From Anabaena lutea FACHB-196 (GTDB taxonomy: Bacteria; Cyanobacteriota; Cyanobacteriia; Cyanobacteriales; Nostocaceae), in assembly GCF_014698305.1 (NCBI RefSeq), contig NZ_JACJST010000027.1, positions 1-64,000 on the forward strand: a stretch of 64,000 nt of DNA, in the 5' to 3' direction. The translations under genes and the position numbers were made by a program. The notes below the pieces were generated by a model. The model had not been told where the DNA came from. It worked only from the letters and a program-made list of their open reading frames with translations, and searched no databases. Below, one piece after another: positions 1 to 64,000 of this stretch (the stretch's first letter is position 1; each line of letters opens with the position of its first letter).

Positions 1-1
1 G

Positions 2-313
2 GTTTACTACGGTACGAAAGATGAACAGGGTAAATTTAAAATCAAAACAATCCGAACAACTAAAGATGAAGTAATTGGTATTCTGCCAGGAGTGCCATCA
101 CGGGAAATTGCAATCCAAATGATAAACATAGTGGCTTTGAAAGAATCGCCGCTGACAACTTTACAGGTCGGGGATGAGGTGGTAATTTTCACTGGGAAGA
201 AGAAAGGACAGAAAGGCGTAGTCGAGCGAATCGACCTCTGCTGTTGGGTGAAGTTTCCGAAGGCAACAGTTGCTATTAGTTTCTACTCTCATCATTTGAG
301 AAAGGTTAGTTAG
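2..313 (+). CDS. Hypothetical KOW-like small protein (5' partial)
   Basis: The reading frame is open from the left edge of the window to a TAG at 311-313, so the true start lies outside the window; a GTG at 92 is only an internal candidate. The C-terminal part reads GDEVVIFTGKKKGQKGVV, which resembles a KOW/SH3-like nucleic-acid-binding segment (seen). The stop codon directly abuts the ATG of the integrase at 314, which suggests translational coupling and a shared job on the same mobile element (inference). I do not recognise the family. A role as an accessory factor of the integrase is possible but unproven. Confidence 0.55.
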   Translation, partial: VYYGTKDEQGKFKIKTIRTTKDEVIGILPGVPSREIAIQMINIVALKESPLTTLQVGDEVVIFTGKKKGQKGVVERIDLCCWVKFPKATVAISFYSHHLRKVS

Positions 314-1429
314 ATGAGCATAGAACAGAGAATCAAAGAAGCTAATGGTAGGTTGAAAGCTAATCATTGTGGGGTAAACATTGAGCAAATAGGAGGTAAA
401 TTATATTTACGTGCCGTGCTACCTCCCAAACCGGAATCTAAGCATACAAAGCCTCATCAGCAAAGGATAAGTATTGCACCCGCTAATTTTGAAGGAGTAA
501 AACTGGCGGAACGTGAAGCCAAAAAAATTAGTGTGGACCTTACTGACAATACTTTTAAATGGGGTAATTATCTTGAAGAGGAAATTAAACCACCTGAAAC
601 AATTGGTGATTGGATAATAAGATTTGAGGAAGATTATTTTAACAGAAGAGAAAGAACCCTGAAAACAGAAACGACCTGGAAGGTTGAATATAAAACAGTA
701 TTCAAAGTCCTTCCCAGGGATGAAATTATTAGTAGTGAAATTTTAAAACAGGCAATTTTAAAAACCAACCCAGACACCAGAACTAGAAAAAGATTCTGCT
801 TAGTAACTGGACTACTTGCTAATTTTGCTGGGTTGGATTTTGAAGCTTCCATTTATTCGGGAAACTATAGCTCTAAGAGAAGGAAACCGCGTGATTTACC
901 AACAGATAAAAAAATTGCCGAATGGTATCTCAAAATTGAAAATCACAAGTGGCGCTGGGTATTTGGGATGCTGGCTACTTACGGGTTGAGAAATCATGAG
1001 GTATTTTTCCTGGACCTGGATCAACTAAGAGAAGGCAACCAAGTAGTCACGGTCTTAGACGGTAAAACAGGATATCGGCGCGTGTGGCCTTTTCATCCTG
1101 AGTGGTTCACTGAATTTGACTTGGCATCGGTCAAACTTCCCGAAATAAATCTAGACCGGAATAACTCAGCAATTGGCGGGACTGTTAGCCAACATTTCAG
1201 ACGTAACCAGGAGATACCCTTTAAAGTTTATGATTTGCGCCATTGTTGGGCTATTCGTACCCTGGAATATGGAATTGATATTTCACTGGCAGCGCAACAG
1301 ATGGGGCATTCTTTAAACGTTCATTCGACGCTTTACCATACCTGGATAACCAGCCGAATTCACCAACAGGCTTTTGATTTGGCCATGAGTAAAAGCGATC
1401 GCCCCAAGCCGCCAAAGTTTAACAAGTAA
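314..1429 (+). CDS. Tyrosine-type site-specific integrase
   Basis: A 371-residue protein with the catalytic layout of tyrosine recombinases in its C-terminal half: Arg226 in TYGLRNHE, Arg309 in VYDLRHCW, His332 in QMGHS and Tyr341 in STLYHTW. The usual first His of the HxxR box is Tyr306 here, a substitution that occurs in some family members. The N-terminal ~120 residues would hold the arm/core-binding domain. It follows the KOW-like ORF without a gap and ends 74 bases before a tRNA-Lys 3' half at 1503-1544, so it is likely the integrase of an element using that tRNA gene as target. The element would extend to the left, beyond the window (inference). Confidence 0.85.
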   Translation: MSIEQRIKEANGRLKANHCGVNIEQIGGKLYLRAVLPPKPESKHTKPHQQRISIAPANFEGVKLAEREAKKISVDLTDNTFKWGNYLEEEIKPPETIGDWIIRFEEDYFNRRERTLKTETTWKVEYKTVFKVLPRDEIISSEILKQAILKTNPDTRTRKRFCLVTGLLANFAGLDFEASIYSGNYSSKRRKPRDLPTDKKIAEWYLKIENHKWRWVFGMLATYGLRNHEVFFLDLDQLREGNQVVTVLDGKTGYRRVWPFHPEWFTEFDLASVKLPEINLDRNNSAIGGTVSQHFRRNQEIPFKVYDLRHCWAIRTLEYGIDISLAAQQMGHSLNVHSTLYHTWITSRIHQQAFDLAMSKSDRPKPPKFNK

Positions 1430-1745
1430 TTATTAATTAATAATTCTTAACTCCAGCAAGATGCTTGCTGGCTTTTCTGTTGAAAAAGTAGTGTAAGGAT
1501 GTCTCTTAATCAATTGGTTGCGGGTTCGATTCCCTCCTCACCCACTAGCTTTCAGGTTTTCTAAATACTGGCTTTGACTAATTCTTGCCTAATTTACAGG
1601 AATACCCCCTCATAAATCCTGGATTTACAAGGGCAGTGGAAATTATTATTAGACGGATTTTTAGTCCTATAAGCTTCACGATAAATCAGTCCAGGTTATA
1701 GAAAGCGATCGCCGTATCCGACGTGCCATTTCGATAATCACCTTC
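1430..1745. other. Intergenic region after integrase
   Basis: Apart from the tRNA-Lys 3' half at 1503-1544, I see only AT-rich sequence and one HIP1-like octamer near 1708. No open frame of note. It separates the presumed mobile element from the dehydrogenase/P450 genes. Confidence 0.5.
1503..1544 (+). other. Attachment-site remnant: 3' half of tRNA-Lys(CUU)
   Basis: The stretch fits a tRNA from position 32 onwards: a seven-base anticodon loop CTCTTAA (anticodon CTT), stem strand TCAAT, five-base variable loop, T arm with loop TTCGATT and stem GCGGG/CCCTC (one mismatch), acceptor strand CTCACCC and discriminator A, then CTA in place of CCA. The 5' half is missing: the bases before 1503 do not pair with TCAAT. 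A tRNA 3' half starting at the anticodon loop just downstream of an integrase is the classical footprint of an integrated element. It marks the element's right end; the restored complete tRNA should lie to the left of the window. Confidence 0.7.
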
Positions 1746-2495
1746 TTACTGCACGGTATATCCTCCGTCGATCATCATGTTATGCCCCGTAACGAAGGAA
1801 GCCGCGTCCGAGCATAACCACACTACAGCTTCTGCGACTTCCTCCGGCTTACCAACACGCCCTATGGGATGCCTTGCCTTGATTTGAGGAAGCATATCTG
1901 CGGGAACAGTAGCCAGCATATCGGTCTCAATAAAAGCAGGACTCACAACATTGATACGAAGGCCGAATTGGGCATATTCCAATGCTGCCGCTCGGGTTAA
2001 GGCGATGACCCCACCTTTACTAGCACAGTAGCTGGTATAACCGGCGCAACCAACGACACCACCGATGGAAGCCATGTTGACTATTGTGCCGACACCTTGT
2101 TTGAGCATTGCTTTGATCTCGTACTTGAGAGAAAGCCACACTCCTTTCAGGTTCACATCGATCATGTAATCCCAGTCCTCTTCCGACATATCACAGAGTG
2201 GACTGAAAGTTGCAATTCCAGCGTTGTTGAAAGCGCAGTCAAGACGACCATAAGTATCTATGGCCTTGTTAACCAGCATCTCCATTTCCGCCTCTTTTGA
2301 CACATCTGTCTTGACGAAAATAGCCTCACCTCCTGCCTCTTGTATATACCGTACCGTCTCCTCGCCTTCAATGACGCGACGGCTGGCAGCTATGACCTTC
2401 GCTCCACTACGTGCAAATGCGATCGCTGTTGCCCTACCAATTCCAGAAGAAGCTCCAGTGACAAGTCCGACTTTTCCATCCAATTGCCGTGTCAT
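1746..2495 (-). CDS. Short-chain dehydrogenase/reductase (SDR)
   Basis: A 249-residue classical SDR of normal length. It has the cofactor-binding motif TGASSGIG at residues 13-20, NNAG at 90-93 and the catalytic set Ser143, Tyr156 and Lys160 (YCASK). The C-terminus ends MIDGGYTVQ, as in the glucose-dehydrogenase/FabG-like group. The substrate cannot be told from sequence. The start ATG at 2495 is preceded by a good ribosome-binding site (AAGGGAG). It lies downstream of the P450 gene on the same strand, 170 bases away, so the two may act on the same small molecule (inference), though a weak hairpin lies between them. Confidence 0.9.
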   Translation of the reverse strand: MTRQLDGKVGLVTGASSGIGRATAIAFARSGAKVIAASRRVIEGEETVRYIQEAGGEAIFVKTDVSKEAEMEMLVNKAIDTYGRLDCAFNNAGIATFSPLCDMSEEDWDYMIDVNLKGVWLSLKYEIKAMLKQGVGTIVNMASIGGVVGCAGYTSYCASKGGVIALTRAAALEYAQFGLRINVVSPAFIETDMLATVPADMLPQIKARHPIGRVGKPEEVAEAVVWLCSDAASFVTGHNMMIDGGYTVQ

Positions 2496-2556
2496 ACGTT
2501 TGCTCCCTTTTTTTAACTTTTGAGACTACACCTTGAGGGGGCGTTCTTATATCAAG

Positions 2557-2576
2557 CCCCTATCTTGAGATATGGG
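2557..2576 (-). terminator. Weak hairpin between P450 and SDR genes
   Basis: CCCCTATCT and AGATATGGG form a nine-pair stem with one mismatch and a two-base loop. It sits between the end of the P450 gene and the start of the SDR gene. There is no clear T-tract, so termination is uncertain. Confidence 0.3.
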
Positions 2577-2665
2577 ATTCTTTGCCAAACAGTAGCGGGA
2601 CGGTTGCTAACTCTTTAAGAAGCTCATGTTAAGTTCTCCGTAAACTTCGGGCTTATCAATTAATG

Positions 2666-3910
2666 TTACTGTGCAGCCGTAAGCTCTATACGAAATGTCT
2701 TCAATGATCGCACTGACAAATTATTTTGCCAGCACGGTTTTTCATCTACTGCACGAATATGAGAAAAGCGCCGCAATAACTCAGTGAAAACAATCTCCCC
2801 TTCCATGTTGGCAAGGGAAGCTCCTGGACATTTATGGATGTAAAAGCCGAAGGCTAATTGCTTATCGTTATTCCTTGTGATATTAAATGTATCTGGATCG
2901 GAAAAGACTTCTGGATCGCGATTGGCCGATCCAATCAGCAGAAAGATCAAATCACCTTTTTTGATTTTTTGGCCTTGAAACTCGATATCTTCAAGCGCCA
3001 TACGTGATAGTCGTTGGACAGGTGACTCATAACGCAACATTTCCCTCACTGCAAGAGGGATTAGTTTAGGATTTCGTCTGATGTCCTCCATGACATTTTG
3101 GTATCGCAAAAGCGTTAAAAGTCCGTTACCTAAAAGGTTCATAGTAGTCTCGAACCCGGCAAAAATTATCATAATACAAGTGGCGAGTATCTCCTCTTCA
3201 CTCATCATCTGTCCCGCAGTCTCTGCCTTGAGAAATGCACTGAGGAAATCATTCTGAGAGTGGCTTCTCCTACAGTGCAGAATGCCACGCAGGTACTCGG
3301 TCATCTCATCAACATGCACTTTAGCATTTTCCAGCCTTTCAATATAGCTATTAGGCGATGTTCCCACAAAGTTGACAATAGCTTCAGCGCAAAGTTTTGC
3401 TTTGTACCAACCAACTTCTGGGATACCCAATATCGTCGATACAACATAAAGTGGTAATGGGGAAGCAAGATCAGCCATGAAATCCATGCTCCCCCCATTT
3501 TTGTAGTCCTTGAGCATCTCGTCAACCAAGCGAGTAATGCTCGACTGAAAACTAAACACGACACTACTATCCAGCGCAGAACTTACTAATCGTCTGAGTC
3601 GAGAGTGTTCAGGTTTGTCCAAAAGCAGCATCCACATTTTCATTCTTTCGGCGAATGTTTTGTAGCGTTTCTGTTCAGCCTCTGGTAGTTGCAGAAAGCG
3701 TGGCGTGATTCGATCTGCTGCTATTTGATCAGATGCAAGAGCTTTAGTCACATCATCATATCGTGACACTACCCATGCCTGAAGTTCCTCGCTCCAATAC
3801 ACGGGAGCGTTTTCACGCAACCAACAGTACGTTGGATAAGGATTATTCAAGAACTCTTCAGAAACAAAACTATAGGGCATTATGTTTGGCTTTTGTTGAC
3901 TAATCTCCAT
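2666..3910 (-). CDS. Cytochrome P450 (bacterial CYP107-like type)
   Basis: A 414-residue soluble P450 without membrane anchor. The I-helix oxygen-activation motif AGFETT, the K-helix EMLR (ExxR) and the Cys-loop are present. The Cys-loop reads FGFYIHKCPG with heme ligand Cys361. The family consensus is FGxGxHxCxG, so the usual Gly before the I-H pair is Tyr here, an uncommon change close to the heme. The ATG at 3910 has a GGAAAG ribosome-binding site. The neighbouring SDR and lipocalin-like protein on the same strand suggest a small-molecule oxidation unit (inference). A partner ferredoxin or reductase is not in the window. Substrate unknown. Confidence 0.92.
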   Translation of the reverse strand: MEISQQKPNIMPYSFVSEEFLNNPYPTYCWLRENAPVYWSEELQAWVVSRYDDVTKALASDQIAADRITPRFLQLPEAEQKRYKTFAERMKMWMLLLDKPEHSRLRRLVSSALDSSVVFSFQSSITRLVDEMLKDYKNGGSMDFMADLASPLPLYVVSTILGIPEVGWYKAKLCAEAIVNFVGTSPNSYIERLENAKVHVDEMTEYLRGILHCRRSHSQNDFLSAFLKAETAGQMMSEEEILATCIMIIFAGFETTMNLLGNGLLTLLRYQNVMEDIRRNPKLIPLAVREMLRYESPVQRLSRMALEDIEFQGQKIKKGDLIFLLIGSANRDPEVFSDPDTFNITRNNDKQLAFGFYIHKCPGASLANMEGEIVFTELLRRFSHIRAVDEKPCWQNNLSVRSLKTFRIELTAAQ

Positions 3911-4112
3911 ATTTCTTTCCTGTTTAAAAACGAATTTATAAGGCTTATTCTTTTTCGTTCATTAGGCCAATCATCTTGTCAGAAAAACTTACATGATACT
4001 GATACAAGGTAAGAACTTCGATTTCCGATATCTTGCTCAAGGAGGTTGCAGAGTATTTTATGACTCAAAGCTTGTAGAAATACTGTAACTCTCTATCCTT
4101 CCATTTCTGGCT

Positions 4113-4541
4113 TTAAATATGCTGCCAAATCAAATAGTTAGTCTGCTGCTTACCTTCTATTAACATTGGCTCTGTACTCAATATCATTTGATTGTCTTGA
4201 TTAAATTCAAAAAAGCGTTCCTGAGCAGTACCAACCCAATTTGGAAATAAGCTACTTTCGACGTAATGAATAACACTCTTTTCCTTAACTTCGTACTTAC
4301 TGCAATACGAAAAGTAAGTCTTAGCTGCCCTTACCTGTTCCTCTATAATTCCCCCAAGCAAATCAAAAGCAGTAAAATTGGGGCGGTTAGCTGTTGCTAA
4401 ACTTGAAGACATATATCCATCTTCGGTATATATCAGCAAGCCGTAAGCATCTTTACCAAAGGGGTAAGCCACATTACCATTTTCATCTCGGATTTCCCAG
4501 GATACTAGTTTCCAAGTTCCTAAAAATTTTTCTTTTGTCAT
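4113..4541 (-). CDS. Lipocalin-like domain protein
   Basis: A 142-residue protein beginning with LGTWKLVSWEIRDENG and continuing with YGLLIYTEDGYMS, a pattern of the lipocalin-like (Lipocalin_5, PF13924) family, which often sits near biosynthetic genes and may bind or cyclise small hydrophobic molecules (family knowledge). No signal peptide is visible, so it should be cytoplasmic. It lies 200 bases upstream of the P450 gene on the same strand and could belong to the same transcription unit. Its biochemical role here is unknown. Confidence 0.75.
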   Translation of the reverse strand: MTKEKFLGTWKLVSWEIRDENGNVAYPFGKDAYGLLIYTEDGYMSSSLATANRPNFTAFDLLGGIIEEQVRAAKTYFSYCSKYEVKEKSVIHYVESSLFPNWVGTAQERFFEFNQDNQMILSTEPMLIEGKQQTNYLIWQHI

Positions 4542-4726
4542 AAATTGGGTGGGTATAAAGTACTAAGAGATTGTGAACAAAAGTTATACATAGATCGATA
4601 CTTTCGCCAAAAACAGGTATAAAAGATAGGGCGCTCCGTAGTAAAGTTATTATCTCTCACAACGATAACTCAAAAGCTACAATTTGCCCATTTTCGACAT
4701 TTTCTCCATGTATATACAATAAGTAA

Positions 4727-5632
4727 TCAATCTTCTGACTCCTGACCATCTCCAAACCCTTGACGAGCAAAGATTTCAATCATCTCGCTGCGGGTCAGAT
4801 TATTTGCTTGGGCTAATTCATCCAATTTTGCCCAAGCCGTATCTGTGAGCCGGATAGAACGCAGCTTTTTAGACTCATCACCATAATCAGCCTGAAATCT
4901 ACCCCCAGTTGTGCGCTTACGTCTGGGTGATTTATGCCTTGTTCCTGAATACTTACCACCATGTATATCTATTTTATTACTAGTGATTAAATTAACTAGA
5001 TTATCAATCAAGCGATCGCTCTCCATTGGTAAAATCTCACGACCATGCAACATATCCTGAGTAATCGTAAAATACACCAAAGTCCCCAAAAAAACTCGTG
5101 CTGCTACTGATGCATCAGGTAATTGCAATTCTGGATGCGCTGCAAAATATTGAGTAATAACATCTAAACTAGTTTTATCTACATTGCGAACAAAAACTTG
5201 AGCTAATGACGGAAAACGCCCAGATTCAGCAATAATCAACCGCACAAAACTTAATAACTCCTGTGAACAAGCAATGTTATCTAAAATACTATTGGCGATG
5301 CGACGCAGAACTATCTCCGGTTCTCCTGCGAGAAATTGCGGATCTTCAGGATTAAAAATCTCCAAATATTTTTTCTGCGCTAATTTTTCAATCAGTGCAG
5401 TGAATAATCCTTCCTTATCCAGAAAGTAGCTGTATACCGTTGTTTTCGATACACCTGCGGCTGCTGTCACCTTATCCATTGTTGTCGCAGCGTAGCCCTG
5501 TGCTAAAAATTCTTGCATTGCACCAGCCAAGATAGCATCAACTTTCTCCACTAACAGCGATTGCCTTTGGCACTGCACTCCGCGCGATCGCTCTACCGGA
5601 CTTTCTTCTACTTCGGTTTTCTTTTTTCGCAT
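4727..5632 (-). CDS. TetR-family regulator with ribbon-helix-helix-like tail
   Basis: A 301-residue protein, longer than the usual ~200. Residues about 28-83 form a TetR N-terminal domain (recognition region GVSKTTVYSYF), followed by a TetR ligand-binding domain to about 220. A basic linker (SPRRKRTTGGR) then leads to residues about 258-292, RSIRLTDTAWAKLDELA, which look like a CopG/Arc ribbon-helix-helix motif. It is divergent from the DevB-like exporter genes, and the shared region holds a perfect palindrome at 5683-5706. It is therefore the likely repressor of the exporter and of itself (inference). Confidence 0.85.
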   Translation of the reverse strand: MRKKKTEVEESPVERSRGVQCQRQSLLVEKVDAILAGAMQEFLAQGYAATTMDKVTAAAGVSKTTVYSYFLDKEGLFTALIEKLAQKKYLEIFNPEDPQFLAGEPEIVLRRIANSILDNIACSQELLSFVRLIIAESGRFPSLAQVFVRNVDKTSLDVITQYFAAHPELQLPDASVAARVFLGTLVYFTITQDMLHGREILPMESDRLIDNLVNLITSNKIDIHGGKYSGTRHKSPRRKRTTGGRFQADYGDESKKLRSIRLTDTAWAKLDELAQANNLTRSEMIEIFARQGFGDGQESED

Positions 5633-5659
5633 ATGAATTAATTATTTTTGCAGTAACTC

Positions 5660-5706
5660 TTGACAAGATTGTAATGGACGGTTTAGTTTAGTTACAACTA
5701 AACTAA
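5660..5706 (+). promoter_or_regulatory. Promoter with TetR-type operator
   Basis: A TTGACA hexamer at 5660-5665 is followed, 17 bases later, by a perfect palindrome TTAGTTTAGTT-AC-AACTAAACTAA at 5683-5706 that covers the expected -10 region. It ends 38 bases before the exporter start codon and lies between the divergent regulator and exporter genes. A repressor bound here would block the promoter. No experimental support is visible. Confidence 0.65.
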
Positions 5707-5744
5707 TTAGTTTACTTCCCATCTTAAATCATAGGGGAAAACTT

Positions 5745-7049
5745 ATGGTGCGTGATGTAACAACTAAAAATTCCGCATTTTTAAAACCGACTTCCCGTCA
5801 ACTGATATTGCTGACAACAGCTTTATTGATGGCAACTCTGGGAATTAAAGGATATAAAATTTTACAAGCTAATTCCAAAACCACTGTAATCCAAGCTGCC
5901 CAAATAACTACACCGCAAATCAAGACGGTGACAGCATTAGGGAGAATTGAACCCAAGGGCAAAGTAATTAAACTTTCCGCACCTACATCTAGTCAAGGTA
6001 GCCGAGTAGAGACACTTTTGGTTAAAGAAGGGGATAAAGTCAAAACAGGGCAAGTAATAGCCATTTTAGATAATCGTCCCCGTCTCCAAGCCGCTTACCA
6101 AGAAGCACAAGCAGCCGTAAAAGTTGCCCAGGTAAACTTAGAGAAAGTACAAGCAGGTGCGAAATTAGGCGAAATAGAAGCACAAAAAGCTGATATTGCC
6201 AGAATAGAGGCGCAAAAGCTCGGAGATGAAACCGGACAAAGACAAGCAGTTGCCAGATTAGAAGCGCAATGGCAAGGTGAGACAAGCGCACAACAAGCAA
6301 CAATTAATAGACTACAAGCCGAACTCAAAAATGCTCAAGTAGAACTGCAACGGTATCAGCAACTTTATCAAGATGGGGCAATTTCTCAGTCTTTATTTGA
6401 TACAAAACTGCTCAGTTTTGATACCATCACCCAACAGTTAAGTGAAGCTAGAGCAAACCTCAACCGGATTGATAGCACAGGACGCAAGCAAATTAGTGAA
6501 GCCAAAACTGCCCTAACCCGGATTAACGCCACTGGTAGCAAACAAGTTACTTCTGCCAAAGCCACCTTAAACCAAATAGCCGAAGTTCGTCCGGTAGACG
6601 TAGCAGCAGCCAAAGCCGAAGTCAGCCGTACCATAGCTGCCGCACAACAGGCCAAAGCTAATTTAGACCAAGTTTATGTGAAATCACCCCAAGATGGTGT
6701 AATATTTGACATTTATACCCGTTCCGGTGAAGTTGTATCCAATGACGGAATTGTGGAAATTGGGCAAACCAACCAGATGTATGCAGTTCTGGAAGTTTAC
6801 CAAAATGATGTCAGTAAAATACGTCCCCAACAACAGGTAAAAATATCTAGCAACTCCCTAGCAGGTGAATTACACGGAACAGTAGATTGGGTTGGCTGGA
6901 AAGTACAACGGCAAAATGTGATCAACTCTGACCCCAGTGAAAATATTGATTCTAGAGTTGTAGAAGTTCATGTACAGCTAGATAAAGAATCAAGTAATAA
7001 AGCCGCAAAATTTACAAATTTACAAATCAAGGCAGTAATTTCACTATGA
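5745..7049 (+). CDS. ABC exporter membrane-fusion protein, DevB/HlyD type
   Basis: A 434-residue periplasmic adaptor. There is one N-terminal membrane segment (about residues 18-36), a biotinyl-lipoyl-like half (IKLSAPTSSQGSRVETLLVK), a long coiled-coil hairpin rich in Gln/Ala/Glu (about 110-300), the second lipoyl half (VKSPQDGVIFDIYTRSGEVV) and a C-terminal beta barrel. This is the DevB arrangement of cyanobacterial exporters; in heterocyst formers DevBCA exports glycolipids, but many paralogues have other cargoes. The start is ATG with an AGGGGA site upstream. The stop overlaps the ATG of the permease by four bases (ATGA), so they form one operon. Confidence 0.9.
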   Translation: MVRDVTTKNSAFLKPTSRQLILLTTALLMATLGIKGYKILQANSKTTVIQAAQITTPQIKTVTALGRIEPKGKVIKLSAPTSSQGSRVETLLVKEGDKVKTGQVIAILDNRPRLQAAYQEAQAAVKVAQVNLEKVQAGAKLGEIEAQKADIARIEAQKLGDETGQRQAVARLEAQWQGETSAQQATINRLQAELKNAQVELQRYQQLYQDGAISQSLFDTKLLSFDTITQQLSEARANLNRIDSTGRKQISEAKTALTRINATGSKQVTSAKATLNQIAEVRPVDVAAAKAEVSRTIAAAQQAKANLDQVYVKSPQDGVIFDIYTRSGEVVSNDGIVEIGQTNQMYAVLEVYQNDVSKIRPQQQVKISSNSLAGELHGTVDWVGWKVQRQNVINSDPSENIDSRVVEVHVQLDKESSNKAAKFTNLQIKAVISL

Positions 7050-8227
7050 TAGGATTCATTCAAAGACTCCAACGACGCACACCTTTGGGATGGTTGCAAC
7101 TCAACCACCATAAAAGTCGGCTGTTAGTTGCTTTATCTGGGATTGCTTTTGCTGATGTCCTCATTTTCATGCAGCTTGGCTTTCAGAACGCCTTGTATGA
7201 CAGCAACACTACCTTAAATCGTGCAGTGCTTGCAGACATCGTTTTGATCAGTCCGCAAAGCCGGAATATGCAAAATATGTCCACCTTTTCCCGAAGACGG
7301 CTGTTTCAAGCTGCTGATGTACCCGGTGTGAAATCAGCCCAAGCCATGTATATCGGTTTAGTCACCTGGAAAAATCCCCAAACACGTCGCAAGACTTCAG
7401 TACAAGCAATTGGCTTTAATCCTGAGCAACCTGCATTAGATATACCAGAAATCAACGCTCAATTAGATAAACTTAAATTAGCAGATAACTTTCTTTTTGA
7501 CCGTGGTGCTAGAGGTGAATATGATCAGGTTTTTAGCAAAATTGATGCAGGTCAAAGTGTCCCTACAGAAATAGAAAAACGGACAATTAATATTAGTGGA
7601 TTATTTAAATTAGGAGCATCCTTTGGGGCTGATGGGACGTTAATTTCTAGCGATGAAAACTTTTTACGCATCTTTCCCAAACGAAAGGTAGGAAGCATCG
7701 ATCTTGGATTAATTTCCATTCAACCAGGTTATGAACCAGAACAGGTAGCAGCAGCATTAAAATCACACCTTAAAGATAATGAAGATGTGAAAGTTTTCAC
7801 TAAACAAGAATTTATCAAATTTGAAGAAGATTATTGGAAAAAAGAAAGTCCCATCGGCTTTATATTTACTGTAGGTGTATCTATGGGATTTATTGTCGGT
7901 GTGATTATTGTTTATCAAGTTCTTTCCACAGATGTAAATGCCCATATTAAAGAATACGCCACATTTAAAGCAATGGGATATCAGAACGCATACCTATTAG
8001 GCGTAATTTTTGAAGAAGCAATTATTTTAGCAGCATTGGGTTTTATTCCTGGATTTATAGTACCTTTAGGACTTTATCAACTGACTAGAAACGCTACAAA
8101 TTTACCGATATACATGACTTTAACAAGAGCATTGATAGTTTTTCTATTGACAATCATCATGTGTGCAATTTCCGGCACAATAGCAACTAGTAAACTACAA
8201 TCAGCCGATCCTGCGGATATGTTTTAA
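7046..8227 (+). CDS. ABC exporter permease, DevC type
   Basis: A 393-residue FtsX/MacB-like permease: one membrane segment near residues 26-46, a large periplasmic domain (about 50-265), then three C-terminal membrane segments (about 275-300, 320-345, 360-385). The start RRTPLGWLQLNHHKSRLLVALSG is typical of DevC. It overlaps the adaptor gene by four bases and is followed by the ATPase gene 57 bases later. The three should form an ATP-driven exporter with a TolC-like outer-membrane channel encoded elsewhere. Confidence 0.9.
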   Translation: MIGFIQRLQRRTPLGWLQLNHHKSRLLVALSGIAFADVLIFMQLGFQNALYDSNTTLNRAVLADIVLISPQSRNMQNMSTFSRRRLFQAADVPGVKSAQAMYIGLVTWKNPQTRRKTSVQAIGFNPEQPALDIPEINAQLDKLKLADNFLFDRGARGEYDQVFSKIDAGQSVPTEIEKRTINISGLFKLGASFGADGTLISSDENFLRIFPKRKVGSIDLGLISIQPGYEPEQVAAALKSHLKDNEDVKVFTKQEFIKFEEDYWKKESPIGFIFTVGVSMGFIVGVIIVYQVLSTDVNAHIKEYATFKAMGYQNAYLLGVIFEEAIILAALGFIPGFIVPLGLYQLTRNATNLPIYMTLTRALIVFLLTIIMCAISGTIATSKLQSADPADMF

Positions 8228-8284
8228 ATACATCAAAATTACTCTCTGCGCCTCTGCCTGAAAAACCTCTTTTAAACCTTAATT

Positions 8285-9001
8285 ATGCAAACTATTAATT
8301 CTCCCAAACCAGTAATATCTATCCAAAACCTTGACCATTATTTTGGAACTGGACAACTCAAAAAACAAGTATTATTTAATATCAACCTCACCATTAACAC
8401 AGGTGAAATTGTCATTATGACCGGACCATCTGGTTCTGGTAAAACGACATTATTAACCTTAGCTGGTGGGTTACGTTCTGCTCAATCTGGAAGTTTGCAA
8501 ATATTAGGTAATGAACTCTGTAACGCTAATGCTAAACAACTCACCCAAGCGCGACGAAATAACGGTTATATTTTCCAAGCTCACAATTTACACGGTAGCT
8601 TAACTGCAATTCAAAATGTGAGAATGGGTTTAGAATTACATCCGAAAATCTCAACTCAAGAAATGCTCAATCGTTCAAAAGCAATGCTGGAAGAGGTAGG
8701 ATTAGGAAATCGAATTGATTACTATCCAGATAGTTTATCAGGTGGACAAAAACAACGAGTAGCTATTGCTCGCGCATTAGTCAGTCAACCGAAAATTGTC
8801 CTAGCAGATGAACCCACAGCCGCACTGGATAAGCAATCGGGACGGGATGTGGTAGAATTAATGCAGAAATTAGCGAAAGAGCATGGTTGTACAATTCTGC
8901 TAGTTACCCACGATAATCGCATTTTAGATATAGCAGACCGCATTGTTTATATGGAAGATGGTCATCTGGTTAGGGATGGTGTAAGTGCTATGACTGCATG
9001 A
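8285..9001 (+). CDS. ABC exporter ATPase, DevA type
   Basis: A 238-residue ATPase with Walker A GPSGSGKTT at residues 47-55, signature LSGGQKQR at 151-158, Walker B IVLADE at 171-176 and the switch His in LLVTHD. It belongs to the LolD/MacB-like DevA group and energises the permease encoded just upstream. The 57-base gap to the permease contains a fragment of the common ctctgcgcctctgc repeat. It is the last gene of the exporter operon; the next gene is on the opposite strand. Confidence 0.92.
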   Translation: MQTINSPKPVISIQNLDHYFGTGQLKKQVLFNINLTINTGEIVIMTGPSGSGKTTLLTLAGGLRSAQSGSLQILGNELCNANAKQLTQARRNNGYIFQAHNLHGSLTAIQNVRMGLELHPKISTQEMLNRSKAMLEEVGLGNRIDYYPDSLSGGQKQRVAIARALVSQPKIVLADEPTAALDKQSGRDVVELMQKLAKEHGCTILLVTHDNRILDIADRIVYMEDGHLVRDGVSAMTA

Positions 9002-9036
9002 AAGTGAAATTACAAGGATAAAAATTAGGAATTTAA

Positions 9037-9498
9037 TTAATCAGGTAAAAAGTCTTGATTTAGACATTCATCTGTATTAAAAGGAGATTCCACAGGAAAA
9101 ATATCTAACTCTAAACCAGTTTCTATAGATGCTTGTTGACGTGCATCTTCATAACATTCTGCAAATGTTTCTAAAAAATATTTTTTGAGACTAGGACTAT
9201 CTTGGAATTGTTTATTTAATCTCCGACGATGTTCAAAAATAGTCGAAAGCCAACTTTTAGAACGTTTTTCTGGCTGATATTTATATTTTAACAGGTGCAT
9301 TAAAAGCACTACTAAATTACTTTCTAATGCCCTTTTTTCACTTCTTCCCATGCTTTCGATTTCTTCAATCAGATTTTCTAAATCAATTTCTGTAAATTTA
9401 CCTGCTTTTAGTTGTTTGGCCGTTGTTTCTATCCACAGGTAAAAATCTTGGTTGTAAAGATTGGTGTTAGTGGTTAGTGCTAGTTGAGGTGCTGTCAT
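9037..9498 (-). CDS. DUF29 family protein, copy 1
   Basis: A 153-residue protein with the DUF29 pattern: YNQDFYLWIETTAKQLK, then LENLIEEIESMGRSEKRALES and LLKYKYQPEKRSKSW. DUF29 proteins are common in multicellular cyanobacteria, have several paralogues per genome and no established function. A strong GGAGG ribosome-binding site precedes the ATG at 9498. It lies downstream of the KAP ATPase gene on the same strand (108-base gap) and is a paralogue of the protein at 11798-12253 on the other side of that gene. Confidence 0.85.
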   Translation of the reverse strand: MTAPQLALTTNTNLYNQDFYLWIETTAKQLKAGKFTEIDLENLIEEIESMGRSEKRALESNLVVLLMHLLKYKYQPEKRSKSWLSTIFEHRRRLNKQFQDSPSLKKYFLETFAECYEDARQQASIETGLELDIFPVESPFNTDECLNQDFLPD

Positions 9499-9605
9499 AT
9501 AATTATTTAACCTCCTGTTACTCTATGATAACAAATTCATGGAGTTGTAACTTCGTTTACCTGAAATATACTATCAATTTAAGGAAATGGGCGATTTGTA
9601 TTTTC

Positions 9606-11732
9606 TCATCTTTCCCGCATTTCATATTCTTTAATATATTGCTGTATAGCTACTTTTTGAGTTTCCGTTAAACCTGCATCTTCTGCTAAATTCCTCACTC
9701 TGTTAATAATTTCAGATGCTTCTAAATAAGGTGATAACCACTGAGGATCTAATTTATAAGAACCTTTTATATCTTTAAACAACATATTTTCTAGCAACTC
9801 TACTAAATTTTGGTCTTTTTCTATAACTTTTTTTACCCATTCTTTTATTTCTTCTACACCACCTAAATCACGCCAAAAATCTAGTATCTCTTGTAGCTTT
9901 GGCACTTTTAATAAATCATACTGTATTTTATCTCGTTGTATTGCAGATTTTCTTATCTTATCTAAGGCTAATCGCTCTAATTCTTCTAGTTGTTGTGCAT
10001 TCAGTAGTCTTTCTTCTTCTGGTTTACTGCTTGTAGCTTCAGGTTTACTGTGCTGTTGTCTGAGAACAACAATTAGCCAAACTATTGTAAATATTGCTTT
10101 TCCATTTTGCATTGTTTCCTGAAGCAGTTTACCCCGGTTTTCTTTTTCTATTCTTTCTAAAATCTTCTCAATTAAAAATTCTATTTCATCTTTAGTACCG
10201 ATATGAAAAAATGAATTAATTCTATCATTAACTGTTAAAAGCTTATCACCCACTTGAAATAAAGCTTCTAAAATAGAAGATATAACATTTAATGGAATAT
10301 CCTTTTCATCCAAGGTTCTAAAAAGTTGCAAAAATAGTTTTAATCTACTTGTACCATCAGGGCGGATTTGATTAGAAAGCTCTAATAATTTTTCAGCAAA
10401 TGCCTGAGAATCATTTGCTAATGCTGATATAGCTTTCATTTCAGCATTTGATATATCACCTTCTGGTATTGCTAGGCGAAAATAACGAGGAAATATTTCT
10501 CCAACACATATACGGAGTTGATTTCTATATCTTACTAACCCCTCACTTGTTGTTATCAAATTTTGTTGTCTTATAGCCTTTCTAATTCCAGGAAAAATTA
10601 GCATCATTATATTCTTTACTGCTTTTTTATCTTTTTCATCAATTTGCTTAATCCAATCATTATGAAACTGACTCATTTCTTCATCATTCATAAAACTAGC
10701 CAGTGTTGGATTAAGCCTATAAGAAGAAAATATCTCAGAATTATGACGAACTACATTGTAGATTAAAGGACAAAATACTCTGATAGTTTCAATCGCAAGA
10801 AAATCAACAGAGTTAACTTCTCCCTTAACTGCTGGATATGTCACCATTAAGGTATTTATTAACCTCCGAATACTGCGAGGTGTAGTTATAAAATGTTCTA
10901 TACCTTGCAAATAAACTTCTCGCCAATGGTCTTTTTGAAATAGCTCTTCTGGAGTATCGGCAAATATTTTCTGTAAGTCTGCCTCAAATAATCTGCGAAG
11001 TGACAATTTATCTGGAAGAGGTAACTCAAAAGGAACTTGAACAATTTTTTCAAGGTAGGCTTCCCCATCCATTTCCTGTATACCTTTAAGTGCTTTAACA
11101 ACAACATCTTTGTCGAATAGCAATAGATAAATAACATTAGGAAAATTAGCAACTGCTTTTATTACTCGAAATAATTGTCTAATCTCCTCAGCCGTCAGTC
11201 TATCAATATCATCAATAACAACCAATATCCGTTTGTTTTGGTCTCTCAGTGTTTTCTCAATTTGTTCCTTTAATTTGTATATGTCCTTTGGCTGTCTAAG
11301 TGTTTTTACTACTGTTGCGAATATTTTGGCTTTGGCATCGGGAATTGTAGATACTCTATCAGCTAAACTGTCTAACTGCTTTAGAAAAAGATTCCCTTGT
11401 GATTTCCATTTTTCATTTACAACACCTCGCAATTGATCAAAAAAGCTTTTAGTGAGGTCTTCTTGTCCTGAAAACCACCAGGGATTAAAAGGTACAACTG
11501 TCGGCTGTTCATCTTCTGGCTTTTGTTCAAGGTAGTGAATGATAAAATTCAATAAAGTTGATTTACCTGAACCCCAAGGAGCATAAACCGCCATAACTAA
11601 ACCGTCTGGAGGAGACATTTTACAAATGCTGTTAGCCAGATTTTCAGCAAAGAAAGCATATCCTAATTTGTCATCTTTCGGATTAGTTAAAGGGTTATCT
11701 GCTGACAAAATATTTAAATTTTCAGTTTCCAC
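9606..11732 (-). CDS. KAP-family P-loop NTPase
   Basis: A 708-residue protein starting with GTG at 11732 after AAGGAG. Walker A APWGSGKST is at residues 51-59 and a Walker B-type strand RILVVIDDIDRL at 169-180, followed by LFRVIKAVANFPNVIYLL. These are hallmarks of KAP NTPases (STAND-related). The typical membrane insertion inside the P-loop domain is not obvious here. The C-terminal half is helical and unassigned. The family is often mobile and suspected in defence or membrane-linked signalling, but its role is unsettled. Two DUF29 genes flank it on the same strand with gaps of 108 and 66 bases, so a three-gene unit is likely (inference). Confidence 0.88.
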   Translation of the reverse strand: METENLNILSADNPLTNPKDDKLGYAFFAENLANSICKMSPPDGLVMAVYAPWGSGKSTLLNFIIHYLEQKPEDEQPTVVPFNPWWFSGQEDLTKSFFDQLRGVVNEKWKSQGNLFLKQLDSLADRVSTIPDAKAKIFATVVKTLRQPKDIYKLKEQIEKTLRDQNKRILVVIDDIDRLTAEEIRQLFRVIKAVANFPNVIYLLLFDKDVVVKALKGIQEMDGEAYLEKIVQVPFELPLPDKLSLRRLFEADLQKIFADTPEELFQKDHWREVYLQGIEHFITTPRSIRRLINTLMVTYPAVKGEVNSVDFLAIETIRVFCPLIYNVVRHNSEIFSSYRLNPTLASFMNDEEMSQFHNDWIKQIDEKDKKAVKNIMMLIFPGIRKAIRQQNLITTSEGLVRYRNQLRICVGEIFPRYFRLAIPEGDISNAEMKAISALANDSQAFAEKLLELSNQIRPDGTSRLKLFLQLFRTLDEKDIPLNVISSILEALFQVGDKLLTVNDRINSFFHIGTKDEIEFLIEKILERIEKENRGKLLQETMQNGKAIFTIVWLIVVLRQQHSKPEATSSKPEEERLLNAQQLEELERLALDKIRKSAIQRDKIQYDLLKVPKLQEILDFWRDLGGVEEIKEWVKKVIEKDQNLVELLENMLFKDIKGSYKLDPQWLSPYLEASEIINRVRNLAEDAGLTETQKVAIQQYIKEYEMRER

Positions 11733-11797
11733 GTGAGAATGACTCCTTATATTTCTTGATTATTTATCTATATTTTATTTTTATTTGTTAATATAAC

Positions 11798-12253
11798 TTA
11801 ATTATTTAAAAAATAATCATTCAAAGTCTCATCTAAAGTAAAAGGAGATTCTTTTGGAAAGAAATTCAACTTAATCCCTGTTTCTTCAGATGCTTTTAGA
11901 CGAGCTTTTTCATAACAGTCTGCAAATACTTCTGTAAGTAAAGGTTGCAAACTAGGACTATCTTCTAATAATACTTCAATACAAATACGTTGTTCTGTAA
12001 TCGTACTGCGCCAACTTTCACTGCGTTTTTCTGGTTGATATTGCCATTTTATTAATTGCATCAATAGCAGAATTAAACGGCTTTTTAACTCCCGTTTTTC
12101 ACTTCTAACCATACCTTCAATTTCTTCAATTAAATTAGGTATATCTATTTCATTAAATCTATTTTCTTTCAACTGCTCAACAATTGCTTTTGTCCATAAA
12201 TAAAAATCTTGATCATAGAGAGTTTGAGTATTGACAAAAGATTGATTTATCAT
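11798..12253 (-). CDS. DUF29 family protein, copy 2
   Basis: A 151-residue DUF29 protein with the same blocks as the copy at 9037-9498: YDQDFYLWTKAIVEQLK, IPNLIEEIEGMVRSEKRELKS, KWQYQPEKRSESW and FPKESPFTLDETL. An AGGAGGG ribosome-binding site precedes the ATG. It is the first gene of the apparent DUF29-KAP-DUF29 unit. Function unknown. Confidence 0.85.
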   Translation of the reverse strand: MINQSFVNTQTLYDQDFYLWTKAIVEQLKENRFNEIDIPNLIEEIEGMVRSEKRELKSRLILLLMQLIKWQYQPEKRSESWRSTITEQRICIEVLLEDSPSLQPLLTEVFADCYEKARLKASEETGIKLNFFPKESPFTLDETLNDYFLNN

Positions 12254-12279
12254 TTATGTCCCTCCTAGTTTTTGATCAC

Positions 12280-12422
12280 TTTCATCCAATAGTGCGTCAA
12301 AGTAAAAGCATCAATACCTAATTCTATCCTTTCTCCTGCTGTTAAAATACCCGCTTGCAAATGCCACTAAGTCGCAGTTACCACGACATCTTCAATATTA
12401 ACTTGTTTATTAACAATTGCCT
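12280..12422 (-). pseudogene. Broken duplicate of the nnr 3' end
   Basis: Read on the minus strand, this stretch encodes NKQVNIEDVVVTAT, a stop, then WHLQAGILTAGERIELG and DAFTLTHY. It matches the last ~45 residues of the intact Nnr at 13302-14825 (NKQVNIEDVVATAAWWHSQA). An in-frame TAG replaces a Trp codon. It is therefore a non-functional partial copy. The toxin-antitoxin genes and another gene remnant lie between the copy and the intact gene. Confidence 0.85.
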
Positions 12423-12517
12423 AAACAACGTAATGCGATCGCTTTTTCTCCCTCTTCTCTACCATAGAAAGCGAATTTATGCTAAAATATAGTCAAAGTG
12501 TCTATAATAGTCATTCT

Positions 12518-12787
12518 ATGCAAACCTATACTCTTACAGATGCCCGTAATAAACACGGTGAAGTTTTTGACAAAGCCGCTATTGAACCAGTATTACTAAC
12601 TAAACAATCACGTCCTAGTCATGTAATTATTTCCGCAGATAGCTACCAAAAATTAATTAATAGATTGCACGAATTAGAAGATATGCAGTTAGTTCAAACT
12701 GCTGAAATTGCTTTGAGTCAATCAAAAATGGTGGGTACAGAAGCCTTTACATCAGCACTGGAGCATTTAGCTAATGGCGCGGCTTGA
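12518..12787 (+). CDS. Phd/YefM-type antitoxin
   Basis: An 89-residue protein if started at the ATG at 12518 (MQTYTLTDARNKHGEVFDKA), the typical antitoxin N-terminus; an in-frame ATG at 12479 is less likely because a TATAAT box at about 12500 lies between them. RPSHVIISADSYQKLINRLHELED is the usual Phd/YefM core that binds DNA and leads into the toxin-neutralising C-terminus. It overlaps the toxin gene by 14 bases. Two ATAGTCA copies around the promoter could be autoregulatory sites (weak). Confidence 0.85.
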   Translation: MQTYTLTDARNKHGEVFDKAAIEPVLLTKQSRPSHVIISADSYQKLINRLHELEDMQLVQTAEIALSQSKMVGTEAFTSALEHLANGAA

Positions 12788-13055
12788 TGGTTTAGCAACT
12801 GTTCTTGATTTTCTCAATGGTTTACAACCTAAAATAGCCGCCCAAATAGCAAAGAAGGTTTTAGCTTTAAATGTTGAACCTTTACCAAATGATAGTGAAC
12901 AATTATCTGGTTATCAGGGTTTTTATCGAGTAGATAGTGGTGAATATCGAATTGTTTATAAATACTTTCCAGATCAAGATTTAGTGGAAGTAATTTTAGT
13001 TGGTAAGCGCAATGATGATGATGTCTACAAAAGATTAAAACGGTTATTGGGATAA
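12774..13055 (+). CDS. RelE/ParE-superfamily toxin
   Basis: A 93-residue protein with the RelE-fold pattern LNVEPLPNDSEQLSG, GFYRVDSGEYRIVYKY and ILVGKRNDDDVYKRL. RelE toxins cut mRNA on the ribosome and ParE toxins poison gyrase; the sequence alone favours a RelE-like type because of the conserved YRVDSGEYRIVY block. The ATG lies inside the end of the antitoxin gene, so the two are translated together. Confidence 0.85.
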   Translation: MARLDGLATVLDFLNGLQPKIAAQIAKKVLALNVEPLPNDSEQLSGYQGFYRVDSGEYRIVYKYFPDQDLVEVILVGKRNDDDVYKRLKRLLG

Positions 13056-13103
13056 ACTGCAAAATAGCCAGCTAGATGCTGGCACTATAAAGGTAATGGA
13101 AAT

Positions 13104-13217
13104 TTATTGCTGCTGCAACCACCCTTCCCAATCTGCCACATTGGTAAAATCCAATAGGACATCATATAAATCTTCAATCTGTACCAACAATTTATAAAAA
13201 ATAGAATCCCGTCGCAT
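13104..13217 (-). pseudogene. Remnant of a DUF2887/DUF4351 (Rpn-like) gene
   Basis: A 37-codon frame reads MRRDSIFYKLLVQIEDLYD and then VLLDFTNVADWEGWL. The first part resembles the start of the cyanobacterial PD-(D/E)XK (Rpn/DUF2887) proteins and the second the end of their DUF4351 tail, so the middle ~200+ codons appear deleted in frame. It is too short for the ordinary gene and is presumably not functional. Assignment rests on recalled motifs only. Confidence 0.45.
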
Positions 13218-13301
13218 TATTAATGAAAATTGTACTGTATTTACTCATTACTTCTACATAATAAATGATAAAGGACTGTTTTTTTTCGGATGATGAGCAA
13301 A

Positions 13302-14825
13302 CTATATAGCAATTACAACTTTCATTAAATACTGCGTCAAAGTAAAAGCATCAACACCTAATTCTGTTCTTTCTTCCGCTGCTAAAATACCCGCTTGAGA
13401 ATGCCACCAAGCCGCAGTTGCTACAACATCTTCAATATTAACTTGTTTATTTGCAACCTGCGCCAATAATCCACCCATTAAACCACTTAACACATCACCG
13501 CTACCACCACGGGCTAAAGCTGGCGTACTTTCAGGATTTATCCAAACGACACCTTGAGGGTTAGAAATAGCTGTTCTTGCCCCTTTTAACAACACTACAG
13601 CCCCCGTTTGAGAGGCTGCTGTTTGTACAGCTTTCACCCTATCTTTAAAATCAATATCAGGAAATAAACGATGAAATTCACCTGTGTGGGGAGTGAGAAC
13701 AGTTGTTGTTTTACGTTTTTGTAAAGTGGAAATAGTTCCTAATTGTGCCAAAATATTTAAAGCATCAGCATCAAGAATTAAAGGAACTTCACTATTAATT
13801 ACCTGTTCTACAATGGGAGTTGCATCTTTAGTTAAACCGGGACCACAAGCAATTACAGTAAATGAACTTAAAGGCGTTTTTCCTGGTAATTGTAGATGAG
13901 AAATTGCTCCCGTTTCTGTTTCTGGACAATCGATAATTAAAGCTTCTGGTAAATGCGACACCAACAAAGGTTTAATAGATTCAGGTACAGCAATTGATAA
14001 CATTCCCACACCAGAAGCACGCGCACCTAAACCAGTTAAAATTGCTCCACCAGCGTAACGTCTTGAACCGCAAATTAATAATAAATGTCCTGATTTATAT
14101 TTATGTGTAACTGGGGAACGAGGTAAAGGTAAAGTCGCAAGTGCGGTTGTTTTAGTAATGCGGTTTATTTTCGGTGGATTTCCTAAAACATCATGAATAT
14201 CTGCTAAGGGAATATCAAAATCAATTAATTCAGCTTTACCAATATATTCTAATGCTTGTTCTTGCAATAAACCCTGTTTCCATAAACCCAAGCAAAATGT
14301 GTGATTTGCCCGAATTGCAGTTCCTAAAACTGCACCTGTATCTGTGTGCAAACCTGAAGGTAAATCAATACTAAAAATGGGCTGATTCCATTCATTAAAA
14401 TGATTAATTGCCAAAGCAATAGAATCAGTTATTTCTCTTTCTAAACCAAATCCAAATAATCCATCAACTAAAAAGTCACAACTTGGTAATTCTTCAATTT
14501 CTTGATAAACAGGAATTCCCAAACTTTGAGCATATTGGAAATGTTGAGAAGTTAATTCTTTGAGTTTAGAAAAAGGTTGATAAATCCAAACTTGATAACC
14601 ACGAAAATGTAATTCACGAGCTACTACTAAAGCATCACCACCATTATGACCGGGACCGACTAGAATTCCTACACGCTGTCCTTGGGGAATAATAGCCTGT
14701 AAGCGATCGCTAATTAATCTCGCTACTTTTTCCATTAAAGCCGCAACAGGCATCCCAGCGGCAAATATCCGCCCCTCAATATCCCTCATTTGTGCAGCAG
14801 TAACGATAACTTGTTCTTTAGTCAT
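13302..14825 (-). CDS. nnr: Bifunctional NAD(P)H-hydrate epimerase/dehydratase
   Basis: A 507-residue two-domain repair enzyme. The N-terminal epimerase domain (about 1-215) has VGPGHNGGDALVVARELH. The C-terminal ADP-dependent dehydratase domain has GSRRYAGGAILTG, VLTPHTGEF and ALARGGSGDVLSGL. Together they restore NAD(P)H from its hydrated, damaged form. Full length and intact. A partial, broken copy of its last ~45 codons sits at 12280-12422. Confidence 0.92.
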   Translation of the reverse strand: MTKEQVIVTAAQMRDIEGRIFAAGMPVAALMEKVARLISDRLQAIIPQGQRVGILVGPGHNGGDALVVARELHFRGYQVWIYQPFSKLKELTSQHFQYAQSLGIPVYQEIEELPSCDFLVDGLFGFGLEREITDSIALAINHFNEWNQPIFSIDLPSGLHTDTGAVLGTAIRANHTFCLGLWKQGLLQEQALEYIGKAELIDFDIPLADIHDVLGNPPKINRITKTTALATLPLPRSPVTHKYKSGHLLLICGSRRYAGGAILTGLGARASGVGMLSIAVPESIKPLLVSHLPEALIIDCPETETGAISHLQLPGKTPLSSFTVIACGPGLTKDATPIVEQVINSEVPLILDADALNILAQLGTISTLQKRKTTTVLTPHTGEFHRLFPDIDFKDRVKAVQTAASQTGAVVLLKGARTAISNPQGVVWINPESTPALARGGSGDVLSGLMGGLLAQVANKQVNIEDVVATAAWWHSQAGILAAEERTELGVDAFTLTQYLMKVVIAI

Positions 14826-14868
14826 TTGGAATAGGGAACAGGGAATGGGGAATAGGGAACAGGGAACA
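14826..14868. repeat. Short tandem heptamer repeats (AGGGAAC type)
   Basis: Degenerate heptamers such as atagggaacagggaat are repeated directly upstream of nnr. Such STRR-type heptamers are typical of Nostocales intergenic DNA. A further pair of GAATTAC-type heptamers lies near 14920-14935. Confidence 0.7.
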
Positions 14869-14943
14869 ATTTTTCCCAGTTAAGAATTACGTATCCCTAG
14901 CGGGACCGGAGGCACTATTACGAATTACGAATTATTTAGTCAC

Positions 14944-15699
14944 TCATTTTCCGTAGTAAACCCTAGCATCACCGTAACCTGACTTTCGTAGATAATTATT
15001 CCATTGTTCTGCCATCGAGCGATCGCTAAAAGGTCCTACAGCTATATGCGCTCCTCGTGGTTGATTTCTCTGGAACACATTGCTATTTCGACCTATATTT
15101 TTTTGAATTTGTTGGGCAATGTATCGTAAATTATTTTTGTTGCTGGGAATGATCACATAGTAAGCATTAACAGGTTTAGTAATCACAGCATCACTAATAG
15201 GAGAGGAAAACGGCACTGCTGCACCCGAATAATAAGATATTGGCTCCGTGTTAGAGAAACTGACAACACGAGCGCCACTAACACCTTTTAACTCCAGTTC
15301 TCTCACTCGTTCTTGGGCGTTAGATTGTCGGGTAAAAATACCTGATTGGATAACGTTACGTCCATTGTACTCCCGAATATAAGCACTGCTCTCCACCTGA
15401 CGGACTTGTTGAAGTGTTTGCATATTACTGCTGTCAACATAGACAAAGTAGCGCTCAAAGTTTTGGTTAGATTGACTAATTTGTGTGGTTGAATAGGAAT
15501 CAGAATTTTGGTTTGGTTGATTCAACTCCACTGGTTCCATTGGTTGCAACTGTGGTAATGCTGATTGCGCTATTAAAAAACCATTTTTGGATATTTGGGC
15601 TTGTGCTGGGTTATGTTGGGGAATTAGCACCAAAAATCCCCCAAAAACTAGAAAAAGTATGGATAGGAAAGTAAATTGACTGGGAATTTTACTAGACAT
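14944..15699 (-). CDS. Secreted SPOR-like protein
   Basis: A 251-residue protein with an N-terminal hydrophobic segment (FTFLSILFLVFGGFLVLIP) consistent with a signal peptide or anchor. Two similar modules follow, FERYFVYVDSSNMQTLQQVRQ with GIFTRQSNAQERVRELELKG, and NAYYVIIPSNKNNLRYIAQQI with AVGPFSDRSMAEQWNNYLRKSG. These resemble SPOR repeats, which bind denuded peptidoglycan glycan strands. Likely periplasmic; exact role unknown. Confidence 0.65.
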   Translation of the reverse strand: MSSKIPSQFTFLSILFLVFGGFLVLIPQHNPAQAQISKNGFLIAQSALPQLQPMEPVELNQPNQNSDSYSTTQISQSNQNFERYFVYVDSSNMQTLQQVRQVESSAYIREYNGRNVIQSGIFTRQSNAQERVRELELKGVSGARVVSFSNTEPISYYSGAAVPFSSPISDAVITKPVNAYYVIIPSNKNNLRYIAQQIQKNIGRNSNVFQRNQPRGAHIAVGPFSDRSMAEQWNNYLRKSGYGDARVYYGK

Positions 15700-15928
15700 A
15701 TTTTTTCAACCAAACAATCTGACAGTTACATATTTTTACCAGACATCATTTTAAATAGGCAATGAGGAATTTTCAATACTTGTAACTAAGATAAAAACCG
15801 AAGTGCTTTTCTCGCCAAGCTTTACGGAAGTATATGCTACAATTGGAAAGTCTGGCAATTGCCGTGCTGTGCTAGGATGAAAAACCTCTACTAGCAATAA
15901 AAATTTAGCACTTTTAAAAGTGTGGTTT

Positions 15929-16981
15929 ATGAAAAAAGTCGTCGTTGGTCTTTCAGGTGGCGTTGACAGTTCTGTAGCTGCCGCTATTCTACATAATCAG
16001 GGCTATGATGTAATTGGTTTAACCCTTTGGCTAATGAAAGGCAAAGGGCAATGTTGCTCTGAAGGAATGATCGACGCGGCTCAGATTTGTGAACAACTGG
16101 GCCTTCCCCATGAAATTGTCGATATTCGAGATGTCTTTCAAACAGAAATTATTGATTTCGTTGTCACTGGTTACAGTGCGGGAATTACACCGTTGCCTTG
16201 TTCCCAATGTAACAAGACGGTGAAGTTTGGCCCAATGGTAAAATATGCCCGTGAAAAATTGGAATGCGATCGCATTGCTACCGGTCATTATGCCCAAATT
16301 CGCTACGATGACACCAGCGGACGTTACCAATTGTTACGTGCAGTTGACCGCAACAAAGACCAATCTTACTTCCTCTATGATTTATCCCAAGATTTATTAG
16401 CTGCTTCTATATTTCCCTTGGGTGAACTGAATAAAACCGACACCCGACGCATGGCGGCTGAATACAACTTAAAAACAGCTGATAAACCAGAAAGTCAAGA
16501 TTTATGCTTAGTGGAAAGTAACGGTTCCATGCGGGCATTTTTAGATAAATATCTAGCTCCTAAACCAGGTGATATTGTCGATACCACTGGTAAAATTTTA
16601 GGTCAACATGATGGAGTGCATCATTACACCATCGGACAGCGTAAGGGTTTGGGGATTGCTGCACCGGAAGCGCTGTATGTAATCGAACTAGATGCTGCCA
16701 ATAATCGTGTTGTCGTGGGCGAGCGCACCAAAGGAACTGAGGCAGAATGTACAGTAAACCGAGTAAATTGGGTTTCTATTGCTGAACCCGCAACCCCCAT
16801 TCGTGCAGAAGTACAAATTCGCTATCGTTCTCAACCTGTACCCGTGACAGTGATTCCTTGTGAAGATTCCCGTGTGCGTTTAGTGTTTGATGAACCTCAA
16901 TTCAGTATTACCCCAGGACAAGCTGCGGTTTGGTATGAAGGGGATAAGGTTTTAGGTGGAGGGATTATTGAGCAGTTTTAG
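15929..16981 (+). CDS. mnmA: tRNA-specific 2-thiouridylase MnmA
   Basis: A 350-residue enzyme that puts sulfur on U34 of Lys, Glu and Gln tRNAs. The ATP pyrophosphatase loop SGGVDSS is at residues 9-15. The catalytic Cys pair is Cys94 (PCSQCN) and Cys193 (SQDLCLV). The C-terminal beta barrel is complete. The frame opens at a GTG at 15920, but I chose the ATG at 15929 because [11 protein letters not shown] is the family start. A strong terminator follows. Confidence 0.93.
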
Positions 16982-17003
16982 TTAAGAATAAACCTATACC
17001 TAC

Positions 17004-17040
17004 CCCTCCCCGCTCTTTCGTGGAGGGATTTTTTGTTTTT
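17004..17040 (+). terminator. Rho-independent terminator of mnmA
   Basis: CCCTCC and GGAGGG form a GC-rich stem around a 12-base loop, followed directly by ATTTTTTGTTTTT. It starts 23 bases after the mnmA stop. Confidence 0.8.
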
Positions 17041-17213
17041 ACTGGTAATGACAAATTATGTTTTAAATCAGGACTGATGCCAAACTTGATATAATTCAGT
17101 ATATCACGCAAATAAATGGTAATTTTAGTCTTTGCAATCAATTTTCTCATCACCAGCCAGTAGTCACCTAAAAATGTCACAATAATAATTGTTAACTTTT
17201 TTCAATCCTCATT

Positions 17214-17495
17214 ATGAAAGCTATTTGGAACGGCACAGTTTTAGCCGAAAGCGATAACACCGTAGTCGTCGAAGGAAATCATTACTTCCCTGCTGACGCT
17301 ATTAACAAACAGTATTTTACCGATAGCAATACCCACACCACTTGTCCTTGGAAAGGAGTTGCTAGTTACTATAGTATTGAAGTTGATGGACAAGTTAACA
17401 AAGATGCCGCTTGGTACTATCCCAGCACCAAAGAAAAAGCTAAAAATATAGAAGGTTATATTGCCTTCTGGAAAGGTGTAAAAGTCGAAGCCTAG
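17214..17495 (+). CDS. DUF427 domain protein
   Basis: A 93-residue protein with the DUF427 pattern: VLAESDNTVVVEGNHYFP, then TCPWKGVASYYSIEVDG and AAWYYPSTKEKAKNIEGYIAFW. The family is a small beta-rich fold with no firm function; it is widespread in cyanobacteria. Full length. A palindromic repeat follows at 17526-17549. Confidence 0.88.
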   Translation: MKAIWNGTVLAESDNTVVVEGNHYFPADAINKQYFTDSNTHTTCPWKGVASYYSIEVDGQVNKDAAWYYPSTKEKAKNIEGYIAFWKGVKVEA

Positions 17496-17525
17496 ACTAA
17501 CATTAAATTACGATAGTTTAGATGA

Positions 17526-17549
17526 AGAGACGTTCCATGGAACGTCTCT
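17526..17549. repeat. 24-bp perfect palindrome (GACGTTCC family)
   Basis: AGAGACGTTCCA followed by its reverse complement. The same core occurs at 57548-57567 inside prmC, and a diverged version at 22448-22471. It could double as a terminator hairpin here, but its presence inside a coding region shows it is an interspersed element. Confidence 0.85.
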
Positions 17550-17653
17550 ATAAAGGGTTTTCACATCATCAAAAATCACGTTCATACATCAAATCAGCAA
17601 GACCAGTTTTTCGTTCCCTTTCCACCTTAACTGACAAGTATTGATATCTGTCT

Positions 17654-18088
17654 CTATTCTTTAGCAATGACAATATCATTAGATTTAATTACAGCATAAG
17701 CTTCTGAACCCTCAACCAATTCTAACTCCTCAGCCGAAACTCTGGTAATCATGGAAGTTAACTCAACCTTGTGAACAATCTCTAAAGTCACTTCAGTATT
17801 CACAGTTCCTGTAGTAACTCGTTTCACAACTCCCTTTAGCACATTACGCGAACTCACTTTTAATGGTTTTTTTGAATTAATAATTTCCAACTCATAAGTG
17901 TGAGTTTCCACTTTTTCTTGTGGAGTTGGTAACGGTGTTGGCGGTGAAGAGTATTTATTAAGACCACGTACTAATTCCCGCAAAATCTCAGTTTTAGTTC
18001 GCTGAGAGTGCTGACAGAATTCCTCTAAAATCTTTTTCTCCTCTTCTGATGTTTGAAATGTCACCCAACCCTGTTCTTTTCTTGGCAT
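17654..18088 (-). CDS. RHH-TOBE (molybdopterin-binding-like) protein
   Basis: A 144-residue protein. Residues 1-45 look like a ribbon-helix-helix DNA-binding segment (GWVTFQTSEEEKKILEEFC, then RTKTEILRELVRGL). A Pro-rich linker follows, and residues about 78-143 form a TOBE/Mop domain (SSRNVLKGVVKRVTTGTVNTE, then VSAEELELVEGSEAYAVIK). Mop domains bind molybdate or tungstate. The combination suggests an oxyanion-responsive regulator, analogous in logic to ModE but with a different DNA-binding fold (inference). Confidence 0.8.
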   Translation of the reverse strand: MPRKEQGWVTFQTSEEEKKILEEFCQHSQRTKTEILRELVRGLNKYSSPPTPLPTPQEKVETHTYELEIINSKKPLKVSSRNVLKGVVKRVTTGTVNTEVTLEIVHKVELTSMITRVSAEELELVEGSEAYAVIKSNDIVIAKE

Positions 18089-18197
18089 AAAATTACTAAT
18101 TTATTGAGTTAGTATAATCTTGATACAATACTAGCAAGAGTCAATGTTTTTTAACTACTTGTACAATTGAATAGAACATATCAAAGCGACTTATTTT

Positions 18198-19052
18198 GTG
18201 AACTTTTATATCGGATGTGCAGTTTGGGCATATAAGGGTTGGGTGGGTGAACTCTATCCCCCAGGAACTCGCAATGCTGACTTCTTAAATCTTTACAGTC
18301 GCCGTTTTACTACTGTAGAAGGAAATACCACATTCTATGCTGTACCTAACCCAGAAATAGTCACCCGTTGGGCTACAGAAACACCACCAGGTTTTGAATT
18401 TTGCTTGAAATTACCGCGAGATATCACCCATCAAAAATTATTGCGCCCCCACATCCCTGAAGCTTTACAATTTTTAGAAAAAATGCGCCTTTTAGGTCAA
18501 CATTTGGGACCGATGTTTGCCCAACTACCGCCCAGTTACTCACCTGCATTTTTGGATGATTTAGCAGCTTTTCTGGAAGCTTGGCCTAGTAAAGATGCAC
18601 CTCTAGCCCTAGAAGTAAGACATCCTGACTGGTTTCAAGAACCCCATAGGAGTAGTTTGACGACACTGTTAGAGAAATTAGAGGTGGGAAGAGTGTTGTT
18701 AGACTCACGCCCTATTTACAGTGGAGATGATGACCCACAATTAGCATCAGAACGGCGTAAACCTCAGCTACCAGTGCAATTTAGTGTTACAGCACCTTTT
18801 AGTTTGATTCGCTTTATTTCTCATCCGCAGTTGTCAGTTAATCAGCAGTTTATGGAAGAATGGGTAATACAGATCCAGCAGTGGTTACAAGCAGGAGTAC
18901 GGATTTATTTCTTTGTCCATTGTCCCACAGAAGATCTGTCTCCTCATAATGCTCGTTATTTCCAACAGCTATTAGAACAAAGCGGTGTAGCAGTTCCCTC
19001 TTTGCCTTGGAACAACCTCAATCAGCCACCTAGTCAACTCAATATTTGGTAG
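18198..19052 (+). CDS. DUF72 domain protein (TIM-barrel-like)
   Basis: A 284-residue protein starting with GTG. It opens with FYIGCAVWAYKGWVGELYPPG and has VEGNTTFYAVPN and FCLKLPRDITHQ, the DUF72 signature. The family is predicted to have a TIM-barrel fold; no firm function. Transcribed away from the RHH-TOBE gene. Confidence 0.88.
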   Translation: MNFYIGCAVWAYKGWVGELYPPGTRNADFLNLYSRRFTTVEGNTTFYAVPNPEIVTRWATETPPGFEFCLKLPRDITHQKLLRPHIPEALQFLEKMRLLGQHLGPMFAQLPPSYSPAFLDDLAAFLEAWPSKDAPLALEVRHPDWFQEPHRSSLTTLLEKLEVGRVLLDSRPIYSGDDDPQLASERRKPQLPVQFSVTAPFSLIRFISHPQLSVNQQFMEEWVIQIQQWLQAGVRIYFFVHCPTEDLSPHNARYFQQLLEQSGVAVPSLPWNNLNQPPSQLNIW

Positions 19053-19168
19053 CAATTATAGCTATTAACTGTCAGCAAGTTGGCTAACTTTATGTATAAA
19101 ATATTAAGTGTTATGGATACCAAGTACAAAATATGTTTTATATTAATATATAGATTTTAGGTAAAATT

Positions 19169-19639
19169 ATGGAAGAATTTACACCAAAAGACGGTGAGAT
19201 GAGTCGGCTTCTATATGAAAGCTCAGTGTCATACAAAGGATATCTGATCATTCCATTTATTTTTGGTAAAGTCGATAATTACGAAATTTTTTCATACAAA
19301 TTATTGTCAGAAATTGGACGAAAAAGCCATTTTCATAAAGTAGAAAATCCGGCTAAAGTGTATGGAATTAGTATCAGAAATATTGTTGATATTGCCCAAG
19401 AACATATTGACATCAATGCAGAGTTTATCAGTTATGAAGATGGCTTTAGATCGCGCTACGTTTATCGCCACAATTTAATAATTGTGTTTAAGGAGAAAAA
19501 TAAATTTTTTTATGACCATTATCCACCCGAATTTTTAAATAATCTAGCAGCACCCAAATTGTTCTCATCAGAATATGAATGTCTAAGATGGGTTCAAGAA
19601 GGACTTGACGGGAGGAATATTAGGAAAAACTTACAATAA
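19169..19639 (+). CDS. Hypothetical protein
   Basis: A 156-residue protein that I do not recognise. It is mixed alpha/beta in appearance, with no signal peptide, membrane segment or obvious catalytic motif; a block KGYLIIPFIFGKVDNYEIFSY is hydrophobic but not long enough for a membrane helix. It starts with ATG and is well separated from its neighbours, so it is likely a genuine single gene. Confidence 0.55.
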   Translation: MEEFTPKDGEMSRLLYESSVSYKGYLIIPFIFGKVDNYEIFSYKLLSEIGRKSHFHKVENPAKVYGISIRNIVDIAQEHIDINAEFISYEDGFRSRYVYRHNLIIVFKEKNKFFYDHYPPEFLNNLAAPKLFSSEYECLRWVQEGLDGRNIRKNLQ

Positions 19640-19691
19640 ATTTATAGTCTATATCTGATTGTAGCTGTGGATAATTAACTGATTAAGGCAA

Positions 19692-19841
19692 CTAGAAATC
19701 AGGTAAAATAGATTTACCAAAATCACCCACTGTTTGATTTAAATTCCGTGCCACTTGCATATGTGTTTCATCTTCCTCTACAGATAAAATATCACCTTTT
19801 TTAACACCCCCAAGTCTAGATAATGCTAACCAGCCTGGCAA
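19692..19841 (-). pseudogene. Possible C-terminal gene remnant
   Basis: A 49-codon minus-strand frame without a proper start codon reads LPGWLALSRLGGVKKGDILSV and then HMQVARNLNQTVGDF. It has protein-like composition and ends in TAG, but is cut off upstream by an in-frame stop at the hairpin 19833-19854. It may be the 3' end of a lost gene. Family not recognised. Confidence 0.3.
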
Positions 19842-19854
19842 TTAATTCCCAGGC
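19833..19854. terminator. Hairpin between convergent genes
   Basis: GCCTGG and CCAGGC form a six-pair stem with a ten-base AT-rich loop. It lies between the plus-strand hypothetical gene and the minus-strand pentapeptide gene. No long T-tract. Confidence 0.35.
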
Positions 19855-19885
19855 TTATACACCTTGTCTGTTAAATCTGAAAATC

Positions 19886-20455
19886 TCAACTATGAATGCT
19901 ACCATCAGGCATAATTGCCCCTGTTAAGAAGGTTTCACTCATATCTGTGCCATCTAAATTAGCTCCTGTCAAATTCACCTCACACAAATTTGCTTCACTT
20001 AAATCAGCACCAGTTAAATCAGCATTTTGCAAATTCGCTTTCCACATTCTCACACCCCCCATTTTCGCACCACTCAGGTTTGCACCCTGCAAGTTGGCGG
20101 CTGAAATTGAGGCCATGTGTAAATTAGCATCGGACAAATTAGCACCAGTTAACAATGCACCGCTGAGGTCTGATTCATTTAAATAAGCAGTTGTCAAAGT
20201 AGCTTGGGTTAAATCAGCACCACAGAGAATAACTTCCGATAAATGCGCTCTTTCTAATGTTGCTCCTTGAAGATTGGCTTTACTCAAGTTTGCTCCACTT
20301 AAAGAAGCTGCTGTCAGATTTGCTCCTCTTAAATCTGCTCGACCGAAGTCCACACCACCCAAGTTGACTCCTTGAAGATTTGCTCCTGGTAACGCAATGC
20401 AGCTAAAGCTTCTCTGACCTGTTGCGTACTTAGCTAAAAGTTCTTGAACATTCAT
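19886..20455 (-). CDS. Pentapeptide repeat protein
   Basis: A 189-residue protein made almost wholly of A(D/N)LXX pentapeptides (GANLQGVNLGGVDFGRADL and onwards), which fold into a right-handed quadrilateral beta helix. A short N-terminal segment VQELLAKYATGQRSFSCIAL precedes the repeats. Such proteins are abundant in cyanobacteria; most have unknown roles. It lies just downstream of the TetR pseudogene on the same strand. Confidence 0.88.
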   Translation of the reverse strand: MNVQELLAKYATGQRSFSCIALPGANLQGVNLGGVDFGRADLRGANLTAASLSGANLSKANLQGATLERAHLSEVILCGADLTQATLTTAYLNESDLSGALLTGANLSDANLHMASISAANLQGANLSGAKMGGVRMWKANLQNADLTGADLSEANLCEVNLTGANLDGTDMSETFLTGAIMPDGSIHS

Positions 20456-20826
20456 ACTTTTTTAGTTCTCGTACTTAGTTGGAACACTGAGTTGATGGTG
20501 TTTGCTTCACACCACCTAAAATTAGGGCGATCGCTCCTTCTGTGTGTTTTTCTACCATTTCTGGACTCAGACGATCTATATCTGGTGTCAGATGCTTCCA
20601 GTTTTCTTGGACTACAAAATAGAAAATGCAGACACTAATCAAATGAGTCAGGGTTAAAAATGGGTCTAATGGACGAAAACAGCCCTGTTTTATTCCCCTT
20701 TCTAGGACTTTTAGCAGTGGTTCGTATAAACTACCAGGGTTGACTTGCTTAAAATACAAACCCTTATTTTGAATTGCTTCTTGAAACCACAGCATCTGGC
20801 GATGGGGATAAGTCGCTTCATAAGCC

Positions 20827-20856
20827 ATACCTGCGGTGAGCGTGAAGCTATCGCAC
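20827..20856. repeat. Interspersed repeat, short copy
   Basis: Shares ATACCTGCGGTGAGCG and GAAGCTATCGCAC with the copy at 21155-21206 but lacks about 22 middle bases. It is inserted in, and frameshifts, the TetR pseudogene. Confidence 0.8.
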
Positions 20857-21003
20857 ACCGAACAATTTCCTTCAACGCCTCTTCTGGGTGTAAATGGTCA
20901 AGGTTCATTTGACCTACTACTAATTCTAACTGATTAATCGGACGCTGCAAAACCGCTTTGTACAAACCTTCTTTATTCTCAAAGTAGTAATGTATCATGA
21001 ACT

Positions 21004-21122
21004 TATCCCACTAATCCAAAAATGCATATTTTTTTAACTCAGATGTGCTGTAAAAGCTTAATTTTTCGTTCTTTATTTACAACCAAATGAAGATTTTTAC
21101 CGCAAATCATATTAGTGGGATA
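21004..21122. mobile_element. 119-bp MITE-like element
   Basis: Perfect 12-bp terminal inverted repeats, TATCCCACTAAT at 21004-21015 and its reverse complement at 21111-21122, bound AT-rich DNA with no coding capacity. It interrupts the HTH region of the TetR pseudogene between the codons for TTA and MIHYYF. This is the form of a non-autonomous miniature element; the parent insertion sequence is not in the window. Confidence 0.6.
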
Positions 21123-21154
21123 GATTTATCGCTGTGGTAATTTTCGCACGATGA

Positions 21155-21206
21155 GCGATACCTGCGGTGAGCGTTCGCGCAGCGTCTCGAAGAGAAGCTA
21201 TCGCAC
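21155..21206. repeat. Interspersed repeat, long copy
   Basis: About 52 bp starting GCGATACCTGCGGTGAGCG and ending GAAGCTATCGCAC. Internal segments are partly self-complementary. Inserted in the DNA-binding-domain part of the TetR pseudogene; a shorter copy sits at 20827-20856. Confidence 0.75.
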
Positions 21207-21390
21207 TCAACCGCGCCCCCTTTAACCCATGTCTAGCAAACTCTATTTCTGTCGCGTCACCTCCGCATCTCGTCCCTGACGCACAGATTTAGCAACTTCC
21301 TCATTCTTAACAAACTTCACCACAGCATTTCCAGACATATTTTGCTTGTTTAGTGTAACAAGAGTTGATAGTTATCTAACTTCCTCGTTA

Positions 21391-21410
21391 AACTAATTAA
21401 AAAATTAGTT
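21391..21410. promoter_or_regulatory. Candidate TetR operator upstream of Rieske gene
   Basis: AACTAATT-AAAA-AATTAGTT is a perfect palindrome 25 bases before the Rieske start codon and between it and the divergent TetR pseudogene. Its half-site resembles that of the palindrome at 5683-5706. It is probably the former operator of the broken regulator. Confidence 0.5.
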
Positions 21411-21435
21411 AATTAAATCATAGGCTTTTATAATC

Positions 21436-22419
21436 ATGTTACAAGGCTCACCCTGGTTATTGGCTCATTGCTCCATGCTCAAGCCAAATCAGCCTTTTAA
21501 AGTTTCTCTATATGGAAAAGACTACGTACTTTGGCTAGATAGTGTTAGTAAAATTAGCTGCTTACCTAACGCCTGTCCTCATTTAGGTGCAATGCTTTCC
21601 GAAGGTTGGTGTGCGACAAAACCAGACGGGAGTAGTACCGTAGTTTGTCCATTTCATGCTTTAGAATTTGATAGCAATGGTTGTACAGTATTACCCAATA
21701 GCAACAAGCAGACAAAATCTTTAAGTAAACCCTTAGAATTAATTATTCAAGATGATTTTATTTGGACTTATGGCGGATATGAAGCCAAAATTTCTATCCC
21801 GACAATTTTCAAAGATTTTGCCAGTGAATATGAATTTATCGGACATAGCAAAAACTTCAGTGTCCAAACTGAACTGTTGACAATGCTACTAAATATGCAC
21901 GACTATGATCATCAAAATGGCACACACCGTCCTTTATTTGAAATCGCCGAAGTACAATTTAAAAAATTTATTGACAACGGACATCACTCTCATGCTTACT
22001 TTGACTTAATTAGAAAACAGCCTAAATTAAATGACTTGCTTAAAAATCCCGGACTGTTAGCTATACCAAACACAATTAACGCCCATTTAGAAAATTTCTT
22101 TCCTTTCTGTGTAATTGTACATGGTGAAAGTCCTTTTGCTAGTGTTAAACAAATTCACTTCTTTGTTCCCGAATCACAAACACATACTCGTACCTATGTT
22201 TTGGTTTATGGTAAAGCCAAACATCCTATCGCCCATTTAATTAAAAAGAATTTTATCCGGTTAGCAGAAGTAATTGTTGAACAAGATGCTGATATTTTAG
22301 GTAAACTCTACACCAACATTCCTCAACATATAAAAATGAGTAACGAAATTGGCATGGATTGGGCAAAACGCAACTTTGCCAATTTTCCCATGATTGTTGA
22401 ACCTAATCTATCTCGATAA
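21436..22419 (+). CDS. Rieske [2Fe-2S] non-heme iron oxygenase
   Basis: A 327-residue protein. The Rieske cluster ligands are Cys47, His49, Cys71 and His74 (NACPHLG, VVCPFHALEF). A mononuclear iron site DxxHxxxxH is visible as Asp156, His159 and His164 (HDYDHQNGTH). It is shorter than chlorophyll-related oxygenases such as Pao and has no C-terminal membrane helices. It resembles the aromatic or lipid-type Rieske oxygenases of cyanobacteria; substrate unknown. Its presumed divergent repressor gene is broken, so expression may be constitutive (inference). Confidence 0.85.
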   Translation: MLQGSPWLLAHCSMLKPNQPFKVSLYGKDYVLWLDSVSKISCLPNACPHLGAMLSEGWCATKPDGSSTVVCPFHALEFDSNGCTVLPNSNKQTKSLSKPLELIIQDDFIWTYGGYEAKISIPTIFKDFASEYEFIGHSKNFSVQTELLTMLLNMHDYDHQNGTHRPLFEIAEVQFKKFIDNGHHSHAYFDLIRKQPKLNDLLKNPGLLAIPNTINAHLENFFPFCVIVHGESPFASVKQIHFFVPESQTHTRTYVLVYGKAKHPIAHLIKKNFIRLAEVIVEQDADILGKLYTNIPQHIKMSNEIGMDWAKRNFANFPMIVEPNLSR

Positions 22420-22759
22420 ACCATAAATAACTCAAAAATAACGATTTAGAGATGTTTCACGAAACGTCTTTATACTTTCTCAAATACAGGTTGTAATCAT
22501 GTAAGTTGCTAGTTAGATTAATTAGGGTATATAGGCATCCGATTTGATTCTTGAATAGATCTAAGTATTTGTAGGGTGGGCAATGCCCATCCTACGTATA
22601 TTTCAAAAATCAAATATTAGTCTTATATCAGACTATAAAAATTAGAACTTTTCCCCTACCTAAAATTATCTTTTCTGACGCACCTTACAGACTACAAAAT
22701 CTTACAAGATAAAATAAAGGTTTGAATATAATTAAGAACATATTGTGGAGAAATAGATT
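22420..22759. other. Intergenic region with two palindromic repeats
   Basis: Contains a diverged copy of the GACGTTCC-type palindrome (22448-22471, GATGTTTC/GAAACGTC) and a 12-pair hairpin GTAGGGTGGGCA/TGCCCATCCTAC at 22571-22595 with one mismatch. The second is a form often repeated in Nostocales genomes and may terminate the Rieske transcript. Nothing else stands out. Confidence 0.6.
22571..22595. repeat. GTGGGCAATGCCCA palindromic repeat
   Basis: Near-perfect inverted repeat with a one-base loop, 150 bases after the Rieske stop. Possible terminator. Confidence 0.6.
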
Positions 22760-23338
22760 ATGAATATAAAAGAAATAAAAATTAGTAAATATATTACATT
22801 AGAAGAATTTTGTACTTGTAGTCAAACCTATCATAAATATGCCCAAAATATCAACCCATATCCGCAAAATTTACCAGAAGTAATTCCGGCATTACAGGAT
22901 TTAAGTAAATTTATTATTGACCCAATTATAGATTACTTTGGTAGAGAGCAATTTCGCCTTACCTATGGTTTTTGTTCTCCAGACTTAAAAAAATATCTTG
23001 AGAAAAAAGACCCAGTGACAGGACAAAAAAATGGTCGTGTAGCCCCTAATCTCGATCAACATATCAGCCATGAAATCAACAAAAAGGGTCAATACTACTG
23101 TAAAAGATTAGGGGCTGCTTGTGATTTTATGATTACAAACTTACCCAGTGAACAGGTTGTTGATTGGATTTTACAAAACAAACTACCTTTTGATTCCCTC
23201 TATTTTTACAGTAATCAACAACCAATTCACATTAGTTATGGAATTCAACACAAACGGGATATTTGGACATTTAATAATTCAGGAATCCCCACAAAAAAAG
23301 GAATTGCAGATTGGATAAAATTAGCAAAAAATATTTAA
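22760..23338 (+). CDS. Peptidase M15-like (D,D-carboxypeptidase-like) protein
   Basis: A 192-residue protein. The blocks ISKYITLEEFCTCSQTY (N-terminal), DQHISHEINKKGQYYCKRLGAACDF and QPIHISYGIQH give the spaced H...D...H zinc-ligand pattern of the M15_3/Hedgehog-type peptidase fold. No signal peptide is visible. Similar proteins act on peptide cross-links, but a cytoplasmic or phage-derived role is equally possible. It is convergent with the Dnd-type methyltransferase gene, only nine bases apart. Confidence 0.55.
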   Translation: MNIKEIKISKYITLEEFCTCSQTYHKYAQNINPYPQNLPEVIPALQDLSKFIIDPIIDYFGREQFRLTYGFCSPDLKKYLEKKDPVTGQKNGRVAPNLDQHISHEINKKGQYYCKRLGAACDFMITNLPSEQVVDWILQNKLPFDSLYFYSNQQPIHISYGIQHKRDIWTFNNSGIPTKKGIADWIKLAKNI

Positions 23339-23347
23339 ACAAAATCT

Positions 23348-25582
23348 CTATTCCTCCTCTCTGTGACTCTGCGCGACGGACACTTTGCACAAGTCGGGAA
23401 ACCCGCCCAAGCAAGTGTCCTTCTCTGCGTGAGAAACATTCTTCCTTTTTTTTCGAGTATTTACAGCATTTTTTAATAATTTTAATTTATATGGATCAGC
23501 GTCTTTACACCAACTTAACCGATAACCATTGACAATAGTACAATTTTCTTTTAAACATTGTTTCCAACCAGAAAGACGACGAATACTGCGCCAATTATCT
23601 AAAAGTCCCCAATCTTCTTCTTGACGAGTTAATTTCACAAACTTCTCATATTGGGGATAATCTGGAGTCACTAAAGCATCTATTTGGTGTAATATTAGCG
23701 GGTCATCTTCAAGATCATAGTCTTGATAAGTAACGTGCAAATCCCGCAAATCAATTGTCATTTCTTTAGATAAAGCTGGGTGTGGATCAATATCAAAATC
23801 AGGATAAAATAAATAGGAAATCTTCGGGTTTTTGATATGGAACTTAATCACATTTGCTTCTTCTAAGCGCCCTATTGTTCTACTAGCACAACCTTCATAA
23901 AGACGTAGTAAAGGATCAACAGATTGTAGTGCAGAAATATGAACCCAAAGAGAATTAGGTAATTTTTTCCCGATTTTGCTTTCTTGACAACGTTTAATAA
24001 TTAATTCTGTATTCCCTAAGCTGCGTAGCATTTGATCAGCATCTATACAAGCTTGTTTATAAGTACTATATAAACCAATTATGTCATCTTGTACCGCTGG
24101 GGCTAATTGTCCTAATCTGGGACGACGGCTGAAATTACACAACGCTAGATAAACCATCAAATCTTGACGGCGTTTTTCTGCGATCGCTTCCCATTCTTCA
24201 GAATCCGTCGCCTGTATAATTACACTAAAGGCACGTCGTAAACTTCCAAATTCTGTACAAATTTCCGCTTCTTGAGATAATTCCCCCTTACTAGGAAGTC
24301 TTCCCCGTTCCGTCATAAAAGCCATCAACGGTGCTAACAGTTCCTGATGTTCTTCAAACCGCTTCACACAAGCACGTATTCTGGGAGTACTAGCACGAGA
24401 ACGAAAGCGCGAAGATCTAAATAACTGTGCTTCAGCTTCATCTCGAAACACAAAGTAAACACCCAAAGCCACAGGAATTGCATCAACTCCTAACACTTGA
24501 TCAATGTAAATTTTTAATTCTTCTTGTTCATAATATTTCTGAAATGTGTTGCGATTAGTGATTACCCCATCACCAAAAGCAATTACACCTCTTCTACTAT
24601 CAGCAATTAAAACTTGGGCAGATACTAACAGCACTTTCTGAGTTAGTTCCCAAGCTTGTATTAAAGCTTCCCGACGTTCACTTTGGTCTTCAATAACATT
24701 AATGACAAAGCCAATATTGACAATTTCCCCAGGTGTACGGGGAGTATTTGGAGAGTAATAAGGGTCCCAACCGTTGCTAATGTAACCTTGTTCAGCAATG
24801 CGAGTAACATCTCCACCATGTCCACAACCATAATCAAAAAAGTTGGTTTCTGGACTAAATAAGCCTGATTCTAAGGCTAATCTGACTGGACGGGATAAAT
24901 CAGAACGAATAATTGCTGCTTTGTGTCGCTCGATTTTTGGGGTTAAATTGGCTGTATTGGCGATTTGTCGTTGAATCAGGTTATGTCCCTGTATTTCCAC
25001 CCCATAAGCTTGTAACCGCTTTTCCCAACCTTCTCGTGTCCCAATCCCTCTGGTATTATGCAATAACCCTAAAGCTTCTTGAGTGCGGGTTAAGGCTGCA
25101 AACTGCTCATAAAAGGGATAGTCTGGTGTGACAAAAGTTTCTTTGCGGTGAAGAATGGGAGGATTTGCTGAGTCGCTGTAATCGCGGTAGCCAACTTCAC
25201 GAGTTTCTAAGTCTACTTGGATACTAGCCCGCAATGCAGGATGGGGGTCAGTATCAAAATCAGGATAAAATAAATAGGAAATTTTGGCTTTATTAGTGCT
25301 AAATTTAACTAATGTAGCTCCTTGTACTTGCGGTGCGACACTACGGGCGCGGCTTTCATATTCCTGAAGCCAGGGGTCAAGTATGTGCAGTGCTAACACA
25401 TGAATGTAAAAGGCATCAGGTAATAACTTACCAAATTTACTGTTTTGGCAATAATCAGCGATACTCAAACTTCCGTCAGATGCGATCGCTGTAGGTATAG
25501 CACTTAGTTCAATCGGTTCTACAATTAAGGAAGTTTCTTCAACTATTTTCCAGCTATTGTCAGGTTTAACCATTGCAGTCAT
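23348..25582 (-). CDS. DNA phosphorothioation-associated putative methyltransferase
   Basis: A 744-residue protein. The middle (about 215-400) carries a SAM-binding motif FFDYGCGHGGD at residues 248-258 and RSDLSRPVRLALE, the pattern of the TIGR04096 Dnd-associated methyltransferases. It is flanked by two copies of one ~160-residue domain: residues 43-202 (KISYLFYPDFDTDPHPAL) and 531-690 (KISYLFYPDFDIDPHPAL). No dnd genes are visible nearby, so it is an orphan here. Residues from about 713 come from an interspersed repeat (23378-23420 hairpin), so the natural C-terminus was probably near residue 710. Its target and any link to phosphorothioate DNA are unproven. Confidence 0.75.
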   Translation of the reverse strand: MTAMVKPDNSWKIVEETSLIVEPIELSAIPTAIASDGSLSIADYCQNSKFGKLLPDAFYIHVLALHILDPWLQEYESRARSVAPQVQGATLVKFSTNKAKISYLFYPDFDTDPHPALRASIQVDLETREVGYRDYSDSANPPILHRKETFVTPDYPFYEQFAALTRTQEALGLLHNTRGIGTREGWEKRLQAYGVEIQGHNLIQRQIANTANLTPKIERHKAAIIRSDLSRPVRLALESGLFSPETNFFDYGCGHGGDVTRIAEQGYISNGWDPYYSPNTPRTPGEIVNIGFVINVIEDQSERREALIQAWELTQKVLLVSAQVLIADSRRGVIAFGDGVITNRNTFQKYYEQEELKIYIDQVLGVDAIPVALGVYFVFRDEAEAQLFRSSRFRSRASTPRIRACVKRFEEHQELLAPLMAFMTERGRLPSKGELSQEAEICTEFGSLRRAFSVIIQATDSEEWEAIAEKRRQDLMVYLALCNFSRRPRLGQLAPAVQDDIIGLYSTYKQACIDADQMLRSLGNTELIIKRCQESKIGKKLPNSLWVHISALQSVDPLLRLYEGCASRTIGRLEEANVIKFHIKNPKISYLFYPDFDIDPHPALSKEMTIDLRDLHVTYQDYDLEDDPLILHQIDALVTPDYPQYEKFVKLTRQEEDWGLLDNWRSIRRLSGWKQCLKENCTIVNGYRLSWCKDADPYKLKLLKNAVNTRKKRKNVSHAEKDTCLGGFPDLCKVSVAQSHREEE
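23378..23420. repeat. Long hairpin repeat inside methyltransferase 3' end
   Basis: GGACACTT and AAGTGTCC enclose an inner GGGAAACCC hairpin. It is flanked by ctctgtgactctgcg and ctctgcgtgag, part of a repeat common in Nostocales. The methyltransferase frame runs through it and stops just beyond. Confidence 0.75.
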
Positions 25583-26078
25583 TAGTAGAGAACTACTGCT
25601 AACAAGAATGTTACTTACCCTGTTTTATTCTTAAAATTCTAAGTCATAAACAGTAATTTATAAATTTTTTAATAAAAAAATTAATCGGTATTAAACAAAT
25701 TAGCGTTAAGTTATATTTCTAGCACCTAGTCAAAAATCCCTTATTAGTCTCCCACTTCCATAACTATTTTGGTATTAGGGTTTAAATCCCTAAATTCAAC
25801 TGCTCATAACTGACAGGGCTGGTAATTTGGATATGCGATTTGTATAATAGGAAAATATTAGCTAAATTCAGAATGTTCAATCATTCATTCGGGATCATAT
25901 CAGGTTAACTTTTGTTAATTCATTGATGTTTTTTACCAATTCTGAATGTTCATAAAGTTATAAATCTGTTTGTTAAGTTTTTAATAACAGTTGTCTCATG
26001 TTGTAGCTTTATTTTGTCAACTCATATCGAAATTGTGTAATCTAAAAACAACTAAGCTCAAGATTTAATAGAGGTCTG
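25583..26078. other. AT-rich intergenic region with a direct repeat
   Basis: Shared upstream region of the methyltransferase (minus) and the small conserved gene (plus). A 15-base direct repeat AATTC(A/T)GAATGTTCA occurs at 25865-25879 and 25938-25952; it could be a pair of binding sites. No gene seen. Confidence 0.45.
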
Positions 26079-26297
26079 ATGACTCCTACGATTATGCGTC
26101 AGCTTTGGTCTATAGTTGAAGCTGCCCAAGCAGTGACTCTCTTGCAGCTTGACGATGCTACCTTGGTACAATGGTTAGTCAAACAAACCACAAAGCAAGC
26201 TTCGTTAGATCCAAACGAAACTGACTACCTTTGCGACTACATTCAAGCTAGGTTAAGTCTCATCCGCGATCTTGCGTATGAACGTGAGCAGTCATAA
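26079..26297 (+). CDS. Small conserved cyanobacterial protein
   Basis: A 72-residue, helical, soluble protein (MRQLWSIVEAAQAVTLLQLDD, then LCDYIQARLSLIRDLAYE). It has the look of a conserved cyanobacterial protein of unknown function. The start is ATG at 26079; an internal ATG at 26094 is also possible. It is followed by degenerate tandem repeats. Confidence 0.6.
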   Translation: MTPTIMRQLWSIVEAAQAVTLLQLDDATLVQWLVKQTTKQASLDPNETDYLCDYIQARLSLIRDLAYEREQS

Positions 26298-26308
26298 TCA
26301 TCCTGGGG

Positions 26309-26383
26309 ACGGCGGGATGGAGAGACACGGAGATGAGGAGATGGAGAGACGCTCTGACGCTCTGACGCGGAGACACGGAGAGG
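26309..26383. repeat. Degenerate GGAGA/GACGC tandem repeats
   Basis: Purine-rich units such as ggagacacggagatgagg and two copies of gacgctct occur between the small gene and ribD. A similar array lies at 52650-52690. Confidence 0.7.
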
Positions 26384-26474
26384 GGAAGAATAACCTTCTA
26401 ACTCTTGCCTATTACCTATTCCCTGTCACCAATATGCCTAATGTCCGGCTACCGCCAACACCAATTACCAATGA

Positions 26475-27683
26475 TTACTGACTTCTTTGTGGCAAATAAC
26501 CCTCAACTAAGCAATCGGAACCGACAACGCGCCAACGAACACGTTCTAGGGATAAAGCCTCAGTCATGGTAGTAAAACCTAAATCGCCTACAGGCGTAGG
26601 AGCATTACTACCACCAATGATTTTGGGGGCGATAAAAGCCAGGATTTTTTGTACTGCTCCTTGAGCGATCGCACTTGCTGCTAAAGTACCACCGCATTCC
26701 CACAGCACGCTACAAAAACCTCGCTCGTATAAATGAGTCATTACTAATTCGGGCGTTAGTGATGGAAATTCCACCACTTCAACCCCCTTTTTGAGCAGCA
26801 TTTCTTGAAAATCGCGTGAACTGCCAATTTCAGTCAAAACTAAAGTTGGAGCCTCAGCAACTTCCCATAGATGAGCATTTTCTGGCAAGTTGAGGCTACG
26901 ACTCATCACCACCCGCAGGGGATTATGCCCACCCACCTGATGGCTGGTTAAATAAGGATTATCTTGTCGTACCGTATTTCCACCAACAATTACAGCATCA
27001 CAAGCTGCCCGAAGTTGATGTACTTCACTACGTGCATCTTGATTTGTCACCCAAGTACTATGACCAGAACTAGCAGCAATTTTGCCATCCAAGGTCATGG
27101 CATATTTCAAAATTCCCAAAGGTTGTTTGTAAAGAATGCGATGTATAAAACCTTCATTTAGCTTTTGACAAGCTGCTTCCTCCACCCCTACAACCACTTC
27201 TATTCCCGCTGCACGTAACCGGGCAATCCCCCCTCCAGCTACCAGAGGATTAGGATCAACCATCCCGACTACAACCTTAGACACACCAGCATTTATCAAC
27301 CCTTCCGAACAGGGTGGAGTTCGTCCGTAGTGGTTACAAGGTTCAAGACTGACATAGATTGTAGCTCCACGAGCGCTATCTCCGGCGGCTTTAAGGGCAA
27401 AAACTTCAGCATGAGGTTCCCCAGCACGAGGATGAAACCCTTCTCCTACAATCTCCCCATCTTTGACAACCACCGCCCCCACTAACGGGTTTGGCGAAGT
27501 CCGCCCCAAAGCGCGACGGGCTAGTTCTAAACACCGTTGCATCATCCGGGAGTCAAATTCACTACCTACCATTGCTTTGGCTGGGATATCCACGCTGATG
27601 ACAGATTGTTCTAAAAGTTGATTATCTTGTGTGTTTTTGGGTGAAGATGCATCTGCTGGAGCTACCGCTGGGCAGTTATTCAT
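26475..27683 (-). CDS. ribD: Bifunctional riboflavin deaminase/reductase RibD
   Basis: A 402-residue enzyme for the second and third steps of riboflavin synthesis. The deaminase zinc site is His91-Ala-Glu93 (PHAEVFAL) with Cys116 and Cys125 (PCNHYGRTPPC). The reductase domain starts near residue 185 (LKYAMTLDGKIA). The first ~40 residues are not part of the family core; a start at Met38 or Met47 is possible. It is followed on the same strand (upstream in coordinates) by no obvious partner. Confidence 0.92.
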   Translation of the reverse strand: MNNCPAVAPADASSPKNTQDNQLLEQSVISVDIPAKAMVGSEFDSRMMQRCLELARRALGRTSPNPLVGAVVVKDGEIVGEGFHPRAGEPHAEVFALKAAGDSARGATIYVSLEPCNHYGRTPPCSEGLINAGVSKVVVGMVDPNPLVAGGGIARLRAAGIEVVVGVEEAACQKLNEGFIHRILYKQPLGILKYAMTLDGKIAASSGHSTWVTNQDARSEVHQLRAACDAVIVGGNTVRQDNPYLTSHQVGGHNPLRVVMSRSLNLPENAHLWEVAEAPTLVLTEIGSSRDFQEMLLKKGVEVVEFPSLTPELVMTHLYERGFCSVLWECGGTLAASAIAQGAVQKILAFIAPKIIGGSNAPTPVGDLGFTTMTEALSLERVRWRVVGSDCLVEGYLPQRSQ

Positions 27684-27727
27684 GTTAACTAACTCTTGAA
27701 CATATATATCTAAGTACTCAAATAATC

Positions 27728-28345
27728 TTACGAATTACGAATTAATTTTGTCTGTTGCCACCAGCGATTTAAGGGATAATAAACAACAGGGGCCCACAAG
27801 CTACTCAAAATTGCAGATGCTAAAGCAACACGCTGGTAGTATGTCCAAATGTCTTCCACTTTGCGATCGCCTACCAAAGACAACTGCACAGCGAAAATTG
27901 TATCTGCCAGCACCGCCATCCCAAAGACAATTAAAGCAATAGAAATAAAGTCTTCTTGAATAAAACGCTGCTTCTGAATTAGACCAGTGAGCATCCCTAC
28001 TATCCCCAAACTTATAGCATGAGAAGGGTGAGGCGATGTCATCGCATCTTGTAGTAAACCAATCACTACACCTGCCAAGGCACCAACAAATAGCGATCGC
28101 TTCACACTCCACGCCACCACCCAAATTAGTACCCAGTTAGGGCCAATACCCAATAATTCCATCCCTGGTAAACGGGTTGGTAACAACATTAGACATAACA
28201 GCACAGAGCTAGATGTGACTGCCCAATCGAGCAATTGACGCACCCAAGGATACCAATGCCTCAATTCTGGGATCAAGGATGTGGATTTTCGGTCTGGCGA
28301 TGGTGCTGTTCTTTGTCTATTGCCAGGAAATCCAGGAATTTTCAT
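27728..28345 (-). CDS. mreD: Rod-shape protein MreD
   Basis: A 205-residue membrane protein with about five hydrophobic helices (VLLCLMLLPT, VLIWVVAWSV, LFVGALAGVVIGLL, GIVGMLTGLI, ALIVFGMAVLADTIF). It links the inner-wall elongation machinery in the membrane. Its place directly after mreC and mreB on the same strand (23-base gap) makes the assignment firm despite low motif content. The N-terminal ~30 residues are polar. Confidence 0.88.
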   Translation of the reverse strand: MKIPGFPGNRQRTAPSPDRKSTSLIPELRHWYPWVRQLLDWAVTSSSVLLCLMLLPTRLPGMELLGIGPNWVLIWVVAWSVKRSLFVGALAGVVIGLLQDAMTSPHPSHAISLGIVGMLTGLIQKQRFIQEDFISIALIVFGMAVLADTIFAVQLSLVGDRKVEDIWTYYQRVALASAILSSLWAPVVYYPLNRWWQQTKLIRNS

Positions 28346-28368
28346 GGTTTTGCCAAATTGTCAACTAT

Positions 28369-29178
28369 TTAATTAGACTCTTGTGACTGTTGATTTGTCA
28401 CATTGGGTTTTTCCGGATCTGTGTTTTCTGGTTTAGGATATACCGTTACCCAATCTAAATATCGAATTGGCGGGAAAAGCTCAACTTTCGCCACTGAAGC
28501 TGGGAGTTTCTTTAAATCCAGAGACTTAACTCGTCCTACCGATAAGCCAGCAGGGAATTTCTGACTATAAGTAGAAGTAGAAATCAAATCACCAACTTTA
28601 ACATTAGGAACTTTTTCGTAAAACTCTAGCACTCCTTCGGCAGAAGAATCACCACGCAAAACTCCCTTGGCCGCTGTGCGGCTGATAGTAACACCTACTT
28701 GACTCTTCAGATCGCTAACTAACAACACACGGCTAGTATTGGGAGTGACACTTTCTACCAAACCCACTAATCCACCATCGGCTTTAACAATAAAACCTTC
28801 TTGAATACCTGCATTTTTACCCCGGTTGAGAGTCACTTGTTGCCACCAGTGATCAGCACTGCGTCCCACTACCCTCGCTAGAACTGGTTTGGCTGAACCC
28901 TGATCTTTCTCTGCGTAACCTAATAAACTTTGGAGTTTTTGATTTTGACTTTCCAGATCAACTATACGTGTTTGTAACTCCATAAACCGAGCGTCACGGA
29001 TACGTTCTTCAGGACTTATTCCTGGTTGTAATATCTGTAATGGACGGGTAATACCTTGATATATCTCCAGCAGTATTGTTCCTTGAGTCTGTCGCAGTGT
29101 CCAAGCACTACCAACTACTACGGCTAACAAACCTATTTGTAAACCCTTATGTTCCCACCAACGGCGTGCAGTAAACAT
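28369..29178 (-). CDS. mreC: Rod-shape protein MreC
   Basis: A 269-residue bitopic protein: a membrane segment at about 15-32, a coiled coil (about 60-90, RDARFMELQTRIVDLESQNQK) and the MreC beta domain with ARVVGRSADHWWQQVTLNRG and the typical late block FPAGLSVGRV. It scaffolds the elongasome in the periplasm. Second gene of mreB-mreC-mreD. Confidence 0.92.
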   Translation of the reverse strand: MFTARRWWEHKGLQIGLLAVVVGSAWTLRQTQGTILLEIYQGITRPLQILQPGISPEERIRDARFMELQTRIVDLESQNQKLQSLLGYAEKDQGSAKPVLARVVGRSADHWWQQVTLNRGKNAGIQEGFIVKADGGLVGLVESVTPNTSRVLLVSDLKSQVGVTISRTAAKGVLRGDSSAEGVLEFYEKVPNVKVGDLISTSTYSQKFPAGLSVGRVKSLDLKKLPASVAKVELFPPIRYLDWVTVYPKPENTDPEKPNVTNQQSQESN

Positions 29179-29265
29179 TTATACCTGTATATATTCTATA
29201 AACTATTCAGGATATTGGATTCTATAATTCACATATACAGAATCCAGTATCAATCTACTTTTTTG

Positions 29266-30309
29266 CTACATATTGCGAGAACGGCCGCTAAATACCCGTT
29301 CTAGTTGCTTGAAGTTTTCTAACACACGACCAGTCCCCAAGACAACACAACTTAAGGGATCGGCAGCAATATGGGTAACAATACCTGTCTCATGACTAAT
29401 CAGCGTATCTAAGCCTTTGAGTAATGCACCACCGCCTGCCAACATAATTCCCCGATCAATGATATCCGCCGCTAGTTCTGGGGGTGTGCGTTCCAGTGTC
29501 CGCTTGACTGCTTCTATGATCACTGATAACGGTTCCAACATACTTTCCCGAATTTCCGGGCCTTTAATGGTAACAGTTCTAGGTAATCCAGAAAGCAAAT
29601 GCAAACCTCGGACTTCCATCATAGCATCGCCATCATCATTGGTTGGATAGGCAGAGCCAATCCGAATTTTGATATCTTCAGCTGTTCGTTCACCAATGAC
29701 TAAGTTATGCACTTTCTTCATGTAGTGAATAATTGCTTCAGTCAACTCATCTCCCGCGATTCGGACTGATTCGCTAATTACTGTACCCTGAAGACTCAGC
29801 ACCGCTACTTCTGTTGTGCCACCACCAATATCAATGATCATGTTACCAGTGGGTTCAGCAACCGGTAGTCCTGCGCCAATCGCTGCTGCTACTGGCTCAT
29901 CAATCAAATATACTTCCCTTGCCCCAGCTTGAGTAGCCGCATCCATTACAGCCCGTCTTTCAACTCCTGTTACCCCGCTGGGAATACCAATAACAATCCG
30001 AGGTAAAATCAGGGATCTGCCCTCATTTACTCGCTGGATAAAGCTTTTCAGCATTAATTCAGCGGTATCGAAATCAGCAATGACACCATCACGCAGGGGA
30101 CGAACGGCAATTACATTACCTGGTGTCCGACCCAGCATTTTTTTGGCATCTTCTCCAACTGCCAGCGCTATCTTTTCATTTTTATCAATGGCTACTACTG
30201 AAGGTTCTTGGAGTACAATTCCTTTACCTGATACATAAACTAGGGTGTTGGCTGTACCGAGGTCGATACCCATATCCCATGATGAGCGAAAGTTCCTGAA
30301 AAGACCCAC
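29266..30309 (-). CDS. mreB: Rod-shape actin homologue MreB
   Basis: A 347-residue actin-like ATPase with the phosphate-1 motif MGIDLGTANTLVY, IDEPVAAAIGAGLP, phosphate-2 IDIGGGTTEVAV and adenosine motif GIMLAGGGALLKG. It directs cell-wall elongation and cell shape. First gene of the mre operon; full length. Confidence 0.96.
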   Translation of the reverse strand: MGLFRNFRSSWDMGIDLGTANTLVYVSGKGIVLQEPSVVAIDKNEKIALAVGEDAKKMLGRTPGNVIAVRPLRDGVIADFDTAELMLKSFIQRVNEGRSLILPRIVIGIPSGVTGVERRAVMDAATQAGAREVYLIDEPVAAAIGAGLPVAEPTGNMIIDIGGGTTEVAVLSLQGTVISESVRIAGDELTEAIIHYMKKVHNLVIGERTAEDIKIRIGSAYPTNDDGDAMMEVRGLHLLSGLPRTVTIKGPEIRESMLEPLSVIIEAVKRTLERTPPELAADIIDRGIMLAGGGALLKGLDTLISHETGIVTHIAADPLSCVVLGTGRVLENFKQLERVFSGRSRNM

Positions 30310-30643
30310 GCGTCTCTAAGCCCCCTATTTGCGCTACTTATGACTATAATGTCAGAGTTAATTGTGATGGATTCTATTATGTTTTTTCGCCTGACTCCAG
30401 TCAAACAGACTATTCTTTCCATAACTTTTGTCAATCTTGATGGAAGTTTCAGGTCTTTTATTTTCTCTATTCCCAAGTCACTCAGTATAACCGTATAATT
30501 TTGGCAATGATGCCAAGTAATTTTTGAATCATTGTGTGGAATTAATGATATTGCTAATTACTTAACATATTTTAAATATTTTTACAATTAGATATTATAT
30601 TATTCACAATAATATAGTACTTTTATACTAAAAGGTAAAACCT
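30310..30643. other. Divergent promoter region mreB/ssb
   Basis: No gene. The half near ssb is very AT-rich with box-like sequences (ATATAGTACTTTTATACT) about 25-45 bases before the ssb start; I cannot assign a definite promoter. Confidence 0.45.
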
Positions 30644-31006
30644 ATGAGCATTAATGTTGTCACTCTTGTAGGTCGTGTAGGCGGCGACCCGGACATAAAA
30701 TATTTTGAGTCTGGAACAGTTAAGTGCCGATTAACCCTAGCAGTCAATCGGCGATCGCGTAACAACGATAAGCCAGACTGGTTTAATCTGGAACTTTGGG
30801 GAAAAACCGCCGAAGTCGCCGGGAACTATGTACGTAAAGGCAGTCTGATCGGGGTTAAAGGTTCCTTGAAATTTGATTCCTGGAGCGATCGCCAAACCGG
30901 AGTCAACCGTTCTAGTCCAGTTATTCATGTAGAACAACTAGAGTTACTAGGTTCTAAACGTGACGGAGAAGGCGGTATGGCTGATATGTCTCCAGATAAT
31001 TTCTAA
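30644..31006 (+). CDS. ssb: Single-stranded DNA-binding protein, short form
   Basis: A 120-residue OB-fold protein: NVVTLVGRVGGDPDIKYF, CRLTLAVNRRS and PDWFNLELWGKTAEVAGNYV match bacterial SSB. It stops soon after the OB fold with MSPDNF; the long Gly/Gln linker and full acidic tip (DDDIPF) of housekeeping SSBs are missing, leaving only a short Asp-Asn-Phe end. This short form occurs in Nostocales along with longer paralogues. It may not recruit partners like the usual SSB (inference). Confidence 0.9.
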   Translation: MSINVVTLVGRVGGDPDIKYFESGTVKCRLTLAVNRRSRNNDKPDWFNLELWGKTAEVAGNYVRKGSLIGVKGSLKFDSWSDRQTGVNRSSPVIHVEQLELLGSKRDGEGGMADMSPDNF

Positions 31007-31010
31007 TGTA

Positions 31011-31148
31011 GTCAGGAGTCAGGAGTCAGGAGTCAGGAGGAAGAATAGAAGAAAATCAGAATCATCTATAACCTTCCAAATGACCAATGACCAATGACCA
31101 ATGACCAATGACCAATAACCAATAACCAATAACCAATGACCAATGACT
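31011..31148. repeat. Two heptamer arrays: GTCAGGA and CCAATGA
   Basis: About four GTCAGGA units at 31011-31038 and about nine CCAATGA/CCAATAA units at 31079-31148. They fill the space between the convergent ssb and SIMPL genes. STRR-type repeats. Confidence 0.85.
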
Positions 31149-31890
31149 AATAACTAATTTGCAGCGTTACTGATGCTTGTACTTCTTGTTCACCAGCAAC
31201 TATGGGGGTAGAAGCATCTGCATTAGCTAACTTAGCTTCAGTCCGGTAAAGCATGGGTGGAGGTGGCGCACTTGCACCATTAACTTGAATACCGACTATT
31301 TCTTTTTGTTGTAATCCCAAGCTGCTGAAAACAGCTTCAGCTTGCTGTTGAGCATCCTGAGTAGCTTTTTTCAGTGCTTGTTTTTGGGCATTGGCGATCG
31401 CATCATCACTAGCCACAAAACTCACACCGCTAATTTGTGTCGCTCCAGTTTTTACAGCTTCGTCTAACAACGTACCAGCTTGATCAACGGGAATACGAAA
31501 ACTCACCGTATTGGTGGCAGCATAACCCGTAATTTTTTGTACGTTATTAGTGTAGCTATATACTGGGTTTAGGCGAACACCTGTAGTTTCTAATTTTTCT
31601 ACGTTGCGGCTTTTCAGCAGATTGACTACAGCTGATGACCTGCGGGCTGCTTCTTTTTGTACCTCCTGGGCTGTTTTACCTTGAACCTCTACACCTAAAT
31701 TCACTTGCGACAAGGTGGTAGGAATTGTTTCCACCCCACGACCACTCACCGTCAAAGTGCGCCAGAGTTTTTCTTTTTCTTGTGCCGATGCAGGTAATGT
31801 AAAAATCATAAATAACAGTAAGCTCAAAGACAGTCTTTTCCAAAACTCACCCTGCTGAAAACCAGAACTGGATAAAGTAGCTCTATGCAT
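31147..31890 (-). CDS. SIMPL (DUF541) domain periplasmic protein
   Basis: A 247-residue protein with a signal peptide (LSLSLLLFMIFTLPASAQE). The mature part TLTVSGRGVETIPTTLSQVNL, GVRLNPVYSY and GYAATNTVSFRIPVDQ matches the SIMPL/DUF541 family (BP26-like outer-membrane or periplasmic proteins). These may form oligomeric channels or help against oxidative stress; function here unknown. Its stop lies in the CCAATGA repeat array. Confidence 0.88.
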   Translation of the reverse strand: MHRATLSSSGFQQGEFWKRLSLSLLLFMIFTLPASAQEKEKLWRTLTVSGRGVETIPTTLSQVNLGVEVQGKTAQEVQKEAARRSSAVVNLLKSRNVEKLETTGVRLNPVYSYTNNVQKITGYAATNTVSFRIPVDQAGTLLDEAVKTGATQISGVSFVASDDAIANAQKQALKKATQDAQQQAEAVFSSLGLQQKEIVGIQVNGASAPPPPMLYRTEAKLANADASTPIVAGEQEVQASVTLQISY

Positions 31891-32086
31891 TAGATGTACA
31901 CTCCTCGAAAATTTATATCGCTTTTCCAGCTTTTAGGGAACTTTCACACTTGATATGTTCACAACCAAAATCCAGATGTTAATTGCATTTGGATGTTTAT
32001 ACTTTGACATTGCCGCAATCAAAAAGTTGCTTGGTTACATTTTTGGCAACTGAAAAAATCCCACTAAAATTTGTGCAGGTTTGATT

Positions 32087-32266
32087 ATGGCTGATTGGCT
32101 GCTAAAAACAGAACCAGAAAATTATTCTTACTTTGATTTAGAACCAGACTGTAGTACAGTATGGGATGGAGTCAACAATTTGATCAGACTTCCAAGACTT
32201 TCTGTCGTCCCTGTCTCAAATTTCCATTGGCAGCACTTAAGGAATTTGGCAAAAAACATAAATTAA
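32087..32266 (+). pseudogene. EVE-domain gene with internal deletion
   Basis: The start MADWLLKTEPENYSYFDLE, then TVWDGVNN, is the classical start of EVE-domain (PUA-like) proteins of ~150 residues, while the end LIRLPRLSVVPVSNFHWQHL resembles the C-terminus of the same family. About 90 residues between the two are missing, and the join is in frame. The 59-residue product lacks most of the modified-base-binding pocket, so it is probably non-functional. Confidence 0.75.
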
Positions 32267-32513
32267 TTTATACCTAGATTATAAAATCTACAGCAGATTG
32301 GCGCAAATAAACCTAACTATTTAACGAAAGATTAACGAGGCTCAAATCTTTTTCTCTCATGTATGGCAGCCACATACCTACGAAAAATATTCACGTCTGC
32401 CTACTTAATATCTAAAAAAATGATGGTTACTGTAAGTAGCAGGTATATGTCTAGGACTATGACATGGTTTCGATAACAAGGTAAAAATAAAGAGAAGGAT
32501 ATTCACAGAACCA

Positions 32514-33944
32514 ATGCAGTTTTTCAATGCAATTAATTTGACTGTTCCCCTGTTGGCAAGTGCCACAGAAACCGTAGACAGTTCGATGGTAATAGCCTCT
32601 GTGCTACTGAGTTTAGTGGTAATTTACTTCGCCAGCAAAGTGGGAGGGGAATTATCAAACAGAGTCGGTTTACCCCCTGTATTAGGTGAACTTGTTGGTG
32701 GTGTAATCATCGGTATCTCTGTACTCCATCTGTTAGTATTTCCTGAAGGTGGTACAGACAGTTCTAATTCTTTAATCATGACTTTCCTGCAAATCACTGC
32801 TGGTTTAAGTCCAGAAGCCACACCGCAGGTGTTTGCCGCACAGTCAGAAGTCGTTTCTGTTTTAGCAGAACTGGGTGTGATTATCCTGCTATTTGAAATT
32901 GGCTTGGAGTCCAATTTAAAAGACTTAATGGATGTCGGTATCCAAGCTGTCGTTGTCGCAGTGGTAGGGGTAGCAGTACCCTTCGCAGCCGGAACTGTAG
33001 GGTTAATGGCTTTGTTTGGTATCAGCCCTATACCGGCGATTTTTGCTGGGGCGGCTTTGACTGCTACTAGTATTGGTATTACTTCCAAAGTCCTCTCAGA
33101 ACTAGGACGGTTGAATTCTAAAGAAGGGCAGATTATTCTAGGTGCGGCTGTAATAGATGACGTACTAGGAATTATCGTCCTGGCTGTAGTTGCCAGTTTA
33201 GCGAAAGATGGCGCAGTAGATGTGGGTAATGTCATCTATTTAATTACCAGCGCTACTGGTTTTCTCGTCGGTGCGATTGTTTTAGGTAATGTTTTCAATA
33301 AGACCTTCGTGGCGATCGCAGACAAACTCAAAACACGCGGTGAATTGGTCATACCCGCCTTCATTTTCGCCTTTGTTATGGCCTATTTTGCCGCCATTAT
33401 CCACTTGGAAGCAATTCTCGGCGCTTTCGCAGCAGGTTTAGTTCTAGAAGAAACAGACAAACGCAAAGAACTGCAAAAGCAAGTTATTCCCATCGCTGAT
33501 ATGCTAGTGCCGATCTTCTTCGTCACTGTTGGGGCAAAAACTGATTTTGGAGTATTAAACCCAGCAATCCCCAGCAATCGGGAAGGTTTAATTATGGCAA
33601 CTTTCCTGATTACAGTCGCCATAATCGGTAAAGTAATCACAGGTTTAGCCGTGTTTGGACAACCTAACATCAATCGTTTGGCTATTGGTGTAGGAATGAT
33701 TCCTAGAGGTGAGGTTGGCTTAGTGTTTGCTGGTGTGGGGGCTGCTAGTGGTGTTCTCTCAAAACCACTAGGAGCAGCAATTATTATGATGGTAATTCTC
33801 ACCACTTTTTTAGCTCCCCCTCTGTTAAGATTCGTATTTCCTGAATCAACAACCGCAGCTACTTTAGACGGTTCAGATGATACATCATTAGCAGTAGCAG
33901 CAGCCACTCATGCTGGAGCGTTGGAAGATTCCTCAGATTCATAG
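32514..33944 (+). CDS. CPA2-type cation/proton antiporter
   Basis: A 476-residue membrane protein with about 12 hydrophobic helices. GLPPVLGELVGGVIIGISVL, LFEIGLESNLKDLMDVG, GAAVIDDVLGIIVLAVVAS (the paired Asp of the exchange site) and GMIPRGEVGLVFAGVG identify a NapA/KefB-like Na+(K+)/H+ antiporter. There is no C-terminal TrkA-N domain. Stands alone; probably in pH or salt homeostasis. Confidence 0.9.
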   Translation: MQFFNAINLTVPLLASATETVDSSMVIASVLLSLVVIYFASKVGGELSNRVGLPPVLGELVGGVIIGISVLHLLVFPEGGTDSSNSLIMTFLQITAGLSPEATPQVFAAQSEVVSVLAELGVIILLFEIGLESNLKDLMDVGIQAVVVAVVGVAVPFAAGTVGLMALFGISPIPAIFAGAALTATSIGITSKVLSELGRLNSKEGQIILGAAVIDDVLGIIVLAVVASLAKDGAVDVGNVIYLITSATGFLVGAIVLGNVFNKTFVAIADKLKTRGELVIPAFIFAFVMAYFAAIIHLEAILGAFAAGLVLEETDKRKELQKQVIPIADMLVPIFFVTVGAKTDFGVLNPAIPSNREGLIMATFLITVAIIGKVITGLAVFGQPNINRLAIGVGMIPRGEVGLVFAGVGAASGVLSKPLGAAIIMMVILTTFLAPPLLRFVFPESTTAATLDGSDDTSLAVAAATHAGALEDSSDS

Positions 33945-34440
33945 GAGAGTCTGAATAAGTAGTCGGTTTCTGAGTTGTACTTGTCCATAGTTGATTATGG
34001 ACAAGTATATTTTGGCTTATATAAAGCTTATTTTCCTACTGCCTTCAGCAAAAGTGCTGTAATAGTTAACGGAAACTTATCTTTCTCAATCGCCGTCTCC
34101 TGTGATAATCAATTTTCAGTTGTTTTTGATTCTGACTAGGATGTTGACAAAATTAAAGAATTCAAAATTTAAAATAGCCTAACGGCAAGGCTTGCACCTA
34201 CAAATGTGCCTACAAAATTTTAAAACCTGAGGAGTAAGACTTTTGATGAATTTTAAAGTTTGACTGATTGTTCATTATTGATTTTGTCTTTGTCTTAGTG
34301 CCAGAATCGCAGTTTAAAAACAAATTTTATTGGCTATTTATTATCTTTTTAAAAGAATTTAGGATTGTTATAGTTAGAAATTGTCATCGTGAATCCAAAA
34401 TTCATTAGATATCTGGAAATGTAAATCAGGAGCAATAACT
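33945..34440. other. Intergenic region upstream of first amidase
   Basis: AT-rich. Holds a fragment of an interspersed repeat (cctaacggcaaggcttgcac, 34178-34199) related to ones near 47525 and 48242. A ribosome-binding site TCAGGAG precedes the TTG start at 34441. No gene seen. Confidence 0.45.
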
Positions 34441-36291
34441 TTGAAAATATACTCATTACTACCCGGTACTCTTGGAACTATCGTCTTACTAGCTTCGCCA
34501 ACTTTAGCGGCAAAATTAGAATCTTGGCGATTTGATGCTAATCAAAACCAACTAGAAATTAATACTTCTGGTGCTGTACAACCCCAAGCACAACTAATTT
34601 TTAACCCCACTCGCTTGGTAATTGACTTGCCAAATACAAAATTTGGGCGATCTCAATTAACTCAACCAGTAGGTGGTGCTATTCGCTCAATTCGAGTTGG
34701 ACAGTTTGACCCCCAAACAGCACGCATAGTTGTGGAGTTCAATGCCGGTTATACTTTAAACCCTGATTTAATTAAATTTGTCGGCACAACTGCCAGTCGT
34801 TGGAAAGTACAATTACCAAAGCTAGAATTTGAGAAAGTTCCAGTTTCTAGCAACACTAATACTTATGGTTTAGTGACAATAGACTCTCAGGCTCAACCTG
34901 AGTTTTCAACAGCCGCCAACACCACAGCCGGAATTACTCAAATTCAGAAAATCCAAGCCACAGGGGATGGTTTTTTTATTCGTACCAGTGGTGGTAATCC
35001 CCAGATTAGGATAAATCGTAGCCGTGATAACACTACCATTTTTATGGATATCTCAGGCGCTACTTTATCACCTGGTCTACCACCAGGGAATTTACCAGTA
35101 AATCAGCATGGTGTCAGCCGCATCGAATTCACCCAACTGCAAACAAAGCCAACCTCTGTCCGTCTCACCTTGCGAGTAGATAAAAATAGCCCCGACTGGC
35201 GGGCTAGTATCAGCAGTGTTGGTGGCTTAGTTCTACTACCGACTAAGGGTGTTGTCCGCTTACCTGGAAATAATAATCAATCAACACCGATTCCATCTAC
35301 CATTAACCGCCCTGTTAGCGACACCCCGGCTACTATTCAATCTGTAGAACTAGCTGCTAATGGCACACAATTACTAATTAGAGCCGACCAAGCTGTATCG
35401 GCTACTGGTGCTTGGGATAGGTCTAGTGGACTATTTCGCATCACAATCCCCAATGCTAAATTAGCTAGTAAGGTACAAGGTCCTACTTTAAATACCAGTA
35501 GCTCTGTCCTTCGGGTACGTATGCAACCGCAAGCACCCAACAGTGTAGTTGTTTTTGTTCAGCCAGCATCTGGTGTAAAAATTGGGGCGCTTAATCAAGT
35601 TAGCGACCAGATTGTAGCTCTAGAATTGCAACGATATGGTCAAGTACGACCCCCCATTAGCTTACCTCCCTTACCATCAGCCAATAGTGGACAATTACCA
35701 GACCCCAATATCAGAACTCCCCAGCCCCGTCCGCGTGCCTCAGTTCCAAAAGGAAAATTATTAGTTATCATTGACCCTGGACACGGTGGTAAAGACTCAG
35801 GAGCAGTGGGCATTGGTGGAATACAAGAAAAAAATATCATCTTGCCCATTGGCAAAAGGGTAGCAGAGATTTTACAGCAAAACGGCGTGCAAGCAGTGAT
35901 GACAAGGGATTCTGATTATTTTGTGAGTCTACCGGGACGAGTCCAAATGGCCGAAAGAGCTAACGCTGATGTATTTGTCAGCATTCATGCTAATTCAGCC
36001 GGAGCCAGTCGTCCAGAGGTCAGTGGTTTAGAAACTTATTATTACGACAATGGTTTGACTTTAGCTCGCATTGTCCATAACAGAATTCTTCAAAGTCTCA
36101 ATGTCAGAGACCGGAAAGTGCGGAAAGCCAGATTTTATGTTCTCAGAAAAAGTTCTATGCCCTCAATTTTAGTAGAAACGGGTTTTGTCACCGGTCAAGA
36201 AGATGCTGCCAAACTCAGAACCTCAGCTTATCAAAATCAGATGGCCGAAGCGATCGCTCAAGGCATCCTCCAATATTTAAGGCAAAGATAA
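34441..36291 (+). CDS. amiC1: N-acetylmuramoyl-L-alanine amidase, AmiC type (first copy)
   Basis: A 616-residue exported protein starting with TTG. Signal peptide to about residue 23, then AMIN-like modules (about 28-125, 165-280, 295-400) that target the envelope, a Pro-rich linker and an Amidase_3 domain from about 440. Zinc and catalytic residues are seen in VIDPGHGGKDSGA, IQEKN, VSIHANS and LVETGF. In Anabaena PCC 7120 the orthologous tandem pair makes septal nanopores and is needed for cell-cell communication and heterocyst formation. A close paralogue follows 350 bases downstream. Confidence 0.9.
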   Translation: MKIYSLLPGTLGTIVLLASPTLAAKLESWRFDANQNQLEINTSGAVQPQAQLIFNPTRLVIDLPNTKFGRSQLTQPVGGAIRSIRVGQFDPQTARIVVEFNAGYTLNPDLIKFVGTTASRWKVQLPKLEFEKVPVSSNTNTYGLVTIDSQAQPEFSTAANTTAGITQIQKIQATGDGFFIRTSGGNPQIRINRSRDNTTIFMDISGATLSPGLPPGNLPVNQHGVSRIEFTQLQTKPTSVRLTLRVDKNSPDWRASISSVGGLVLLPTKGVVRLPGNNNQSTPIPSTINRPVSDTPATIQSVELAANGTQLLIRADQAVSATGAWDRSSGLFRITIPNAKLASKVQGPTLNTSSSVLRVRMQPQAPNSVVVFVQPASGVKIGALNQVSDQIVALELQRYGQVRPPISLPPLPSANSGQLPDPNIRTPQPRPRASVPKGKLLVIIDPGHGGKDSGAVGIGGIQEKNIILPIGKRVAEILQQNGVQAVMTRDSDYFVSLPGRVQMAERANADVFVSIHANSAGASRPEVSGLETYYYDNGLTLARIVHNRILQSLNVRDRKVRKARFYVLRKSSMPSILVETGFVTGQEDAAKLRTSAYQNQMAEAIAQGILQYLRQR

Positions 36292-36641
36292 GTAATTCAC
36301 GTTCGTTTGTACCACTGGCCACTTTTGACCATCAACATTTGTTTGAATATTCAATAGTCCCCATCACCAACCTGATTGGATTAGTAGTTCTACTTAGAAA
36401 ATGGGGATTTTATGATTACGGTTAATTTTGATAGTTATTTTTGGTGTAATCTGATGCTTTGCAGGCTAAATTAATTTACGCTTACAGCATGGCAAAATTA
36501 AAAACCTATGCTATAGTGTTACGCCATTAGCTGTGTCTCGATACCAACGCAAAGCTAAAGTTTGGGCGGTAAAGGTGTGAGGATTTGCCAAGATGTTGAG
36601 ATATTGACGACTCCCATGAATGCGAATCAGGAGAAACGACT
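36292..36641. other. Intergenic region between the two amidases
   Basis: No gene. A TATAGT box near 36512 may be a promoter for the second amidase; TCAGGAG precedes its GTG start, as in the first copy. Confidence 0.4.
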
Positions 36642-38543
36642 GTGAAACTACACTGGTTAATACCCAGCACTTTTGGAACTATCTTCATATTATCGTCGCC
36701 TGCAATGGCTGCGAAATTAGAATCTTGGCGCTTTGATACCAATCAAAACCGCTTGGAAATTAACACCTCTGGTTCTGTTCAGCCCCAAGCACAACTAATT
36801 TTTAACCCAACTCGGTTAGTAATTGATTTGCCAGGTACTACCTTTGGTCGTCCTCAGTTAACCCAACAGATCGGTGGAGCAATTCGCGCTATCCGCATCG
36901 GGCAGTTTGATGAACAAACAACGCGCCTAGTTGTAGAACTTACTCCTGGTTATACACTAGACCCCACCCTAATCAAATTCACGGGAGCTAGTAGCAGCCG
37001 CTGGATAGTACAATTACCACAGATAGAAGCTGACGCACTACCATCCTCTGGCTATACAGGAGAGCAAGCCACAGAAACACCCAAATTTATACCCCCTCAA
37101 TCACCATTCACCCCCACAACTTCCCCTAAAAATACTTACAACATGGTGACAACATCTTCTGTCACCCTTCCTAACCGTGACATAGCAGTCAACACGACCG
37201 GGGGAGTAGTTCAAATTGAAAACTTGCGAGTTACAGGGGATGGTTTTTTCGTTGGTACCAGTGGTGGTAATCCCCAGATTCAAGTTAATCGTAGTGAAGA
37301 TAACCGCCTCATTAATATTGAAATTGCCGGCGCAGCCTTATCACCAAAACTTGGACAAAGGGATTTGTTGATTAATCGCTATGGTATCAGCCGCATCCAA
37401 TTTACCCAACTGTCAAGTCAAACACCTAGTGTCCGTATGACTTTGCGGGTAGATAGCAACAGCCCGGACTGGCGAGCCACAACTAGCAATACTAACGGTT
37501 TTGTTTTACTGCCTAATCGTCTGGTGAGATTGCCAGAAAATCAACCTTCTACAGCAACTGTTCCCAACTCTCCAGCCACAATTGGGTCTGTAGAACTGGC
37601 TGGTAATGGTACACAACTATTAATTAGAGCCGACCAATCTGTATCTGCTACTGGTGGCTGGGATAGAACTTCTGGTTTATTTCGTATCATTATTCCCAAT
37701 GCTAAGTTAGCAAGTAAAGTACAAGGGCCTGCTTTTAATGCTAATAGTCCTGTCCTCAGGGTACGTCTACAACCCCAAGGCAACACTGTAGTCGTCTTTG
37801 TTCAACCTGCCTCTGGTGTACAAATTGGGGAACTTAACCAGGTGGGAGAAAAGCTTTTAGCTCTACAGTTAGAACGCTCTCGGCAGGTAACACCCCCAAT
37901 TAATTTACCTCCTTTACCATCAGTCAATAGCAGACAACTACCAGATCCTATAGATAGTTCTCAAATACGTTCTCAGCCACAACCACGTCTATCTGTTCCT
38001 AGAGGAAAACTACTAGTAGTTATTGACCCCGGACATGGCGGTAAAGATTCCGGCGCTCCCGGTTTAGGCGGTTTGTTAGAAAAGGATGTCATTTTGCCAA
38101 TTGGTAAAAGGGTGGCTGAAATTTTAGAGCAAAATGGCGTACAAGCTGTGATGACGCGAGATGCTGACTTTTTTGTGGAACTACAAGGACGGGTAGATAT
38201 AGCCAAGCGAGTAAATGCGACTTTGTTTGTCAGCATTCACGCTAATTCAGTAGATAGTCGTCCTGATGTGAATGGGTTAGAGGTATATTATTACGACAGT
38301 GGTTATGGTCTGGCAGAAGCTGTTCGCAAAACTATTCTTCAAGATATCAGCACCATCAAAGATAGAGGAACTCGCAAAGCTAGATTCTATGTACTTAGAA
38401 AAAATTCTATGCCAGCGATTTTAGTGGAAACAGGCTATATGACTGGTCGTGAGGATAACCCCCGTTTAGGATCACCAGAGTACCAAAATCGCATGGCTGA
38501 TGCGATCGCTCGTGGTATCCTCAAGTACTTACAACAAAGATGA
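36642..38543 (+). CDS. amiC2: N-acetylmuramoyl-L-alanine amidase, AmiC type (second copy)
   Basis: A 633-residue paralogue of the preceding protein with the same plan: signal peptide (WLIPSTFGTIFILSSPAMA), AMIN-like modules and a C-terminal Amidase_3 domain from about residue 459 (VIDPGHGGKDSGAPGLGG, VSIHANS, LVETGY). The two copies are highly similar over their first ~110 residues and over the amidase domain, and differ most in the linker around residues 125-190. Corresponds by order to AmiC2/HcwA of PCC 7120. Start GTG. Confidence 0.9.
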   Translation: MKLHWLIPSTFGTIFILSSPAMAAKLESWRFDTNQNRLEINTSGSVQPQAQLIFNPTRLVIDLPGTTFGRPQLTQQIGGAIRAIRIGQFDEQTTRLVVELTPGYTLDPTLIKFTGASSSRWIVQLPQIEADALPSSGYTGEQATETPKFIPPQSPFTPTTSPKNTYNMVTTSSVTLPNRDIAVNTTGGVVQIENLRVTGDGFFVGTSGGNPQIQVNRSEDNRLINIEIAGAALSPKLGQRDLLINRYGISRIQFTQLSSQTPSVRMTLRVDSNSPDWRATTSNTNGFVLLPNRLVRLPENQPSTATVPNSPATIGSVELAGNGTQLLIRADQSVSATGGWDRTSGLFRIIIPNAKLASKVQGPAFNANSPVLRVRLQPQGNTVVVFVQPASGVQIGELNQVGEKLLALQLERSRQVTPPINLPPLPSVNSRQLPDPIDSSQIRSQPQPRLSVPRGKLLVVIDPGHGGKDSGAPGLGGLLEKDVILPIGKRVAEILEQNGVQAVMTRDADFFVELQGRVDIAKRVNATLFVSIHANSVDSRPDVNGLEVYYYDSGYGLAEAVRKTILQDISTIKDRGTRKARFYVLRKNSMPAILVETGYMTGREDNPRLGSPEYQNRMADAIARGILKYLQQR

Positions 38544-38637
38544 TAATACTTGCTTTAAAATGTAGTCCAAATTACTAATTACGTAGTTGGTAGATAGACT
38601 TAATTTTGGTTACGGAATTTAGTGGTCAAGGAGAAAA

Positions 38638-39549
38638 TTGTCTGCTAAATTCTGTATTTTAAATAGCAAAATCTCAATCAATAATTTGCCTGTGTATTCA
38701 TCTTCCATTTTTGAAGGTAATCTTGACAATTTCTCGGATAAAGAACCTCAACGCGCCCCCATTGGGGTGTTTGACAGTGGAGTAGGTGGGCTGACGGTAC
38801 TGCGACAAATCTACAAGCAACTTCCCAATGAATCAATTATTTACTTTGGGGATACAGCCCATCTTCCCTACGGCATTCGTTCACAAGCCGAAATTTTACA
38901 ATATGTTCGGGAAATCCTGGTCTGGATGCAACAGCAACGGGTGAAAATGGTGATTATGGCTTGTAATACCAGTTCTGCCCTGGCTCTAGAAAATGTCCGT
39001 CAAGAATTTAGTTTCCCCATTCTCGGAGTCATCCTACCAGGAGCAAAGGCCGCAGTACAGCAAGGTAAGCGTATTGGTGTCATCGCTACCCCAGCAACTG
39101 CCAAAAGTAATGCCTATCGTCAGGCTATTGTAGAAATACAACCCGATGTCCAAGTATGGCAAGTCAGTTGTCCAGAATTTGTCCCACTAATTGAGCAAAA
39201 TCGCATTAACGACCCCTATACCCTAGAAGTGGCTAGATCATATCTGGAGCCTTTAATCAAACAGGAAATTGACACCTTAGTCTATGGCTGTACCCATTAT
39301 CCCCATTTAGCACCTGTACTGCGATCGCTCCTCCCCGCACAAGTCAAGCTGGTTGATCCAGCCGTTCATGTTGTGGCAGCTTGCACTCAAGAGTTAGACC
39401 TATTAACCATCAGAAATACTCACCTACCAATGCCTACTCGCTTTGCTGTCAGCGGTTGTCCGCAACAATTTGCTCAGTCTGGATTACAGTGGTTGGGCTA
39501 TACTCCTCTGGTAGAACAGGTATTTCTTACTGATGCTACAGTATCTTAG
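38638..39549 (+). CDS. murI: Glutamate racemase
   Basis: A 303-residue cofactor-independent racemase that supplies D-glutamate for peptidoglycan. PIGVFDSGVGGLTVLRQI, FGDTAHLPYG, the first catalytic Cys in MACNTSSALA and the second in VYGCTHYPHL are all present. AAGGAG lies just before the TTG at 38638; a GTG at 38692 is an alternative start that would shorten the leader to about 17 residues before the core. Confidence 0.93.
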   Translation: MSAKFCILNSKISINNLPVYSSSIFEGNLDNFSDKEPQRAPIGVFDSGVGGLTVLRQIYKQLPNESIIYFGDTAHLPYGIRSQAEILQYVREILVWMQQQRVKMVIMACNTSSALALENVRQEFSFPILGVILPGAKAAVQQGKRIGVIATPATAKSNAYRQAIVEIQPDVQVWQVSCPEFVPLIEQNRINDPYTLEVARSYLEPLIKQEIDTLVYGCTHYPHLAPVLRSLLPAQVKLVDPAVHVVAACTQELDLLTIRNTHLPMPTRFAVSGCPQQFAQSGLQWLGYTPLVEQVFLTDATVS

Positions 39550-39553
39550 TATC

Positions 39554-39577
39554 GAATACCGAGTACCGAGTACCGAG
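39554..39577. repeat. GAGTACC heptamer array
   Basis: Three to four GAGTACC units just after murI. Complementary units (CAACACT, GGTACTC) follow at about 39727-39757, so the 150-base stretch between them could fold back. Confidence 0.75.
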
Positions 39578-39759
39578 TTGAAAGTCAAGGGTCGAGAGTT
39601 AATGACAGAGAAGCCATTGCGCTGCTTGGCTTCACCCCGCTTTCCCAACTGGCATAGCGCTCCAGGCGCTCCAGAAAGGAATTAAGAGTGTGGTCTAAAT
39701 ACATGAAACCTGCTATAACTTTTTTACTCAACACTCAACACTCAGTACTCGGTACTTTT

Positions 39760-40005
39760 TTATTGACTATTGACTACCTCAGTTACTTTTGTCCTTAGTC
39801 CTCTTTCCTGATTGTGCTGATCCTGTATAACTGAAGCTCCACTTCTAAGAACACCTTTTTTGCTTGTTCGCTTTGCTAGTGCTAATAATAAGTAGACAGT
39901 GAATAAATATCCAGCAGCTAAAATAAATATCAACATAGGCATATTTCCGTAAATCATTGTTCTACCAGCCCTGCTCTCAAGGAAATATAAAATCGCATAC
40001 AAAAA
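39760..40005 (-). CDS. Possible small membrane protein
   Basis: An 81-residue frame if started at the ATG at 40005 (a TTG at 40023 also fits). It has hydrophobic stretches MFLYAILYFLES and MPMLIFILAAGYLFTVYLLL, then a basic AKRTSKK and a polar tail, as in a small inner-membrane protein. No family recognised and no strong ribosome-binding site, so it may not be a gene. Confidence 0.35.
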   Translation of the reverse strand, partial: FLYAILYFLESRAGRTMIYGNMPMLIFILAAGYLFTVYLLLALAKRTSKKGVLRSGASVIQDQHNQERGLRTKVTEVVNSQ

Positions 40006-40059
40006 CATTAGAACTTCAGCCAATCAAAAACGTACTTGATTACTGTAGTTGGCTATGAA

Positions 40060-40400
40060 AAATCGCCCAGTAGAGTGCTAATTCTCTCCGGTTCACGAAT
40101 TTATGATTTTATTTAATTTTTCGCAGACCACACATCCGACAGTAGTTAATTCGCTAAATAGCAAATTAACTGCGCTCTTCAGCAGTCTACCCAGTCTGCG
40201 TTATTTACCCTCACACCAATCGAGTCAGAGCTACACCATGCTCAACGGTCGCTGAATAAGTGTAGTGGCTTCCAATACAGGAGGCACATCATCTAACCTA
40301 AAAGGTCTATTGGTCGCACAGCAAAACTTTAGGAATCATTCCCTTAATTCTGTAGGCGACGTGCTATTTTAGACTCACAACACCAATGAGTATAATCACT
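40060..40400. other. Unexplained structured intergenic region
   Basis: The stretch is clearly richer in GC than the AT-rich DNA around it and holds several inverted repeats, such as AGTTAATTCGCT/AGCAAATTAACT (40147-40174, one mismatch) and CTGC/GCAG pairs near 40177-40192. No reading frame is open through it. It could contain a small RNA gene on either strand, but I recognise none. Confidence 0.35.
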
Positions 40401-40809
40401 TAAAGGTGATTTGCTTTTTGGGAGGTGAATATCTGAAAAAATTTAAAATTCCTATACTTTAGCGTAACATAACTAAACTAGATTTTTAGCTAACTTCCAG
40501 ACTAAATTTCAAATTTTATAGCTGTTTACAGACAAGCTTTATATCAAGCAGTTTGAATGGGAAATAAATTAACAAGGAGAAGAATAAATCCATGTATAAA
40601 GCCAGGGGTTTCCATAAATAATTCTTTTTCTGGGAGAAAAGCGATTTGGATAGCACAAGTAGTCCAACATAGCAAACATTTCTTAGATCTTTTTTGCAGA
40701 TAATTGAGCATCGGATTCCCTGAGGAAAACTTTGCGCTGGCACTGGGTTATCTTAAAATGAGTAAAGGATATGTAAACTTTCGTAACCTAAGTCAGAGTC
40801 CACCCATCC
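40401..40809. other. AT-rich leader region of sds
   Basis: A short hairpin AATCAC/GTGATT lies near 40395-40412. A 75-codon minus-strand frame here has no support as a gene. Otherwise featureless. Confidence 0.4.
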
Positions 40810-41781
40810 ATGACCCCAGCCACCTCCCTGTTCACCCCTGTGGAAGCAGACCTGCGGATACTAGCAGATAACCTCACACAGCTAGTTGGAAATCGCCACC
40901 CCATCCTCTATGCAGCAGCCGAACATTTGTTTGGAGCCGGGGGTAAGCGTATCAGACCAGCAATTGTGCTGCTAATATCACGGGCAACCATGCTAAAACA
41001 AGATATTACGCCCCGTCATCGTCGCCTAGCAGAGATTACGGAAATGATCCACACAGCCAGCTTGGTACACGATGATGTAGTGGATGAGTCCGACGTACGC
41101 CGTGGTGTACCTACCGTTCATAGTTTGTTTGGTAATCGCATTGCCGTACTAGCAGGAGATTTTCTCTTTGCTCAGTCGTCCTGGTATTTAGCAAATCTGG
41201 ATAACTTAGATGTAGTCAAACTGCTTTCAGAAGTGATCATGGATTTTGCATCTGGGGAGATCCAACAAGGGTTAAATCGTTTTGACACTAATCTGGCGAC
41301 GGAAACTTACCTGAAAAAGAGTTATTACAAAACAGCCTCATTAATTGCTAACAGTTCTAAAGCAGCGGGATTACTTAGCGAAGTTTCCCCTGAGAGTGCC
41401 GAAAATTTGTATAACTACGGTAAGCATATTGGTCTGGCATTCCAAATAGTAGATGATATTCTAGATTTCACTAGTTCTACAGATACTTTAGGTAAACCAG
41501 CCGGATCGGATCTGAAAAGCGGTAATCTAACTGCACCAGTATTATTTGCCTTAGAGGAACAACCTTATCTAGAAGTGCTGATTGAAAGAGAGTTTGCCCA
41601 AGAAGGAGATTTAGAGCAGGCACTAGGGCTGATTTCAGATAGCCAAGGCATACATAGAGCTAGAGAATTAGCTGCTCATCATGCGAAGGTGGCAGCTGAA
41701 CATATCGCCATCCTAGAACCCTCCGATTCACTACAAGCATTAATTAGTATGACTGATTATGTACTGAGTCGGCTCTATTAG
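40810..41781 (+). CDS. sds: Solanesyl/polyprenyl diphosphate synthase
   Basis: A 323-residue trans-prenyltransferase. First Asp-rich motif DDVVD at residues 88-92, second DDILD at 215-219, plus GGKRIRP at about 44-50. It makes the long isoprenoid tail of plastoquinone. Start ATG; full length. By gene order it matches the plastoquinone-tail enzyme of Nostocales. Confidence 0.92.
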   Translation: MTPATSLFTPVEADLRILADNLTQLVGNRHPILYAAAEHLFGAGGKRIRPAIVLLISRATMLKQDITPRHRRLAEITEMIHTASLVHDDVVDESDVRRGVPTVHSLFGNRIAVLAGDFLFAQSSWYLANLDNLDVVKLLSEVIMDFASGEIQQGLNRFDTNLATETYLKKSYYKTASLIANSSKAAGLLSEVSPESAENLYNYGKHIGLAFQIVDDILDFTSSTDTLGKPAGSDLKSGNLTAPVLFALEEQPYLEVLIEREFAQEGDLEQALGLISDSQGIHRARELAAHHAKVAAEHIAILEPSDSLQALISMTDYVLSRLY

Positions 41782-41834
41782 CGACTGGGGAACGGGGACT
41801 GGGAAGAAGCATCTTAACCCAATACCCAATACCT

Positions 41835-42311
41835 TCAAGCAATATCAGGAGGCACCTGCCTATTAGATCTGTTTTGTTGCAAATGCTGCTGAATCAAGTT
41901 TTGCAATTCAGTCCTCTCCACTTCATTAGCGTTACTGGTTGTTCCAGGAGTCTCAAAAAAAACTATACTATCTACTGGCTCTAATGCAACCAATTGAAAC
42001 AAAATGTGAATGACAGGAATGGCTTTAGCTATTGTTTGAGGGTGAAGCCCAACAGATGAGAACAAGGAGACATCCTGTAATCTAGGAAAAGCGTACACCA
42101 CTCGCTTCTCTAACTCTGGATTTGCCTTGTTACTTAATGTAGTTAAAATCCAACTTTCCTGTAAATTTTGGAGAATATAGTACTGGGGGTAGCGTAACCT
42201 TTGAGCGATCGTTCTCAGAGCAGGGGCAATTGTGTCCAAAATTTTTGGTGTCATACCATCCTGAGGTGCATTGTCAATCAGCAATTGAATTTGTGCTTCT
42301 AAATCTGTCAT
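41835..42311 (-). CDS. Conserved cyanobacterial hypothetical protein
   Basis: A 158-residue soluble protein. Blocks IAPALRTIAQRLRYPQYYILQNLQ (helical) and RVVYAFPRLQDV are well formed and the codon use is like the neighbours. No known motif or membrane segment. It is divergent from hetZ and convergent with sds; its place next to hetZ is conserved in my recollection of Nostocales gene order, but function is unknown. Confidence 0.7.
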   Translation of the reverse strand: MTDLEAQIQLLIDNAPQDGMTPKILDTIAPALRTIAQRLRYPQYYILQNLQESWILTTLSNKANPELEKRVVYAFPRLQDVSLFSSVGLHPQTIAKAIPVIHILFQLVALEPVDSIVFFETPGTTSNANEVERTELQNLIQQHLQQNRSNRQVPPDIA

Positions 42312-42459
42312 GACTTATCAATGGCTCCTGAGTAATCTCCAAAATATTAAATCAGGGAATAGGAAACAGGGACAACTGACAGGCAAAACCTATCAAGCTA
42401 ACACCCATAACCTTCCCGGTTGTGTTTAAGTATGTTAGGGTCTTTTTAAAATTCAGACT

Positions 42460-43650
42460 ATGAATTCAGCCGCAACCGCAACTACTCAGGGAGACAAGTC
42501 TATCGGCGTGGAGGTTATATTTCAATTCCTATTGAAAGAACTACAGCAGTCAACCAAGGCTACAGAAAAAAATTGTCGCAGTGTATCATTACGAATTGCT
42601 GGTGAAGTACTGCGAATTTGTAATGAGAGTAAACGCATTCAAGCTTCCGGTGAAATAGAAAGCTCCGCAATGACCCTAGCCCGACATCGTCTGCAACAAT
42701 GTCTCCGATACTATCAGTTGGGTTCCAATCGGGGCAGAGTAGAGTTACATAGTACTCTCAGTGCAATCATTTATCGCTATATTAATCCTCCTCAGAAGCA
42801 ATTGAGCTATCAAGGGCGGCTGACTATCATCGAAGATTTTCTTCAGAGTTTTTATCTGGAGGCATTGAATGCTTTCCGCAGGGAGAATCAACAAGAACCT
42901 ACCTATCGCCCTCAAACCCTCCTAGAATTAGCCGAGTACATGGCCTTTACCGAGCGCTATGGTAAACGCCGTATTCCCTTACCAGGAAGACAACAACAGC
43001 TAATTATCTTGCGAGCGCAAACCTTCTCACAACAGCAACCTCCGGAAACTACCGTAGATATAGAAAAAGCTTCTGAAGGCAGTAGTGGTGAATTTGATGG
43101 ATCTTGGGAAGAGCCAGCCATACAACAATTGCGATCAGCAATGGCAATGCAACCAGAACCAGAATTAGAAGAAGACACTCTGCGTTCAGTTGTGATTACG
43201 GAATTAATGGATTATTTAGAGCAACGGCAACAATCAGACTGTGCCGATTATTTCTCCCTCCGTCTCCAGGACTTATCAGCGCCGGAAATAGAATCAATTT
43301 TAGGTTTAACCCCGCGTCAGCGGGATTACTTGCAGCAGCGCTTTAAATATCATTTAATTCGTTTTGCACTTTTGCATCGTTGGGAATTAGTTCATGAATG
43401 GTTAGAAGCTTCTTTACCCACTAATTTAGGCTTGACTCCTCATCAATGGCAAGTCTACACAGCACAATTGGATGATCAACATCGGTCTTTACTGGATTTG
43501 AAGCAACAAGGAGAATCAGACGAAACAATTGCCAAAACCTTAGACTTATCAATGGCACAACTGCAAAAACGATGGTTTAAGATTTTGGAACAAGCTTGGG
43601 AAATTCGTAACTCATTAGTGTCCGGATCTAGTGCATCTACCCATGAATAG
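42460..43650 (+). CDS. hetZ: Heterocyst differentiation protein HetZ
   Basis: A 396-residue protein: VEVIFQFLLKELQQSTKATE, RVELHSTLSAIIYRYINP and EPTYRPQTLLELAEYMAFTERYG, with a helix-turn-helix-like C-terminal part (SAPEIESILGLTPRQRDYLQQRFKYH). This is the HetZ pattern. HetZ acts early in heterocyst formation, is under HetR control and works with PatU3 (established in Anabaena). The patU parts follow directly, which confirms the assignment. Length is near that of the Anabaena protein. Confidence 0.9.
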   Translation: MNSAATATTQGDKSIGVEVIFQFLLKELQQSTKATEKNCRSVSLRIAGEVLRICNESKRIQASGEIESSAMTLARHRLQQCLRYYQLGSNRGRVELHSTLSAIIYRYINPPQKQLSYQGRLTIIEDFLQSFYLEALNAFRRENQQEPTYRPQTLLELAEYMAFTERYGKRRIPLPGRQQQLIILRAQTFSQQQPPETTVDIEKASEGSSGEFDGSWEEPAIQQLRSAMAMQPEPELEEDTLRSVVITELMDYLEQRQQSDCADYFSLRLQDLSAPEIESILGLTPRQRDYLQQRFKYHLIRFALLHRWELVHEWLEASLPTNLGLTPHQWQVYTAQLDDQHRSLLDLKQQGESDETIAKTLDLSMAQLQKRWFKILEQAWEIRNSLVSGSSASTHE

Positions 43651-43782
43651 TGACTCACAACCTTTACAATACGAGTTGCTCGATTAGTTGTTGGCAGATA
43701 ATGTCAAACCGGCGAGTATCCCTCAGTAGAGTATGAGAAAATTGATGGGTTAGAAGACCCTCTCAAGGAAGCCGCTACATAA
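43643..43782 (+). pseudogene. Decayed 5' part of patU (patU5)
   Basis: Starting at an ATG that overlaps the hetZ stop, frame 2 reads MNSDSQPLQYELLD, a TAG, then LLADNVKPASIPQ and a second TAG. Frame 1 continues PSVEYEKIDGLEDPLKEAAT, a TAA, then SGEPE leading into the open PatU3 frame. Thus an ancestral continuous patU frame appears broken by two stops and a frameshift. In some Nostocales patU is one gene, in others patU5 and patU3 are separate. Confidence 0.55.
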
Positions 43783-43797
43783 AGTGGTGAGCCAGAG

Positions 43798-44619
43798 TTG
43801 GGAGGAAAACCCCAAACCTTTCAACTAGGAGAAATTCCTACTGTGCAAGAACGTTTTCAAGCCGTCCTCAAGCGTCGGTTACAAGTCGAAATCCAAAACC
43901 ACCCACCTTTATTCCCTTGGGAAAGCCAATTAATAGATTATCCCGAATTTGTGGAAGAGCCATCGATTGCCTTAGTTCCTGCCTGGGGGTGGTTGGCACA
44001 GCAATCGAAACTCAATCTGCCAGTTTCTTTACCAGAAAAGATTTTCCAGCAATTGATGGAAAAGTGTCAGTTATTACTGGCATCTTCTCTACCCTTAGGA
44101 CCTAAACTGGTTCAGGCTGTAGAGAGCTTTTTTCCTGAAGATCATCAGTTAATAAATGATGTGGCTGGCTTGGTACTCAGAAGTGCTTATCGTTCTGTAG
44201 ATGTTTTAGAGACAATACCCAATATTCAGAGGGATTACTCAGATTTACAACCACGTCAACAAATGGCGTTGTCGTTAATGGCAGCTAAACAACTGCTAGA
44301 AAATCTGACTTTGCCTATTTCTTTCACCAATCCGGTGATAGAAAAACAATGGCAAACTACTGCTGGAACTCTAAGTATCAGAGTAGAATTACAGTCTCTG
44401 GGTAAGCTCACGAAGTTACGTGTTCACAGTGAATTACCCACTCAAGGGGTTTTGAAGCTTCAGGGCAATGGGACTCAAGCAGTCTCACAATCAGGAGATT
44501 CAAATAAAACCAGTGTGGAATTATACTGCAAGCGTACTAGCGGGACTTATACTCTGGAAATTGAATGCCCAGAACTAGAACAACAACCCTTACTATTGGC
44601 CATTAATCTCACAATGTAA
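43798..44619 (+). CDS. patU3: Heterocyst patterning protein PatU3
   Basis: A 273-residue protein following hetZ: VQERFQAVLKRRLQVEIQNHPPLFPWE and LVPAWGWLAQQSKLNLPVSLPEK match the PatU C-terminal part. PatU3 affects heterocyst spacing and binds HetZ (known in Anabaena). The frame opens only after a TAA at 43780, and the first usable start is TTG at 43798 with no obvious ribosome-binding site, so translation may be weak or begin otherwise. A beta-rich C-terminal region (GTLSIRVELQSLGKLTKLRV) ends the protein. Confidence 0.82.
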   Translation: MGGKPQTFQLGEIPTVQERFQAVLKRRLQVEIQNHPPLFPWESQLIDYPEFVEEPSIALVPAWGWLAQQSKLNLPVSLPEKIFQQLMEKCQLLLASSLPLGPKLVQAVESFFPEDHQLINDVAGLVLRSAYRSVDVLETIPNIQRDYSDLQPRQQMALSLMAAKQLLENLTLPISFTNPVIEKQWQTTAGTLSIRVELQSLGKLTKLRVHSELPTQGVLKLQGNGTQAVSQSGDSNKTSVELYCKRTSGTYTLEIECPELEQQPLLLAINLTM

Positions 44620-44901
44620 TTTCAATTACCACTGCTAGCACTCTCAATTGATAAACAGCGATCGCAAAAGATTATAATCCTGGTTTTCAAGCTTACTCCT
44701 CTTTGTCAACAATAGTAATTAGGGCATCTATTAAGAAGTAACTATGAGCGGGACACTTGCAAAAATACGTAGATTTCCTTAGATGCCCCAGGGGAGTCTA
44801 AAGATAGGATAGGGTAGGGCTAAAATTGAAGACAAGGTAATCAGTTTTCGTTTTTAGCATTGTGTCCGTAGCGTCTACATCATAGTTTTACTTACTTAAA
44901 A

Positions 44902-47220
44902 ATGTTAAATTTATCCAGGATGAATCGGTTTTGGCGCTTACCTGTGGGTGATTACTGGCGACAAACTAGACGAAGGTCGTCTTTAGCCGAAGTGGAAGAT
45001 TCAATCCCCTTACGGGTGCTGGTGCTAGCACTGGTAATTTTAGGGACTGTGGCGACGGATATTGCCTCTGAGACTACCTTTAGTTTTTGGGCAGTGCCTC
45101 TGAGTATAGTGGGTGCTATTTGGAGTCATTACCGTCGCCGCAATGCTAATATTCCTGTCAAATTCTGTATTGCTATAGGAATGTTGGTGGCACTAGGTGC
45201 TTTTTTTGGGCGGTTTATCGGTGAATGGAATGATACAAGGCTAAGTCTTGCAGAATTACTGATTCAACTTCAGGTGCTACACAGCTATGATACTCCTCGC
45301 CGCAAGGATTTGGGTTATTCAATAGTTATCGGCTTAATATTATTAGGTGTAGCCGCAACATTAAGTCAAACTATGGTTTTTGCTCCTGTGTTGCTGTTAT
45401 TTTTAGGCGTGGCTTTGCCAACTTTAGTTCTAGACTACCGCTCACGCTTAGGTTTAAAGCCATCCAAAAAAGAAAAAATTGTTAAGAAGAATTCTTCAAG
45501 CTTCAATTTTAAATTTTTAGTTGTAAATTTTTTGGTAATTTTGGGGCTGGGACTGGGAATTTTTGCTGTTTTACCAAGGGTTCCTGGTTATCAGCTACGT
45601 TCGTTTCCTGTAAGTGCGCCCATTGAATTAAAAGGGCCATTTACAGGGCGCAATATCAATAATCCCGGTTATGTTCGCCAAGGTAATAGTCAAGGTAATG
45701 GTAGCGGCACGGGAGAAGGAAGAAATGGTGAAGCAGGAAAGATAGATAATAATTTTTATTACGGTTTTAATAGTCAGATGAACCAAAACCTACGGGGAGA
45801 AATGAAACCCAAGGTGGTGATGCGGGTTAGATCCCAAGCTGAAGGTTTTTGGCGAGTTCTGGCTTTTGATCGCTATACAGGCAAGGGATGGGAGATTTCT
45901 CGTAATGAGCGAGTTACTACTCTTAAGCAATTGCCTTGGTCTTACAAAATTTCCCTTGATCTGCCAATCATTAGAACTCCAACCAAAGAAGTAGTACAAA
46001 CTTATAACGTAGTATCAGATTTACCTAACCTGATTCCCACTCTGTCTTATCCCAAAGAAATGTATTTTCCGGGGCCTGTGATCGCAGTTGATACCGAAGG
46101 GGGTTTGCGATCGCCTGTGCAATTATCAGAAGGGATGACATACACGGTACTTTCAGAAGTACCCTACCGCGATCGCACTTTGTTAGGTAAAGCCTCGACT
46201 AAATATCCCCGCAGTATAAAGAATTATTACCTGCAAATTCCCCCAGAAATTAGCGATAAAGTCCGACAAAAAACTGAAGAAATTCTGGCTAACTATAATC
46301 GTGAACGGGTTTCTCGAACTGAAGACACTAGAACCCTAAATTCAGCTTACGAAAAAGCACTTTACCTAGCTCAATACCTCAAGCAAAATTACTCTGTCCC
46401 TGAAAATCCCTTCGGACTACCTTATTTAGAGAAAAAAGATGACCTGGTAGAATCGTTTTTGTTCAAAAATCAAGGAGGCTATCCAGACCACTTTTCTACT
46501 GTACTGACTGTGATGTTGCGTTCTATAGGCATTCCCGCACGATTAGTAGCAGGATTTGCTCCAGGAGAGTTTAATCCATTTACAGGAATGTATGTTGTCC
46601 GTAACACGGATGCTTATGCCATGACGGAAGTTTATTTTCCTAAATATGGCTGGTTCAGTTTTGACCCAATTCCCAATCATCCGTTAATTCCTCCGTCAAT
46701 TGAGGAAGATCGGACTTTTAGCGTCCTACGTCAGTTTTGGAATTGGGTAGCTGGTTGGCTACCTTCACCCGTTACAGGGTTACTGAATAATGTATTTGGG
46801 ACAATATTTAGCTGGTTCGTTAGAGCGATCGCTTGGTTTTTAGCTTTATTTTCTCAAGGTTGGTTAGGGGTATTCACTGGCTTAATTGTAGGGACAACCA
46901 CAGCGTTTTTAGGTTGGCTGGGTTGGGTACAGTGGCGAAAATGGCTTAATCTTCGTTGGTTAAAAAAATTGCCCCCAATGGAAAGCCTGTATCAACAAAT
47001 GCTACAATGGACAGCCGAAAAGGGTTTGGCTAAACATCCAGCCCAGACACCTCTGGAATACGCCCAAGTGTCATATCAACAACATCCTAGAGAAACTGCT
47101 CAGGTGATAGATGAAATTTGTCAAGCGTATGTTAGTTGGCGTTACGGTGGTCATACTCCTAACTGGAAACAATTACAACAAAGATGGCAAGAATTGAACA
47201 AGACGAAGAGCGCTAGGTGA
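44902..47220 (+). CDS. TgpA-like membrane transglutaminase domain protein
   Basis: A 772-residue protein. The N-terminal part has about six membrane helices (DUF3488 region, residues ~35-240), then a periplasmic domain with a transglutaminase core: GGYPDHFSTVLTVMLRSIGI (Cys of the usual GxCxxxA site is Asp-containing PDH here), GIPARLVAGF and YGWFSFDPIPN. Another membrane helix is at ~650-675 and a DUF4129-like tail at the end. In GYPDHFST the canonical catalytic Cys is not seen, so catalysis is doubtful. Confidence 0.85.
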   Translation: MLNLSRMNRFWRLPVGDYWRQTRRRSSLAEVEDSIPLRVLVLALVILGTVATDIASETTFSFWAVPLSIVGAIWSHYRRRNANIPVKFCIAIGMLVALGAFFGRFIGEWNDTRLSLAELLIQLQVLHSYDTPRRKDLGYSIVIGLILLGVAATLSQTMVFAPVLLLFLGVALPTLVLDYRSRLGLKPSKKEKIVKKNSSSFNFKFLVVNFLVILGLGLGIFAVLPRVPGYQLRSFPVSAPIELKGPFTGRNINNPGYVRQGNSQGNGSGTGEGRNGEAGKIDNNFYYGFNSQMNQNLRGEMKPKVVMRVRSQAEGFWRVLAFDRYTGKGWEISRNERVTTLKQLPWSYKISLDLPIIRTPTKEVVQTYNVVSDLPNLIPTLSYPKEMYFPGPVIAVDTEGGLRSPVQLSEGMTYTVLSEVPYRDRTLLGKASTKYPRSIKNYYLQIPPEISDKVRQKTEEILANYNRERVSRTEDTRTLNSAYEKALYLAQYLKQNYSVPENPFGLPYLEKKDDLVESFLFKNQGGYPDHFSTVLTVMLRSIGIPARLVAGFAPGEFNPFTGMYVVRNTDAYAMTEVYFPKYGWFSFDPIPNHPLIPPSIEEDRTFSVLRQFWNWVAGWLPSPVTGLLNNVFGTIFSWFVRAIAWFLALFSQGWLGVFTGLIVGTTTAFLGWLGWVQWRKWLNLRWLKKLPPMESLYQQMLQWTAEKGLAKHPAQTPLEYAQVSYQQHPRETAQVIDEICQAYVSWRYGGHTPNWKQLQQRWQELNKTKSAR

Positions 47221-47470
47221 TTTAGTTTTCAGGCAGATTTCTATTAGAGTGTTCCAAACAATAAATGATCCATAACTTGTAATTAGGAGTTGCTGAATAA
47301 AACCAAGACCCCTATAAATCAAAGGTTTGAGGCTGATAAACAGGAAAAAAAGTGCAAAGATATAGTGTCTACAGGATGAAAAACCTTGCACTTTTGTGGA
47401 GTTCAAGAGATGGAAAAGAAGTTTTCATATCGCCTCCAGCATAGCTGCCTTCTGCCTCCTGCCTCCAAGC

Positions 47471-47523
47471 CCATGACTTACGTCACGCTGCGCGAACACG
47501 AGAAGACTTTCTCAGCAAGCCCT
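47471..47523 (+). repeat. 53-bp interspersed repeat, left copy
   Basis: Begins CCCATGACTTACGTCACGCT and ends CAGCAAGCCC. Its reverse complement, with about four differences, lies at 47951-48003, so the two copies bracket the gene remnant at 47608-47955 in opposite orientation. Confidence 0.85.
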
Positions 47524-47607
47524 AATTAGCCTACGGCAAGGCTACACCTACGCAATGACAATTGGGCATTTTTTTAGTTGGAATACTCTTATGTTTAATA
47601 TGGAAAA

Positions 47608-47955
47608 CTACCACTTGACCTTCCCACAGTTTTGCACAGCATGTTCAACTTGATATTCTTTTAATCTTTGCTTGCCGGTTTCATCTAAATAACGTGCTTT
47701 AAAATTAATAACTATAGCATCACCAGAATTAAATCCAAATATACGATCTAAAAAGTCAGGTGGAGGCAGATCGTAAACCCCACCAGGATTGATAGAGCAG
47801 CAGTCGGGATTTTCTTTAATATATTCATCAAAGTCTTTATACCTGATGTAATCATAAAACTTTTCTTTTTGTCCTGGAATTGTTGCAAATATTTTGTTTC
47901 GGTGATTTTGAAAATCGAAAGCTCCTTGGATTTTCTCGTAATCACTTAAGTAGGG
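47608..47955 (-). pseudogene. 5'-truncated gene remnant
   Basis: A minus-strand frame of about 115 codons ends in TAG at 47608 and reads DYEKIQGAFDFQNHRNKIFA, FYDYIRYKDFDEYIKENPD and INPGGVYDLPPPDFLDRIF. It looks like the C-terminal part of a real protein, but no start codon is seen: upstream the frame runs into the 53-bp repeat at 47951-48003. Family not recognised. Confidence 0.6.
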
Positions 47956-48003
47956 TTTGCTGAAAAAGTCTTTTCGTGTTCGCGTAGCGTGACGTAAGTC
48001 ATG
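47951..48003 (-). repeat. 53-bp interspersed repeat, right (inverted) copy
   Basis: Reverse complement of the copy at 47471-47523, about 92% identical by eye. It cuts the 5' end of the remnant gene. Confidence 0.85.
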
Positions 48004-48073
48004 GGCTAGGAGTCAGGAGTCAGGAGTCAGGAGGAAGAATAAGAAGGAGGTAAGAATAGTCTCGAATCTGTAA

Positions 48074-48207
48074 AAGTGATAGGTAAATGAACGATTTCAA
48101 CGCCTATTCCTGGCACCTGATTCATCCTTTTGAACCCTGAAAGTGATAGGTAAATGAACGATTTCAACGCCTATTCCTGGCACCTGATTCATCCTTTTGA
48201 ACCCTGA
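48074..48207. repeat. Perfect 67-bp tandem duplication
   Basis: Two identical 67-bp units at 48074-48140 and 48141-48207, beginning AAGTGATAGGTAAATGAACG. A third unit starts (AAGTG) and then diverges. The identity suggests a recent event. Confidence 0.92.
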
Positions 48208-48242
48208 AAGTGTTAATATATAAAGGTTTTTGGTTTATATGC

Positions 48243-48392
48243 CTAACGGCACGCTCCGCGAACAGCAAGCCCTAAGTATCGCATCTTGGCAAAGCATAAC
48301 CCTGAATAATTAAACCCAAAGTATGCGACTAAAACGGTTAAGGGCATTCCGATGAAAAGGAAAATCCATACTGGAAAAGTACGGTATATCAT
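48243..48392 (-). CDS. Possible small membrane peptide
   Basis: A 49-codon frame MIYRTFPVWIFLFIGMPLTV, then LVAYFGFNYSGLCFA, looks like one or two membrane spans. Its last ~12 codons and stop lie in an interspersed repeat (ctaacggcacgctccgcgaac), so it may be the truncated start of a longer protein. Confidence 0.3.
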   Translation of the reverse strand: MIYRTFPVWIFLFIGMPLTVLVAYFGFNYSGLCFAKMRYLGLAVRGACR

Positions 48393-48901
48393 TGTATTTT
48401 TAGGAATTTACATGAATTTTAGTCAATGCATTTTCAAGTCAAATCTAGCTACTATCTAAAACATTTAGATGAGTTGATAATTGCCCATACAAATAAAATT
48501 GGTGAGGTCATTTTTTGTTAAATTTGCCATTGTAAATCTCCAATATTTTTATTTTTGAGACAGATTCGGCTAGATCATGGGATAATTCAGAGTCAGTAAG
48601 TGCGCTCATCGCACCATAGAGTATAGTTCCCCGTTCCACGAGCAAATGAGCGTAGCGATACTTATTTATCTACGTGAGAGAGTATCAAAGCAATATTCTA
48701 TTATCTCCCATGAGTATAATTTCGCATATATCTTTAGAAGGATTTTTAGGAAAATTAGCTGATAAATAGCTAAAAAAAAGCAGTTGTTATTAAAAAACTT
48801 AATTTATCAAGACTTTAAGCGTTGTAACTACGATTCTTTAGGTATAACATTGAAATAAGTTTCTAATAAGCTTTTTCTAGCGCATTTAGCGTCAGTTTTT
48901 T

Positions 48902-49168
48902 ATGGACATTCAATTAATCAACATAGGTTTTGGCAACATCGTGTCCGCCAATCGAGTAGTTGCCATTGTCAGTCCAGAGTCTGCCCCAATTAAGCGGATT
49001 ATTACCGATGCCAGAGATAGAGGTCAATTGGTTGACGCAACCTATGGTCGCCGGACTAGGGCTGTAATTATAACTGATTCCAGTCACGTAATTTTATCAG
49101 CGATTCAGCCGGAAACGGTAGCAAATCGCTTTGTTATTTCCCGTGACCATCAGACTGTAGATAATTAA
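48902..49168 (+). CDS. RemA-like (DUF370) regulatory protein
   Basis: An 88-residue protein: [41 protein letters not shown] and [21 protein letters not shown] match the RemA/DUF370 family. In Bacillus, RemA is a DNA-binding activator of matrix genes; in cyanobacteria the gene is regularly next to gmk, as here. Function in cyanobacteria not settled. Confidence 0.9.
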
Positions 49169-49172
49169 CATT

Positions 49173-49198
49173 AGGTGGGTAATCAACCCACCTCTATT
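49173..49198 (+). terminator. Hairpin after remA-like gene
   Basis: AGGTGGGT and ACCCACCT form a perfect eight-pair stem with a five-base loop, followed by CTATTTG. It begins five bases after the stop codon. Could terminate or attenuate transcription before gmk. Confidence 0.6.
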
Positions 49199-49339
49199 TG
49201 CACTATATTGGCCGTACCATGTGAATTAGACAAATTTTCTGTCACCAGTGCTACACATTTCTTAGTCCCAGCTTGCCCTCGCAAGTAACACAAGACTAAT
49301 TAATAACATCTATTGATTAATTCACAAGTTGAACGGATA

Positions 49340-49936
49340 ATGCAAGTCTTACCAATACATAGTGGTGCTACTACCAAAGAATGCCAGCCTCCAGGCAAGC
49401 TGATTGTTTTGACAGGCCCTAGTGGAGTTGGCAAAGGTACTTTAATGCAAACGCTCCTCCAGCGTCATCCAGAACTGTATTATTCAGTATCTGTAACGAC
49501 TCGTTCTCCGCGCCCTGGAGAAACAAACGGTAAAAACTATTACTTTATTAGCCGCAGCAAGTTTGAACAATTAGTTGCTCAAGGGGAATTCTTGGAATGG
49601 GCAGAATTTGCTGGTAACTATTATGGCACTCCTCGTGCCACAGTGCTTGACCACATTCAATCTGGTAAGTTAGTAGTGCTAGAAATTGAGCTAGAAGGGG
49701 CAAGACAAATTCGTGCTTCCTTTCCTAGCGCCCTCAGCATTTTTATTTTGCCACCGACATTTTCAGAATTGGAGAAACGAATACGTGGACGGGGACAAGA
49801 TTCAGAAGAATCTATAGTTCGTCGTCTGCACCGCGCCCAAACAGAAATTAAAGCCGCAGATGAATTTGATATTCAAATCGTCAATAACGACTTTGAAACC
49901 GCTGTAAATCAAATTGAAGCGGTCTTATTTGGATAA
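49340..49936 (+). CDS. gmk: Guanylate kinase
   Basis: A 198-residue enzyme that phosphorylates GMP. P-loop [17 protein letters not shown]-binding region [17 protein letters not shown] and lid [11 protein letters not shown] are all present. The frame opens at a TTG at 49313, but MQVLPIHSG from the ATG at 49340 is the more natural start; neither has a clear ribosome-binding site. Confidence 0.93.
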
Positions 49937-49969
49937 TTAGCAGTTTAACAACACACCTATTTTTTATTT

Positions 49970-50020
49970 ATGGGTAATAGGTAAAAGCAACAAATAACGG
50001 AACAATTACCTATTACCCAT
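49970..50020. terminator. Bidirectional terminator-like inverted repeat
   Basis: ATGGGTAATAGGTAA at 49970-49984 and its exact reverse complement at 50006-50020 with a 21-base loop, between the convergent gmk and psaL. It is built from heptamer-like units (GGTAATA). Confidence 0.55.
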
Positions 50021-50035
50021 GATTCAGAAATCAAA

Positions 50036-50557
50036 CTAACCGACTAGACCTTGAATGATGCCCAAGTTGCCAGTTAAAAAGTAAGCAACGACTGCACCAC
50101 CAATACCACCAATTAAGAAAGCACTAGCAAAATTATTCCAGCTTTCCTTAGAATTAAAAGCATCTACAGGAGGGTTGGGAACAGTAACGCTGGCAAGTGC
50201 TTTAGCCGGATTGCTATTGGCATACAAGGATAGACAGGCTGTGAGAATTACAACCAAGCCAATACTACCCAGTAAACCCGCTAAGTTAGCATTCGGAGCA
50301 TCCCGCAGTGGACCCAATTTAGCAAATGGACCAAACAGCAAGTAACCATGAGCCATGCCAACTTCTAGTCCCCGTCTAAAAGGAGTTAGACCTAGACGAT
50401 AAGCAGGCAAATTGTTGATAAACCACTTCACCAAAGGAGAAGAATTAATTGGGGTTTCTAGGTTTCCATCCTGTGGATCACGTCCAGCAGGTCTAACTGT
50501 CTCCCGGTTTCTAGGATCACTGGGGAGATTTTTTGATGCGTTTACTGCTTGTGCCAT
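50036..50557 (-). CDS. psaL: Photosystem I subunit XI, PsaL
   Basis: A 173-residue membrane protein. TPINSSPLVKWFINNLPAYR, LTPFRRGLEVGMAHGYLLFGPFA and two further hydrophobic helices match PsaL, which forms the trimer/tetramer interface of photosystem I. Nostocales have tetrameric PSI and PsaL contributes to that state. Third gene of psaF-psaJ-psaL. Confidence 0.95.
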   Translation of the reverse strand: MAQAVNASKNLPSDPRNRETVRPAGRDPQDGNLETPINSSPLVKWFINNLPAYRLGLTPFRRGLEVGMAHGYLLFGPFAKLGPLRDAPNANLAGLLGSIGLVVILTACLSLYANSNPAKALASVTVPNPPVDAFNSKESWNNFASAFLIGGIGGAVVAYFLTGNLGIIQGLVG

Positions 50558-50674
50558 GTTTTATGTTGCCTCTAAATGAGAATCGTGGCATTTATTTTAG
50601 TTGTCAGTAAACAGTTATTCAGTTAGCAGAGTATTTACTGATAACTGTTTACTGATTTAAATCACATTTTCACC

Positions 50675-50824
50675 CTATGGTAGGGGGTGGAAAAGTAAGT
50701 CAGGGAAAAAGCGGTTAAATTCAATCAAAATGCCTGCTGTGATTGTCAGCCAAATGGTTGCTGCCACAGGTGCTGTAGAGAGAAATTTAACGAAGTAGCT
50801 TGATTGATCGCTTTTTTCAGCCAT
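50675..50824 (-). CDS. psaJ: Photosystem I subunit IX, PsaJ
   Basis: A 49-residue protein, too short for many gene finders. It reads [20 protein letters not shown] and ends [11 protein letters not shown], the PsaJ pattern with one membrane helix. It stabilises PsaF in photosystem I. Lies 39 bases after psaF and 117 bases before psaL on the same strand. Confidence 0.95.
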
Positions 50825-50863
50825 GAATTTAGTCTCCAAAACAAGTAAATGAGTACAGATGAA

Positions 50864-51358
50864 TTAGCGGGGAGAAACAGTAATTTCTGAATCCTTAGCT
50901 GTTAGTTCACCTGAGAGAAATTCTTTAAGTGCAGCTGCTGGCCAAGCAAAGCCCGAAGAAATAATGGGTAGTGCGATGCCAAGATCGATTTGAATTTCCT
51001 TTTGTTCAGAATCAGATCCCTTGCTGACCGCTTGCAAATAGGCGCGACCAACCCAACCTATCCAACCAGCAATATAGAGGAAAAGGATACTGGGGATCAA
51101 AAAGTCGCCAGCACGATCAAGGCGGCCATCGACAATCAAGTGAGGATAACCCTCAGGTCCACACAGGGCTTGAGAATAGCGCTCAAACCGCTTTTTCCCT
51201 GATTCAGGGTCAGCAGTGGTGTTACGGGCATTTTGTGCTAGTGCTTGAAATGCGGGAGAGTCTTTACAAGGGACAAGGTTAGCTCCCAGGGCTTGGGCTT
51301 GAGGAGCAAAATTGAACCAAAGACCAATCGCTAAAATCAAAGCAAACAATCGTCGCAT
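50864..51358 (-). CDS. psaF: Photosystem I subunit III, PsaF
   Basis: A 164-residue protein with a cleavable signal ([20 protein letters not shown]). [38 protein letters not shown] and a membrane helix [19 protein letters not shown] match PsaF, the lumen-side electron-donor docking subunit. First gene of the psaFJL operon. Confidence 0.95.
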
Positions 51359-51582
51359 GGAGTTGTTTCCTTTTATTACAAAACAAGAAGTTCTTTGTAC
51401 AAAACGAAGCGGCTTGTACAGTGTTTAATTTGGATAACTAGCAAGTCATCATACTCTTGGCCGGGAACCGAGTAAAGTTTAAGTAAATAAAAGTTAAAGC
51501 TTCTCAACGAAAAGATAGGGAACAGGCAACAGGCAAGAGTTACAATATATTACTTTTTACCACTCCCTAGTCCCCAGTCCCT

Positions 51583-52626
51583 ATGCCAACCGTTTTAGCA
51601 ATCGAAACTAGTTGTGATGAAACTGCCGTCGCCATTGTGAACAATCGTCAGGTGTACAGCAGTATCATAGCCTCGCAAATTCCCGTCCATCAGCAGTATG
51701 GTGGAGTTGTGCCAGAGGTAGCATCCCGCCAGCATTTAGAAACGCTCAATCAAGAAATAGCGCAAGCCATGGAGCAAAGCCATAGAGATTGGGGGCAAAT
51801 TGATGGCATCGCTGCCACTTGTGCGCCTGGTCTTGTAGGAGCGCTGTTGGTGGGGTTAACAGCGGCCAAAACTCTGGCGATGGTACATAAAAAACCATTT
51901 TTGGGGGTTCATCACCTCGAAGGCCATATCTACGCGACTTACTTGAGCGAGTCAACTTTAGACCCCCCATTTCTTAGCTTACTCGTTTCAGGCGGACATA
52001 CAAGCTTGATTTATGTAAAGGATTGTGGTAGTTACGAAACGCTGGGAGAAACCCGTGATGATGCTGCGGGTGAAGCCTTTGATAAAGTGGCACGATTGTT
52101 AAAGTTGGGTTATCCCGGCGGTCCAGTAATTGACAAACTCGCCCAAACAGGAGATCCCCAAGCCTTTGCACTACCAGAAGGGAAAATTTCTCTACCGGGT
52201 GGGGGTTATCATCCCTATGATGGGAGTTTTAGTGGTTTAAAGACAGCAGTGTTGCGGTTAGTGCAGCAGTTAGAGAAAGAGGGGAGAGAAGTACCGTTGG
52301 CAGATGTAGCGGCCAGCTTTCAGGAAACTATAGCGCGATCGCTAACCAAAAGAGCGCTCGCTTGCGCCCGTGACTATGGTCTAAGTACGATTGCAGTGGG
52401 TGGTGGCGTAGCTGCAAATAGTGGGCTAAGAAAATACTTACAAGCTGCCGCTGCCGAGCATAATATCCGCGTCCTTTTCCCCCCCTTGAAATATTGTACA
52501 GACAACGCCGCCATGATAGGATGCGCCGCATCTGATCATCTATCTCGTGGTCACACCTCTGCCCTCACATTAGGGGTTCATTCTCGCCTACCCCTAAGCC
52601 AAGTTATGAATTTATATGAACATTAA
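51583..52626 (+). CDS. tsaD: tRNA N6-adenosine threonylcarbamoyltransferase TsaD
   Basis: A 347-residue ASKHA-fold enzyme. [15 protein letters not shown], the metal-binding His pair in [16 protein letters not shown] and [10 protein letters not shown] are present. Together with TsaB, TsaE and a YrdC protein (one is at 58235) it makes the t6A modification on ANN-decoding tRNAs. Full length. Confidence 0.95.
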
Positions 52627-52649
52627 TTACAATGAAATGAAGACGCAAA

Positions 52650-52690
52650 GATGGGGAGACGAGGAGACACGAGGACGCGGGGACGGAGCG
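52650..52690. repeat. Degenerate GGGGAGAC/GAGGACGC repeats
   Basis: Purine-rich units between the convergent tsaD and hydrolase genes, similar to the array at 26309-26383. An ATTACCC/ATTACCA heptamer follows and provides the end of the hydrolase frame. Confidence 0.65.
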
Positions 52691-52700
52691 GAATGACCAA

Positions 52701-53615
52701 TCAGCCATTACCCATTACCAATGACCGGATATGATGGGCAACTGCATCCGGCTGCTCTAACATTGCCAGGTGTCCACAATCAGGAATTTCAATCACATTA
52801 TCGCCAACGTATTGAAAAAGTGGATGAAAACTCGCTAAATGGCGTACATACTTGGGTTCCATCACCTTGTCATCAGCACCAGCTAAAAAATAAACCGGCT
52901 GTTTTAGTTGTGACACTAACTGTGGTAAACGGTTAACTTCTTCCTCAGTAGTAGATTCTAAAAGTGTTCCCAGAGAAGCTTCTGGATCAGCTACAAGGAA
53001 ATCAATTACCCGCTGTCGCGCCCAAAAGCGCTCCAAAGGACGTGCTACACTCGCTCTCGTAAACAGTAAATCAATCAAAGGAACTTGGGAGAGCCAACGT
53101 GGGCGGACTTGTAAAAATTTCTGACCAGCGGATCGGAATTGCTCAAATGCCTCTTTAAGATAAATTCCACCACCAGCATTAATACAAATGACTCCCTGCA
53201 CACAATCAGGTAGTTGAGCGGCTGTCCATAGGGCAATAGTGCCTCCCAAAGAATGACCAATTAGCCAAACACTGGAAATATTCAGTTGTTCCAGAAGAAC
53301 TGCTAAATCCTGAGCATAAGCAGAGGGAGAATATAAAAAATCGAAAGGAGAGCTAATCACACTAGGATCGCTGGAATTGAGGTTCAAATCAGTTTCTGCG
53401 CGATTCAAATCTAATTTCGCCTGAGACGATGATTCTCCAAACCCCCGCAAATCATAAGACAAGCACTGCAAATCAACTGATAGGCGAGAAATCACAGGTT
53501 GCCAGTATCCACGGCTATTTAGCCAACCGTGGATAAACACTAAAGCATGGGGGCAAGAGGTGGGAGCCGTTAGCTCGTATGCGTGTGGAACGCCTAAGAT
53601 TTCTATTGTTGCCAT
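52701..53615 (-). CDS. Alpha/beta hydrolase
   Basis: A 304-residue protein. HALVFIHGWLNSRGYWQPVI, nucleophile elbow GHSLGG, acid Asp in FLAGADDKVMEP and catalytic His in IPDCGHLAMLEQ form a complete hydrolase triad. No signal peptide. Its last few residues (VMGNG) come from heptamer repeat DNA. Substrate unknown. Confidence 0.88.
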   Translation of the reverse strand: MATIEILGVPHAYELTAPTSCPHALVFIHGWLNSRGYWQPVISRLSVDLQCLSYDLRGFGESSSQAKLDLNRAETDLNLNSSDPSVISSPFDFLYSPSAYAQDLAVLLEQLNISSVWLIGHSLGGTIALWTAAQLPDCVQGVICINAGGGIYLKEAFEQFRSAGQKFLQVRPRWLSQVPLIDLLFTRASVARPLERFWARQRVIDFLVADPEASLGTLLESTTEEEVNRLPQLVSQLKQPVYFLAGADDKVMEPKYVRHLASFHPLFQYVGDNVIEIPDCGHLAMLEQPDAVAHHIRSLVMGNG

Positions 53616-53683
53616 ACCTATATCGTACCCCTAAGAGCGGGTGCGACTAAATACGGAGAGGGAAAGACAAATTCAAAGTCAAA

Positions 53684-53706
53684 ATTTTGAATTTTGAATT
53701 TTGAAT
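53684..53706. repeat. TTTTGAA heptamer array
   Basis: Three tandem TTTTGAA units between the hydrolase and the ACT-like gene. Confidence 0.75.
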
Positions 53707-53715
53707 TTGCTCTAC

Positions 53716-54435
53716 TCATCGACCGAGTAACCTCTGTCGCACTCCTTCAGCAATTTTGTTACCCAGATATTCAGGAATCAGGCTTTCATTAGGCCCCAAC
53801 AAGTAGAGTATCAGCCTTGTCCGTCCGCGCCAAACCAGCAAATTGGCATTGACTACCAGCAAGTCTTCTTGCCAGATACCGTACATGACCTTATAAAATA
53901 ATCCTGGTTGATTATCGGCTTCAATGACTAGGGCGGGAAGATGAAAAACTGGATCAACATAGAACTCGGTTTGTACCTGTTCTAAACCGGCATTTAGGTT
54001 AAATTCTACCGCCAGCATTTCTTCGACCTCAAACCGACTTCCCAAAGCCTCACGAATGGCACGGCAAACATTCTCTGCTGTTTTTTCAGTCAAGGCTTTG
54101 CTGCCACGGGACACTAGCAGTTTGATAAACACTAACATGGGTGGTCGGATCTGACCATATAAACTCAGACCGTGGATAGTCAACCCATAGGCAGCCAGCA
54201 CACCAAAAATATCGCTGAGGAGAAATGACTGATTCCGATACGCGAAATGCAGGGCGCTTTTATTACCCTCCGGCTTCATCTCTATAACTGCGCGTCTAGT
54301 TTTATATAAACGATATGCAAGGCGCAAATTTTGCAGTTGAATTTCACTACTAACAAATTGCTCATAAAATTGGGGAAACGCTCGGTTGAAGCGCTTTAGG
54401 AGTTCCAGTGTCGAGGATTTTAAACCAGAAGTCAT
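53716..54435 (-). CDS. ACT-like domain protein, conserved in cyanobacteria
   Basis: A 239-residue soluble protein. The second half contains ALVIEADNQPGLFYKVMYGI and ANLLVWRGRTRLILYLLG, which resemble an ACT regulatory domain as in GlnD; the first half has a similar block FLLSDIFGVLAAYGLTIHGLS. Two ACT-like modules without an enzyme domain suggest a ligand-sensing protein (inference). Ligand unknown. Confidence 0.65.
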   Translation of the reverse strand: MTSGLKSSTLELLKRFNRAFPQFYEQFVSSEIQLQNLRLAYRLYKTRRAVIEMKPEGNKSALHFAYRNQSFLLSDIFGVLAAYGLTIHGLSLYGQIRPPMLVFIKLLVSRGSKALTEKTAENVCRAIREALGSRFEVEEMLAVEFNLNAGLEQVQTEFYVDPVFHLPALVIEADNQPGLFYKVMYGIWQEDLLVVNANLLVWRGRTRLILYLLGPNESLIPEYLGNKIAEGVRQRLLGR

Positions 54436-55623
<1,188 letters not shown>

Positions 55624-55866
55624 TCCTTAATTGGAAAGAAAACTGCTTGCGACTGTAAAATTCAGCTATGATGTCTAAGATGTGATACTATAGATTAGCT
55701 GAGTCGAAAACCAGTCGTATAGCTGGTGCAAATGAAAACTCTTATTTAGGAACTAATATTATTTTTCCTGGGTAAGAGGGTTTGCAATAAGTTTGAAGTA
55801 TGATATGATGATAGAAGTGCTTGAGTTAAACATAATGAAAGTTGTGTGATGCAAAAGTGACTTTTC

Positions 55867-55940
55867 CGGGATGTAGCGCAGCTTGGTAGCGCGCCTGCTT
55901 TGGGAGCAGGATGCCGCAGGTTCAAATCCTGTCATCCCGA
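55867..55940 (+). tRNA. trnP: tRNA-Pro(UGG)
   Basis: A complete 74-base cloverleaf: acceptor CGGGATG/CATCCCG, D arm, anticodon stem CCTGC/GCAGG with loop TTTGGGA (anticodon TGG), T loop TTCAAAT and discriminator A. CCA is not encoded. A minus-strand frame across it is an artefact. Confidence 0.97.
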
Positions 55941-56361
55941 TTTGTAAGCACATATTTTAGCAGTGGCATTTTTTACTTTGTATGTATTAGGATTTAGGCA
56001 GATGAAAAAATATCCTACTTGATATAAAGTAATAATGCCTAATTTTCGTATACCTGGAAGCGATCGCAATTGGAACGATTTATTTATTCATAGCGTCACC
56101 AATAAGTGAGAAAAACAATAAAATAGCATTGTTCTGATCAAGAGTCCGGGATATAACACCCCGCTTGAGAAGAAATATAATAGGCGAATACAGCATTTCG
56201 TAGTGAATGGCAAGGCAATAAAAAAATTAGCTAAATCTACTAGTTATTTACCTATAAAATAGCTTGATAGATAACTGAGACTATTTGTTGCTGTATAAAT
56301 TCCCACATTTTTGGGCTTGTCTAAGTTAATTCAACTATTGATATTGAAGTGAGGAGTAATT
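55941..56361. other. Intergenic region between tRNA-Pro and tic22
   Basis: AT-rich with one HIP1 octamer near 56061. A GAGGAG ribosome-binding site precedes the tic22 ATG. Nothing else seen. Confidence 0.45.
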
Positions 56362-57165
56362 ATGAAATCATTAGTTCGCTGGGGAGCAACCTTAGGTTTA
56401 GTAGGGAGTACATTTTTCTTAAGTGTTGTTGGCCTCAGTCTTCCTGTGCAGGCATTATCAGAACAACAAATAAAAGACAAATTAGACTCAGTACCTGTTT
56501 ACTTAATTACCAATGATAAAGGTCTACCCCTGAGCCGTAATTTACCCGATGGTCAGAATGGTCAAAAAGGTGGCTCAGTAACGGGTGTATATATGAGCCG
56601 ACAAGAAGCTTTGGCTTTTATCAAAGAACTGCGGAATGCCAAAAATAAAGACCCTAAACTGGAGGACATGGCAAAGAAACTACAAGTCACAGCTGTTCCT
56701 TTAGGTGTAATTTATCAACAATTGCAACAAAGCAAAAACCAGCCAAATCGCCTTTTATTTGCTTTTAAGCCTGTAGATCAAGAACTGAAAGGGGCTTTAG
56801 ACTTGCTACGTGCCAGTGGTCAAAAAATAGATCAGTTTAAGAGCGTACCAGTTTTCGCAGTCAGATTTGCACCGGATAAAGGGTATGTACCTATTCAACT
56901 GGGTACTGAGAAACAGCAAACTATTCCTCTATTCTTGAGTAAACAAGATGCACAAGGTTTATTGAACCAAGTGAAGCCAAAGTTTCCTACGGCTGATATT
57001 CAAGTTATAGATGTAGATGGGGTGATTAAAACTTTAAAAGATAAAAACGATTCGTGGTTAAACCAAGTGGTCTTGGTTCCATCTCCAGAATCTAGAGAAT
57101 ATATCAAGACTTTGCCCAGAGATAATGCTCCCAAGCCGAAAACTTTACCTTCCAAGCAGCCATAA
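56362..57165 (+). CDS. tic22: Tic22 family protein
   Basis: A 267-residue protein with a signal peptide (VGSTFFLSVVGLSLPVQAL). The mature part has two similar halves (DSVPVYLITNDKGLPLSRN with GVYMSRQEALAFIKEL, and KSVPVFAVRFAPDKGYVP with LFLSKQDAQGLLNQV), as in the Tic22 fold. In cyanobacteria Tic22 is a periplasmic/thylakoid factor involved in outer-membrane biogenesis. It is five bases upstream of prmC, so probably cotranscribed. Confidence 0.88.
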   Translation: MKSLVRWGATLGLVGSTFFLSVVGLSLPVQALSEQQIKDKLDSVPVYLITNDKGLPLSRNLPDGQNGQKGGSVTGVYMSRQEALAFIKELRNAKNKDPKLEDMAKKLQVTAVPLGVIYQQLQQSKNQPNRLLFAFKPVDQELKGALDLLRASGQKIDQFKSVPVFAVRFAPDKGYVPIQLGTEKQQTIPLFLSKQDAQGLLNQVKPKFPTADIQVIDVDGVIKTLKDKNDSWLNQVVLVPSPESREYIKTLPRDNAPKPKTLPSKQP

Positions 57166-57170
57166 GAAGG

Positions 57171-58136
57171 ATGGAGAACCAACAGCCAAAGGTCATTTCT
57201 GGTGTAGAAATTTGGCAATGGCGCAATATTGCAATTCAGACTGCGATCGCTCATGATGTCTCACCGCTAGAAGTAGATTGGCTGTTACAGGAAATAGCTG
57301 GATTAGACCGTTTGGCACTGCGTTTGGAGTCTTTCAAAGCATGGAATCACATCCAGATGCAGTTGTCTTTGGAAGAGTTAGACCAGTTGTGGCAAAGACG
57401 CTTATATGATCGCTTGCCAGTACAGTATATTGCTGGCGTTACACCTTGGCGACTGTTTAAACTCGCAGTGTCAAGTGCGGTTTTAATTCCTAGACCAGAA
57501 ACAGAGATGTTGATTGATTTGGCTGTGGCCGCTGCTAACCAATGTAAAGACGTTCCATGGAACGTCTCTACACAGCAACATTGGGCGGATTTGGGTACTG
57601 GTAGTGGTGCGATCGCGCTGGGACTAGCTGAGGTATTGACAAATGCCACAATTCATGCAGTTGATTTGAGTGCAGAAGCATTGGCCGTTGCTAAAACTAA
57701 TGCTGAAAATTTGGGTTTTGGGGAACGGATTAAATTTTATCAAGGTTCTTGGTGGCAACCCCTAGAATCGCTGAAAGGTCAGTTTAGCGGGATGGTATCA
57801 AATCCGCCATATATCCCTAGTGATACTGTAATGACTTTACAACCGGAAGTGGTTAAACATGAACCCCATTTAGCGTTAGATGGTGGCTTTGATGGTTTAG
57901 ATTATATCCGTCATTTAATCGCCATTTCACCTCAGTATTTGCGTCCGGGTGGGGTGTGGTTGATTGAAATGATGGCGGGACAAGCAGATATAGTAAGAGA
58001 ATTATTAGAAAATAACGGTAATTATTATAATATTTCTATTCATGCTGATTTAGCAGGAATTGAACGTTTTGCTGTAGCTTATATAAAAATGTCTGATTCT
58101 GACAAAAAAGATAATTACACTCATTTCATCCTGTAA
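57171..58136 (+). CDS. prmC: Peptide chain release factor methyltransferase PrmC
   Basis: A 321-residue enzyme that methylates the Gln of the GGQ motif in release factors. SAM motif DLGTGSGAIALGLA at 140-153 and catalytic NPPY at 211-214 are present. An interspersed palindrome (57548-57567) is inserted in frame and encodes about residues 126-133 (KDVPWNVS) in the linker between N-terminal and catalytic domains; the frame stays open. Confidence 0.93.
   Translation: MENQQPKVISGVEIWQWRNIAIQTAIAHDVSPLEVDWLLQEIAGLDRLALRLESFKAWNHIQMQLSLEELDQLWQRRLYDRLPVQYIAGVTPWRLFKLAVSSAVLIPRPETEMLIDLAVAAANQCKDVPWNVSTQQHWADLGTGSGAIALGLAEVLTNATIHAVDLSAEALAVAKTNAENLGFGERIKFYQGSWWQPLESLKGQFSGMVSNPPYIPSDTVMTLQPEVVKHEPHLALDGGFDGLDYIRHLIAISPQYLRPGGVWLIEMMAGQADIVRELLENNGNYYNISIHADLAGIERFAVAYIKMSDSDKKDNYTHFIL
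57548..57567. repeat. 20-bp palindrome inside prmC
   Basis: AGACGTTCCA plus its reverse complement. The same core as the intergenic palindrome at 17526-17549. Confidence 0.88.
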
Positions 58137-58160
58137 ATCCTCAAATCCTGGAAATCCTGA
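58127..58160. repeat. AAATCCTG short repeats
   Basis: Three to four (A)AATCCTG units starting at the end of prmC and running into the intergenic gap. They overlap the last prmC codons. Confidence 0.6.
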
Positions 58161-58234
58161 TTCTGACAACGTGATTTAAAAGGTAGGAGTAAAGCACATT
58201 GCTAAATCCCTACTCCTGGAGAAAAACTACATTT

Positions 58235-58813
58235 ATGAATGTTTCCCTAGAAGTCCTGATCAACTCTGCAAAAGCTGGAAAATTAATCAGCTTACCCACA
58301 GATACTGTACCTGCACTAGCTACCATACCTGAACAAGCAGAATTGATTTATGCTGCTAAACAACGCAGTTTAGATAAACCTTTGATTTTAATGGCTGCTA
58401 AAGCTGAAGATTTGTGGGATTATGTTCAAGGTAGCGAAATTGAATATCAAATCTGGCAAAAAGTTGTCAATCAATATTGGCCTGGGGCGTTGACTTTGGT
58501 TTTACCAGCCAGTGATAAAATTCCTAAAGTCATGAATCCTCATGATCCAACGACTATGGGAATTAGAGTACCAAATCATCAAGTTGCTCAAACTATTTTG
58601 GCACAAACTGGACCAATGGCTACAACTAGCGTCAATTTATCAGGACAACCTGCTTTAGAAAATCGAACTGAAATTAACATTCATTTTCCAGAGGTTCTCA
58701 CTTTAGAATCTACAGAATACAAAGGCTTGGGAATACCTTCTACTGTTGTTAAATGGACAGGGAAGAATTGGCTGATTTTGCGACAAGGTTCTATTAAATT
58801 GGATCAGAATTAG
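58235..58813 (+). CDS. YrdC/Sua5-type threonylcarbamoyl-AMP synthase
   Basis: A 192-residue protein. SLPTDTVPALATIPEQAELIY, KPLILMAA and TTSVNLSGQPA match the YrdC/Sua5 family, which makes the precursor for t6A on tRNA, a substrate of TsaD (51583). The frame opens at a TTG at 58199, but the ATG at 58235 with GGAG upstream fits the family start (MNVSLEVLINSAKAGKL). Confidence 0.85.
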   Translation: MNVSLEVLINSAKAGKLISLPTDTVPALATIPEQAELIYAAKQRSLDKPLILMAAKAEDLWDYVQGSEIEYQIWQKVVNQYWPGALTLVLPASDKIPKVMNPHDPTTMGIRVPNHQVAQTILAQTGPMATTSVNLSGQPALENRTEINIHFPEVLTLESTEYKGLGIPSTVVKWTGKNWLILRQGSIKLDQN

Positions 58814-58831
58814 AATTAAAATTATAAAATA

Positions 58832-59746
58832 ATGAATTTTATTAATTGGTTATATCTAGGAATAGGAATAGGATTAGGAATAGGCTTTTGTAGATTATTT
58901 CTACAGTCTTCCAAATCTACAACCGCTCCTTCTGCAAATGCTCCACAACAGCAAGAAACCCAACTTTTGCAACAATTGAAGCAAAGCCAACTGGCCTACG
59001 AAATGGCGCAAGAAATGAGCCAGTTTAAAGCGGGTTTTTTAGCCAGGACTAGCCATGAATTGCGATCGCCCTTGAATGGTTTAATTGGGTTACATCAGTT
59101 AATTTTGAACGATTTGTGCGAAAATCCAGCAGAAGAACGGGAGTTTGTAGCTCAAGCTTATGAGCGATCGCTAAAATTGCTGAAAATGATTGATGAAATT
59201 CTTAGTATTGCCCGAACAGAACATGGGACAAACAAATTAGATATTCAGCCTATACAGCTAACTGAAGTTTTGCAGGAAGTTCATAAATTAACTTATATGC
59301 TGGCGGCCAATCGTAATTATCCCTTTACTGTGACGCTGCCAGAACCGGAAATTTACGTTTTAGCAGATAAGCGCTGGCTACGCCAAATATTGCTAAATTT
59401 AATAGACACGACAATTTCTCAGATGGAAGAAGGCAGTATGTGTCTTTCTACTCAGATTCTACCTAAAAATAATTGCGTTCATATTTGCCTAGATATTCCA
59501 AATCATGCTGCAATTTGGAGTGAGAAAATAGACTTAATGACATCTGAACACAAAACAAAGCAAGAAAATATTAATATTTCATCGGGAATGAAGCTTTTAC
59601 TAAATCAACAACTATTAGAAGTAATGGGAGGAAAAATAGAAATTATCCCCGCTCCCACCACCCAAAAAGCAACACAGGATTTGACTAGGTTACAAATATC
59701 TATGCCCCTAGTGACTTCTGAATCTGAATTTCTTCAATTGCAATAG
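58832..59746 (+). CDS. Histidine-kinase-like membrane protein with degenerate ATPase domain
   Basis: A 304-residue protein. A Gly/Ile-rich membrane segment (residues ~5-24), a short coiled coil (~42-66) and a HisKA domain with His75 in RTSHELRSPLNG. The C-terminal half follows the HATPase layout, but the N box reads RQILLNLIDTTIS rather than NxxxNAxK, and no clear DxGxG or GLGL boxes are seen. It may be unable to bind ATP and so act as a dimer partner or phosphotransfer protein (inference). Its end overlaps the convergent GNAT gene by 47 bases. Confidence 0.8.
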   Translation: MNFINWLYLGIGIGLGIGFCRLFLQSSKSTTAPSANAPQQQETQLLQQLKQSQLAYEMAQEMSQFKAGFLARTSHELRSPLNGLIGLHQLILNDLCENPAEEREFVAQAYERSLKLLKMIDEILSIARTEHGTNKLDIQPIQLTEVLQEVHKLTYMLAANRNYPFTVTLPEPEIYVLADKRWLRQILLNLIDTTISQMEEGSMCLSTQILPKNNCVHICLDIPNHAAIWSEKIDLMTSEHKTKQENINISSGMKLLLNQQLLEVMGGKIEIIPAPTTQKATQDLTRLQISMPLVTSESEFLQLQ

Positions 59747-60179
59747 AAGCAAAATTAGATTGATTGTATAGCACCATCGTAGTTGTACTATTAGTTTGAA
59801 AACCAATCTTTTCGTAAAATGCCTGTTGATTAGTAGTCATCAGATAAACGCGCTCTACCTGCATTCGTGGATGAGTCAAAATGGTTTCTACTAATTTAAT
59901 TCCCAGTCCATTGCCTTGATACTCTGGATGAATGACAACATCCCAAATTGTAGCGCGATAGATGCCATCGGAAGTAGCTCTAGCAAAGCCAATTAATCGC
60001 TCTCCATCCCACACAGAAATAACTGGGTCACTGTTGGCAATAGCTATGCCTAAATCCTCAATACTACGCCCTTTTGCCCAGAAAGCGGCAATATTAAACA
60101 GATTCTGGAGTTGGTAAAGATCAATTTCTGAAGAGCGAGCGCTTGTATGCTCTCTAAAATGAATTTGAGAATATTTCAT
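59700..60179 (-). CDS. GNAT acetyltransferase
   Basis: A 159-residue GNAT protein related to the one at 55096: [21 protein letters not shown] and VIHPEYQGNGLGIKLVETIL carry the acetyl-CoA loop. It lacks the polar N-terminus of the other copy. The last ~16 codons overlap the 3' end of the kinase-like gene on the other strand. Confidence 0.87.
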   Translation of the reverse strand: MKYSQIHFREHTSARSSEIDLYQLQNLFNIAAFWAKGRSIEDLGIAIANSDPVISVWDGERLIGFARATSDGIYRATIWDVVIHPEYQGNGLGIKLVETILTHPRMQVERVYLMTTNQQAFYEKIGFQTNSTTTMVLYNQSNFASIAIEEIQIQKSLGA

Positions 60180-60354
60180 GTTTAGACACCCAAATTATGG
60201 TATGATCTAGACTTTTGTTATGTCATATTTAGCTTAAAATACTTAAAGCTGTATATGTATATGCAACTCAAAAAATGAAAATACTGCTTACAGTAGGTTA
60301 CTTTCACAAAATCAAAAAAACTCCCTCCTCTTACCTGTTCTCTGTATTCCCTAT

Positions 60355-60768
60355 TCACTGACAAACCCACTTCCAGAGAGGATGAGTAGGACCCTGCTGA
60401 CGGATGCGACAAACTTGTGTTTCTAAGCGTTGCTTTTCCTGTAGTGGTAATCCCAAAAGAATATTCCGACTTTGCCAAACTAAAACAGAAATAGTTATGG
60501 CAATACAAAAGGATAAACCTAGAGTAGCTAGTGGATGAAAAGCGAGTCCATATCGCACTGCTACCCAAGTAAAATATTGTTGCCACAAAGCCATTTCTGC
60601 ACGTAAATCCCATAAGCAAACTGGTGCAATCAGGAGCCACGAACCGCCAGCAAATAACCACCTGCCATACACTGTTAATTGGTGTAACCTTTGTACTTGG
60701 CGAATAAAAGAAGCGTCAGATTTTTCTAAGCTTGAGTCATTAATTAGTGGTTCTTCCTGTTGAGCCAT
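60355..60768 (-). CDS. Conserved cyanobacterial membrane protein
   Basis: A 137-residue protein with two or three membrane segments (LFAGGSWLLIAPVCLWDL, FHPLATLGLSFCIAITISVL) and a basic C-terminal tail. No known domain. It lies downstream of secF on the same strand after a gap with heptamer repeats. Confidence 0.65.
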   Translation of the reverse strand: MAQQEEPLINDSSLEKSDASFIRQVQRLHQLTVYGRWLFAGGSWLLIAPVCLWDLRAEMALWQQYFTWVAVRYGLAFHPLATLGLSFCIAITISVLVWQSRNILLGLPLQEKQRLETQVCRIRQQGPTHPLWKWVCQ

Positions 60769-60832
60769 AGGACAAGAAAATTACAATATAGCAGGAAGCA
60801 CAGAATCCAGAAGGAGTAAGGGGAATTTTCCT

Positions 60833-60866
60833 AATTACGAATTACGAATTACGAATTACGAATTAT
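60833..60866. repeat. ATTACGA heptamer array
   Basis: About four to five tandem ATTACGA units between secF and the membrane-protein gene. Short copies of the same heptamer occur near 14925 and 27730. Confidence 0.85.
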
Positions 60867-60895
60867 TTTAATCCCATTTTGAACTAATTCCTGAG

Positions 60896-61873
60896 TTAAC
60901 TATCCTGGGAACTAACAGATGTATTAATTGCTTCAAGTGTAGATGTTTCTGTGCGCTCTCGCCACCAAGTTAGAAGCGTACTGGCGATAAAAATACTGGA
61001 ATAAGCCCCCATAATAAAGCCAATAATTAGAGCCAAAGAGAAATTATGCAGCGTTTCTCCACCAAATAGGAAAATAGCAGATAATGTCAACAGTGTTGTT
61101 AAGGTAGTGTTGATTGACCGAGACAAAGTTTGGTTGACAGCATCATCAACAATTTCCGCAATTGGACGTTCGGGATTGAGTTTAAGAGTTTCACGAATCC
61201 GGTCATAAATTACCACCGTATCGTTAACTGAAAAACCTGTGATGGTAAGCAACGCGACGATAAAGAGACTATCTACTTCTGTACCTGCAACTAAGCCCAA
61301 AATTGAGAATACACCGACAGTGACTAAAATATCGTGAAATAGAGCCACAATCGCAAACAGGGCATAGTCCCACTGAAACCGGAAAGCCATGTAGATAGTA
61401 ATACCCAAAAAGGAAACTATCAGAGCTAAGATACCCGACCTAAATAGCTCTTTTCCTAGTGTTGCACCTACAGAGTCAATTTGGTTTTTTTGAGGGTCGA
61501 AAGCACCGATTTTTTCGCTTAAGGCGTTTTGCAACTTAGTACGCTGTTCTGTTTCCAAGTTCTTGGTGCGAATGGTAATGCCATTTTCTTTACCATTTTC
61601 GGAAATTAATTGGATGCTACTATCTCCAAGTCCCTGTGATTTAGCGACTTCTCGAACGGCGTTGATATCTATTGGTTGGTCACAGTTATTAGGTGGACTA
61701 CAGTCTCGGACTAGCTGTAATCGCGTCCCACCGATAAAATCTAAACTAGGGCGTAGGGGTGCTTTGATAGCTGGTGTTTGCCAAGAAATCACCATTGAGA
61801 TGATACCGCTAAGAATGATAGCAGCCGAAATAGTCCACCAGAGTGATCGCGATTTGTTAATACTTAGTTTCAT
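60896..61873 (-). CDS. secF: Protein translocase subunit SecF
   Basis: A 325-residue membrane protein with six helices: [12 protein letters not shown] (N-terminal), then [21 protein letters not shown] and [17 protein letters not shown], the SecF signature. With SecD it uses proton force to pull exported proteins out of the SecYEG channel. Its start overlaps the secD stop by four bases (ATGA). Confidence 0.95.
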
Positions 61874-63303
61874 TGAGCTACCTCCACTTTATTCACTTTT
61901 GGCACATTAGGACTGTAAAGTTCTGTTTTCCGCCAAGAGGGAATGGAAATAGCCAAAAACATGAATGTGCGACTACAGGTAATGGCTGTAAACATACTCA
62001 CTGCTACCCCTAAAGCTAAAGTGAGAGCAAAGCCTTTTACTAATCCTGAACCCAGCCAAAATAATGCGGCACAAGCAATCCAGGTGGTGACATTACTATC
62101 TAAAATGCTGGAAAAAGCCCTGTAAAAACCCGATTCTACAGAACGATATAAAGATTTACCTGCTTGCAATTCTTCCCTTGTCCGTTCAAAAATTAACACG
62201 TTAGCATCTACAGCCATACCAATACTGAGAATAAAACCAGCAATTCCCGGTAAGGTGAGGGTGACACCCAATAAACAAAAAGTAGCCCAAGTAAGTAGGG
62301 AGTAAATCACTAGTGAGACATTCGCTATCATTCCTGGTAGTCTATAGTACAAGACCATAAATATTAATACTAAAATCAGACCACCGATACCAGCGTATAT
62401 GCTGCGTTGAATACTGTCTTTACCTAGAGTTGCTCCTACTGTCCGTCTTTCAGCAATTTCTACAGGTACTGGTAACGCGCCACCTCGTAACTGCACACCT
62501 AAATTGTTCGCTTCTTCGGCTTGAAACCGACCTGTAATCACCGCAGAACCGCCTGTAATCCCTGTTGTGGCAAATTCTATACCAACGCTGGGAGAACTAA
62601 TCAGTTCATTGTCAAGAAAAATACCGATGCCGCGTCCAGTCCCAGCTAGGGTTTTAGTCAAGTCAGCAAAGAGTTTACCACCCTGTTCATCAAAACGAAT
62701 GGCAACATTCCAACTATCACCTTGAGTGGGTTCACCGTAGGCATCTTTGAGGTATTTACCTGTGAGTGGTGGGTTGGTGCTTTCAAATAATTCCGCAAGT
62801 GCTTGATTACTGTTGTTTAAATCTTCCTGATTTTTGGTAATTGCTGCTTTATCATCGCTCTTTCTCAACTCTTCTTGTTTAGCTTTGAATTCAGATCGTG
62901 ATACTTGCAGCGCATACACTTGAGTTTCTGTATTCGGTTTTTGAATCTTAAATTCTAACTGGGCTGTACCCCCTAGTACCCGTTCTGCTTGTTCTGGGTC
63001 ATTCACTCCAGGCAGTTGTACTAAGATTTTATCTGTACCCACAGTTTGAATTACCGGTTCCGAAACGCCTAAACCATTAATCCGTCCTTCGACGACTTTC
63101 TTCACGGCCTCCAATTCTCTTTCGGTGATTTGCTTAATTTCCGCTGTTGGTTTCACCTGAATTGTAAGCTGTGAGCCGCCCCGCAAGTCCAATCCCAAGG
63201 GTACGGGAATTGTCGCAATCACCGCAATAGCGGCGATGACCAAAACTATAATCAACGCTAATAGCGATCGCTGTCTTTGCATACTATCACTCACAACTGA
63301 CAA
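61870..63303 (-). CDS. secD: Protein translocase subunit SecD
   Basis: A 477-residue membrane protein: [14 protein letters not shown] at the N-terminus, a periplasmic domain ([21 protein letters not shown]), and the C-terminal helices with [20 protein letters not shown]. First gene of secD-secF. Confidence 0.95.
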
Positions 63304-63395
63304 ATGCTATAATAGCGTTCTTTGATCGCGTTATGAGTAGAAGTTTGGACTGGTGATGGGTAATAGTTTTTAACCAATCCCCAGTCCCCAATTCA

Positions 63396-64000
63396 CTAAA
63401 CTCGTAAAGCTACCATTTTTTGGACTGCTTCAACGATTTGCTCTGGTTGAATAATTGTTAGGCGTTCCAGATTACCGTTGTAAGGTGTGGGTATATCTTG
63501 GGAAGAAAGCCGCAGTACAGGTGCATCTAATTCATCAAACAAGCGATCGTTGATAGAAGCGGTTAGTTCTGCGCCAATACCCCCTGTTCTCATGCACTCT
63601 TCCACAATCACTACACGGTGGGTTTTTCGTATCGATGCGCCAATGGTATCAAAATCAAGGGGCTTGAGAGATATCAAGTCAATAACTTCTGGATCGTATC
63701 CTTGTTTTTCCAAAGTTTTTACGGCTTGCAGTACATGATACCGCATCCGGGAATAAGTCAAAATTGTGACATCTTTACCTTGACGGACTACTTCAGCTTT
63801 ATCCAGTGGTAGTAAATATTCTGTTTCTGGCAGATTTTCTTTTAAGTTATAAAGCAAAACGTGTTCAAAAAATAACACGGGATTATCATCACGGATTGCG
63901 GCTTTAAGCAGTCCTTTGGCGTTGTAAGGTGTGGAACAAGCGACAATCTTTAACCCTGGAACGGCTTGGAAATAAGCTTCTAGTCGCTGAGAATGTTCTG
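63396..64000 (-). CDS. pdhB: Pyruvate dehydrogenase E1 beta subunit (5' partial)
   Basis: The minus-strand frame is open from the right edge of the window to the stop at 63396 (about 201 codons). [51 protein letters not shown] and [20 protein letters not shown] match the transketolase-type C-terminal half of PdhB. The N-terminal ~125 residues lie beyond the window. Confidence 0.93.

Follow-up and report, generated by a model that had tools for sequence, protein, structure and literature searches.

A candidate DIF1-type promoter in the end of hetZ and a conserved putative internal GTG start for PatU3 at the split patU locus of Anabaena lutea

The closest described system is the hetZ-patU5-patU3 locus of PCC 7120, where the split of patU is already known and a frameshift in the N-terminal part of PatU has been noted (excerpt of PMC9284123). 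According to the passages available from two further papers, PatU3 binds HetZ and inhibits differentiation, inactivation of patU5 is reported to leave differentiation unaffected, and a putative promoter inside hetZ is mentioned for patU5-patU3 (PMC7377430; PMC12288457). The same passages connect that internal promoter neither with a hetZ-terminal DIF1 box nor with a GTG start of PatU3, and patU3 is not among the DIF1 genes named in the discussion of PMC7377430. DIF1 (DIF+) promoters are also known: those of hetR, patS, patX and nsiR1 contain a TCCGGA box, a 17-nt spacer and a transcription start about 35–36 nt after the box, and dependence on HetZ was shown for the hetR, patS and patX promoters (excerpts of PMC7377430 and PMC6133370). 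The literature that we found, mostly in the form of passages, describes neither a hetZ-terminal DIF1 box nor the PatU3 GTG start, although the primary papers of 2007 and 2011 may have them.

The locus of A. lutea FACHB-196, analysed within a window of 64,000 nucleotides (the whole stretch of DNA under study), has the same gene order as in PCC 7120, with patU directly adjoining hetZ on its downstream side and likewise split (Table 1). The two differ in that patU5 of PCC 7120 keeps its gene entry, asr0100 (excerpt of PMC7065334), while the A. lutea frame, MNSDSQPLQYELLD, runs into a stop at codon 15, leaving 14 codons open. The name patU is used because of the position beside hetZ and the literature; our profile search found no Pfam or NCBIfam model naming PatU. 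PatU3 is present in one copy in this genome, and relatives of the PatU3 region are found in 190 of the 192 family genomes sampled. One of the two genomes lacking it is an assembly that is 54% complete. The other, G031 (a one-contig genome of 5.25 Mb, congeneric with Sphaerospermopsis kisseleviana, G077), lacks the end of hetZ, the whole of patU and the first part of the transglutaminase-like membrane gene that follows, and carries a 936-aa HetZ-transglutaminase fusion (L172, G031:C1:3381500-3386500, ORF 489-3299); it represents a natural loss of patU in which the DIF1 box is missing too. In four genomes of family f32 (G294, G278, G310 and G262) we found only short matches to the N-terminus of PatU3, which span about 40 residues and are each interrupted by a TGA, and no full PatU3.

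Table 1. Coordinates of the features of the hetZ-patU locus in the window.
Feature	Position	Strand	Basis or remark
hetZ	42460..43650	+	HetZ model NF037963, 640.8 bits; ORF list
TCCGGA, candidate DIF1-type -35 box in the end of hetZ	43621..43626	+	conservation counts
ATGAATAG	43643..43650	+	patU ATG overlapping the hetZ stop, plus the -10-like TGAATA
TGAATA, -10-like	43644-43649	+	17 nt after the TCCGGA box
Predicted transcription start	43657	+	TCCGGA start + 36; layout from PMC6133370 (excerpt)
patU5 remnant, single reading frame gone	43643..43842	+	
TAG, patU5 codon 15	43685..43687	+	shared with congeners L003 and L004
Site of the one-base loss	43703..43710	+	common to 14 clade sequences
TAA, final stop ahead of PatU3 in its frame	43780..43782	+	
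AGGAGA, Shine-Dalgarno-like, for PatU3	43827..43832	+	
GTG, proposed PatU3 start	43843..43845	+	GTG at 152/152 distinct family loci
PatU3, 258 aa counted from GTG	43843..44619	+	purifying constraint

The interruptions of the patU5 frame proposed in the initial annotation are indeed present, namely TAG at codon 15, the loss of one base near 43706 and TAA at 43780, so that the locus has no single open patU frame and is a split patU. The frame changes in GTCA-AACC, which in the alignment has one base fewer than the intact relatives. None of the five aligned congeners has an unbroken patU5 frame, and comparison with relatives, as the annotation had suggested, revealed the one-base loss in 14/14 aligned clade sequences from separate genomes: five of the genus, including that of A. 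lutea itself, and nine others. Its carriers include S. kisseleviana, S. aphanizomenoides and an uncultured Trichormus, as well as two sequences that we take to be Raphidiopsis-like. The loss must therefore be an old event and not an error.

Breakage of patU is common in the family: counting patU as split or decayed when the open stretch ahead of the PatU3 GTG is shorter than 70 codons, we find it so in 52 of the 190 genomes having PatU3, and the remaining 138, scored from open-frame tables with DNA retrieved for part of them, have open frames of at least 328 aa, that is, a fused patU. The 52 are a mixed set, in which some are decayed like A. lutea and in others, such as the Nodularia-like L029 and L030, patU5 is still open and one stop severs PatU3. 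On a midpoint-rooted tree of hetZ and patU3 from 151 loci (18 duplicates were removed, reducing 170 loci to 152, and L048, which has no hetZ match, is absent from the hetZ work and the tree), 51 broken loci fall into 10 maximal clades, and Fitch parsimony gives 10 changes. Two of these breaks, in L053 and L054, may be a single event, and the largest broken clade (32 loci) contains a group lacking the one-base loss and perhaps holds more than one. The best reading is that the patU5 extension is dispensable and has been severed in about 10 lineages. Among individual loci, L009 and L010 (genus g56) have about 100 additional bases in the broken leader, between the remnant and the Shine-Dalgarno (SD)-GTG block, and L129/L174, from the Richelia sp. 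SL_2_1 MAG, has 463 open codons upstream of the PatU3 GTG in a HetZ-PatU fusion-like arrangement, which, given its MAG origin, is possibly an assembly slip.

PatU3 itself is under purifying constraint in the genus, with 0.048 changes at codon positions 1+2 against 0.189 at four-fold sites. Constraint on PatU3 while patU5 is broken in five congeners supports the earlier suggestion of a reliance on PatU3 alone. The accompanying idea that the lesions alter heterocyst spacing finds no support, given the unaffected PCC 7120 patU5 mutant described above and the 52 family genomes with a broken patU. The structure model of PatU has a mean pLDDT of 52, and residues 1–203 are mostly below 50; the low confidence therefore does not single out the PatU5 part. 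Residue 69, encoded by the GTG codon, is the first of a predicted helix, which proves nothing. We found no solved structure related to PatU by sequence and no Foldseek match for the model with an E-value below 0.001.

The remnant upstream of PatU3 has lost its coding character without drifting freely. In eight members of the broken clade the three old patU5 codon positions vary alike (15/49, 16/48 and 13/50), so coding has ceased there, while in six intact relatives third positions vary in excess (31/51, against 21/51 and 20/50 at first and second positions), so that in those relatives the extension is under some protein constraint. In five congeners, however, 18/147 sites in the middle of the remnant are variable, compared to 75/278 intergenic sites after patU3 (Fisher p 0.0005) and 88/220 four-fold sites; in eight clade members the numbers are 44/147, 114/264 (p 0.008) and 118/181, with the p values to be read as guides, as sites are not independent along the tree. 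Both ends of the remnant are nearly frozen. The decay reading of the initial annotation is thus incomplete: low variation in the middle together with frozen ends looks more like a kept leader than like drifting junk. Two candidates for what the leader might hold are not claimed, a consensus RNA structure (RNAalifold; 4/46 pairs changed on both sides, z -2.05 on the window strand) and a short conserved peptide, as the leftover frame lengths differ among relatives.

The frozen upstream end coincides with a bipartite element at the end of hetZ, TCCGGA-N16-ATGAATAG, which carries the TCCGGA box of DIF1 promoters. In 150/151 family loci the box is found no more than 60 nt from the hetZ stop. Across the 151 hetZ genes we find 264 columns that are residue-conserved and degenerate, seven of which use one codon in at least 98% of the genes, and TCC and GGA (hetZ codons -9 and -8) are the sole four- or six-fold codons among these seven. 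The element or a near form of it is also found at 78/78 loci outside the family, taking the best match per locus with up to one mismatch in the box and up to three in ATGAATAG (84 outside genomes matched, six of them, with short matches only, being left out; two of the 78 have no hetZ match, and the hetZ frame of L182 breaks about 1.1 kb upstream). The box there is TCCGGA in 65 loci, TCCTGA in 12 and TCCAGA in one, followed after 16 nt by ATGAATAG in 44, ATGAATAA in 25 and a near form in nine. The hetZ frame does not extend through the box in 33 of these 78 loci, stopping ahead of it in 26 and inside it in seven; in nine loci the ATG of the element is out of the PatU frame with the N16 spacing unchanged. 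Since the element is kept without HetZ coding or an in-frame ATG, its conservation must have a cause other than the HetZ sequence or the PatU start. Neither of the two readable HetZ-related paralogues has a TCCGGA tail. The exact element occurs once in the A. lutea genome, and with up to two mismatches the whole element gives 41 matches against 21 for a reversed control. TCCGGA alone is found three times in the window compared to 7.08 expected, and the box alone is therefore no evidence.

The box and the predicted layout liken the candidate to the hetR, patS, patX and nsiR1 promoters, from which it differs in lying inside a coding gene, in that it would serve the antagonist of the activator, and in its -10 region, which has no clear match: TGAATA is conserved 17 nt after the box and only weakly resembles the TGTAAT or CGTAAT that stands 17 nt after TCCGGA upstream of hetR in the clade. 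Nothing usable came from nsiR1-like arrays as a source for a DIF1 -10 consensus. The start arithmetic (box + 36), checked on hetR only, gives about -272 for hetR of genome G168; a start near -272 is reported for PCC 7120 hetR in PMC7377430, and PMC9126369 is a correction that shifts a mark in a figure of that paper. Nine clade hetR loci share a conserved TCCGGA-N17-TGTAAT/CGTAAT about 690–1020 bases upstream of HetR, for example 713 bases upstream of the HetR DLIKRL in L213, unlike G168, where it lies near -308.

At the other end of the leader, the earlier view that PatU3 has only a TTG start and no clear ribosome-binding site did not hold, as GTG sits 10 bases after AGGAGA, a gap that is rather long. 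This codon is GTG at the proposed PatU3 start position in 170/170 family loci, whether patU is split or fused. For 151 loci the count comes from a pattern with a free third base, which can demonstrate fixation of GTG as a separate pattern requiring GTG cannot on its own; the other 19 were read individually. At all other valine positions of PatU3, GTG makes up 25.5% of the codons, against 152/152 distinct loci at the start site. The surrounding block, GGAGAAATTCCTACTGTG, is nearly invariant, and counted from GTG, PatU3 is 252–276 aa long, mostly 256–259 (245 for one locus lying at the end of a contig). In 98 intact patU genes (of 100 open loci, two being excluded by frame-length limits), 117 columns are residue-conserved and degenerate, and 22 of them use a single codon in at least 97%; 12 of the 22 are at the hetZ/patU junction, half of these in the hetZ overlap ahead of the ATG, and seven lie at codons -5 to +5 around GTG. 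Within the family, then, both the proposed start codon and the upstream SD are conserved beyond what the amino acids need. In 19/52 broken loci this GTG is the first ATG, GTG or TTG codon to follow the last in-frame stop. TTG 43798 was rejected as a general PatU3 start because, although some broken relatives have it, many lack it. In loci outside the family GTG occupies the aligned position in 63/78, and ATT (5), ATG (4), GTA (3), TTG (1), GTC (1) or TTA (1) in the other 15, where some alignments are uncertain.

This pattern is best read as the trace expected of a working internal start, in genomes with a fused patU as well. In bacterial internal-start genes one locus yields a long and a short product, as in Shigella virF; patU would differ from these in that the long product has been severed in many lineages and the internal start stays. 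The PatU3 SD lies within a 5-bp hairpin, TAGGA/TCCTA (43826–43840), the pairs of which are intact in 17/17 aligned family sequences and mostly absent outside the family. The hairpin could act as a gate on PatU3 translation, and a short hairpin around the SD could account for part of the synonymous fixation.

Taken together, we propose, with a probability of roughly 0.7, that the 155 bases at 43643–43797 are a dead N-terminal extension, PatU5, retained as promoter and leader of patU3 in a HetZ-driven loop. On this proposal the patU5 frame would have been broken in the ancestor of the clade and separately in other lineages. The element at the end of hetZ would be a DIF1-type promoter, and HetZ would be expected to activate a patU3 transcript from inside its own gene because DIF1 promoters need HetZ. 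The transcript would begin downstream of the patU ATG and so could encode only PatU3, which would be translated from GTG behind AGGAGA; PatU3, by binding and restraining HetZ, would close a negative feedback loop. That the box works as a promoter and the GTG as a start we infer from conservation in sequence.

The main competitor, which we consider unlikely, is plain pseudogene decay, with patU5 dead and drifting, PatU3 made from a hetZ-patU transcript and the 155 bases only carrying its ribosome-binding site. Stops and indels in many lineages would follow naturally from it, as would the lack of a phenotype of the PCC 7120 patU5 mutant (excerpts of PMC12288457 and PMC7377430) and the even variation of the old codon positions in the eight clade members, as expected of dead coding. 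It does not, however, account for a mid-remnant less variable than both the downstream intergenic DNA and the four-fold sites, or for an element retained even where hetZ does not code through it.

The latter retention also bears on a rather improbable explanation, in which overlapping codes and translational coupling through the stop-start overlap, and no promoter, keep the hetZ end and the patU start fixed. In most family loci ATGAATAG does cover both the stop of hetZ and the start of patU, but the exact spacing from the box persists in the 33 outside loci where hetZ ends before or within the box, the ATG is out of the PatU frame in nine, and the two readable paralogues are without the element. 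Finally, the lesions are small and the assembly is a draft of 62 contigs, as would suit sequencing or assembly errors in an organism with an intact patU; we rejected this explanation, to which we give hardly any credence, on the identical one-base loss in all 14 clade sequences from separate genomes, and the TAG at codon 15 recurs in L003 and L004.

A broader claim, for which we see about even odds, is that the last nine codons of hetZ double as a promoter through which HetZ drives a transcript encoding PatU3 alone, with an internal start, the whole forming a nested feedback module. Since the element recurs in each filamentous relative that was examined beyond the heterocyst family, such a module probably predates heterocysts. 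A nested promoter together with an internal start would explain the repeated loss of the PatU5 extension. The restraint on heterocyst patterning hinges on the control of PatU3; if the proposal is true, models could incorporate the HetZ-PatU3 pair as a negative feedback loop, the split long noted in PCC 7120 patU would have an explanation, and the loop may first have served filamentous ancestors without heterocysts.
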